Part shown: positions 1 to 42,414 of the stretch, piece after piece
Position numbering within the stretch: the stretch's first letter is position 1
Layout of the letters: the number at the start of each line of letters is the position of its first letter
DNA from: Oscillospiraceae bacterium
Lineage (GTDB): Bacteria > Bacillota_A > Clostridia > Oscillospirales > Oscillospiraceae
Assembly (NCBI GenBank): GCA_017627975.1
Contig: JAGAFT010000243.1
Location: forward strand, 1-42,414
DNA length: 42,414 nucleotides
Reading direction: 5' to 3'
Translations under genes and position numbers: made by a program
Notes under the pieces: generated by a model
What the model was told of the DNA's origin: nothing
The model's database searches: none
The model's input: the letters and a program-made list of their open reading frames with translations, nothing else

Positions 1-6
1 AATTCT

Positions 7-963
7 GTGTGCTCAAAGGTAACCTGGCCACGTTCTAATTTACGCACTCTTAGTGGCATACCGTCCCCCGGCCTAGCTCCGCAGCCCCAGTATACCATTT
101 TTCATGCATTTCGTGTGCAGCTTTGCGGCATGAGCGTTCTTTTCCGGGAGGGTGATCTTGCCCTCACCATGTACGTCATCAAGGCGGGGACGGTCGGCGT
201 ATATACCGATTACGGGACATCCTTTGAAAAACAGATTGCCGTTCTGAAACAGGGCGACTTCCTGGGTGAGATGGGAATGATCGAGGGCCTTCCGCGTACG
301 GCGACGGCTGTCGTGCTGGAGGATGCGGCGGTCCTGACCGAGCTGACCGAAGAAGATATGGCCCTCTACTTCCGGAACCAGCCGGATCAGATGATCCGGA
401 TCATGCGGCAGCTGAGTTCCCGGATCCGCGAGATGGACGGCCGTTTCTATTCCGCGTGCCGAACGCTGAGGGAGAGTGAAACCGCCACTCAGAGCGGGGC
501 CGAAAAAAGCGATGCGCTGAACAAAAAGCTGCAGGAGATCAGCCGGGAAGCCGATCGCCAGGACAGCTTTCGAATCGGACAGCAGTCTTCCTTCTTTCCC
601 TATGTGCTGGACGATCTTGAACAGTACGGAGAAAAGGACAGCATCGTCCGGGCAGGCTTCCTGGAAAAAAGGCTCAAACATACCGCTGCGCCGGGAGAGC
701 TGCACGCCAACCCGGATGATGAATTTTCAAAAGCTTCGGTCGGACCCAATGACCGCATCATCTCGGAATATGTCAAAATGATTCCCCAGCTTCGACGCCT
801 GGACGAACCGATTTATCCCGAAGCGGTCTATGTCACAAAACTGGCATCCGGCGGGTACAGGATTTTGAACGGTCACCATCGCTGGGCTGCCGCGCTGAAG
901 TGCGGACTGGACAAACTGCGGATCAGGATCCTGAATCCGGGGGATTCGGGCGGACTTTTCTGA
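7..963 (+). CDS. Cyclic-nucleotide-binding domain protein with C-terminal ParB-like domain (5' end uncertain)
   Basis: The product has a Crp-type cyclic-nucleotide-binding domain at about residues 46-145, with FREGD near its start and the GDFLGEMG...R-T-A-T-A segment that forms the phosphate-binding cassette. A variable linker follows, then a ParB/sulfiredoxin-like domain at about residues 235-312 ending in the NGHHRWAAAL motif. There is no helix-turn-helix, so it is probably not a transcription factor; a nucleotide-sensing protein with a ParB-type (possibly nucleotidyl-hydrolysing or kinase-like) domain is an inference. The N-terminal 42 residues do not look like the usual lead-in to this fold, and no ribosome site precedes the first start. 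The true start may lie outside the window, or be GTG at 115 or ATG at 130. The SpoIIE-type phosphatase gene starts 47 bases downstream on the same strand, so the two may act together. Confidence 0.75.
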   Translation: MCSKVTWPRSNLRTLSGIPSPGLAPQPQYTIFHAFRVQLCGMSVLFREGDLALTMYVIKAGTVGVYTDYGTSFEKQIAVLKQGDFLGEMGMIEGLPRTATAVVLEDAAVLTELTEEDMALYFRNQPDQMIRIMRQLSSRIREMDGRFYSACRTLRESETATQSGAEKSDALNKKLQEISREADRQDSFRIGQQSSFFPYVLDDLEQYGEKDSIVRAGFLEKRLKHTAAPGELHANPDDEFSKASVGPNDRIISEYVKMIPQLRRLDEPIYPEAVYVTKLASGGYRILNGHHRWAAALKCGLDKLRIRILNPGDSGGLF

Positions 964-1010
964 TCCTTATCATTTCTGTATACTGCCTGTGAGTGCGCAG
1001 GGGGAAATGC

Positions 1011-2738
1011 ATGAAAGTATACGAGAAAATTAAAACCAGACGGGGAACCATTGCCGGCCGAAACATCCGAAGCCTTGTTTTCCTCGGCCTGTTCCTGATC
1101 CTGGGTGTCGGCGTGGTGGGAGGCCAGCTTCTGTATACCAGAGCTTTAAAAATCTTCACCGATTATACCTATGCCAATGCCCACCTGCTTGCCGACAACA
1201 TCAGCGGCATTGCCCCGACAAAATTCTTTGAGACCGAGAAGAAGGACGAGGAGTACTTCAGCATCCGCTATATGTTTATGACGGCCGGGATTTATGCCGA
1301 GGAGTACAAGGATATCTATCTCGTGGTTCCGGGAGAAGACGATCTGGTTTATATCAGCGAGATCTATCACAATCTAGCCGAAGGAAATGAAAGCCTTTCG
1401 GACTCCCAGGCTGAATTCCTGGACCATCGGCCGTACCAGCCGGGTGAAAAAGAAATCATGACAGAGCTTCTGGAAAACAGGATGGCTCCAAGGGAGGAGA
1501 AGCTCTTCGTCGGCCTCAGAGAGCTGGAGGGGGAAAAACTCGCCACCGCACTGGTGCCTATCCGGTATATGGATGGTGAAGTGCCCGCCCTGATCGGAAT
1601 TGACGTATCCATCGCCGAGATTTTCGAAGCACAGATGAACCTCTACGTGATGCTGGCCATTACCATTGTCGTGATTACGGCTGTCGGAATTGTCGCACAT
1701 TATCTGATTCTGAACCGAAAGGTGATTCGCCCGATTCAGGCCCTGAAACAGGAGACGGATTCGCTGGTCGAGAATCTGGAGCGGGAGGAAGAATACGTCT
1801 CGGACGTGCATACCGGTGACGAGCTGGAAGCCCTGGCTCACTCGGTGGAGGAAATGGACCGCAGTCTGAAGCACTATATCCGCGAAAACGCGGCGATCAC
1901 GGCGGAGAGAGAACGTCTCAACACGGAGCTTATGCTTGCCGCGCGGATCCAGGAGGATATGCTTCCGCATATCTTTCCGCCGTTCCCGGAACGGAAGGAA
2001 GTCAGCCTTTTTGCCGTGATGGATCCGGCAAAAGAGGTTGGCGGCGACTTTTACGATTATTTCCTGATCGATGACAATCATCTTGGTCTGGTGATCGCGG
2101 ATGTTTCCGGCAAGGGTATCCCGGCGGCACTGTTTATGATGAAGTCGATGACACTGCTGCGAAACTGTGTGCTCGCCGGACTCGGTCCGAAGCAGGCGAT
2201 GGAACAGCTGAACAACCAGATCGCGGTCGACAATTCCGAGTCCATGTTTGTAACGGTCTGGCTTGGAATCCTCGATCTTAAGAACGGCAGCCTGGTGGCG
2301 GTGAACGCCGGGCATGAATATCCGGTTTTAAGAAGTCCCGAGGGCTGTTACGAGCTCTATAAAGACCGGCACGGACCGGCGGCCGGCAGCATGGAAGACC
2401 TCCGTTACAGGGAATATGAGCTGAAGCTGGAGCCCGGCAGCATCCTGTTCGTATATTCCGACGGCCTTCCGGAAGCAACCGACAGGAACAGCCGCCTTTT
2501 CGGGACAGATCGCACCCTGAAGGCGCTCAACGGCGTGTCCGGCGAGGACCCTGAAGAGGTTCTGAAGACGGTCAGGGAAGCGGTGAATGAATTTGTCGGG
2601 GAGGCGCCCCAGTTTGACGATCTGACCATGCTGTGCCTTGCCTATCACGGACCGGAGAAGAGTCCGGCGTCTGTGGGATCGGCTGTACAGGATCCGGAAG
2701 CGATGGAAAAGGGGGAAGAAGATGCAGCAGAAAAGTGA
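1011..2738 (+). CDS. Membrane-anchored SpoIIE/RsbU-type PP2C serine phosphatase with HAMP domain
   Basis: A 575-residue protein. A membrane segment at about 20-40 is followed by an extracellular sensor region to about 205, a second membrane segment (LYVMLAITIVV onward), a HAMP linker, a short coiled coil, and a SpoIIE-type PP2C domain from about 305. The phosphatase shows the metal-binding VGGDFYDYF and ADVSGKGIPAALFM segments and a closing FDDLTMLCL. In this family such proteins dephosphorylate anti-anti-sigma factors (RsbV/SpoIIAA type) or similar targets. No such partner gene is present here. The ATG at 1011 was chosen over GTG at 993 because AGGGGG lies six bases ahead of it. Its last 17 bases overlap the next gene, which suggests translational coupling to the small GG-leader peptide. 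Confidence 0.9.
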   Translation: MKVYEKIKTRRGTIAGRNIRSLVFLGLFLILGVGVVGGQLLYTRALKIFTDYTYANAHLLADNISGIAPTKFFETEKKDEEYFSIRYMFMTAGIYAEEYKDIYLVVPGEDDLVYISEIYHNLAEGNESLSDSQAEFLDHRPYQPGEKEIMTELLENRMAPREEKLFVGLRELEGEKLATALVPIRYMDGEVPALIGIDVSIAEIFEAQMNLYVMLAITIVVITAVGIVAHYLILNRKVIRPIQALKQETDSLVENLEREEEYVSDVHTGDELEALAHSVEEMDRSLKHYIRENAAITAERERLNTELMLAARIQEDMLPHIFPPFPERKEVSLFAVMDPAKEVGGDFYDYFLIDDNHLGLVIADVSGKGIPAALFMMKSMTLLRNCVLAGLGPKQAMEQLNNQIAVDNSESMFVTVWLGILDLKNGSLVAVNAGHEYPVLRSPEGCYELYKDRHGPAAGSMEDLRYREYELKLEPGSILFVYSDGLPEATDRNSRLFGTDRTLKALNGVSGEDPEEVLKTVREAVNEFVGEAPQFDDLTMLCLAYHGPEKSPASVGSAVQDPEAMEKGEEDAAEK

Positions 2739-3057
2739 GATCAAAGCGCTGTCATCCGAGGAGCTGGAACAGGTCGCCGGCGGCGCCACAAAAGCCTATA
2801 TCACCGCGGTCCGGCTGATGAACGGCGAATTCGGTTCAGGCGAGGACAGCCGAGCGGCGATTGCGGCTCTCGGACTGGACTACTGGAGCGTTCAGCATAT
2901 GGTAAAAGCCCTTTCACAGGGCTACGGCCAGGTGGCACAGGATGTCATCGACGGCAAATACGGAAAAGATGCGGCACGCTTTAAGGCCCTTTCCCTTGCC
3001 GGATACGACCCGATCCTGGTACAGCGGATTGTCAACGGCATGGTGAAAGACGACTGA
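2722..3057 (+). CDS. Small double-glycine-leader peptide with two CW_7-like (Cpl-7) wall-binding repeats
   Basis: A 111-residue protein starting at ATG 2722 after GGGGGAAGAAG, inside the end of the phosphatase gene. Residues 9-21 (ALSSEELEQVAGG) match the leader of peptides exported and cleaved by C39-peptidase ABC transporters: L-S-x-E-E-L-x-x-V-x-G-G. Cleavage after Gly21 would release about 90 residues. The mature part is two related repeats, at about 27-64 and 71-108. Both carry the G-x-[FY]-G ... A-x-G-x-D ... V-Q-x-x-V pattern of CW_7 domains, known from the cell-wall-binding end of the Cpl-7 lysozyme. There is no catalytic domain and no cysteine. A secreted wall-binding peptide, bacteriocin-like factor or signal are all possible. 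No C39 transporter or immunity gene is visible here. Coding status is well supported; function is inferred. Confidence 0.8.
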   Translation: MQQKSEIKALSSEELEQVAGGATKAYITAVRLMNGEFGSGEDSRAAIAALGLDYWSVQHMVKALSQGYGQVAQDVIDGKYGKDAARFKALSLAGYDPILVQRIVNGMVKDD

Positions 3058-3087
3058 ACTGATTTTTCAAGGAAAGGAAGGGAAACA

Positions 3088-4584
3088 ATGCATTATTCCA
3101 CTCTGCTCGGACGTAAAGATATGATCGGCTGCGTCCTGTGCAAGGATGCTCCCTGCACGGCAGCCTGCGGAAAGCTGGATACGGGATATCTCCTGCGAAG
3201 CATCTGGTTTGACAACGAAGTATCCGCGGCGGAAAAGCTCAGCGAAGAATTCCCGTGCCGTGAATGTACGGCCCCCTGTGAGTCCGCCTGCCTGGCCCCG
3301 TCGAAGGTCGGCATCCGGTCGCTGATGATTCGGCTGCATGATGAGGTCCTTCCGGAAGTCGAGCAGGTTCCCGATGAAGACAGGCTGAAAACCGACTTCT
3401 GCGGCGTGCCCCTGGAGAACCCGTTTCTTCTCTCGTCTTCGGTTGTTGCAAGCACCTATGACATGTGCGCGCGCGCCTTTGAAGCCGGATGGGGCGGAGC
3501 CTGTTTCAAGACGATCTGCAACTTTGAAATCCACGAGGCCTCGCCGCGTTTTTCCGCCGTCAAAGGAGATAACGGGACAATCATCGGCTTCAAGAATATC
3601 GAACAGCTATCCGACCACAGTGTTGCGGAAAACATGAAGATTTTCCGGGATCTCAAAAAGAACTATCCCGGCAAGTTCATCCTTGCCTCCATCATGGGAC
3701 AGAATGAGCGGGAATGGGCGGACCTGGCACGACAGTGTGAGGAAAACGGAGCGGATGCGATCGAGCTGAATTTCTCATGTCCCAACATGGCCAGCGACGG
3801 ACTGGGCTCGGACATCGGCCAGATTCCGGAACTGGTTGAGCGCTATACCGCGGCTGCCAAAAGCGGCTGCGGCATTCCGGTCCTTGCAAAACTGACGCCG
3901 AACGTCCAGAGCCTTGTACCGGCCGCGTTGGCCGCCAAACGCGGGGGAGCCGACGGGCTTGCGGCCATCAACACCATCAAAAGCATCCTGGGGGAAAACC
4001 TTCACACCTATGTGTCCTCTCCCGCCGTTCACGGCATGAGCGCGGTCGGAGGCTACAGCGGCAATGCCGTGAAACCCATCGCACTCAGGATGATCGCGGA
4101 ACTCGGCTGGGAAGAAGAGCTGAAATCCCTTCATATCAGCGGGATGGGAGGGATTGAGACCTGGCGGGATGCGATGGAGTATATCCTGCTCGGCTGCAGC
4201 AGCGTACAGGTGACCACAGCGGTCATGCAGTACGGATACCGCATCATCGACGACCTGAAATCGGGCATGAACCGCTACCTGCTGGAGAAGGGCTTTGCCA
4301 GCATCCGGGATGCCCGCGGACTGGGTCTTACGGCGGTCAATGCTTCAACGGATGTCCTGGAACGGGACACGGTGGTCTATCCCCGTTTTCAGCGGGACGG
4401 CTGTATCGGCTGCGGACGCTGCGTCATATCCTGCGCGGACGGCGGGCATCAGGCCATTTCCCTGGACCGGGATCGGAAGCCGGTCCTGAATCTGCGCAAA
4501 TGTGTGGGATGCCATCTCTGCGTTCTCGTCTGTCCCACGGAAAGCATTCTGCCCTACAACAGAAGAATTCAACCGCTTGCCTAG
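3088..4584 (+). CDS. PreA-like dihydropyrimidine/dihydroorotate dehydrogenase relative with extra N-terminal Fe-S module
   Basis: A 498-residue protein in three parts. Residues 15-68 hold two four-cysteine groups (C15, C18, C23, C27 and C57, C60, C64, C68) like the N-terminal Fe-S module of dihydropyrimidine dehydrogenase. A flavin-binding DHODH-type barrel follows at about 100-420, with the active-site loop NFSCPNMASDG centred on C231. The C-terminus is a ferredoxin domain with CIGCGRC and CVGCHLC motifs. The FAD/NADPH domains that sit between the N-terminal Fe-S module and the barrel in full-length enzymes are absent, and no preT gene follows. Reduction of uracil or thymine, or a related oxidation, is the likely chemistry. 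The electron partner is unknown. GGAAAGGAAGGG precedes the ATG. Confidence 0.85.
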   Translation: MHYSTLLGRKDMIGCVLCKDAPCTAACGKLDTGYLLRSIWFDNEVSAAEKLSEEFPCRECTAPCESACLAPSKVGIRSLMIRLHDEVLPEVEQVPDEDRLKTDFCGVPLENPFLLSSSVVASTYDMCARAFEAGWGGACFKTICNFEIHEASPRFSAVKGDNGTIIGFKNIEQLSDHSVAENMKIFRDLKKNYPGKFILASIMGQNEREWADLARQCEENGADAIELNFSCPNMASDGLGSDIGQIPELVERYTAAAKSGCGIPVLAKLTPNVQSLVPAALAAKRGGADGLAAINTIKSILGENLHTYVSSPAVHGMSAVGGYSGNAVKPIALRMIAELGWEEELKSLHISGMGGIETWRDAMEYILLGCSSVQVTTAVMQYGYRIIDDLKSGMNRYLLEKGFASIRDARGLGLTAVNASTDVLERDTVVYPRFQRDGCIGCGRCVISCADGGHQAISLDRDRKPVLNLRKCVGCHLCVLVCPTESILPYNRRIQPLA

Positions 4585-4714
4585 GCCGAAGGGAAAGATC
4601 GTCTGCCGGCTGCGGACGGCATAAGGCGTACCAAGTGCTCCGGATCGTATCCCGGGATGCAGAGCAGACAAAATATCATTCAATCAGAGGAAAACGGGAT
4701 AAGGAGATTACAAG

Positions 4715-5842
4715 ATGAAATTCAAAAAGCTGTCACAGAAACAGTGGTATAACGGCGCGGTCATTGCCTGTATCGGCGTGGCGTTCTATGTGCTTCTGAC
4801 CAACTTCAGTACGGTGATGTCCGCCGTGAGCGGATTTCTTGGAAACTTCAAGGTGATTATTCTGGGAATCGTCTTTGCATACATCCTGAATCCGCTGGCG
4901 AACCTGTTTTCCAATAAGCTGCTGAAGAAGATGAAGGTCGGGTCCAGACGCTGGTCGCTGTCTGTTGTGCTGACGGTGGTGACGGCACTTTTGGTGTTGC
5001 TTTTCCTGATTGGGGCGCTGATTCCGCAACTGGTGACGAGTGTTGCCGCCTTCTCGGAGAACATCGACGATTACGCCGCCTCCGCGATCCGGATGCTGGA
5101 GGGCAGCTTCCTGGAGCGCTTCCTCAATGCGGACCGGCTCACGACCCTGTCGCAGAACGCTTTGAGCAGCATCATAAACTTTGTGAAGGAAAACGCGGGG
5201 AGAATCCTGAGCAGTGCGGCCAATTCTGGCAGGAATGTCATCTCGGCCGTGATCTCCCTGATTCTGGCCATCTATCTTCTCATGGACAAAAAGAGGGTCC
5301 TGAGAGGGTGGTGGCGTCTGGTGCGGGCGTTCTTCAGCCAGAATGCCACCATGGGAATCATGGATTTTTCCCTGCGCTGCGACGCCATTCTCATCAGTTT
5401 TCTTGTCCAGAGCCTGCTTGATTCCCTGATCATCGGTGTCGTGAACGCGATCTTTATGCTCATCTGCCGCATGCAGTATATCGGCCTTGTATCGGTCGTC
5501 GTTGCCATAACCAATCTCATCCCCAATTTCGGTCCCATCATCGGCGCGGTGGTCGGCGGCTTTGTGCTCTTTCTTGTGAATCCGCTCCATGCCCTGATGT
5601 TTGTCGCCTTCTGTGCGGTCCTTCAGTTCGCGGACGGATATATCCTGAAGCCGAAGCTGTTTTCGAGCTCTCTGGGGGTCTCCGGACTGCTGATCCTGGT
5701 GGCCAGCATCGTGCTGGGGAACATGTTCGGCATTGTTGGGATGGTGCTCTCCATTCCGGCGGCGGCGATCCTGAGCTTCATCTACAACGACTACCTCCTG
5801 CCGCGGCAGGAACAGCGTCGTACAAGAAACGAACAGTCCTGA
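4715..5842 (+). CDS. AI-2E family transporter (PerM/TqsA-like membrane protein)
   Basis: A 375-residue protein of the usual family length with about eight hydrophobic segments, including two near the N-terminus (residues 13-35 and 38-60) and the conserved glycine/proline-rich stretch ITNLIPNFGPIIGAVVGG typical of this family. Members have been proposed to export autoinducer-2 or to act in Na+(Li+)/H+ exchange; the substrate here cannot be told. GATAAGGAGATTACAAG supplies a good ribosome site ahead of the ATG. The preceding 130 bases hold no gene that I can see. A strong hairpin lies just after the stop codon. Confidence 0.88.
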   Translation: MKFKKLSQKQWYNGAVIACIGVAFYVLLTNFSTVMSAVSGFLGNFKVIILGIVFAYILNPLANLFSNKLLKKMKVGSRRWSLSVVLTVVTALLVLLFLIGALIPQLVTSVAAFSENIDDYAASAIRMLEGSFLERFLNADRLTTLSQNALSSIINFVKENAGRILSSAANSGRNVISAVISLILAIYLLMDKKRVLRGWWRLVRAFFSQNATMGIMDFSLRCDAILISFLVQSLLDSLIIGVVNAIFMLICRMQYIGLVSVVVAITNLIPNFGPIIGAVVGGFVLFLVNPLHALMFVAFCAVLQFADGYILKPKLFSSSLGVSGLLILVASIVLGNMFGIVGMVLSIPAAAILSFIYNDYLLPRQEQRRTRNEQS

Positions 5843-5864
5843 TAAAAACGATATACACGACAAA

Positions 5865-5909
5865 AAATATCGACAAATCCGGAATCAGAACCCGGATTTG
5901 TCGATATTT
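5865..5909. terminator. Perfect 18-bp hairpin between convergent genes (terminator)
   Basis: The arms at 5865-5882 and 5892-5909 are perfectly complementary around a 9-base loop. A run of A's on the left gives a U tract for transcripts coming from the right. It lies between the ends of the AI-2E permease gene and the leftward MATE operon, so it can serve both. Confidence 0.8.
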
Positions 5910-6016
5910 CTATGCTGTGCGCTTCTGTTTTCCTCTGATCTTCCCGGCTTTTGCCACAGCGAGGAAGAAGTGTCATGCCGAAAAGCCGGGAGAGTGCTTT
6001 GCGGTCCGGTGTTTCA

Positions 6017-7486
6017 TCAGGAGTCGGGGAAAGATTCAGGATGGGACATCTTTTTCAGTTCACCGGTACCGATGGGGATTGCGATGAGTGCGCTGATGAG
6101 ATCCGCGAAGGGCTGGGCAAGCTCAATGCCCAGAATCGAAGACAATCCGACGGCCTTCATTCCGAGCGGGAGCAGGAGCACCATCGGGATAAAGGCGAGT
6201 CCCTGCCGGGAAATGGCAAGCATGGTTGCCTTGGCCGTGGCACCGATATTCTGCAGCATCATATTGCACAGGACGATCCAGGAGGAAAGCGGAAGTGTCA
6301 CGAGCTGTGCGCGGAACGCAAAGACCGCGATTTGCGAGGCTTCCGGGCTTGCCCCGGTGACAAGGTTGGTTATGGGCTTTGCGAAGATAAACCCAAGGGC
6401 AGACAGCCCGACCAGAACAAGCGCAGCGAGCCGCACACAGAACCAGAAGGCCTGACGGACCCGGTCATATTTCTTCGCGCCATAATTAAACCCGCAGACC
6501 GGCTGAAATCCCTGACCGAATCCGATCAGGAGGGATGCAAGCACCATCATAATCCGGTTGACCCCTGTCATGGCCGCCTGGGCTGCATCAACCATTGCGG
6601 CACCGGTGACAAACAGGCCGATGGAATGATTCAGGCTTGCAGAGGAGATGCTGGCGATTCCCTGGCGGGCAAGGGAGGGAAGACCGCCCTGCATGATTCC
6701 TTTCAGATAATAGGCAGTGGGGCAGAAGTTTTTCAGCCGAATTTTGACGTTGTCACTCCGCTGCAGTCCGATCGCGAGAACCGTGAAGCTCACACACTGG
6801 CTGATTGCCGTGGCTAGTGCCGCGCCGGAGACGCCCATACCGGCGCCGAAGCGGGCGTGGAAACCGGCAAGGCCGATGGGGTCTCCGGCACGGAAAATGA
6901 GAATCGGATCCAGGAGAAGATTCAACACGGCCCCGGAAGTCAATCCGATCATCGAGAAGAGGGCGTTTCCCTGAAAGCGCAGCTGGTTGTTCATCACAAT
7001 GCTGCCCATCATGATCGGCGCAGCGAGTAGGATATAGCGCATGTATCGGACGGTGTTGAGCATGGTCTCTTCCGTCTTGGCGCCCAGAAGACCCGCGAGA
7101 CCGCGGCAGAAGCACAGCCCGAGTGCGGCGAGCAGAAGCCCGAAGGAGACCGCGCAGAAGAAGCCGGTGGCGGCCATCTTTTCGGCATCCTTCAGATCCT
7201 GACGTCCGAAAGCGCGGGAAATGTAATTCCCGGAGCCGTGTCCGTGGTAGAAGCCGATGGCCTGGATCATATTCATCAGCGGCATTACCACCCCAATGGC
7301 GGCAACCATGCTGTCGCTGTTCAGCTGACGGATAAAGAAGGTATCCGCCAGATTATAAAAAGCCGTGACAAGCATGCTGATCATGGTGGGCACCGCGAGT
7401 TTCAGGATCAGCGTTTCGACAGGCTCTGTCGTCATGCGTATAAATTTGGATTCGGGCGACTGCCTTGAAAAGGCATGGTGTTTCAA
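6017..7486 (-). CDS. MATE family multidrug/Na+ exporter
   Basis: A 489-residue protein with about twelve membrane segments and the MATE hallmarks: an N-terminal MTTEPVETLILKLAVPTMISM segment seen in clostridial members, and two internally related halves. It would export cationic drugs or metabolites in exchange for Na+ or H+. The TTG start at 7486 overlaps the stop of the preceding symporter gene in a TTGA arrangement, with AGGAGG eleven bases upstream. A later ATG at residue 18 is the alternative. It is the last gene of the acyltransferase-symporter-MATE operon. Confidence 0.88.
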   Translation of the reverse strand: MKHHAFSRQSPESKFIRMTTEPVETLILKLAVPTMISMLVTAFYNLADTFFIRQLNSDSMVAAIGVVMPLMNMIQAIGFYHGHGSGNYISRAFGRQDLKDAEKMAATGFFCAVSFGLLLAALGLCFCRGLAGLLGAKTEETMLNTVRYMRYILLAAPIMMGSIVMNNQLRFQGNALFSMIGLTSGAVLNLLLDPILIFRAGDPIGLAGFHARFGAGMGVSGAALATAISQCVSFTVLAIGLQRSDNVKIRLKNFCPTAYYLKGIMQGGLPSLARQGIASISSASLNHSIGLFVTGAAMVDAAQAAMTGVNRIMMVLASLLIGFGQGFQPVCGFNYGAKKYDRVRQAFWFCVRLAALVLVGLSALGFIFAKPITNLVTGASPEASQIAVFAFRAQLVTLPLSSWIVLCNMMLQNIGATAKATMLAISRQGLAFIPMVLLLPLGMKAVGLSSILGIELAQPFADLISALIAIPIGTGELKKMSHPESFPDS

Positions 7487-8862
7487 TGGATAGACGGCCT
7501 CCTTTTATGGAGCTTTGTGATCAGCAGGACAAGCAGGCCCATATACAAAGCTGCCAGGCCCAACGTGATCCAGCACAGAAGATCGGACTTCGGCGCAAGA
7601 CCGACCAGAATCAGCACCGGTGCGCCGAGAATGATTCCAAAGCTGCTTCCGACGACAAGGTTGTTTGCAGCAGGGGTTTCAAGATTCGGATCAATCTCGC
7701 GAAGCAGCAATATGCCGGAGCTGATGGTGCCGGTCAGCATGCCGTACATGGAAATCAGACCCTCATAATAATAGTCCGGGTATACCTTTTTGCATACGAA
7801 ACGCAGATGCAGCCAGGTGACGAGGGCACCGCCCGCCGCCAGCAGCAGGAACGGAAGCCAGAGGCCGCGAATATCCTCAAGATTGATCGATGCAATGCCC
7901 GCGACAATCATGATGTCAAAAAAGAAGCCGGAAATGCGGTTGAGAAGATAGTTGTTCTGGTACTGCCGGCGGATCAGACCGCGCTTTTTCCCGTCCTCCA
8001 GCAGGACCCGAAGGAGAATCGCCAGTGCCGATCCAATGATGAAGTTGAAGCCCCAGATCAGGGTGTTGACCGTTCCGGCCAGTCCGGGAGAAAGCGCGGC
8101 GATGCCGGAGGTCAGGACCCGGGCGACAAGATAAGTTGCCAGGTACACCAGAAGCACCATACAGATCTGAACGGAAAGCTTGTCGATGGAATCGGAAATA
8201 GGGATTTCATCGACGGACTGGAAATAGTCAGGGGGAAAGTGCTCTGATACGGTCTGACGGGCACTGCGGATCTTGTTTTTGCGTGCCAGAAGGTTCAGAA
8301 TCACAACACCGACGACACAGGCAACGAGATACCCCGCGGCGGCAATGGACAGGCCGAAGCTGCGTCCGCCGGCGAAGCCCAGCGCTTCATAGCTCGAGCC
8401 GACGTTGTTGGCCTGGCCGGGGCCCTGTCCGTAGCCCATCGGGAGCAGCAGACCGGCTGCCTTGAACATGCCGGGCATCAGCGTGTAGCTCAGCAGAAGG
8501 GTAATCATCAGACCGAAAACACCTTGAATGAGATAGGTGCTTACAATGACGGCGCCGGATTTCAAGCCCGTGAGATCCCCGCCGGCGGCTTCCCTGACCG
8601 GGACACGAAGGCTCATGGCAATAAAGCCGAGGGCAATCCCGTGATAAACCAGCATCTCAAACAGCGCGCCGTCGATGGAGATGAGCCCGGTGTATTTCAG
8701 CGCCAGCAGCAGAAAGCCGGCCAGCACCGCAATCGGCATCAGGCTCTTTCGGATGAAGGGGACCTTCTGACGAAGAAAGTTTGCAAACAGGACCGCGCCG
8801 GCGATCAGGCCAAACTGAATGATGATGTTCCACAATGCGTGATTGGCGGCTGAATAATCCAT
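7483..8862 (-). CDS. Sodium/glutamate symporter-like (GltS, ESS family) membrane protein
   Basis: A 459-residue protein with about eleven membrane segments. The glycine-rich LPMGYGQGPGQANNVG stretch and the Leu/Ile/Val pattern of the two halves resemble the ESS (glutamate:Na+ symporter) family. It is somewhat longer than E. coli GltS. The substrate is uncertain, because the glycine-rich loop differs from the classic GltS version. ATG at 8862 was chosen because AGGAGA lies eight bases upstream; a longer reading to 8937 would run into the acyltransferase gene and adds a non-hydrophobic stretch. It starts one base after the acyltransferase stop. Confidence 0.75.
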   Translation of the reverse strand: MDYSAANHALWNIIIQFGLIAGAVLFANFLRQKVPFIRKSLMPIAVLAGFLLLALKYTGLISIDGALFEMLVYHGIALGFIAMSLRVPVREAAGGDLTGLKSGAVIVSTYLIQGVFGLMITLLLSYTLMPGMFKAAGLLLPMGYGQGPGQANNVGSSYEALGFAGGRSFGLSIAAAGYLVACVVGVVILNLLARKNKIRSARQTVSEHFPPDYFQSVDEIPISDSIDKLSVQICMVLLVYLATYLVARVLTSGIAALSPGLAGTVNTLIWGFNFIIGSALAILLRVLLEDGKKRGLIRRQYQNNYLLNRISGFFFDIMIVAGIASINLEDIRGLWLPFLLLAAGGALVTWLHLRFVCKKVYPDYYYEGLISMYGMLTGTISSGILLLREIDPNLETPAANNLVVGSSFGIILGAPVLILVGLAPKSDLLCWITLGLAALYMGLLVLLITKLHKRRPSIH

Positions 8863-8863
8863 G

Positions 8864-9997
8864 TCAGATCTCCTTCCAGATATCCAGATATTTCCGAAGG
8901 TTGACTCCGGCTGACGAGCGGAGCTCGAAGTATGCATCCTTGCAGGTGAAGAGCAGAAGGTGAGTCTGCACCATTGCCATGCTGCTGATTTCTGTCAGAA
9001 AAAAGCGCTGATCTCCGCATTCGAGCCTGTCGTCATACTGACGCAGGGCTCCGACCGCAAGGACTTCCTCGCTGTGATCCGGGTGAACGCGCTTGAGCTC
9101 CAGCCCGCCGTCCTCAAACAGAAGCTCGCCGTCATGCGCAAATTCCCCGCTGTGCAGCAGCTCTTTCTGCCAGAGACCCCAGTCCGCCAGGGTTTCAAAC
9201 GGCTCCTTCGGATCGAAAAATCCGTATTCCGTGTAGGTCCGTTCGAATCCGCAGGAACAGGAAATCCGCGCCCCGCCGGCCCGGAGGGTTCCGATCCTCC
9301 GGCAGCCGGGACAGGCGTACAGAGCGCGTTCCATCCCTTCGGCGCGATGCTTTCCGCGATAGCGGACGGGATGGGTACGCTGCCTCTGCCAGGCATCTTC
9401 CGAGATGTCCCGTTCGATCAGGGCGTTGACTTCCGCGGCCGACATGGTTTTGAGCTGTTCCGGTGAATAGCAGGCGACCGGATGCCCGCGGACGGCTCCG
9501 CGGCAGATGTTCTTTCCCCAGCGCGGCAGACTGAGATAGCCGCCCTCCAGGCGAAACGTCACCAGGGAGGCGCCGCTGCTTTTCACAAGCTTTCCCGTAG
9601 CCGGGAAAATCGGACCGGTCCGCCCGTCCCAGCACTGTTCCCCTTCCGCGAAAAGGCAGACGGAATGCCCAACGTGCAGATGCCGGAGACAGGCCTTTAC
9701 GGTATCCATGCCGGTAGAGGCCTTGCGTCTCGGGATCGGAGCAAGAAGCCAGCGGATAAGTTTCGACAGCAAACCGAGACGGAACAGATGCTCGCTGGCT
9801 ACGAAATATGCCTGTTTTCCGCCCAGACAGACGCCGACGAGCAGAGGGTCCCAGCTCGTCACATGGTTGGAGACAAGAAGAAACGGCCCGTCAGCATGCA
9901 GCGTCTCTACACTGAGATTGAATTTTGCGCAGATCACAGGCCGGAGCAGGCAGGCAAGGAATCGATAGATCAGAACGTGTCTCCGATAGGGGTCCAT
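8864..9997 (-). CDS. PlsC-like 1-acylglycerol-3-phosphate acyltransferase with C-terminal zinc ribbon
   Basis: A 377-residue protein. Residues 45-50 form the acyltransferase H-x4-D motif (NHVTSWD), and residues 116-120 (FAEGE) correspond to the glycerol-phosphate-binding FPEG-x-R block, altered here. A zinc-ribbon-like segment at 229-250 (CPGC ... CSCG) and a roughly 120-residue tail follow; the tail is not part of standard PlsC (about 240 residues). It probably acylates lysophosphatidate or a related lipid at the membrane. It is the first gene of the operon, and GGGAGG lies about 12 bases before the ATG. Confidence 0.83.
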   Translation of the reverse strand: MDPYRRHVLIYRFLACLLRPVICAKFNLSVETLHADGPFLLVSNHVTSWDPLLVGVCLGGKQAYFVASEHLFRLGLLSKLIRWLLAPIPRRKASTGMDTVKACLRHLHVGHSVCLFAEGEQCWDGRTGPIFPATGKLVKSSGASLVTFRLEGGYLSLPRWGKNICRGAVRGHPVACYSPEQLKTMSAAEVNALIERDISEDAWQRQRTHPVRYRGKHRAEGMERALYACPGCRRIGTLRAGGARISCSCGFERTYTEYGFFDPKEPFETLADWGLWQKELLHSGEFAHDGELLFEDGGLELKRVHPDHSEEVLAVGALRQYDDRLECGDQRFFLTEISSMAMVQTHLLLFTCKDAYFELRSSAGVNLRKYLDIWKEI

Positions 9998-10070
9998 TTT
10001 TTCTTTATACCTCCCGATTGAGCTCAGTCAAAAGCCTGTTTGATCGCCATGCAGTAACAAAATATTTCAT

Positions 10071-10098
10071 ATTATATCATTTTCTTCCCGTTTATCAA
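10071..10098 (-). promoter_or_regulatory. Predicted sigma-70 promoter of the acyltransferase operon
   Basis: Read on the minus strand, TTGATA (10093-10098) and TATAAT (10071-10076) are 16 bases apart. The start codon at 9997 follows at a plausible distance. Confidence 0.65.
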
Positions 10099-10155
10099 GA
10101 TGCCGAAGCACAGAAGAAAGGAAATCCCTTCGCAAAACCGAAATATGACGGTGGC

Positions 10156-10184
10156 TTGCTCAGGGCGTTTCAGTATGATAAAAT
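10156..10184 (+). promoter_or_regulatory. Predicted sigma-70 promoter of addBA
   Basis: TTGCTC (10156-10161) and TAAAAT (10179-10184) are 17 bases apart and lie about 55 bases before the addB start. It is divergent from the acyltransferase promoter in the same 242-base gap. Confidence 0.5.
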
Positions 10185-10239
10185 AGACAAAACATGAGCC
10201 GGTATTTCCGGCCGAAGAACAGAAAACAGGGAATTGCGT

Positions 10240-13200
10240 ATGAGTTTGCGATTGATCACAGGAAAAGTCCGCAGCGGTAAAACCTCCTATATCATCGGGG
10301 AAATCCGGGAGGCGGTAAGAAAAGGGACAGAGCGCTCGCTGCTCCTTGTTCCGGAGCAATACAGCCATGAAGCGGAACGGGAGCTCTGCGAGGCCTGCGG
10401 CGACCGGCTTTCACTCTTTGCCGAGGTGATGAGCTTCAGCGGCTTTGCCCGCTGGAGCATGGGAAAGCACGGCGGAGGAGCGGAAATTCGTCTGGACAAG
10501 GCCGGGCGGCTGCTCTGCATGGCATCCGCACTGAAGGAGCTGCAGCCGACACTACGCCTGCTCGGAAGAGCGGCGGAAAACGTCGACCTGCAGCAGTTGC
10601 TTTTACGGGAAGCGGAAACCATCCGGGCCGCCGCAGCCGACAGCAACTCGCTTCGGACGCTGGCGGAGGAGCTGGACGGCGAGCTGGGCGGAAAGCTGAA
10701 GGAGCTTTCCCTGATTCTTGATACCTATGACGCGGTGATGGAACGCGCCGGCGCAACGACGGAAGAACCCCTCGGCCTTCTTGCCCGACAGCTGGAGCAG
10801 TTTGGGCTTCCTGAGTTTGACCGGGTCTATGTTGACGGGTTCATTGATTTTACCGGACTGGAGCAGGAAGTGCTTCGCTCTCTGCTGCGGCGAGGGAAGA
10901 GCCTGACCGTCTGCCTCCCGGCAACCGAAGAGAACAACGAAGAATTCCTCCTGCCGTCTCGCCTGGCGCTGGAGGCGCTGCGCGAAGCGGCGGAATCCGC
11001 CGGAGCGGAAGTCCGGGAAGAAAAGGTCGATCTTCGGGAACGCAAGAGTCCTCTCCCGTATTTTGCAGACCATCTGTTCGACTATGCCGCCGCCCCGGCG
11101 GATGCGGCCGACGGGAGCATCCGGCTGCTGCAGGCGGACAATCCGCGCGATGAGTGTGAGGCCTGCGCGGCCGAGATTCTGCACGCGGTGCGGGAAGAGG
11201 GCTGTCGCTGGCGCGACATCGCTGTCGCGGTTCGGGGGTTCGAGGACTATCGCGGCATTCTGGAAAACTGTTTCCGCCGCTATGAGATTCCGCTTTTCAT
11301 CACAAGACGGGATGAGGTGGCGGAAAGACCGCTTCCGCTCTGGATCGAGTCCGCTTATGACATCCTCCTGTCCGGCTGGGATCCGGAGGACGTAACCGCG
11401 TATCTGAGCTGCGGTCTCAGCGGACTGGATGAGGAGGACTGTGACGAGCTCTGCCGTTATCTTTATAAGTGGCAGCTGAAAGGCGGCGCGTGGCAGCGCC
11501 CGGAGCCCTGGCATCAGCATCCGGACGGATACGGAAAGCCCTGGAACGACGAGGCCGGAAAGCGCATACAGCGCATCAACCGCGCGCGCCGGTACGTCGC
11601 GAAGCCGCTTTTGAACCTGAAAGAGCGCTCCGCCGCCGCGGCGACGGCCGCCGAACACGCCGAAGCGCTTTCCGCGTTCCTGCGGGAGACACATGCGGCC
11701 GAGCGGCTGGAAAAGCGCGTGGAGCGTCTGGAACAGCAGGGAAACCTGGAGCTGCGCGCCGAATACAGCCAGCTCTGGACTCTCTGCCTCGAGGCCTTGC
11801 GCCAGATCACGGCGGTGCTGGGCAATACCGCCATGGACCTCGCCGGATTCCGGGATACCCTGCACGCGGTGCTGGCCGAGTATGACATCGGTTTGATCCC
11901 CGTTGCGCTGGACCGGGTTTCCGCCGGTGATTTTGACCGGATGCGGCGGCGGAATATCCGCCGTTTGATCGTGCTTGGCTGCAGCGACGACCGTCTGCCC
12001 GGCGCCCGTTCCGCCGGAGGAATCTTTAACTCCGCCGAGCTCGACGTGCTTGCGGAGCACAAGCTGATGATCGGCGGGGGAGAGGCGGAGCTCTGGCGGG
12101 AATACGCGATGATCTGGCACACGCTCTCTCTGCCGAAAGACCAGCTGATCCTGAGCTGTCCCGACACCGGAATGAAGGGCGAAGTCCAGATTCCCGCCAT
12201 GGTCTGGCACCAGGCCCGGAGGATCTTTTCCCTCCGCCCGGAGCGTACGCGAAAAGACGCAATCCGGCTGTCTGCCCGGCAGAGCGCGCTGACCCTCGCG
12301 GTCTCGGCGCAGCGTCCCGGCGCCGGTCCGGAAGCAAGGGCGGCGGCAGCCTGGTTTGCGGCCAATGAGCCGAAGCGCATGGAAAAGCTCCTGCACGACG
12401 CCGAGCTGCGGCGCACCGACCTCAGCCCGGGTGCGGTGGAAGCCCTCTACGGAAGACACATCCGGATCAGTCCCTCGCGGCTGGAGAGCTTTGCGGCCTG
12501 CCGCTTCGGGTATTACTGCAACTACGGCCTGAAGGCGGAAGAAGACCAGCCGGCTGCGTTTCGGGCTCCGGAGATCGGTACCTTCGTCCATGCCGTTCTG
12601 GAACAGACCGCCCGGGAAGTTGGGTTCAGAGGCGGCTTCCGGGAAGTCAGCGATGAGCAGCTTCGCGAAATCACCGATGCGGCGGTTGCGGATTATATTG
12701 CGACGGAGCTGGCCGGCTTCCGGGAGAAGACGGCTCGCTTCCGCTATCTGTTTGAGCGCGTCTGCAGGGATGTGTATCAGATCGTTCTGGACACGGCGGA
12801 AGAGCTCCGGCGCTCGGACTTTGTCCCGCTGAGCTTTGAACTGGATGTCTCGCGGCTCCCGGGAGAAGGAGCCGCGGAATCCGGCACGGGATCGCACAAT
12901 GGCACGGAAGAGCCCGGCGCAGAGAAGGAAAGCTTCCGCCTCACCGGGATTGCGGACCGCGTTGACGGATGGATTCACGGCGACCGTCTGTGGCTTCGCG
13001 TAGTGGACTATAAAACGGGCCGGAAAAAATTCAGCCTTTCGGATGTCTGGTACGGCAGAAACATGCAGATGCTTCTGTACCTGTTTACCCTCTGCGATCA
13101 CGCCGAAGCGCTCTATGGAAAGCCGGCCTTCCCCGCGGGAATTCTGTATCTTCCCGCACGGGAAGAGCTTTTGCAGTTTGACCGTGCGCCGGACGAGGAG

Positions 13201-13584
13201 GAGAGTGCCGCCAGGCGCCTGAAAGGGAAGCGGCGTTCCGGTCTCGTCCTGGATGATCCGGAGCTGATTGAGGCCTGGGAGCAGGGGGAGAGCAAGCAGT
13301 ATATCCCCGTCCGGGTCCTTCGCTCCGACCCCCTGGTCAGTCTGGAACAGATGGGCATGCTGCGCCGTCATGTTCAGCGCAGTCTGCGGGAGATGGCGGA
13401 GGAGATCCGTTCCGGCAGCATCGACGTGCATCCGAGCTATGTCTCCGAGAGCGACAACGCGTGCCGGAACTGTCCCTACCACCGAATCTGCCGCTTCGAG
13501 GAAGGGGAAAACGGCGAATTCAGCAGACCGACCCCGAAACTTGACGACGAGACCGTCTGGGCGCAGCTTCAGGAGGAAACATAA
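10240..13584 (+). CDS. addB: AddB: ATP-dependent helicase/nuclease subunit B
   Basis: An 1114-residue subunit of the AddAB complex, which resects DNA double-strand ends for recombination. G8-T15 forms a Walker A-like loop. The C-terminal nuclease domain has D923-Y-K-T-G preceded by an acidic ADRVDG strand and followed by a conserved Q. Four cysteines (C754, then C1075, C1078 and C1084 with C-x2-C-x5-C spacing) match the Fe-S cluster ligands known for the B. subtilis protein. ATG 10240 was chosen over TTG 10234 because ACAGGGA is better spaced from it. It overlaps addA by one base (TAATG), so the two are translationally coupled. Confidence 0.95.
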   Translation: MSLRLITGKVRSGKTSYIIGEIREAVRKGTERSLLLVPEQYSHEAERELCEACGDRLSLFAEVMSFSGFARWSMGKHGGGAEIRLDKAGRLLCMASALKELQPTLRLLGRAAENVDLQQLLLREAETIRAAAADSNSLRTLAEELDGELGGKLKELSLILDTYDAVMERAGATTEEPLGLLARQLEQFGLPEFDRVYVDGFIDFTGLEQEVLRSLLRRGKSLTVCLPATEENNEEFLLPSRLALEALREAAESAGAEVREEKVDLRERKSPLPYFADHLFDYAAAPADAADGSIRLLQADNPRDECEACAAEILHAVREEGCRWRDIAVAVRGFEDYRGILENCFRRYEIPLFITRRDEVAERPLPLWIESAYDILLSGWDPEDVTAYLSCGLSGLDEEDCDELCRYLYKWQLKGGAWQRPEPWHQHPDGYGKPWNDEAGKRIQRINRARRYVAKPLLNLKERSAAAATAAEHAEALSAFLRETHAAERLEKRVERLEQQGNLELRAEYSQLWTLCLEALRQITAVLGNTAMDLAGFRDTLHAVLAEYDIGLIPVALDRVSAGDFDRMRRRNIRRLIVLGCSDDRLPGARSAGGIFNSAELDVLAEHKLMIGGGEAELWREYAMIWHTLSLPKDQLILSCPDTGMKGEVQIPAMVWHQARRIFSLRPERTRKDAIRLSARQSALTLAVSAQRPGAGPEARAAAAWFAANEPKRMEKLLHDAELRRTDLSPGAVEALYGRHIRISPSRLESFAACRFGYYCNYGLKAEEDQPAAFRAPEIGTFVHAVLEQTAREVGFRGGFREVSDEQLREITDAAVADYIATELAGFREKTARFRYLFERVCRDVYQIVLDTAEELRRSDFVPLSFELDVSRLPGEGAAESGTGSHNGTEEPGAEKESFRLTGIADRVDGWIHGDRLWLRVVDYKTGRKKFSLSDVWYGRNMQMLLYLFTLCDHAEALYGKPAFPAGILYLPAREELLQFDRAPDEEESAARRLKGKRRSGLVLDDPELIEAWEQGESKQYIPVRVLRSDPLVSLEQMGMLRRHVQRSLREMAEEIRSGSIDVHPSYVSESDNACRNCPYHRICRFEEGENGEFSRPTPKLDDETVWAQLQEET

Positions 13585-16500
13585 TGGACTTTACAAATGC
13601 ACAGCTTCAGGCCATCTGCTGCCGGGGCAGCAGTGTTCTTGTCTCCGCCGGCGCGGGCAGCGGAAAGACCCGCGTCCTGACCGAGAGGCTGATGGAATAC
13701 ATAGACCCGCAGCACTCCGACGCGCCTGCCGAGGACATTGACCGCTTCCTTGTGATCACCTTTACCCGCGCCGCCGCGGGGGAACTGCGCGCCCGCGTGA
13801 CCGATGCCATTGCCCAGCGCCTGCGCCGGAACCCGCAGAACGCGCACCTGCGCCGGCAGATTCTTCTCTGCCGCAATGCCCAGATCGGTACGATCCACTC
13901 CTTCTGCGCCTCGATTCTTCGCGAATATGCGGGCGCGCTGGGCATTTCTCCCGCCTTTCGGATTCTGGAGGAGGAGAAGAGCGAGCGCCTGCGCGCCGCG
14001 GCGCTGGAGCGTGTGCTGGACCGCTGCTACGAAAGCGGCTCTGAGGACTTCCTGAGCCTGACAGACCGGGTCGGCGCCGGAAGGGATGACACCCGTCTGG
14101 CAGAGCTGATCCTGAAGCTCCATGCCGACATGCAGAGCCATGCACGCCCGGAACGCTGGGTCCAGGAACAGATTGACCAGTTTTCGGATGCCTGCGGCGA
14201 AATCGAAGAAACGCCCTGGGGCCGCGAGCTTCTGGAGGATGCCCGAAGTGAAGCAAGCTTCTGGTGCGAGTGCATGGAAGAGGCGCTTTCGTACATGCAG
14301 GCCGAGGAAAAGGTCAGACAGGCCTATGAAAAGAGCTTTGCCGAGACCGCCGGGGCTCTTCGGACCCTCTGCACGGCCCTCGGACAGGGCTGGGACGCGG
14401 CGGCCGCGTGTTTTCCGATCGCCTTTCCGCGCATCTCCGGCATCCGGAACAACCCCGCGCCGGAGCTCGCCGCGGAGCTCAAAAACACCAGGGAACAGTG
14501 CAAAAAGGCCATGGAAAAACTGGCGGAGCTATTCTCCGCCTCCTCTGCGCAGGTTCTTGCGGATCTTCGGGATACCGCGGGCGGGATGCGAACCCTGCTC
14601 ACGGTGGTGCAGGAGCTGGAAAACGAGTTCAGCCGCGCAAAGACCCGCATCAACGCCCTGGATTTTTCGGATCTTGAGCATCTGTCTATCCGCCTTCTGA
14701 CCGGCGTTGACGGAACCCCCTCCCAGGCGGCGGAAGAAATCGCCTCGCGCTTCACCGAGGTGATGGTGGATGAATACCAGGATGTCAGCCGGGTTCAGGA
14801 CCAGATCTTCCGCGCGGTCAGCCGGGCGGGAGAAAACCTGTTCTTTGTCGGCGACCTGAAGCAGTCGATTTATCGCTTTCGCCTTGCCGACCCCGAGATT
14901 TTCAATGAAAAAAACCGCCTTTATGCAGAAGCGGGGCGCAAAGAACGCGTCATCCGCCTGCAGGAAAATTTCCGCTCCGTCCCGGAAATCCTGAATGCCG
15001 TCAACGCGGTGTTCTGCCGCTGCATGAGCGAGCGCCTGGGCAATCTCGATTACGGACCGGCGGACATGCTGGTTCCCGGCCTTGAGGGAACTTCGAGCGG
15101 CCTTATTCCGGAGCTTCTGCTCCTTCCGAGGGAGGAAGCGGAAAATACCGATCTGGAGGCCGAAGCGGCCCAGACCGCCGCCGAGATTCTTTCCCTCATG
15201 AAGGACGGGACCGTTCGGGACGGCGACACGCTGCGCCCGGTCCGCTTTGGGGACATCGCGATCCTTCTGCGCTCGGCAAATGCCGTGGGCGGCGTATTCC
15301 GCAGGGTCCTGCTCTCCATGGGCATTCCCGTCAGTGCCGGTGCGGGAAGCGACTTCTACAGCAGTATGGAGGTGTCCATGGTCTTTTCGATGCTCTCGGT
15401 CATGGACAATCCGCATCGGGATATCCCGCTGCTTTCGCTCCTGAGCTCGCCGGCTTTCGGCTTCAGCGCCGAGAAATTGAGCCTGATTCGCGCCGTGCGG
15501 CCGGACACGGATTTCTATACCGCGCTCTGTGCGTCCGGCGACAGCGACGCCCAGAGCTTCGTCGAACGGCTTCGGCGGCTGCGGGATGATGCCCCGGACC
15601 TGAATGCCGCGGGGCTCGTTGACCGAATGATCGAAGAACTGGATCTCTATGCCCTGGCGGCCGCCATGCCGGACGGGGAACAGCGGCTTCAGCGCCTTCT
15701 GGATATCACTGCCATGGCCGAGACCTTCTCCAGGAGCGGAGAATACGGCCTGCACCGTTTCGTGACATGGCTGCGCAGCATGGAGAAAAAGAGCCTGGAC
15801 CCGGAGAGCTGTTCCGACGGAAGCGACGCGGTGCAGATTCTCTCCATCCACCGCTCCAAGGGCCTGGAGTTTCCGGTGGTATTTGTCTGCGGCCTGGGGC
15901 GAAGCTTCAACCGGCAGGATACCAGGGAAGCGGTCCTGATCCATCCGGAACTCGGCCTGGGGCCAAAGCGTACCGATCCGGCGCGAAAAGTGGAATACCC
16001 CACCGCCCGGCGCCGGGCAATCGCGCGGCGCCTCACGCGGGACATGCTCTCGGAGGAGATGCGTCTTCTCTATGTTGCCATGACCCGTGCCAGGGACCGC
16101 CTGTATATGACCGCCTGCGTGCGAAAGATTGATGACTTGCTTGCGCAGGCAGACCGGCTTCGCTCCTGGGCAAAAATTCCCGCGCCGCTTTTGGAGGGGG
16201 CGGGGAACGCATTGCCGTGGCTGCTCCCGACGGCGCTGGACGGTACCGCCCTGCGGTATCGCATCTGTACCGGAGAGAAAGCGGACAATCCTTCCGGGCA
16301 GGAGGAAGAACCCGGTAACGAGGCTGGGGATGCGGAGCTGATGGCAAGGCTGGACCGAAACCTGAACTACCGTTACCCATGGCAGCGGGCGGAACAGCTT
16401 CCCTCCAAACTGACCGCCACCGCGCTCAAGACCCCCGATCCGGACGCCCTTCCGCTCTATACGGAACCGGCGGAGAAGGAGGCGGCCTCACCCCGTCCGC

Positions 16501-17063
16501 GTTTCCGGGCGGACTTCCCCGAGCCGGATCTGAGCCGCGCCGCGCTCTCTGCCGCGGAGCAGGGGACCGCAGCCCACATGGTTCTGCAGCAGATTGATCT
16601 GTCCCGGACCGGTACGGCGGAAGAAATCCGTCAGGAGATCAGTCGTCTGGAACAGCAGCGTTTCCTCACACGGGAAGAGGTCGAGGCGGTGGATCCGGAA
16701 AAGATCAGAACCTTCTTTTCCACTGAGATCGGGCAGCGGATCTGCCGCGCGGAAACGGTCTGGAGAGAGTTTCGTTTTTCCCTGATGTGCGACATCCGGG
16801 AGCTTCTTCCCGGGGAAGATGCGGAAGAACGGGTGCTTCTTCAGGGTGTGATCGACTGCTTCTTCCTGGAAGACGGGGAGCTGGTGCTGGTGGACTATAA
16901 AACCGACCGCGTGGAGAAGGAAGAGGAAATACGCTCGAGGGCCGAGCACTACCGTGTACAGCTGGAAACCTACGAAAGGGCGCTGAAACGGATTTTCGGC
17001 CTTCCGGTGAAGGAAAAGCGGCTCTGCTTCCTCCGAACCGGCATTTCCGTGATCCTGCCTTAA
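13584..17063 (+). CDS. addA: AddA: ATP-dependent helicase/nuclease subunit A
   Basis: A 1159-residue UvrD-type helicase with a C-terminal RecB-type nuclease. The Walker A motif is G23-T29 (GAGSGKT), Walker B is VDEYQDV at about 395, and further helicase motifs include QENFRS, SIHRSKGLEFP and LLYVAMTRARDRLY. The nuclease block has LVDYKTD near residue 1110, followed by a Q-x3-Y signature. Length and layout are normal for Firmicutes AddA. AGGAGG stands seven bases before the ATG, inside the end of addB. A strong terminator follows directly. Confidence 0.96.
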   Translation: MDFTNAQLQAICCRGSSVLVSAGAGSGKTRVLTERLMEYIDPQHSDAPAEDIDRFLVITFTRAAAGELRARVTDAIAQRLRRNPQNAHLRRQILLCRNAQIGTIHSFCASILREYAGALGISPAFRILEEEKSERLRAAALERVLDRCYESGSEDFLSLTDRVGAGRDDTRLAELILKLHADMQSHARPERWVQEQIDQFSDACGEIEETPWGRELLEDARSEASFWCECMEEALSYMQAEEKVRQAYEKSFAETAGALRTLCTALGQGWDAAAACFPIAFPRISGIRNNPAPELAAELKNTREQCKKAMEKLAELFSASSAQVLADLRDTAGGMRTLLTVVQELENEFSRAKTRINALDFSDLEHLSIRLLTGVDGTPSQAAEEIASRFTEVMVDEYQDVSRVQDQIFRAVSRAGENLFFVGDLKQSIYRFRLADPEIFNEKNRLYAEAGRKERVIRLQENFRSVPEILNAVNAVFCRCMSERLGNLDYGPADMLVPGLEGTSSGLIPELLLLPREEAENTDLEAEAAQTAAEILSLMKDGTVRDGDTLRPVRFGDIAILLRSANAVGGVFRRVLLSMGIPVSAGAGSDFYSSMEVSMVFSMLSVMDNPHRDIPLLSLLSSPAFGFSAEKLSLIRAVRPDTDFYTALCASGDSDAQSFVERLRRLRDDAPDLNAAGLVDRMIEELDLYALAAAMPDGEQRLQRLLDITAMAETFSRSGEYGLHRFVTWLRSMEKKSLDPESCSDGSDAVQILSIHRSKGLEFPVVFVCGLGRSFNRQDTREAVLIHPELGLGPKRTDPARKVEYPTARRRAIARRLTRDMLSEEMRLLYVAMTRARDRLYMTACVRKIDDLLAQADRLRSWAKIPAPLLEGAGNALPWLLPTALDGTALRYRICTGEKADNPSGQEEEPGNEAGDAELMARLDRNLNYRYPWQRAEQLPSKLTATALKTPDPDALPLYTEPAEKEAASPRPRFRADFPEPDLSRAALSAAEQGTAAHMVLQQIDLSRTGTAEEIRQEISRLEQQRFLTREEVEAVDPEKIRTFFSTEIGQRICRAETVWREFRFSLMCDIRELLPGEDAEERVLLQGVIDCFFLEDGELVLVDYKTDRVEKEEEIRSRAEHYRVQLETYERALKRIFGLPVKEKRLCFLRTGISVILP

Positions 17064-17069
17064 GAACAA

Positions 17070-17101
17070 AACAACCCCGCCTTTTCGGGCGGGGTTGTTT
17101 G
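17070..17101. terminator. Rho-independent terminator after addA
   Basis: A perfect 12-bp stem (17070-17081 with 17088-17099) has a six-base loop and a short T-rich run on both sides. It can also stop the leftward PAP2 gene. Its core CCCCGCC/GGCGGGG is shared with the hairpins found further right. Confidence 0.9.
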
Positions 17102-17178
17102 CGCAATCGTTTGTTTTGGCTGCCTGTTTCAGAATCATGCTCCGGCCGGGGCCGCACAGGGGCATGGGCGCTCCGGGA

Positions 17179-18015
17179 TCAGTGCTTCCCCTGATAGGTG
17201 CCGGATGCAGTGCCGCTGTGACGGGAGCTTTTCGGCGAAGAGCCTTTCGCCTGGTGCCTTGCGGCGGCATGGCGGGAGGACCCCTCCTCACGGCCGGAGG
17301 CGGAGCGGCGATCGGAGACGGAAGAGACACCGGACTTCACCGTTCCGGCAACCGCCTTGAGATCCGGCTTGCCTTCGATCCCGCTGTACAGAAGGAAGTC
17401 ATAGAACTTGCCTTCCCCGGCGTGATTTTCGAGAAAGCGGAAAATCAGCTGGGTGATCAGCGCCGCCACAAAACCGGAAAAGACGCCGATCAGCAGCGCA
17501 AAGAGAACATCGGAGGGATAATGCGCCATGAGATAGTTCCGGGAGAACATCATCAGCAGGACCCAGATCGCACCGGGAATAAACCAGCGCTTTCCACGCA
17601 TGAGGCAGAGGCCGGTGACACCCGCGGCCGCGGCCGTCACATGTCCCGAGGGAAAGGAGAATCCGTCTTCGGCCGGAGCCCCGACAAACTGCCACCACTG
17701 GCGGAACTGATCCACCGTCTCAAAAGGCCGCGGTCTTGCGATCTGATCTTTCAGGATGATGTTGGTGATCAGCGCGCCGCAGCAGACAGCGCCGAAAATG
17801 CACACGCCGGTACGGCGATAGCGGGGGAAGAGCATCAGCACGACCGCCAGCAGAAAGAACAGAATACCCTTTTCGCCGAGAAGCGTAATGATCCTGTTCA
17901 GGGGGGTGAGAACGGAACCGGCAAGCTCTGCCATCCTGTGCGCAAAGGAAAGAATCGCCATGTCATAGCCGGAAAAGAAACTGTTCAGCCAGAGGGCTTC
18001 GGCAGTAAGGCTCAT
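17179..18015 (-). CDS. PAP2-family membrane phosphatase
   Basis: A 278-residue protein with about six membrane segments and all three acid-phosphatase motifs: K-x6-RP (KDQIARPRP), PSGH, and SR-x5-H-x3-D (SRNYLMAHYPSD). Such enzymes remove phosphate from lipids such as undecaprenyl diphosphate or phosphatidate at the outer face of the membrane. The roughly 50-residue tail is rich in Ser, Arg, His and Gly, looks disordered and is not part of the usual domain. ATG 18015 was preferred over GTG 18024 because AAGCAGG sits eight bases upstream; the longer start is possible. Confidence 0.88.
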   Translation of the reverse strand: MSLTAEALWLNSFFSGYDMAILSFAHRMAELAGSVLTPLNRIITLLGEKGILFFLLAVVLMLFPRYRRTGVCIFGAVCCGALITNIILKDQIARPRPFETVDQFRQWWQFVGAPAEDGFSFPSGHVTAAAAGVTGLCLMRGKRWFIPGAIWVLLMMFSRNYLMAHYPSDVLFALLIGVFSGFVAALITQLIFRFLENHAGEGKFYDFLLYSGIEGKPDLKAVAGTVKSGVSSVSDRRSASGREEGSSRHAAARHQAKGSSPKSSRHSGTASGTYQGKH

Positions 18016-18056
18016 AAAAAACACCTGCTTCCTGTGAAATCGCTGTACTTGGACAC

Positions 18057-18085
18057 ATTATACAGTTTTTGTTCATAATGCGCAA
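18057..18085 (-). promoter_or_regulatory. Predicted promoter of the PAP2 gene
   Basis: On the minus strand, TTGCGC (18080-18085) and TATAAT (18057-18062) are 17 bases apart, about 40 bases before the start codon. Confidence 0.65.
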
Positions 18086-18166
18086 GATGGAAATTACAAA
18101 GCGCCTAATCCATGAAGAATTTTAATTAATTCATGAGAAAACCTACACGAATCAGGACAAAATGAT

Positions 18167-18195
18167 TTGACACTATATTAACAGTGACGTATAAT
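18167..18195 (+). promoter_or_regulatory. Consensus sigma-70 promoter P1 of the V-ATPase operon
   Basis: TTGACA (18167-18172) and TATAAT (18190-18195) are 17 bases apart, an exact match to consensus. A transcript would carry a leader of about 220 bases. Apart from these promoters and a small hairpin I see nothing else in the 407-base gap 18016-18422. Confidence 0.85.
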
Positions 18196-18305
18196 ATGTG
18201 CGAATGAAACCGGTTTCAACCGGAAATTGCTTTGTTTTGGGCACTCTGCATAGGAAAATAATGCCATGCTGTCATTTTTTTGTCATGCGGTCGGCGCTTT
18301 TTACC

Positions 18306-18334
18306 TTGCACGAAGAACAAAAGCAGAGTATAAT
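18306..18334 (+). promoter_or_regulatory. Second sigma-70 promoter P2 of the V-ATPase operon
   Basis: TTGCAC (18306-18311) and TATAAT (18329-18334) are 17 bases apart. It lies 139 bases downstream of P1, giving a leader of about 80 bases. The ten-base word ACCGGAAATT occurs at 18219-18228 and again at 18391-18400, once after each promoter. Confidence 0.75.
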
Positions 18335-18356
18335 AAACAAAGCATTATGTACAAAT

Positions 18357-18380
18357 TCCCGCAGATTCTGATCTGCGGGA
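18357..18380 (+). other. Hairpin in the V-ATPase operon leader
   Basis: A 10-bp perfect stem (18357-18366 with 18371-18380) with a four-base loop lies downstream of both promoters. Five T's follow four bases after the stem. It could be an attenuator, an mRNA-stabilising hairpin, or incidental. Confidence 0.45.
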
Positions 18381-18422
18381 GACGGTTTTTACCGGAAATT
18401 TTCACAAAAGGGAGGTGTGTCC

Positions 18423-18737
18423 ATGTCATTTGAAGCAATCAAGGGCATCAGCGATGCTGAAGTTCAGGCAAAGGCAAAGATTGCGGAAGCAGAGGCGAAG
18501 GCCAGGCAGATGCTTGCCGATGCGGAGACTGCCGGGAAGGCGGCTCTCGAAGCGGCGAAGAGCAGAGCCGACAGCGAGCTGAAAGCACTTCGGGAAAAGG
18601 CGGAGCAGCAGACTGCGGAAAAAACCGCTGCGCTCGACGGTGAAATGCTTGCACAGGCCGATCAGCTGCGCCGCGCGGCAGAACTGAAGCTTGATGATGC
18701 CGCAGCACTGGTCGTGGAAAGGATTGTGGGCAGTTGA
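18423..18737 (+). CDS. V-type ATPase subunit H/G (peripheral stalk)
   Basis: A 104-residue, almost wholly helical protein rich in Ala, Glu and Lys, with heptad-like spacing, matching the small stalk subunit (AhaH/NtpF type) that pairs with subunit E. ATG 18423 has GGAGG seven bases upstream; the GTG at 18417 is less well placed. It is the first gene of the operon and is followed after one base by subunit I. Confidence 0.85.
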   Translation: MSFEAIKGISDAEVQAKAKIAEAEAKARQMLADAETAGKAALEAAKSRADSELKALREKAEQQTAEKTAALDGEMLAQADQLRRAAELKLDDAAALVVERIVGS

Positions 18738-18738
18738 T

Positions 18739-21206
<2,468 letters not shown>

Positions 21207-21244
21207 GCCCTCTCCGTACGGAATCTGACCGAAGGGAGGACACC

Positions 21245-21826
21245 ATGAAGGGTACAGAAAAAATCATAGCGCACATTGAGGCGGATGCCAATGCGCAGGC
21301 CGAGGCAATCCTTGCCGAAGCCGCGGCAAAGTGCGCCGACATCAAGGCAAAATACGAGGAAGAGGCCTCCCGGCTTTACAGCGACAGGATCCGCGAAGGC
21401 GTCAAGGCCTGCCAGGATCAGGAAGACGGTGCGCTGCGCATCTCCAGAATGGAAGCGAGAAAGAGTGTTCTCGCCGTCAAGCAGGAGATGGTGGAAAAGA
21501 GCTTCGACCTCGCGCAGGAAAAGATCGTCTCGCTCCCCGAGGACCGCTATGTCGCGTTCCTGGCCGGCCTTGCCAAAAACGCCGCCGGCACCGGTGAGGA
21601 AGAAGTAATCCTCAACGAACGGGATCACACCGCCATCGGCGGGAAGCTTATTCAGGCGATCAACGCCGAAGGCGCGCACATGACGCTTGCGGATGAAACC
21701 CGTGACATCGCCGGCGGACTGATCCTGCGCCGCGGAAGCATAGAAGCCAACTGCAGTGTGGAACTGCTGGTGGAGCTGTGCAAGGGCGAAATGGCCTCAA
21801 AGCTCGCAGACATCCTGTTCAAGTAA
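21245..21826 (+). CDS. ntpE: V-type ATPase subunit E (peripheral stalk)
   Basis: A 193-residue subunit. A long N-terminal helix rich in Ala, Glu and Lys (about 1-90) precedes a compact C-terminal domain with the family's GGLILRRGSIEANCSVE segment. It pairs with the H/G subunit to hold the catalytic head against rotation. GGGAGG precedes the ATG by six bases. Confidence 0.9.
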   Translation: MKGTEKIIAHIEADANAQAEAILAEAAAKCADIKAKYEEEASRLYSDRIREGVKACQDQEDGALRISRMEARKSVLAVKQEMVEKSFDLAQEKIVSLPEDRYVAFLAGLAKNAAGTGEEEVILNERDHTAIGGKLIQAINAEGAHMTLADETRDIAGGLILRRGSIEANCSVELLVELCKGEMASKLADILFK

Positions 21827-21851
21827 GCGTCCGACGAAAGGAGGACCTGTA

Positions 21852-22844
21852 TTGGCTATCAACAAAGAGGATTATCTGTATATTTCCTCGCTGCTCCGCG
21901 CCCGGGAGCCGCGCATGCTGAGCCGGGAAAAGGCCGAGCGCATGCTCGACGCCCCGAGCTTTGAAGACGCGGCGAAAATGCTGACGGACAGCGGCTACGA
22001 GGATATGTCGCAGATGACGGTGAAACAGATCGAGACCGCGCTCGCCGATCGCAGGGCCGCAGTGTTTCATGAACTGGAATCTCTGGTTCCGAATGCGGCC
22101 GCGCTGGATCTATTCCGCCTGAAATACGATTATCACAACGCCAAGGTGCTTATCAAGTCCGATGCCATGCATCAGAACGATGCGTCTCTGCTCTCCGCCT
22201 CCGGACGGATTGCGCCGGATACGATGCAGAAGCGCTTTCAGGAGGACCGGCTCCGGGACCTTCCCGGTGAGCTCGGCAGCGCGGCCGAGGAGGCGAAGAA
22301 TCTCCTTGCACGCAGCGCCAACCCGCAGCTCTCCGACTTCCTGCTGGACAAGGCGTATTTCCGTGAGATGACCGGCTTGGCAGAGGCGCTGGACAGCGAT
22401 TTTGCCCGCGGTTATGTCGCGCTTCTCGCCGACAGCACCAACCTGCGCTCCGCCGTCCGTATTCTTCGGATGGGGAAGGATATCGGCTATCTTCAGGAAG
22501 CGCTTGTCTCCGGCGGCAGTGTCAGCGAGGAGCGTCTCATCCAGGGCGTTGCCGGCGAAGGCCTGGCCTCCGTGTTCGGCGGGACCGCGCTTTCCAAGGC
22601 TTCACAGCTTGGAAGCGAGGCGGTGTCCGGCGGCACGCTCACGGCTTTTGAGCTTGCCTGCGACAATGCCGTTGCCGACTATCTCGCCAACGCGAAGCTC
22701 TGCTCCTTCGGCGAAGAGAGCGTCCTTGCCTATCTCGCCGGGACCGAGAACGAGCTGACCGCCGTGCGGATGATTCTGACCGGGCGCCTGGCCGGCGTTC
22801 CGTCCGATACCATCCGGGAAAGGCTGCGTGATCTGTATGCTTAA
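21852..22844 (+). CDS. ntpC: V-type ATPase subunit C (d-type, central stalk cap)
   Basis: A 330-residue subunit, mostly helical, which links the rotor shaft to the c-ring. The TTG at 21852 is the start: AAAGGAGG sits seven bases upstream, and the protein aligns from its MAINKEDYLYISSLLRARE beginning. An earlier in-frame start at 21756 would run inside the subunit E gene. The end overlaps subunit F by eight bases. Confidence 0.88.
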   Translation: MAINKEDYLYISSLLRAREPRMLSREKAERMLDAPSFEDAAKMLTDSGYEDMSQMTVKQIETALADRRAAVFHELESLVPNAAALDLFRLKYDYHNAKVLIKSDAMHQNDASLLSASGRIAPDTMQKRFQEDRLRDLPGELGSAAEEAKNLLARSANPQLSDFLLDKAYFREMTGLAEALDSDFARGYVALLADSTNLRSAVRILRMGKDIGYLQEALVSGGSVSEERLIQGVAGEGLASVFGGTALSKASQLGSEAVSGGTLTAFELACDNAVADYLANAKLCSFGEESVLAYLAGTENELTAVRMILTGRLAGVPSDTIRERLRDLYA

Positions 22845-23157
22845 AATTGCGGTTATCGGCGGTAACGACACCGTCATCGGCTTCAAGGCCGTGGGTCTTG
22901 AGGCCTGCCCTGCGGCAAACGCCGCGGAGGCGCTGCAGGCACTGCGCAGCCTGACAAAGGAAGGCAGCGAGTATGCCATTATTTACATCGAAGAAAAGCT
23001 TGCCCAGGAGATCTCCCACGAGATCGACAAGCATAAGGACAGCCCAACCCCGGCGATCATCCTGATCCCCGGACGCGAGGGAAGCCTCGGCCTCGGAAAG
23101 AACGCACTGAACGAGGCGGTCGAACGTGCCGTCGGCATGAATATCCTGGGTGATTAA
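22837..23157 (+). CDS. V-type ATPase subunit F
   Basis: A 106-residue subunit with the small alpha/beta fold beginning MLKIAVIGGNDTVIGF and a LIPGREGSLG loop before the C-terminal helix. It binds the central shaft (subunit D) and can modulate hydrolysis. ATG 22837 lies inside the end of subunit C, so translation is coupled. Confidence 0.87.
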   Translation: MLKIAVIGGNDTVIGFKAVGLEACPAANAAEALQALRSLTKEGSEYAIIYIEEKLAQEISHEIDKHKDSPTPAIILIPGREGSLGLGKNALNEAVERAVGMNILGD

Positions 23158-23174
23158 GAGAGGAAGTTTGATTA

Positions 23175-24944
23175 ATGAGCGGAAAAATTACCAAAGTATC
23201 CGGACCGCTTGTCGTGGCGGAAGGCCTGGCAGATGCCAACGTCTCGGACGTGGTGCGTGTCGGTGCCAACCGCCTGATCGGTGAGATCCTGAATATGACA
23301 GGGGACCAGGCTTCCATCCAGGTTTATGAAGAAACCTCCGGCCTTGGCCCCGGAGCCGAAGTCGTCACCACCGGAATGCCGATGTCCGTGGAACTCGGAC
23401 CCGGCATGCTGGACAACATCTATGACGGAATTCAGCGCCCGCTGCCCGAGATGCGCGCCCTGACCGGCGACAGCATCACCCGCGGCACTGATGTTCCGGC
23501 CCTGAACCGTGACAAGAAATGGGACTTTGTTGCCGTGGCAAAGCCGGGCGACAAGCTCTCCGCCGGCGATGTCGTCGGTACGGTCCAGGAGACCAGCGCC
23601 ATCCTGCACAAGATCATGGTGCCCCCCGGACTGAGCGGTGAGATCAAGAGCGTCCAAAGCGGAAGCTTTACCGTCACCGATACCGTCGCGGTGCTGGTGG
23701 ATGCCAAGGGCAAGGAGCATGAGCTCAGCCTGATGCAGCGCTGGCCCGTGCGTATCGCCAGACCCTATGAAAGAAAGTACGTTCCGGCCCGCCCCATGAA
23801 CAGCGGTCAGCGTATCATCGACACCCTGTTCCCGCTTGCCAAGGGCGGCACGGCCGCGGTTCCCGGCCCCTTCGGTTCCGGTAAAACCGTCGTGCAGCAC
23901 CAGCTGGCCAAGTGGTCCGACGTGGACATCGTCATCTACATCGGCTGCGGCGAGCGCGGCAATGAGATGACCGACGTTCTGATGGAATTCCCAGAGCTGA
24001 AAGACCCGCGCAACGGCGAGCCGCTGATGAAGCGCACGGTGCTGATTGCCAACACCTCGGACATGCCCGTTGCCGCGCGTGAAGCCTCGATCTACACCGG
24101 CATCACCATCGCCGAGTACTTCCGCGACATGGGCTATGACGTCGCGGTTCTGGCCGACTCCACCTCCCGCTGGGCCGAGGCCCTGCGCGAGATGTCCGGC
24201 CGTCTTGAAGAGATGCCCGGTGAAGAGGGCTATCCCGCGTACCTCGCCTCCCGTCTGTCTCAGTTCTATGAGCGTGCCGGCGTGGTGGAGTGCCTCGGCT
24301 CCGACGAGCGCCGCGGCTCCGTCACCGCCATCGGCGCCGTATCTCCTCCGGGCGGCGATATTTCCGAACCGGTCTCCCAGGCCACGATGCGTATCGTCAA
24401 GGTCTTCTGGGCCCTGGATTCGTCCCTGGCCTATGCCCGTCACTTCCCGGCCATCAACTGGCTGACCTCGTACTCGCTGTATGTTGACACCCTGGCCCCC
24501 TGGTATACCGAGCAGTTCGGCGAAAGCTACATGAAGAACCGTGAACGCGCCATGCACATCCTCCAGGAGGAGGCCGAACTTCAGGAAATCGTCCGCCTCG
24601 TCGGACAGGACGCTCTGTCCGCTGAAGACCGCCTCACCATGGAGACGGCGAAGATGATCCGTGAAGACTTCCTGCAGCAGAACGCCTTCGTGGATGAAGA
24701 CGCCTATTCCTCCTACCTCAAGCAGTTCCGTCTGCTGGATATGGTGCTGAAGTACGACGTGTTCTGCCGCGATGCCCTGGCCAAGGGCGCGGACATGAAC
24801 GGTCTCTTTGCCATCGACGCCCGCGAAAAGATCGGACGTGCCAAGATGGCCGATCCCAATGCCTTTACCGAGGTCTATGACGAGATCGAGAAGCAGATGA
24901 AAGCAGAGATTGAAGAAGTAGTCGCAGGGGGTGAGGACGCATGA
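23175..24944 (+). CDS. ntpA: V-type ATPase catalytic subunit A
   Basis: A 589-residue catalytic subunit. Walker A is G231-T238 (GPFGSGKT). The glutamate of GERGNEM is the expected catalytic base, and the family's non-homologous insert lies ahead of the nucleotide-binding domain (about 110-190). Length is normal. Codon choice is strongly C-ending here and in subunit B, as expected for highly expressed genes. AGGAAG precedes the ATG, and the end overlaps subunit B in an ATGA. Confidence 0.97.
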
Positions 24945-26314
24945 TCAAAGAATACAAAACCATCAAAGAAATCGCGAGCCCTCTGATGATTGTCGAGCAT
25001 GTCGAGGGCGTCACCTATGACGAACTGGGCGAGATCGAGCTCCCCAACGGTGAAATCCGCCGCTGCAAGGTTCTTGAGGTTGAAGGCGACCGCGCGGTCG
25101 TCCAGCTCTTTGAAGCCGCCCAGGGCATCAACCTGGCCGCATCAAAGGTCCGCTTCCTCGGCCACCCGCAGCAGCTTGCCGTCTCTGGCGATATGCTGGG
25201 CCGTGTCTTCAACGGCATGGGCAATCCCATCGACGGCGGCCCCGCGATTCTTGCCGAAGACCACCGCGACATCAACGGCCTGCCGATGAACCCCGCCGCC
25301 CGCGCCTATCCCGCGGAGTTCATCCAGACCGGTGTCTCCACCATCGACGGCCTGAACACCCTGGTCCGCGGCCAGAAGCTGCCGATCTTCTCCGGCTCCG
25401 GCCTTCCGCACGCGGCCCTCGCCGCTCAGATCGCGCGTCAGGCCCGTGTTCTCGGTGACGACGAGACCTTCGCCGTCGTATTTGCCGCCATCGGCATCAC
25501 CTTTGAAGAGTCCGAGTACTTCATCAATGACTTCCGCCGCACCGGCGCCATTGACCGTACCGTCGTCTTCTCCAACCTCGCCAACGACCCCGCGGTCGAG
25601 CGTATTTCCACCCCGCGTATGGCCCTGACCGCCGCGGAGTACCTTGCCTTCGACAAGGGAATGCAGGTCTTGGTCATCCTGACCGACATCACCAACTACG
25701 CCGAAGCGCTCCGTGAGATCTCCGCCGCCAAAAAGGAAGTTCCCGGACGCCGCGGCTATCCCGGCTACCTCTACACCGACCTGGCCACGCTTTATGAGCG
25801 CGCCGGCCGCCGTCAGGGAAAGAAGGGCTCCATCACCATGATCCCGATCCTGACCATGCCGGAAGACGACAAGACCCACCCGATCCCCGACCTGACCGGT
25901 TACATCACCGAAGGCCAGATCATCCTTTCCCGTGAGCTGCACCGCAAGGGCATCGTGCCTCCCGTGGATGTGCTCCCGTCCCTGAGCCGTCTGAAGGACA
26001 AGGGCATCGGCGTCGGCAAGACCCGTGAGGACCATGCCGGCACCATGAACCAGCTCTTCGCCGCGTACTCCCGCGGCAAGGACGCCAAGGAGCTTATGAC
26101 GATCCTGGGCGAAGCGGCGCTCTCGGACGACGACAAGCTCTTTGCCAAGTTCGCCGATGAATTTGAAAAGCGCTATGTCAGCCAGGGCAACACCACCAAC
26201 CGCAGCATCGAGGAGACGCTGAACATCGGCTGGGAGCTGCTGAGCATTCTGCCGAAGCGTGAACTCAAGCGTATCAAGCCCGAGTTCATCGAAAAGTATC
26301 TGCCCGAGAAATAA
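24941..26314 (+). CDS. ntpB: V-type ATPase regulatory subunit B
   Basis: A 457-residue non-catalytic partner of subunit A. It resembles subunit A and F1-alpha but lacks a working Walker A: the matching stretch reads [19 protein letters not shown]. The [27 protein letters not shown] region is highly conserved. Start overlaps the subunit A stop by four bases. Confidence 0.97.
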
Positions 26315-26357
26315 GCCCCCTGATCCGGGCTGAGTGAAAAACAGGAGGTGATTTGAT

Positions 26358-27011
26358 TTGGCAGGTACTGCCGTAACACCCACCAGAATGGTCCTGAACC
26401 AGCTGAAGGGGCGCCTCAAAACGGCCAGACGCGGCCACAAGCTGCTGAAGGATAAACGCGACGAGCTGATGCGTCAGTTCATGGACGTGGTGAAGGAGAA
26501 CAAGGTCCTCCGCGACCGCGTCGAGACCGGTCTTACGGGTGCGTTTGCATCCCTCCAGGTTGCAAGCGCCATCATGTCGCCGGAGATGCTGGAGCAGGCT
26601 CTGCTCTATCCGCGTCAGAGCGTGGAGCTGGACATGAAGTTCAAGAACATCATGTCCGTCAATGTCCCGGTTTACAGCTTCACCACAAAAAACAACGACC
26701 CGTCTGAGATCTATCCCTACGGCTTTGCCCAGACTTCGGGCGAACTCGACGACGCGCTGGAAAAAATGGCAAAGGTCTTCGAGGACATGCTGCAGCTTGC
26801 CCAGGTTGAAAAGACCATGCAGCTGCTGGCCGAGGAGATCGAAAAGACCCGCAGACGCGTGAACGCGCTGGAGTACGTCATGATCCCCGAGCTGGAACAG
26901 AACATCAAGTACATCACCATGAAGCTGGAGGAAAACGAAAACGCCACCAAGGTCCGTCTCCTGAAAGTCAAGGAAATGGTCCTGCAGGACGCGCACCACT
27001 ACGCTTCATAA
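26358..27011 (+). CDS. ntpD: V-type ATPase subunit D (central rotor shaft)
   Basis: A 217-residue subunit made of two long helices (about 1-75 and 130-205) with a central insert, typical of the shaft that turns inside the A3B3 head. TTG 26358 is the start, with AGGAGG nine bases upstream. It is the last gene of the operon, and a terminator lies eight bases after the stop. Confidence 0.93.
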   Translation: MAGTAVTPTRMVLNQLKGRLKTARRGHKLLKDKRDELMRQFMDVVKENKVLRDRVETGLTGAFASLQVASAIMSPEMLEQALLYPRQSVELDMKFKNIMSVNVPVYSFTTKNNDPSEIYPYGFAQTSGELDDALEKMAKVFEDMLQLAQVEKTMQLLAEEIEKTRRRVNALEYVMIPELEQNIKYITMKLEENENATKVRLLKVKEMVLQDAHHYAS

Positions 27012-27018
27012 AAACCGA

Positions 27019-27060
27019 AGCAGCCCGCCCCATTTACGGGGTGGGCTGCTCCATTTTATT
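27019..27060 (+). terminator. Terminator of the V-ATPase operon
   Basis: A 13-bp stem (27019-27031 with 27038-27050) has one G-T wobble and a six-base loop, followed by a T-rich run. Confidence 0.88.
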
Positions 27061-27105
27061 CTTTCTTTCCCATGCAATGAATATCTGCCGCGGTTGCCGC
27101 GATTT

Positions 27106-27137
27106 GAATAAGTCCCCGCCGGGGCGGGGACTTATTC
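27106..27137. terminator. CCCCGCC-core hairpin between ntpD and cdsA
   Basis: A perfect 15-bp stem (27106-27120 with 27123-27137) around a two-base gap, downstream of the leftward cdsA stop. It is probably the cdsA terminator. It belongs to the hairpin family seen between 27106 and 34318. Confidence 0.65.
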
Positions 27138-27162
27138 AGACAATGCACTTTTCGAAGGAGTA

Positions 27163-27960
27163 TCAAACGCCGATTCCGGCAATGTGCAGGCAGAGATACG
27201 CGGTCGGGATGGCAAACATCAGGCTGTCTGTCCGGTCGAACATGCCGCCGTGGCCGGGAATCAGGTTGCTGAAGTCCTTGAGGCCCAGCATTCGCTTGAT
27301 CATCGACTCGGCAAGGTCACCGATCTGCCCCATGGAGGAAGAGATCAGCGCCGTCAGCAGGCAGACCGGCAGAGACAGATGCGGGAAGACCGGCAGAAGC
27401 CAGATCACAAAGCCCGCAACCATGGAGGCCAGCGCGCCGCAGACGCTTCCTTCAATCGATTTGTTCGGACTGACATTCGGCGCCAGCTTATGTTTGCCGA
27501 AGCGAATGCCGCCGAAGAGGGCAAAGCTGTCACAGGCCCAGCAGGAGATTGCGCCGAGAATCAGGGACTCGATCCAGATGGAGCCGACGCTGATCATCAT
27601 CATGACACCGTAGATCACGCCCGGATAGGCAAGTCCCGCCACGGTGTAGATGGCACCCTGCCCAGAGACCTTCCGGTGCACGATGCCGGAGAACATGGCG
27701 AGATAAATGCCGCCGGTAAAGCAGGCGATATAGCTGACGGCGCCGCAATGCGTCAGGGCGAGCACGGCCTGCACCGCAATGTAGACATACATGACCCAGG
27801 CCGCGCAGTAGACATGGATCTTCTCCAGACCGCGGCTGTACTCATAGGCACACAGAATCCCCGCCACCGCGAAGAAGAGAACCCGCGTTACAAACGAAGC
27901 AAAGATACAGGTGAGGGCGACCGCAAGAAGGATCACCGCCGATATGACGCGCTGTTTCAC
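27163..27960 (-). CDS. cdsA: CdsA: phosphatidate cytidylyltransferase
   Basis: A 265-residue membrane enzyme that makes CDP-diacylglycerol from phosphatidate and CTP. It has about eight membrane segments and the family signature near the C-terminus: S-x2-KR-x4-KD ... PGHGG-x-x-DR. A GTG start at 27960 overlaps the preceding gene's stop (GTGA), with AGGAGG eight bases upstream. Unlike many Firmicutes, it is not beside uppS, dxr or rseP here. Confidence 0.94.
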   Translation of the reverse strand: MKQRVISAVILLAVALTCIFASFVTRVLFFAVAGILCAYEYSRGLEKIHVYCAAWVMYVYIAVQAVLALTHCGAVSYIACFTGGIYLAMFSGIVHRKVSGQGAIYTVAGLAYPGVIYGVMMMISVGSIWIESLILGAISCWACDSFALFGGIRFGKHKLAPNVSPNKSIEGSVCGALASMVAGFVIWLLPVFPHLSLPVCLLTALISSSMGQIGDLAESMIKRMLGLKDFSNLIPGHGGMFDRTDSLMFAIPTAYLCLHIAGIGV

Positions 27961-28748
27961 TGTTTCGCCTCCTTCGGGAACTTCTGTCTTCCGTCCGCAA
28001 AAAGGTAGTACCGCCGCTTTCCTTTTGCACGGTGTCCGAACTCAATGGCATCCACCGGACAGACGGCGATACAGGACTGGCACTGGGTACAGCTGCCCTG
28101 CCAGACCGGTTTTCCGTCCTGCATGCGGATGTTCGCCAGGGGGCAAAGCTTGGCACAGGCGCTGCAGCCGATACAGCTGTCCTTGACGCGGAATTTTTTG
28201 TCCGTCACAAACACCCTGTAGAACAGGCGGTACAGAAACTCCGGCATGGCCGGACCGGAATAGCTGTCCTTCACCGTGTGACGGATCAGAATCTGCTTGG
28301 CGATGTTTTCCACCTGCGCGCGGGAGGCACGGATGATGCCGACGGCCTCGTCCGCTTCCGGCGCGTGAAACAGCGTGATATAGTTTTCGGGCATCAGAAT
28401 CGACGTAAGGCCCATGAACTCCAGCGAGAGCTCCCCGCAGATCTTTTCCGCGTGGGCGGCGGCCTGGCCGGTGCCGGAGCCGCAGGTCAGAAGAAAATAC
28501 ATCTCCCGGCTGCCGAGAAAGCGGCTGTCGAGCAGAAACTCCTCCACCACCTTCGGCACATGCCAGCAGTAGGTCGGGCAGACGACCACGAAGGGGACCT
28601 CGGAAGTAAAGGCGTACTGCGCGGTGTACGGATCCAGCCTGCGCTGGCGGATCAGGCGGTTCATGGAAACAAGCTCATCACCGAGCTGCTCTGAAAGATG
28701 CTTGGCAACATAACGGCTGTTGCCGGTTCCGGAAAAGTAAAAAACCAT
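27957..28748 (-). CDS. EFR1-type flavodoxin/ferredoxin fusion
   Basis: A 263-residue protein. The N-terminal part (1-170) is flavodoxin-like with the phosphate-binding YFSGTGNSRYVA loop. The C-terminal part has two 4Fe-4S motifs (CIGCSACAKLCP and CTQCQSCIAVCP). It is an electron carrier of the family common in Clostridia; partners are unknown. It is the first gene of a two-gene operon with cdsA. Confidence 0.9.
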   Translation of the reverse strand: MVFYFSGTGNSRYVAKHLSEQLGDELVSMNRLIRQRRLDPYTAQYAFTSEVPFVVVCPTYCWHVPKVVEEFLLDSRFLGSREMYFLLTCGSGTGQAAAHAEKICGELSLEFMGLTSILMPENYITLFHAPEADEAVGIIRASRAQVENIAKQILIRHTVKDSYSGPAMPEFLYRLFYRVFVTDKKFRVKDSCIGCSACAKLCPLANIRMQDGKPVWQGSCTQCQSCIAVCPVDAIEFGHRAKGKRRYYLFADGRQKFPKEAKQ

Positions 28749-28786
28749 TGTTCCACACTCGAATTCTGCAAATCGGTATTAGATTC

Positions 28787-28815
28787 AGTATATCACAATT
28801 CATTTCGCCGGGCAA
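28787..28815 (-). promoter_or_regulatory. Predicted promoter of the EFR1-cdsA operon
   Basis: On the minus strand, TTGCCC (28810-28815) and TATACT (28787-28792) are 17 bases apart, about 40 bases before the start codon. Confidence 0.6.
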
Positions 28816-28851
28816 TGAAAATGAAACGATAATAATCTGCTATAATGATCT

Positions 28852-28882
28852 GTAATATCCCCGCCGGAGGCGGGGATATTAC
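28852..28882. repeat. CCCCGCC-core hairpin in a divergent gap
   Basis: A perfect 14-bp stem (28852-28865 with 28869-28882) with loop GGA. It lies upstream of both flanking genes, where no terminator is needed. A TG-x-TATAAT extended -10 box at 28838-28846 would start a plus-strand transcript at about this hairpin. Confidence 0.7.
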
Positions 28883-28951
28883 TTGTCATGTTCAATTTTA
28901 GTATAGCACAGTTTATTTCTGTCGGCAACGGAGTGAAAATGAATTTTTTCG

Positions 28952-28980
28952 TTGTTTTGTTGTAAAACCTGTGATATAGT
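28952..28980 (+). promoter_or_regulatory. Predicted promoter of the DUF853 gene
   Basis: TTGTTT (28952-28957) and TATAGT (28975-28980) are 17 bases apart, about 165 bases before the start codon. Confidence 0.5.
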
Positions 28981-28997
28981 AAGAACCACAGAATATT

Positions 28998-29112
28998 GGG
29001 ATGAAGCCGCGGCATCCCCCATAGATTTATACTTCTTAACGGTATTATGTGCCGTGTGAAGACATTTCCCACCTCTCCGGCGGGGATATCCGGGTAATGA
29101 TATCGTTAAGAA
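28998..29112 (+). other. Structured 5' leader upstream of the DUF853 gene
   Basis: Two stems can form. One is a 6-bp hairpin at 28998-29018. The other is a 16-bp stem with two G-T pairs that joins 29033-29048 to 29097-29112 and encloses a 48-base loop. That loop holds a degenerate copy of the CC-rich hairpin core. The ribosome site at 29131 lies 19 bases after the long stem. I do not recognise a known riboswitch. Confidence 0.45.
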
Positions 29113-29143
29113 AAATAAACTGCGGCAGATGGGAGATTTGAAT

Positions 29144-30844
29144 ATGTACAGAGACGGCAAAATATATCTTGCGAAAACAGAAGACAAAGAACTCTACCTG
29201 CTGCCCGGCATGGCCAACCGCCACGGCCTGATCGCCGGCGCGACCGGTACCGGCAAGACCGTCACCATGAAAGTCATGGCCGAGTCCTTCTCCGAGATGG
29301 GCGTGCCCGTGTTCCTCGCAGATGTCAAGGGGGACCTTTCCGGCATGTGCATGCCCGGTGTGGATTCCGAGAATATGCGGGAGCGGATTACCCGCTTCGG
29401 CCTGGAAGAGGACTTTGAGTACCGTGCTTTCCCGACCCGCTTCTGGGATATCTTCGGCGAGACCGGCCATCCGGTCCGCGTAACCGTTTCCTCGATGGGT
29501 CCGACGCTTTTTGCGCGTCTTCTCGGCCTGACGGAGATTCAGACCGGCGTGCTGAACATCGTCTTCCGCGTGGCGGACGACCACGGCCTGCTCCTCCTGG
29601 ATCTGAAAGACCTTCGTGCGATGCTTCAGTTTGTCGGCGACAACCGCGCCGAGTTCACCACCATGTACGGCAATGTCTCCGCCGCCAGCGTCGGCGCCAT
29701 TCAGCGCGCGCTTCTTGCCTTTGAAGAAGAGGGCGGGGAACAGTTCTTCGGCGAGCCGGAGCTCGATATCCGTGACTGGATGCGTACCGGCAAGGAAGGC
29801 CGGGGATACATCAACATTCTCTCTTCCAAGCGCCTGATTCAGAGCCCGACGGTGTATGCGACCTTCCTGCTCTGGATGATGACGGACCTGTATGAGAAGC
29901 TGCCCGAAGTCGGCGATCTCGACAAGCCCCGCATGATCTTCTTCTTTGACGAGGCGCATCTGCTCTTCTCCGACTGCCCCAAGGCCCTGGTGCAGAAGAT
30001 CACCCAGATCGTGAAGCTGATCCGCTCGAAGGGCGTCGGTATCTACTTCGTCACCCAGAGCCCCTCGGATATTCCGAACGAGGTCCTGGCCCAGCTCTCC
30101 AACCGGGTTCAGCATGCTCTGCGTGCCTACACCCCGGCGGAGCAGAAATCCATCAGCGCCGCGGCAAAGGGCTTCCGTGTGAACCCGGCCTTTGACACCA
30201 AGACCGCCCTGACGGAACTGGGTGTCGGCGAAGCGCTTGTCAGCTTCCTTGACGAAGAGGGCATCCCGAATATTGTGGAACGCGCCTTTATCCTTCCGCC
30301 GCAGAGCCTGATGGGCATCGCGGATGAAAACGCCGTAAACACTTATATTCTCTCCGACGAGTTCGAGGTCAAGTACCGCGAGAGCTTTGACCGTGAGTCC
30401 GCTTTTGAGATCATCACCAAAGCGAACGAAGAGCTTGAGGCCCAGCGCATCCGCGAAGCCGAAGAAGCCGAAGCGGAGAAGGAGCGCCTGAAAGCCGAGG
30501 CTGAGGCCGAGAAGCAGCGCCTCAAAGAAGAGGCGGCTGCGGCAAAGCAGAAGCTGAAGGAAGAAGCGGCCGCCCTGAAAGCGGCGGAGAAGGAAGCCCT
30601 CGCCGCCGAAAAGGAAGCTATACGCGAAGCGGAGAAGAAGAGAAAGGCCGTCGAGAAAGCCGCGGCGGCGGCGACCTCCTCGGTGATGCGCTCGGTCAGC
30701 ACCAATATCGTAAATTCCGTCCTCGGCGGGAAGAAGACCAGCGCCAAGACCATCGCCAAGCGGGCGGCAACCAACGCCCTGAGCTCTGTCATGCGCAACG
30801 GAAGCAGCTCGATCATCCGCGGTCTCTTCGGCAACATCAAGTGA
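29144..30844 (+). CDS. HerA-like DUF853 P-loop ATPase
   Basis: A 566-residue protein. G32-T39 (GATGTGKT) is Walker A, followed by the FLADVKGDLSGM segment typical of DUF853/YjgR-type HerA relatives. IFFFDEAHLLF is Walker B, and VTQSPSDIP follows it. From about 435 to 515 there is a long Ala/Glu/Lys/Arg coiled coil with imperfect EAEAEKERLK-type repeats. The tail of about 45 residues is Ser/Asn/Arg-rich. The family is thought to pump or remodel DNA or protein; the role is unknown. ATG 29144 was preferred to 29129 because GGGAGA lies between them, eight bases before the second. Confidence 0.88.
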   Translation: MYRDGKIYLAKTEDKELYLLPGMANRHGLIAGATGTGKTVTMKVMAESFSEMGVPVFLADVKGDLSGMCMPGVDSENMRERITRFGLEEDFEYRAFPTRFWDIFGETGHPVRVTVSSMGPTLFARLLGLTEIQTGVLNIVFRVADDHGLLLLDLKDLRAMLQFVGDNRAEFTTMYGNVSAASVGAIQRALLAFEEEGGEQFFGEPELDIRDWMRTGKEGRGYINILSSKRLIQSPTVYATFLLWMMTDLYEKLPEVGDLDKPRMIFFFDEAHLLFSDCPKALVQKITQIVKLIRSKGVGIYFVTQSPSDIPNEVLAQLSNRVQHALRAYTPAEQKSISAAAKGFRVNPAFDTKTALTELGVGEALVSFLDEEGIPNIVERAFILPPQSLMGIADENAVNTYILSDEFEVKYRESFDRESAFEIITKANEELEAQRIREAEEAEAEKERLKAEAEAEKQRLKEEAAAAKQKLKEEAAALKAAEKEALAAEKEAIREAEKKRKAVEKAAAAATSSVMRSVSTNIVNSVLGGKKTSAKTIAKRAATNALSSVMRNGSSSIIRGLFGNIK

Positions 30845-30927
30845 GTTTGTAAGAATGTATACCCCCGCCTTCGGCGGGGGTATACATGTGCCTTGAAGCG
30901 CGCGGTCTCTTCGGCAGCATCAAGTGA
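30818..30927 (+). repeat. Tandem duplication of the 3' end of the DUF853 gene
   Basis: The last 27 bases of the gene, including the stop (30818-30844), recur at 30901-30927 with one mismatch, 83 bases on. Each copy is followed by a CCCCGCC-core hairpin, so the repeated unit seems to be gene end plus hairpin. Confidence 0.85.
30855..30887. terminator. Hairpin after the DUF853 gene
   Basis: A perfect 15-bp stem (30855-30869 with 30873-30887) closes on a TTCG-type loop 10 bases after the stop. It has no T run, so termination may be incomplete. Confidence 0.7.
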
Positions 30928-30935
30928 AATGACAG

Positions 30936-30958
30936 GCACCCCGCCGGAGGCTGGGTGC
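30936..30958. repeat. Imperfect CCCCGCC-core hairpin
   Basis: A 10-bp stem (30936-30945 with 30949-30958) with one C-T mismatch and loop GGA. It follows the second copy of the gene end. Confidence 0.6.
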
Positions 30959-30987
30959 TTGCAGCATTACACGGGTTCGTAAACTAT

Positions 30988-31020
30988 TAACCATCCCCCG
31001 CCTTCGGCGGGGGATGGTTA
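30988..31020. terminator. Hairpin between convergent DUF853 and hypothetical genes
   Basis: A perfect 15-bp stem (30988-31002 with 31006-31020) with a TTC loop. It starts five bases past the stop of the leftward small gene, so it is probably that gene's terminator. Confidence 0.7.
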
Positions 31021-31025
31021 GCATT

Positions 31026-31352
31026 TCAGGCAGGTTCGTAGCTTTTTCCGGTCTGGTTTCCCTCCGCGTCATAGTCGATGTCCTCCATCAGGGCCGGATC
31101 GACCCGACTGCGTTTCTTGACGGTCATGCCTTTGCCCTGGAGATTGAAAACCCAGATCTTATATCCCGGGAAGTCCGGATCCTCCTTGCGAAAGACGCCG
31201 GTCTCATTCAGCCGACAGAACTTTGCCCTGCCCTCCGCGGTATCCAGCAGATCGCCGGGACCGTTATAATACAGCGGATCCTGGAAAGCCTGTTTTTTGA
31301 ACTCCTCCCAGTTTTCGTCAAGCGCTTTCATGACATCGTTCGGTTGAATCAT
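31026..31352 (-). CDS. Hypothetical protein (108 aa)
   Basis: I do not recognise this protein. It is hydrophilic, with no signal peptide, membrane segment or cysteine pair (one Cys only). It is rich in Asp, Glu, Lys and aromatic residues and has a Gly-Tyr-Lys-Ile-Trp-Val-Phe-Asn strand-like centre. Coding is supported by an AGGAGC ribosome site eleven bases before the ATG, the absence of a competing frame and a hairpin just after the stop. It is a single-gene unit between two hairpins. Confidence 0.65.
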   Translation of the reverse strand: MIQPNDVMKALDENWEEFKKQAFQDPLYYNGPGDLLDTAEGRAKFCRLNETGVFRKEDPDFPGYKIWVFNLQGKGMTVKKRSRVDPALMEDIDYDAEGNQTGKSYEPA

Positions 31353-31395
31353 GATGCATTCCTGCTCCTTTGAGATGTATTCCTTAACGAGATTC

Positions 31396-31442
31396 CTGTG
31401 AGTTCTATCTCCCCGCCGGAGGCGGGGAGATAGAACTCACAG
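31396..31442. repeat. Perfect 22-bp hairpin in a divergent gap
   Basis: The arms 31396-31417 and 31421-31442 pair without mismatch around loop GGA. It has the same 17-base core as the hairpin at 28852. It lies upstream of both the leftward hypothetical gene and the rightward degV gene, so it is not at a gene end. Apart from it and a promoter, nothing else is visible in 31353-31654. Confidence 0.85.
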
Positions 31443-31558
31443 GGCAGTCAAACCCGTTAAGCAGTATCGTTTTTCCTATTATCCCGGATTCCGGCTGAAA
31501 AAGCAAGAGTTTCCTGACGGCGGCGCGGATTATTTTACAATTCCTTTTCAAATGTGCA

Positions 31559-31587
31559 TAGACAAGCCCTGGTTTGCGTGTTATAAT
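31559..31587 (+). promoter_or_regulatory. Predicted promoter of the first degV gene
   Basis: TAGACA (31559-31564) and TATAAT (31582-31587) are 17 bases apart, about 70 bases before the start codon. Confidence 0.7.
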
Positions 31588-31654
31588 CCCTCTGTTTTGA
31601 AAATAACAGCATTTCACGATGCTTTTCTTACAAACACAGGAAGGAATGATCGAC

Positions 31655-32503
31655 ATGCCGAAACCGGTTGTGATTACCGCCGACAGTACCTGCGACCTTT
31701 CGAAGGATCTTCTGGAACGATATGATATCCGGGTGATCCCGCTTACGATTACCCTGGGGGAGGACACGTTCCTGGATGGAAACGGCTTTACTCCGCTGGA
31801 GATGTATGCCCGCTACCGGAAGGACGGAACCCTGCCGAAGACCTCCGCGGTCGGCGTGCAGGAGTTTATTGATTTCTTCTCACAGTTTACGAAGGAGGGC
31901 TTCTCCGTCGTCCATCTGGACATCAGTTCGGAGCTCTCCAACTCCTATAACGCCGCCTGCATGGCCGCGTCGGAGCTGGGCGGGGTCCACGTGGTGGATA
32001 CGCGCATGCTCTCCACCGGAATCGGCCTGCTGGCCATTGAGGGCGCGGATTGCCGTGACCGGGGAATGGGCGCCCGCGAGATTGCCGAGCACCTTCGCGA
32101 GCTGTCCGGCAAGGTCCAGACAAGTTTTGTCCTGGACACGCTGGAGTTCATGTGGAAAGGCGGACGCTGCACCGGCGTTGCCGCGCTCGGCGCCAACCTC
32201 CTGCACCTGAAACCGGGCCTGGAGATGAAGGACGGAAAGCTGGTCGTCTATAAGAAATACCGCGGCAGCATCGAACATGTCTATAAACAGTACATTCGCG
32301 AACGCCTTCAGGGGCGGAAGGTCCGTCCGGCCCATGTCTTCATCACCGAATCCGGCGAGGTTGAAGAAAGCACCCTGGAGGAGATTTACGCCCTGGTGCG
32401 TGAACTGATCCCCGTGGAGGAGATTCATCACACGCTGGCCGGCTGCACCATTTCGACCCACTGCGGCCCCAAAACCCTCGGCATTCTGTTCATCGAGGAG
32501 TAA
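31655..32503 (+). CDS. DegV family fatty-acid-binding protein
   Basis: A 282-residue protein with the DegV/FakB fold: an N-terminal ADSTCDLS motif near residue 10, a D/SS-x-LSNSYNAA loop, and a KGGRCTG stretch near 170. In Firmicutes these proteins bind a fatty acid and can present it to the kinase FakA; no fakA is in the window. ATG 31655 was chosen because AGGAAGG lies ten bases upstream. The XRE regulator gene follows after 44 bases and is probably co-transcribed. Confidence 0.92.
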   Translation: MPKPVVITADSTCDLSKDLLERYDIRVIPLTITLGEDTFLDGNGFTPLEMYARYRKDGTLPKTSAVGVQEFIDFFSQFTKEGFSVVHLDISSELSNSYNAACMAASELGGVHVVDTRMLSTGIGLLAIEGADCRDRGMGAREIAEHLRELSGKVQTSFVLDTLEFMWKGGRCTGVAALGANLLHLKPGLEMKDGKLVVYKKYRGSIEHVYKQYIRERLQGRKVRPAHVFITESGEVEESTLEEIYALVRELIPVEEIHHTLAGCTISTHCGPKTLGILFIEE

Positions 32504-32547
32504 GCGGGCTCCGGGCCAACAGTTTTACAGAACAGTGAGATTATTTC

Positions 32548-33198
32548 ATGCAACTGGAAGAACTCAAGCTGATAACCGCAAGCAACATAATCAATCTCCG
32601 CACACGTGCGGGCATGACCCAGGCCGAGCTTGGGTACAAGCTCAATTATTCCGATAAGACCATCTCCAAATGGGAGCGGGCCGAAGCGATTCCCGATGCC
32701 TTTGTCCTGAAGCAGATGGGGGAAATCTTTGGGGTTACGGTCGATGATCTGCTCAGCTCTCATGACGAGTGGAAGCCGATTCCCACCGAGGAACCCGAGA
32801 CCGAAGAGGTTTCCTACAGTACCGGACGCATCATCGCCATCGCTATAGTCGGGGTATGGACCCTGGCCCTGACGGCGTTTGTGGCGCTTTGGCTGGTCGG
32901 CCTCATCGTGTGGCAGGTGTTTGTCGTTGCGCTTCCGGTCTCCATCCTGGTGTATATGATTCTGATCTGTGTGTTTCACCGGAAACAACATCTTCAACAT
33001 GTCATTGCGGCCTTCGTCCTGTCGCTTTTTTTGGCGGCCTATCTGCTCGTGTATCCGCGCTACCATCCATGGCAGCTGTTCCTGATCGTGATTCCGGCGG
33101 AGATCATCGTGTACCTGAGCTGCAACCTGAAGAACCCGCCAAAACCCCTTAAAATCAAGCATTCTACAAATTGTAGAGAGAAACAAAACAACGGGTAG
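32548..33198 (+). CDS. XRE-type regulator with C-terminal membrane domain
   Basis: A 216-residue protein. Residues 10-70 form a Cro/XRE helix-turn-helix (RAGMTQAELGYKLNYSDKTISKWERA). A short acidic linker leads to four hydrophobic segments between about 90 and 192. The layout suggests a membrane-tethered DNA-binding protein; the signal sensed is unknown. The ribosome site is weak (AGTGAGA). It sits between two degV genes and ends inside a terminator. Confidence 0.85.
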   Translation: MQLEELKLITASNIINLRTRAGMTQAELGYKLNYSDKTISKWERAEAIPDAFVLKQMGEIFGVTVDDLLSSHDEWKPIPTEEPETEEVSYSTGRIIAIAIVGVWTLALTAFVALWLVGLIVWQVFVVALPVSILVYMILICVFHRKQHLQHVIAAFVLSLFLAAYLLVYPRYHPWQLFLIVIPAEIIVYLSCNLKNPPKPLKIKHSTNCREKQNNG

Positions 33199-33221
33199 AG
33201 AAGCTTCCGCCCGTTGTTTTT
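33185..33221 (+). terminator. Terminator overlapping the end of the XRE gene
   Basis: An 11-bp stem (33185-33195 with 33210-33220) has a 14-base loop and ends in a T run. The XRE stop codon lies in its loop. Confidence 0.8.
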
Positions 33222-33251
33222 GCTTTGTAGAGTGATTTTTCCCGCGGACTG

Positions 33252-33260
33252 TGGTATGAT
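33252..33260 (+). promoter_or_regulatory. Extended -10 promoter of the second degV gene
   Basis: TGG-TATGAT at 33252-33260 fits an extended -10 box. No good -35 box is visible at the right distance. The start codon is 65 bases downstream. Confidence 0.45.
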
Positions 33261-33325
33261 AGATCAAACTATCAGATTTGCATTGCTGTAAATTGCTGCA
33301 ATGTATATGGAAAGGAACCGCTGCC

Positions 33326-34210
33326 ATGAGTTATATTATCAGCTGCTGCTCAACGGCTGACCTGAGCAAAGAGCATTTCCAGTCCCGGGACATCCATTAC
33401 GTCTGCTTTCACTACGCCCTGGACGGCGTCGAGTATCCGGACGACCTGGGGGAGAGCATTCCCTTTGATGAGTTTTACGACCGGATGTCAAAAGGCGCCG
33501 ACACCCGCACGGCCCAGGTGAATGTCGCCGAGTATGTCGATTTCTTTACGCCGTTCCTGGAGGACGGAAAGGATATCGTCCACGTGAGCCTGTCCTCCGG
33601 CATCTCCGGCACCATCAATGCCGCCCGGAATGCCGCCGCGATTCTGCGGGAGCGCTATCCGGAGCGCAGAATCTATATCATCGACTCTCTCGGCGCCTCC
33701 TCCGGTTACGGCCTGCTGATGGACACCGCCGCAACAAAGCGGGACGAGGGCATGAGTGCCGAGGAACTTGCCAAATGGATCGAGGAAAACCGTCTGAAGG
33801 TTCACCACTGGTTCTTCTCCACGGACCTGACATTTTTCGTAAAGGGCGGCCGGATTTCAAAGACCGCCGGTGTCTTCGGAGGCATGCTGGAGATCTGCCC
33901 GCTGATGAACATGGACAACCTCGGACGCCTGATTCCGCGCTTCAAGATCCGCACCAAGAAAAAGGTCATCCGCGAGATCGTCAAGAAGATGGAGGAGTGC
34001 GCCGAAGGCGGCTTGGATTACAGCGGAAAGTGCTACATCTCCATGTCGGCCTGCTATGACGATGCCCGCGCCGTCGCCGACCTGGTGGAGGAGCGTTTCC
34101 CGAAGCTGAACGGGAAGGTGGTCATCAACAACATCGGCACCACGATCGGCTCCCACACCGGCCCGGGAACCGTGGCCCTCTTCTTCTGGGGCTGTGAACG
34201 CGTCGACTGA
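33326..34210 (+). CDS. DegV family protein, second copy
   Basis: A 294-residue DegV-fold protein, clearly divergent from the first copy. It starts MSYIISCCSTADLS: the Asp of the usual DST motif is Cys while the Ser-Thr that contacts the fatty acid is kept. The SSGISGTINAARNA and KGGRISKTAG segments are present. ATG 33326 was chosen over an earlier in-frame ATG at 33278 because alignment begins there and AAGGAA precedes it. It has its own promoter and a terminator separates it from the XRE gene. Confidence 0.9.
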   Translation: MSYIISCCSTADLSKEHFQSRDIHYVCFHYALDGVEYPDDLGESIPFDEFYDRMSKGADTRTAQVNVAEYVDFFTPFLEDGKDIVHVSLSSGISGTINAARNAAAILRERYPERRIYIIDSLGASSGYGLLMDTAATKRDEGMSAEELAKWIEENRLKVHHWFFSTDLTFFVKGGRISKTAGVFGGMLEICPLMNMDNLGRLIPRFKIRTKKKVIREIVKKMEECAEGGLDYSGKCYISMSACYDDARAVADLVEERFPKLNGKVVINNIGTTIGSHTGPGTVALFFWGCERVD

Positions 34211-34220
34211 GTGAATACAT

Positions 34221-34249
34221 AATACACCCCGCCCTCCGGGCGGGGTATT
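34221..34249. terminator. Hairpin after the second degV gene
   Basis: A 9-bp core stem (34226-34234 with 34238-34246), extended by three further pairs past a two-base bulge, lies 16 bases after the stop. It is another CCCCGCC-core hairpin. Confidence 0.65.
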
Positions 34250-34291
34250 ATAATAGGAAGCAAAAGGGGCGAAGCCCTCGATCTGGTTCTT

Positions 34292-34318
34292 GTACCCCCG
34301 CCCGGAGGGCGGGGGTAC
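34292..34318. terminator. Hairpin after the GntR gene
   Basis: A perfect 12-bp stem (34292-34303 with 34307-34318) with loop GGA, ten bases past the stop of the leftward GntR gene. Confidence 0.7.
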
Positions 34319-34327
34319 TGTGCTTTC

Positions 34328-35056
34328 TTATTCTAAAGAAGCAAAAGGATCAAAACCTTCCCTCGACATGCTTGTGAAGCTCAGGCTCGAGCTCACATGG
34401 TCCGCCATGGACTGCCTTGCAAGGTCCGGAAGGCGCATCCGGATCGCTGATACCACCGCCGTGTGGTTGTACTTCACGTTCGAGAGCCAGGGGTTCTGGT
34501 CATTGGACTTCCGCCCGATGAACTCAAGCATCGATGCCTGGTAGCGGGTTAGATACGGACGGATCTGCTCATACGAGCGGCGGAGGTAGGCGTTTCCGCA
34601 GGAGTCTATGATCATCTGGTGAAACGGCATGTCTGTATCCCGCATGCCGCGGATATCGTGCATCGTCACGCTGTCCCGGAAGGCATCCGAAAGGCGGGTC
34701 AGCTCGCGGATGGTCTGATCGTCCGCGTTGTAGGCACAGAGATAGGCCGCCTCGCTTTCAACGGCGTTACGGACCTGATACAAGCTGATCATATCCGGAA
34801 GACTCAGTTCCAGAACGAAGCTTCCCGCCTGCTCCGGCCGGTTTACCACGAAACCGCTCTCCACCAGGCCCGCAATGGCTTCGGCCACCGGGGTACGCGA
34901 GATTCCGAGAATCGAGGCAATCTGGTTCACGTTGAGCCTCGTGCCGGGGGAGAGCTTCAGACTGATGATTTCGTCATACAAAAGCTGCATCACCAGGTCC
35001 TTGAGTTTGGCCTCCGGATGGGTGTCGATCATTTTCTGCAACTGGTAGCGATCCAT
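34328..35056 (-). CDS. GntR family regulator with FCD domain
   Basis: A 242-residue protein. The winged helix at about 15-85 carries GTRLNVNQIASILGISRTPVAEA, the classic FadR/GntR DNA-binding segment. The all-helical FCD domain (about 90-230) keeps the metal/ligand-binding D-x3-H (DMPFH) and later histidines. Such proteins usually respond to a carboxylic acid. The target is not evident; the neighbouring DUF975 gene is divergent and could be controlled from the shared gap. The ribosome site is GGCGGTG. Confidence 0.9.
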   Translation of the reverse strand: MDRYQLQKMIDTHPEAKLKDLVMQLLYDEIISLKLSPGTRLNVNQIASILGISRTPVAEAIAGLVESGFVVNRPEQAGSFVLELSLPDMISLYQVRNAVESEAAYLCAYNADDQTIRELTRLSDAFRDSVTMHDIRGMRDTDMPFHQMIIDSCGNAYLRRSYEQIRPYLTRYQASMLEFIGRKSNDQNPWLSNVKYNHTAVVSAIRMRLPDLARQSMADHVSSSLSFTSMSREGFDPFASLE

Positions 35057-35078
35057 CTTTTTTCACCGCCTTTTTTCC

Positions 35079-35107
35079 ATTTTATCGCGTTTTGCAGTCT
35101 GCCGCAA
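35079..35107 (-). promoter_or_regulatory. Predicted promoter of the GntR gene
   Basis: On the minus strand, TTGCGG (35102-35107) and TAAAAT (35079-35084) are 17 bases apart, 23 bases before the start codon. Confidence 0.5.
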
Positions 35108-35140
35108 GATGAAATTCCGCAAGAATTCATAAATTGGTCC

Positions 35141-35169
35141 TTTATCTCTTCCCGGCGAGACGATATAAT
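35141..35169 (+). promoter_or_regulatory. Possible promoter of the DUF975 gene
   Basis: TATAAT at 35164-35169 is a perfect -10 box, but the -35 position (TTTATC at 35141) is weak. The start codon is 55 bases downstream. Confidence 0.45.
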
Positions 35170-35224
35170 CAGGAATGGAATGAATAACCGCCCATTCTGC
35201 GGCGGAACAGGGAAGTGCTGATTT

Positions 35225-35947
35225 ATGACGATCGATCGGGTCGCAGTCAAACAGAACGCAAAGGAAATCATCCGCAGCTCAAAGCCCAGCCTGATCACGG
35301 CCGGCCTGATCTTCACGCTGCTCGGCGTGCTGATCAACTTTCTCTCATTGCGTCTGACCGGTGTGGCCTACGACGATATGGCCGGGATTCTTCAGGCTTC
35401 GTCGGAGGGAAGGGCGGACGCGGCCATGCAGCTCATGGCGCGTGCCATGCCGGGACCGGGCGAATCGCTGATCGACGTGCTGCTTCATCTTGCGCTCTCG
35501 GTTGTAAGCGTCGGTTTCTCCATCTTCACCCTGAATTCCATCCGCCGGAATGCGCCGGACTACGGAAACCTTCTGGACGGTTTCGGCATGATGCCGCGCC
35601 TGCTCTGGCTGCTGATTCTGGAGGCGCTCTTTATCATGCTCTGGTCAATGCTGTTCGTGATCCCCGGGATTATCGCGGCCTACCGCTACAGCCTTGCGGT
35701 GTATATCATGATCGATCATCCGGAGCTCAGCGCCATGGACTGTATCCGGGAATCCAAACGAATGACCCAGGGCTTCAAGTCCCAGCTTTTCCTGCTTGAC
35801 CTCTCCTTTGTTCTCTGGCTGCTGCTCAGCTCGCTGCCGGTGATCGGATACGCGGTTCAGGTCTACCTGACGCCGTACATGGAGACGTCCAAGGCGCTCT
35901 ATTATGAAAAGATCCGTGTGCAGGGGAGCGAGTGGCAGGTCGTCTGA
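35225..35947 (+). CDS. DUF975 family membrane protein
   Basis: A 240-residue protein with about five hydrophobic segments. The MLFVIPGIIAAYRYSLAVYIMIDHPELSAMDCIRESKRMT-type region, with a conserved charged segment after the third helix, is the hallmark of DUF975. Function is unknown for the family. CAGGGAAG lies about nine bases before the ATG. Confidence 0.85.
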   Translation: MTIDRVAVKQNAKEIIRSSKPSLITAGLIFTLLGVLINFLSLRLTGVAYDDMAGILQASSEGRADAAMQLMARAMPGPGESLIDVLLHLALSVVSVGFSIFTLNSIRRNAPDYGNLLDGFGMMPRLLWLLILEALFIMLWSMLFVIPGIIAAYRYSLAVYIMIDHPELSAMDCIRESKRMTQGFKSQLFLLDLSFVLWLLLSSLPVIGYAVQVYLTPYMETSKALYYEKIRVQGSEWQVV

Positions 35948-35973
35948 CGCGGACAATTCAATCTTTTCATCTC

Positions 35974-36020
35974 CCGCAGGGAACCGCTCTGAAAAAATGA
36001 GCGGCAACCTGCGGTTTTTT
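35974..36020 (+). terminator. Terminator after the DUF975 gene
   Basis: A two-tier hairpin: outer stem CCGCAGG (35974-35980 with 36008-36014), an inner 6-bp stem (35984-35989 with 35999-36004), then six T's. Confidence 0.88.
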
Positions 36021-36124
36021 GATGCTTTTATTGATTCCTGATGTGATAGAATGACGGTGGGAAGCTTCATTTTTTATGATTCAATGGAAATAAAATGAAA
36101 ATCAGATGCTTTTATGAAAAACCG

Positions 36125-36153
36125 TTGAAAAATCTTGACAAAAGTGCTATTAT
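36125..36153 (+). promoter_or_regulatory. Predicted promoter of the surface-protein gene
   Basis: TTGAAA (36125-36130) and TATTAT (36148-36153) are 17 bases apart. A separate TTGACA at 36135 has no -10 box at normal spacing. The 77-base leader is AT-rich, unlike the region before it. Confidence 0.55.
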
Positions 36154-36229
36154 GAAGGTTGCATTATAGTATCAAAATGACTGCAACTATATCTTGATCT
36201 TGTAATAAATGAAAGGACAATATATAGTC

Positions 36230-39200
36230 ATGATGGATTCTCTTCTGAAACGGATCGAAAAGAGCAAGAAGGCACACGGCAGATGGATCGCCATGGTTCT
36301 GTGTCTGTCGATGCTCGTCTCTCTGGGGACCTTTGCCGGCTTCCGCAAGACGGCGGTGGCGAAGGTCTATACCCGGGATGTGCTGGACTGCCCCTACACC
36401 TATGAGGGGGCGGAGCCGGTGGCGCATGTGCACAACGACGACTGCTACGAGGGGGATACCCTCGTCTGCACGCTGCCGGAGCTGGAAGCGCACACGCATT
36501 CCGACGCCTGCTACTCCGAGCGCCAGGTGCTCACCTGCACCCTCGAGGAAAACCCGGGGCATCAGCACACCGACGCCTGCTATGTCGAGCATAAGGTGCA
36601 GAGCTGCGGCCTTGAGGAGAATCCCGGTCATGAGCACAACGGCACCTGTTATAATGAAAGCGGCGTCCTGATTTGCCAGATTCCGGAGGGTGAGGGCGCG
36701 CATACGCATACCGATGATTGCTATACCGTTGAGCGCGAATTGACCTGTGTCATTCCGGAAGGCGAAGGCGCGCATACCCATGGCGCCGAATGCTTCGAGA
36801 CCGTACGGGAACTCACCTGTGGCAAGGCGGAGCTGACACCCCATGTCCATGGGCCGGAATGCATCCACACGGAAGAGATCACCGTCGATGAGCCGGAAGA
36901 AACCGTCGAGCCCGAAGTGACTGTCGAGCCAGAGGTCGCCGCGCAGCCGGAAGTGAGCGCCGAGCCGGAGGTCACCGCACAGCCGGAAGTGAGCGCCGAG
37001 CAGGAAGTCTCCGCGCAGCCGGAAGTGAGCGCCGAGCCGGAGGTCACCGCACAGCCCGAAGTGACCGTCGCTCCCGAGATGCCCGTCAGCGATCCGAACG
37101 CGGACCTTGAGAGCGCGTCCGAGTGGGAGAGCGACTTCGACGGCATGGAGCTCAGCGGAAACTGGGCCCAGGACCTTGTCCTCGTGGCCGCCACCCAGCA
37201 GGGTCACGGCGAGAGCCAGAACAACTTTGAAGCCTTTCTGAACGACGCAGGCGACGCCTGGGTCAGGCACGGCTATACCCGTTACGGCGCCTGGTCCGGC
37301 GCACCTTACGCGGACGAGTGGAGCGCGATGTTCGTCTCCTTCTGCCTGCGCTATGCCGGCATCCCGGCCGAGAACGTCCCCAACAACCCGACGGCCGCCC
37401 TTATGGCCGAGAGCTTCCAGAAGGGCGAGCTCTTCGCCGGACCGGACTATCTCCCCGCCGTCGGCGACCTGATCTTCTTCGACACGGACGACGAAGAGGG
37501 CATCGACCACATGGGCATCGTCTATCATGTGGATGAAGAGGACGGCAGCATCAACACCGTCGAGGGCAGCCGCACGGACGCGGTGGAAACCTTCGGCTAT
37601 CATCTGGGCGACGAAGAGATCGCCGGCTACGGCATCCTGCCGCAGAATCCGGACTATACTCCTATCGAAGAGACTACCGAGGACGTGACAAGTGAGCTCA
37701 TCGTCATGAGCACCGACGAGGAAGAAAAAGAAGAAAAGAACGAGACCGAAGAAGTCAAGCCGGTTGAAGAAACCAAGGCAGCCGAAGAAGTAACTGCGCC
37801 CGCCGTTCCCATGCCCGCACAGAGCTGGGAGAGAACGGCCGGCGGAATCAAGGTCACGGTGGATGCCCCGGAGGGCGCTTTCCCTGAAAACACAAAAATC
37901 GCCGTCACGCCCGTGAACGGCAACAGCCTGAAAGACACCGTCTCCGACGCCGTGAGCGGCGAGGTCCTGGAGGTCCAGGCCGTCGATATCACGTTCTTCG
38001 ACGCCGACGGAAACGAAATTGAGCCCGCCGTGCCCATCCGCGTGGTCATGACCCCGGCGGAAACCCAGCATGCGGAAGAGAAGACGAACGTCGTCCATAT
38101 TGACCTGGACCAGCAGACCGCCGAAGTGATCGAACAGGCCGCTGGCACCGAGACCGACAACAGCGAAGTTGTCTTCGACGCCGATGCCTTCACCATCTAT
38201 GCCATTGTCTATACTGTCGACACCTATTTCCGCAGCTGCACCGGCGAGACATTTCGTGTTACCATGGACTTTGACGAAAACGCCGGCATTCCGCAGAACG
38301 CGGAACTGGTGGTAGAGGAGATCCTTGAAGAAAGCGCGAACTACAGCGACCTGCTTTCTCAGGCAGAGAACGCCTTGGAGGGCAACAAACAGATCAGCTT
38401 TGTCCGCTTCTTTGACATCAGCATCATGGCCGATGGCGAAGAGGTGCAGCCTCTTGCGCCCGTTTCCATGAAAATCCAGCTGGCCGATCTTCCGGAAGAG
38501 ACCACCGTGGCCGACGCTCAGGTTATCCACTTCGGAAAGCAGCCGGAAGTTCTGAACGCTGAATCCATTGGAGCAAACGTGAGCTTTGAGACATCAAGCT
38601 TCTCAGTCTATGGTGTCGTCTATACTGTGGACTTTTCCTATGAAGTGGACGGCAAAGTGTACCGTTTCAGCATGCCCGGCGGGGGATTTGTGAGTTTAAC
38701 AGACCTGGTAGAAGTGCTGGGTATAATTGGGGACACGAACTCCGATGAAAATGCGGCGGAAAGTGCTGAAATTGCGAAAGAAAACGCTGTCAACGAAGGG
38801 GCGGAAGAGAGTGGTGTAAATTCTGAGACGAACACGGCACTCACACTTGGCGATGTGGAAGTATCGGATGATACGAGGAAATTCGTAGCGGACATGGAGA
38901 GCGTGGAGTTCTCCAATCCGGAACTTGTGGATATCAGCAAGGTTGAGGCATATACTACGGTTGGTCAGATTAAGGAAAGCCGTGGGCTTGATGTTGAGTA
39001 CAGTGCTGAGCTGACGGAAGAGAAGATTGCAGAGATCAATGGGACTGTTGTCGAGTCTGGGGACTGGGCTTTAATTAGCGTACACCCGTTTGATACAGAA
39101 GAGACGCTGACTGTCACCATGAAGGATGGTGAGGTGTTTACAATCAAAGTGACAGATGCGCAGTATATAAACGGCGCTACTGTACACTATGGATATATGG

Positions 39201-42200
39201 AAGGAAACACATTCCATGAGTTTACTAGCGAGCAATTCACGCCTCCGACAAGTGGATTTGGAACACCGGCATATCTGATTTATGATGTACCGGGATATCA
39301 GTATGCGGGAACGACGTATCATGACTATGAAACTACAAATCCTTATTGGCCATGGGAGTCTGTTAAACATCATGATGAAGTTCCTCCCATCATAGAATTC
39401 CAAAATGCCACAGGAGACTATTATGTCTGCTACGAGCCCAGACCAACAGCGACGCAGGGCGGCACAAGCAGTATTCAGGAGGACTATCCGCAGGAGCCAA
39501 CGGTGCTCAAAAAATCGGCAGAGAACCCGAATACCGGAACCAATACGATCTCGCTTGAAGTTTCAGGCCCTCAAAAGACCGCAAAAGCGAAAGCAGATAT
39601 CATCGTTATTTATGATGTGTCCGGTAGTATGAGATTCCCCATCGGATTCAATTCGCTGACGGATGTTCAGCCGGGTGAAGATGCAGGCAAATATATAGTT
39701 CCTGACACTGATCCAAGCCAAAGGAACTATATCGTAAAAAGGGCGATACAAAAGCTTGCAAGTGAATTAATGGGAGAGCAGACCGCGGCAGATCCGGCTG
39801 TTCGAATGGGGATCGTCCCATTTTCCACAAGTGCCGGGACGATTGTTCCATTTACAGGCAGTGCCGATACGTTTAACAGGGCTGTTGGCAGCCTTGCGCT
39901 GGGTGGAGGCACGAACTGGGAAGATGCCCTCCAGGCCGCGAACGCTATGAGCGTGAGGGAAGACGCCGACACCTATGTGATCTTCGTCACGGACGGCAAT
40001 CCCACATTCCGGATCTCGCGGCAGGGAGCGACAGACAGTCAGATTACCTCTGTTGATAATAAGAGTGGTGTCACGCGGGATTACTATGACCAGTTGGGCA
40101 TTTTCGGAACCGGTAATGCAGACGCTGACAAATCCTCTACGGATTCATTGAATCGAAATTATGACGCGGCACTGGCTATTGCGAAGGCGATCGTCGGAAG
40201 CAGCAAAAACCTGTACGGTATCGGAATCTCCGAAGAAGCAAAGAAGCTGGAGAATCTGATCAATGAGTCAGGAACCGGCGGCAATTATTATGAGGTAACA
40301 ACGCAAGGCGGTATAGAACCCGCTATTGAGGATATCAAGAATCAGATTAAAGAGAAGACCTTCGGCTACTCCGATGTTCAGATCAGCGACGGCATCACGG
40401 CTCTGACCCAGACTGTGCAGAAAACCGGCATGACCAATCTGCCTGACAGCGACGATTTTGAGTACTTCAAGGGGCATGCGGCCACGCAGGAAGACGTCGA
40501 TGCCGGCAAGGCCGCGAAGGTCGGTGATACCGTATGGGAGACCTGGACAGCGGAACAGATGGCGAAGGAAGGCGCAGGCCGCGCCGCCTATAACAGCGAT
40601 ACCGGTGCCGTCGAATGGAACCTCGGTGAGACCTTTATGTTGGAGGAGGGCGTAAGCTACAAGGTGGACTTCACCGTCTGGCCCAGCCAGGAGGCATATG
40701 ATCTGCTGGCGGATCTGAATAACGGACTGAAGGATTATGACACACTGGATCAGAGCGTAAGAGCCCAGATCAAGAAGAACGGAACCGGCGAAAACGCAAC
40801 TTACACGCTGAAGACAAACCGGGATGATGAAACCGGTAATCCTGCAGGTTACACCTATAAGAAAGCAACGAAAGAAGGAGAAGACGGCGACGTAACGCCA
40901 ACCGGAGATCCGATCCCCGGGACCTTTGATCCTGTGATCCCGCTCAAGCTTCGAACGGATAAGATTGGTGTGGAGAAGTCTTTCAGCAACCTTCTTGACT
41001 CGCGCGATCCGACACAGATCCAGCTGGAGCTGTGGGGAAACCGGCTTTATAAGACATTTACCCTTACGAAGGACGGACAGTGGAAGTCGGATGACAACTA
41101 TATCTCCTGCGGCCTCCTGACCGTGGATAAAGAAACGGATAAGCTGTATGTCTATGAGACCGGACATGACTTTACTCTGAAGGAGACCGGCGAGGATTCC
41201 ATCTACTGGGAACTGACAGCGGACACCTATCATCCGATGGTGATCAATGATGTGCTGCATATGCTATCCAAAGTAGATGCTCCGGTAGGTATGTCTGCAG
41301 ACACGAAGTATTACTGTGCAGATGATGGCAAGGAATACTACAGGGTGGAAGGAAACGTTTATCGTGACGAGGGGACAGATGCGGTACTAAAGGCCGTCAA
41401 TGATCACAGAAGCTTCCTGGATCTCAGTAAAGAGGTCATCGGTGACGGTGATGAACCGGTTGCGAGTGATGACTTGTTTACCTTTGAGGCACAGTTTAAT
41501 GAAAGCAGAACAGACGATGACATCATCTTTACTGTATATGATACTGTCAGTAAAGAGTACATCAGCGATGTGAGCATTACAACCGCCACGTTGACTCCTG
41601 CCGATGACGCAACCAACACCAGACCCTATTATGTTGCAAAGAATAACACAAAATTTACTCTAAAGATCAAGCAGGGATGGAATGTGCGTTTTCTGAATCT
41701 GTCCAATGCTACAACCTACACCATTAAGGAGGTACTTGAAGATACAGAGTATGTATTTATAAAAATAGAAGGTGATGCGAAAAAGACAGGTACGGATCAC
41801 AACTCGGCTTCAGTAAATACACACATGACGATTACTCTCGGTAATACAGAGATGAGCGGAACAATAGAAGAAGCGAACGTTCTGTACAGCGTGAAGTATA
41901 CTAACAAAGCGCCCAAAAAGAAGATCCAGATCCTTAAAACTGATCAGTCAGGCTCGACGCCATTGAAGGGTGCGGAGTTCTCTTTGTACGGGAGTGATCA
42001 CTATGATGAGGAAGGTAATGTCAACCCAGAAGCACAGGCACTTGAGTCAAACAAAGCGACCGACCAAAACGGTATTCTTGATTTAGGCCAGTACACATGG
42101 GGGACATATTATCTGGTGGAGGAGAAAGCTCCGGAAGGTTATATAAAGCTCGATAAACCGATCAAAATAGTATTGTCAGCTTCTCCTGCATATGAACAGA

Positions 42201-42412
42201 GCGAATCATCCTTGTCAACCTCAGGAAATGGTATAACGCCATTGCAGGATGAAGGACAAAGGGTGATGGGGTATCAGTTTAAAGTAACCAATGATGCCGG
42301 ATATGAGCTCCCCTCCACCGGCGGCTCTGGCACCACGCTTCTCTATCTCTTCGGCGGCATCCTGATCCTTGGAGCGGGAGTACTGCTGTGGAGGAGACGG
42401 AGATTGATTTAA
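36230..42412 (+). CDS. Large sortase-anchored surface protein: His/Cys repeats, CHAP-like, VWA and Cna-B-like domains
   Basis: A 2060-residue protein. It has a signal sequence at about 15-45, then seven H-x-H-x3-C repeats (about 60-215, probably metal-binding). Next come a Pro/Glu/Val repeat spacer (about 218-287) and a CHAP-like domain (about 325-465). Two beta-rich modules and an extracellular region to about 1080 follow. The VWA domain (about 1120-1380) has an intact metal site: D1129-V-S-G-S1133, T1228, D1255. Cna-B/pilin-like modules run from about 1580 to 2020, ending in LPSTG (2027-2031), a membrane helix and RRRR. It is most like a tip adhesin of a Gram-positive pilus or a lone adhesin. 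No sortase or major pilin gene is in the window. ATG 36230 was chosen because AAAGGA precedes it. The gene ends two bases before the window edge. Confidence 0.88.
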   Translation: MMDSLLKRIEKSKKAHGRWIAMVLCLSMLVSLGTFAGFRKTAVAKVYTRDVLDCPYTYEGAEPVAHVHNDDCYEGDTLVCTLPELEAHTHSDACYSERQVLTCTLEENPGHQHTDACYVEHKVQSCGLEENPGHEHNGTCYNESGVLICQIPEGEGAHTHTDDCYTVERELTCVIPEGEGAHTHGAECFETVRELTCGKAELTPHVHGPECIHTEEITVDEPEETVEPEVTVEPEVAAQPEVSAEPEVTAQPEVSAEQEVSAQPEVSAEPEVTAQPEVTVAPEMPVSDPNADLESASEWESDFDGMELSGNWAQDLVLVAATQQGHGESQNNFEAFLNDAGDAWVRHGYTRYGAWSGAPYADEWSAMFVSFCLRYAGIPAENVPNNPTAALMAESFQKGELFAGPDYLPAVGDLIFFDTDDEEGIDHMGIVYHVDEEDGSINTVEGSRTDAVETFGYHLGDEEIAGYGILPQNPDYTPIEETTEDVTSELIVMSTDEEEKEEKNETEEVKPVEETKAAEEVTAPAVPMPAQSWERTAGGIKVTVDAPEGAFPENTKIAVTPVNGNSLKDTVSDAVSGEVLEVQAVDITFFDADGNEIEPAVPIRVVMTPAETQHAEEKTNVVHIDLDQQTAEVIEQAAGTETDNSEVVFDADAFTIYAIVYTVDTYFRSCTGETFRVTMDFDENAGIPQNAELVVEEILEESANYSDLLSQAENALEGNKQISFVRFFDISIMADGEEVQPLAPVSMKIQLADLPEETTVADAQVIHFGKQPEVLNAESIGANVSFETSSFSVYGVVYTVDFSYEVDGKVYRFSMPGGGFVSLTDLVEVLGIIGDTNSDENAAESAEIAKENAVNEGAEESGVNSETNTALTLGDVEVSDDTRKFVADMESVEFSNPELVDISKVEAYTTVGQIKESRGLDVEYSAELTEEKIAEINGTVVESGDWALISVHPFDTEETLTVTMKDGEVFTIKVTDAQYINGATVHYGYMEGNTFHEFTSEQFTPPTSGFGTPAYLIYDVPGYQYAGTTYHDYETTNPYWPWESVKHHDEVPPIIEFQNATGDYYVCYEPRPTATQGGTSSIQEDYPQEPTVLKKSAENPNTGTNTISLEVSGPQKTAKAKADIIVIYDVSGSMRFPIGFNSLTDVQPGEDAGKYIVPDTDPSQRNYIVKRAIQKLASELMGEQTAADPAVRMGIVPFSTSAGTIVPFTGSADTFNRAVGSLALGGGTNWEDALQAANAMSVREDADTYVIFVTDGNPTFRISRQGATDSQITSVDNKSGVTRDYYDQLGIFGTGNADADKSSTDSLNRNYDAALAIAKAIVGSSKNLYGIGISEEAKKLENLINESGTGGNYYEVTTQGGIEPAIEDIKNQIKEKTFGYSDVQISDGITALTQTVQKTGMTNLPDSDDFEYFKGHAATQEDVDAGKAAKVGDTVWETWTAEQMAKEGAGRAAYNSDTGAVEWNLGETFMLEEGVSYKVDFTVWPSQEAYDLLADLNNGLKDYDTLDQSVRAQIKKNGTGENATYTLKTNRDDETGNPAGYTYKKATKEGEDGDVTPTGDPIPGTFDPVIPLKLRTDKIGVEKSFSNLLDSRDPTQIQLELWGNRLYKTFTLTKDGQWKSDDNYISCGLLTVDKETDKLYVYETGHDFTLKETGEDSIYWELTADTYHPMVINDVLHMLSKVDAPVGMSADTKYYCADDGKEYYRVEGNVYRDEGTDAVLKAVNDHRSFLDLSKEVIGDGDEPVASDDLFTFEAQFNESRTDDDIIFTVYDTVSKEYISDVSITTATLTPADDATNTRPYYVAKNNTKFTLKIKQGWNVRFLNLSNATTYTIKEVLEDTEYVFIKIEGDAKKTGTDHNSASVNTHMTITLGNTEMSGTIEEANVLYSVKYTNKAPKKKIQILKTDQSGSTPLKGAEFSLYGSDHYDEEGNVNPEAQALESNKATDQNGILDLGQYTWGTYYLVEEKAPEGYIKLDKPIKIVLSASPAYEQSESSLSTSGNGITPLQDEGQRVMGYQFKVTNDAGYELPSTGGSGTTLLYLFGGILILGAGVLLWRRRRLI
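36944..37052 (+). repeat. 36-bp tandem repeats coding for the Pro-Glu-Val spacer
   Basis: CAGCCGGAAGTGAGCGCCGA begins copies at 36944, 36980 and 37016, a 36-base period equal to 12 codons. The repeats encode alternating QPEVSA and EPEVTA units, in frame, and could expand or contract by slippage. Confidence 0.85.
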
Positions 42413-42414
42413 CA

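Follow-up and report, generated by a model that had tools for sequence, protein, structure and literature searches.

Double-glycine-leader CW_7 proteins as predicted cargo of NHLM-type exporters in gut and rumen Clostridia

Among the architectures in which the wall-binding CW_7 domain (Pfam PF08230) occurs, hydrolases are frequent (PMC5705596, section 5), and in the pneumococcal phage endolysin Cpl-7 the substitution of Arg271, Gln286 or their equivalents weakens the GMDP signals, as the same article reports. When the binding domains of gut-phage endolysins were surveyed, CW_7 and LysM ranked as the two most abundant (PMC13284279). Double-glycine (GG) leaders belong to a different context: their cleavage by a characterised C39 protease depends on positions -12, -7 and -4 and on the Gly-Gly pair (PMC6363468, section 8). 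In annotation, such leaders, like NHLM exporters, are usually assigned to bacteriocin or RiPP machinery.

The new analysis concerns a gene that joins a GG leader to CW_7 repeats. It lies in a stretch of 42,414 nucleotides from an Oscillospiraceae bacterium (GenBank assembly GCA_017627975.1, contig JAGAFT010000243.1), which is referred to here as the window. The open reading frame at 2722..3057 (+) starts with ATG behind a candidate ribosome-binding site (GGGGG, 2711..2715, +) and encodes a protein of 111 residues, P0001. A sequence-only reading of this DNA had proposed a GG leader and two CW_7-like repeats with no catalytic domain, and each of these elements has held up. Specifically, the whole protein matches PF08230 in two stretches (E 2.3e-15; 56.5 bits against a cut-off of 25), this being the sole Pfam match over cut-off on the 111-residue chain, and no catalytic domain was found on it. 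The leader comprises residues 1-21 (2722..2784, +), ends in VAGG and places Leu10, Leu15 and Val18 at -12, -7 and -4 ahead of Gly20-Gly21; hydrophobic residues at these three positions together with GG are those of an NHLM/C39 substrate, and a C39 cut is predicted after Gly21. The AlphaFold2 model, built with 38 sequences (mean pLDDT 80.9), agrees with the proposed repeats in that helices at 21-33, 41-49 and 54-65, and then at 68-76, 84-92 and 97-107, form two three-helix units; the leader is of low confidence, with residues 1-8 under 50. In comparison with the copies at L001, L002 and L004, third codon positions vary most (56, 58 and 50, with 18-30 at each of the other two positions), and the codon pattern, judging by these comparisons, is that of a selected gene.

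Because GG-leader-like frames also arise by chance, the leader on its own is weak evidence; the window holds two of them, against a mean of 0.33 and a maximum of 2 in 30 dinucleotide shuffles. It is conservation, rather than the presence of the motif, that makes the leader of P0001 convincing when the homologues are aligned: Gly20 and Gly21 are conserved to at least 90% in 60 rows, which comprise the query and 59 of 69 homologues. Profiles for generic leaders and class II bacteriocins match P0001 below cut-off only (PF10439, 13.7 against 27.1; TIGR03949, 15.4 against 21.5). Leaders of the NHLP (TIGR03793) or Nif11 type (TIGR03798) gave no match in P0001 at E<=10, nor any at E<=0.1 in the one GG-CW_7 and three GG-LysM peptides that were scanned.

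The architecture is shared by dozens of homologues, 69 of 82 candidates matching P0001 at E<=10 and 114 proteins being returned by the profile search at E<=1e-3. By eye, they include a two-repeat GG form (e.g. P0085-P0098, P0101 and P0102), a one-repeat form with a GG leader and a single CW_7 (P0109, P0112-P0115 and P0117), and a third form in which a hydrophobic Sec-type signal precedes the same two repeats. The Sec-type call was made from hydropathy and by eye rather than with a signal-peptide predictor, the best 12-residue N-terminal hydropathy being 2.0-3.5 in the 14 Sec-type proteins and -1.5 to 0.8 in 16 GG leaders. Homologues that lack the GG leader had been named beforehand as an argument against the reading, and it applies in part, these 14 being of that kind; they also form one group within that of the window. 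A tree built from 61 mature parts unites the 16 window-type GG sequences with the 14 Sec forms (100/100), and inside this group the Sec forms are nested as a group of their own (99/96); the remaining 31 sequences are other GG proteins, mostly from exporter loci. Nested in this way, the Sec group reads as a swap of export signal, which supports an extracellular destination, and a direction from GG to Sec is suggested, no more firmly than a tree with few columns and a midpoint root allows.

Scored separately, repeat 2 (residues 70-107; 2929..3042, +) reaches 42.1 bits and matches Cpl-7 structures in the PDB (5i8l, E 2.9e-12; 4cvd, 0.0017), and repeat 1 (2797..2916, +) reaches 19.4 bits (E 9e-4), under the cut-off of 25. 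In relatives, repeat 1 scores 31.5 bits (G005:C2), 26.6 bits (G003:C128) and, below cut-off, 23.9 bits (G002); on these scores and the predicted helices, it is a genuine but divergent CW_7. Repeat 2 has both the Arg and the Gln of the CW_7 muropeptide site: Arg86 and Gln101, the equivalents of Arg271 and Gln286 in Cpl-7, are invariant in 61/61 mature sequences, and position 76, at a further muropeptide-contact position of Cpl-7, is Ile in P0001 and in 58/61. Repeat 1 of P0001 has Arg44 and Gln58, both of which vary among its kin. The Arg is found in 13/16 window-type, 13/14 Sec-type and 8/31 other GG sequences, and the Gln in 13/16, 0/14 (Arg in 14/14) and 31/31, respectively. With contact residues replaced to this extent (the Arg in 23/31 other GG sequences, the Gln in 14/14 Sec forms), repeat 1 may not bind GMDP.

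The distribution of the peptide is patchy and limited to a clade. Relatives of P0001 are encoded at ten genome loci (204 pattern matches, 10 confirmed); these come from Clostridiales, Lachnospiraceae, Ruminococcaceae and Oscillospiraceae, two of them from sheep rumen and goat ileum, and CW_7 was found in 10/10 of their genomes. In the order of G008, 17 of 394 genomes match A3 at 1e-6, and the matches besides G008 lie in open frames of 242-594 residues, a length that is lysin-size; among 200 genomes of the family of G005, CW_7 occurs in 7 and is of the GG type in 5 of these 7. A broad distribution was rejected on these counts from the order of G008 and the family of G005. A phage origin was likewise rejected: viral contigs gave 68 pattern matches and 0 confirmed, and of the 15 phage places listed among 47 matching records, 13 are annotated as lysins or amidases, with 1 hypothetical and 1 unannotated. 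Tandem duplicates and diversified GG-CW_7 copies occur in G589 and G595.

The sequence-only reading had further proposed a look for a C39 transporter elsewhere in the genome. The window itself has no exporter, with no match to ABC1, ABC2, STAS or LysM cargo within its 42 kb, so the export route of the window copy is one that we infer from its kin. There, a C39 peptidase is found over cut-off in 10/10 genomes from the genome scan for P0001 relatives, and the NHLM-type C39 exporter often adjoins the GG-CW_7 gene. Specifically, the peptide at L053 (G007) lies beside an NHLM pair with both members over cut-off (TIGR03796, 932 against 853 bits; TIGR03797, 737 against 709). The comparison sample consisted of 80 relatives of G005, the relatives of G007 being nearly the same genomes and counted once. 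CW_7 is present in 24/80, of which 21 have the GG-leader form, with the leader read individually in each genome, and 3 (G216, G238 and G583) have lysin-size frames only. TIGR03796 is over cut-off in 27/80, as against 0/14 control genomes, and these matches fall in 20/21 GG-CW_7 genomes versus 7/59 others (Fisher p 4.7e-12, uncorrected for kinship and, because the genomes are kin, not to be taken as a true probability). Its presence in 7/59 relatives that have no GG-CW_7 implies that the exporter has other cargo. The sole GG-CW_7 genome with no exporter over cut-off is G573, at 1.2 Mb. Ten further genomes, picked for having the peptide, have the exporter in 10/10, which brings the pooled count to 30/31. 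Peptide and exporter lie 695-9199 bp apart in 21/31 genomes; in the other 10/31, which are draft assemblies and include G573, no contig was found on which the two lie less than 10 kb apart. The four genomes that share the SpoIIE-peptide pair of the window (G001, G002, G004 and G005), and G003, all have the exporter.

The exporter loci place this architecture in a set that is wider than the sequence-only reading envisaged: by leader and domain content, one-repeat CW_7, two-repeat CW_7 and LysM are members of the same set. A crude motif sort of 43 stretches around exporter matches assigned GG-LysM to 24 and GG-CW_7 to 21, with either in 27 and neither in 16, where the exporter match of L061 is below cut-off and that of L152 partial, and where the sort misses some cargo (L156) and mislabels a few frames. 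Since these labels misassign some frames, Pfam was relied on for the sample scanned, and it confirmed LysM in ten GG-LysM candidates, three with E 6e-13, 1e-10 and 4e-14 and seven with E 6e-10 to 1e-18. Bare single-LysM GG peptides occur in NHLM loci at L136:10641-10904(-) and L136:10958-11161(-), in L137, L138, L150, L053, L054 and L056, and in others. One class of 87 residues (A5) is present in 13/80 relatives, 13/13 of which are exporter-positive (p 6.4e-8), and the profile of one 87-residue GG-LysM class matches 1026 protein clusters at E<=1e-10 (the best 120 of 1026 are listed), a count of profile matches rather than of leaders checked one by one. On such profile counts, the wall-binding kit is not rare.

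That wall-binding domains are the exclusive cargo was rejected, because the same loci hold two further kinds of GG protein. One is a GG-leader RDSWFV/RHSWFV family near the second ABC gene (L136:4946-5227(-), L052:14947-15201(+), L148:5437-5700(-) and L159:10846-11049(+)). The other is a protein of about 140-150 residues (L053:1048-1479(-), L054:8152-8583(+), L064:9900-10322(-), L138:14663-15085(+) and L155:12066-12518(+)), which AlphaFold2 models as all-beta (pLDDT 70, five sequences) and which gave no Pfam match in the two members scanned. A D-Ala-D-Ala dipeptidase is encoded in the exporter locus L150 (5332-5994(+); PF01427, E 9e-39), with look-alikes recognised by eye at L137:16396-17055(-) and L056:6144-6878(+); its presence suggests a wall-related role. 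At L061:9654-9938(-) (G001:C101), a precursor with a long leader that is Nif11-like by eye lies beside a second NHLM exporter, below cut-off, so that G001 also appears to contain a RiPP-type locus of the usual kind.

In the window, P0001 follows a HAMP-SpoIIE (PP2C-type) phosphatase gene (993..2738, +; PF07228, E 1.4e-48, with HAMP below cut-off), the end of which overlaps the start of P0001 by 17 bases. A SpoIIE gene whose product is 65-73% identical lies directly upstream of the peptide at L001, L002, L004 and L005, and the contig end at L003 shows a 45-residue piece of a SpoIIE phosphatase only. One protein, P0068, is an in-frame phosphatase-CW_7 chimera (PF07228 plus PF08230), probably the product of a deletion or a misassembly that joined the neighbouring genes. 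Upstream of the phosphatase, a frame at 7..963 (+) encodes a cyclic-nucleotide-binding domain (PF00027, E 1.8e-14) with a weak ParB-like C-terminus (ParB_N, 13.6 bits against a cut-off of 26.3). No phage genes were recognised beside P0001. At the far end of the window, 36209-42412 (+) encodes a 2067-residue surface protein that ends in an LPSTG motif, a hydrophobic stretch and arginines, an end that we take to be a sortase anchor.

Relatives of both upstream genes recur in exporter loci. SpoIIE homologues are found at L073/G118 (59% over 280 residues) and at L056/G010 (43% over 369 residues); the C-terminal part of the 7-963 product is 43% identical over 98 residues to L056:3815-4108, and its cNMP part is 46% identical over 54 residues to a gene at the edge of the exporter locus L137. 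In G118 (L136), one strand carries a SpoIIE gene and, after it, genes for GG-CW_7, two GG-LysM, a STAS-like and a short HlyD-like protein, ABC1, ABC2 and another GG peptide, where SpoIIE, CW_7 and LysM were called by Pfam, ABC1 by TIGR03796 over cut-off, and STAS, HlyD and ABC2 by likeness to L150 and L053; the SpoIIE protein of this genome has dCache and HATPase domains. In G010 (L056), SpoIIE and the gene resembling the C-terminal part of 7-963 both lie upstream of the exporter. With such relatives in exporter loci, the window copy resembles a pair of cargo and regulator genes set apart from the exporter. By the crude motif sort, the exporter stretches of G004 and G005 hold GG-CW_7 or GG-LysM and those of G001, G002 and G003, whose window-type peptide is encoded elsewhere, hold neither; the missing cargo in these last three counts against reading the window as detached cargo.

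The available data are compatible with a model in which P0001 is a non-catalytic peptidoglycan-binding protein that is exported by an NHLM/C39 system, probably onto the wall of its producer; we give this reading, which was built from sequence comparison and structure prediction, a probability of about 60%, and it extends the secreted peptidoglycan-binding peptide proposed by the sequence-only reading, which co-occurrence with the NHLM-type C39 exporter and adjacency to it support. According to this model, the 21-residue leader would direct P0001 to the NHLM-type C39 ABC exporter, which would cut after Gly-Gly and thereby yield a mature protein of 90 residues in which each of the two CW_7 repeats forms a three-helix bundle. 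Muropeptide units of peptidoglycan would then be bound by repeat 2 and, through an altered pocket, probably by repeat 1 as well. The most likely target would be the wall of the producer itself, where the protein may stay as a coat, as a cross-link or as a competitor of wall hydrolases. P0001 would thus be one of several exported modules (one-repeat CW_7, two-repeat CW_7 and LysM) that share an exporter type, and the SpoIIE-type phosphatase encoded upstream is probably linked to the expression or the export of P0001.

Nothing in the data separates the producer's own wall from the walls of its neighbours, and the roles outside the cell are ranked with the own-wall coat or shield first, a bacteriocin second and muropeptide capture third. 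P0001 could be a bacteriocin of a new type, in which the exported pair of CW_7 repeats attaches to competitor walls and stops growth or wall synthesis there, with the producer immune. A GG leader with a C39/NHLM exporter is the equipment of bacteriocins and RiPPs (Haft et al. 2010, PMC2887384), and the duplicated and diverged copies of G589 and G595 would fit such a role. The core, however, is a known wall-binding domain, bacteriocin profiles match below cut-off only, and inspection by eye of the mapped loci, which contain small genes with no assigned role, brought no recognisable immunity gene to light. The net charge of the mature protein, 0 in the window and -8 to +4 over the 61 mature sequences, also speaks against a bacteriocin, an argument that is weakened by a survey according to which class II bacteriocins found by mining exceed typical antimicrobial peptides in length, carry less positive charge and have GG or Sec leaders (PMC12648078), so that a neutral charge and a Sec-type sister group are compatible with this reading. 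On balance, we regard it as unlikely. More doubtful still is the idea that the protein captures or senses muropeptides, in that it would bind extracellular fragments released from the wall and so serve scavenging or signalling. In its favour are the D-Ala-D-Ala dipeptidase of L150 and its look-alikes in L137 and L056, the dCache and HATPase domains of the G118 SpoIIE, and the binding of soluble GMDP by the CW_7 repeats of Cpl-7 (PMC5705596, section 10). Against it, LysM generally binds polymer, and inspection by eye revealed neither an uptake system nor a receptor that would take the complex.

P0001 might instead be a cytosolic or otherwise non-exported protein with a chance leader, or the remnant of a phage lysin. 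Two leader-like frames in the window where 0.33 are expected, and a domain typical of lysins, as in 13 of the 15 phage places listed among 47 matching records, lend this some colour. Against it, the leader is conserved in 60 rows, is swapped for a Sec-type signal in one group and is linked to the exporter, and a lysin remnant is at odds with the codon pattern of a selected gene, the lack of a catalytic domain and the lack of recognised phage genes alongside; we therefore consider it very improbable. The preferred reading, in which the protein coats the wall of its producer, can be carried further as a speculation that we regard as unlikely: a group of gut and rumen Clostridia may have converted a RiPP/bacteriocin exporter to the secretion of bare modules (CW_7 and LysM) under the control of a SpoIIE/STAS partner switch, and these modules may coat the producer's own wall and occupy the sites of phage or competitor lysins, as a decoy defence at the level of the wall. 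If the modules do block lysins, they would constitute phage defence at the wall. If it is true that the cargo in one group of gut and rumen bacteria consists of bare peptidoglycan-binding domains, some predicted 'bacteriocin' loci serve another function, and the proteins would form a new class of secreted wall proteins that is open to direct tests.

Searches of the literature, which took in neither most subscription journals nor preprints, found no work that joins CW_7 to a double-glycine leader or to an ABC transporter with a leader peptide, and, within the same limits, none that joins LysM to NHLP and an ABC transporter or to a double-glycine C39 leader peptide. In the main text of PMC5705596, as far as available, the terms leader, double glycine, signal peptide and bacteriocin were not found; nor, in the available main text of Haft et al. 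(PMC2887384), were 'LysM' and 'peptidoglycan'. The LysM passage of PMC3482391 concerns polymorphic toxins, 'double-glycine' not being found in its available text, and LysM, CW_7 and peptidoglycan were not found in the available main texts on class II bacteriocins (PMC12648078) and rumen bacteriocins (PMC13289728). The conserved kind of cargo is real and the kind of exporter is known; their pairing was not found in print by the searches made.

Taken together, P0001 resembles three described systems and departs from each of them. With the class II bacteriocins (PF10439, TIGR03949) it has in common the leader pattern and a presumed C39 route; unlike theirs, its core is a known wall-binding domain, and their profiles match it below cut-off. 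The NHLM export system (TIGR03794/03796/03797), described by Haft et al. (2010) with nitrile-hydratase-leader and Nif11 cargo, has the same exporter pair as L053, where both members are over both cut-offs; the cargo here differs in combining a short GG leader that has no NHLP or Nif11 match with wall-binding domains, and the HlyD partner at L053 differs in having 141 residues that match positions 2-52 of 421 with 28 bits against a cut-off of 156. In contrast to Cpl-7, finally, P0001 has no catalytic domain, carries a GG leader and has two repeats rather than three, the first of them divergent, yet it belongs to the same PF08230 family, and its second repeat shows Ile, Arg and Gln at the same muropeptide-site positions as this endolysin.
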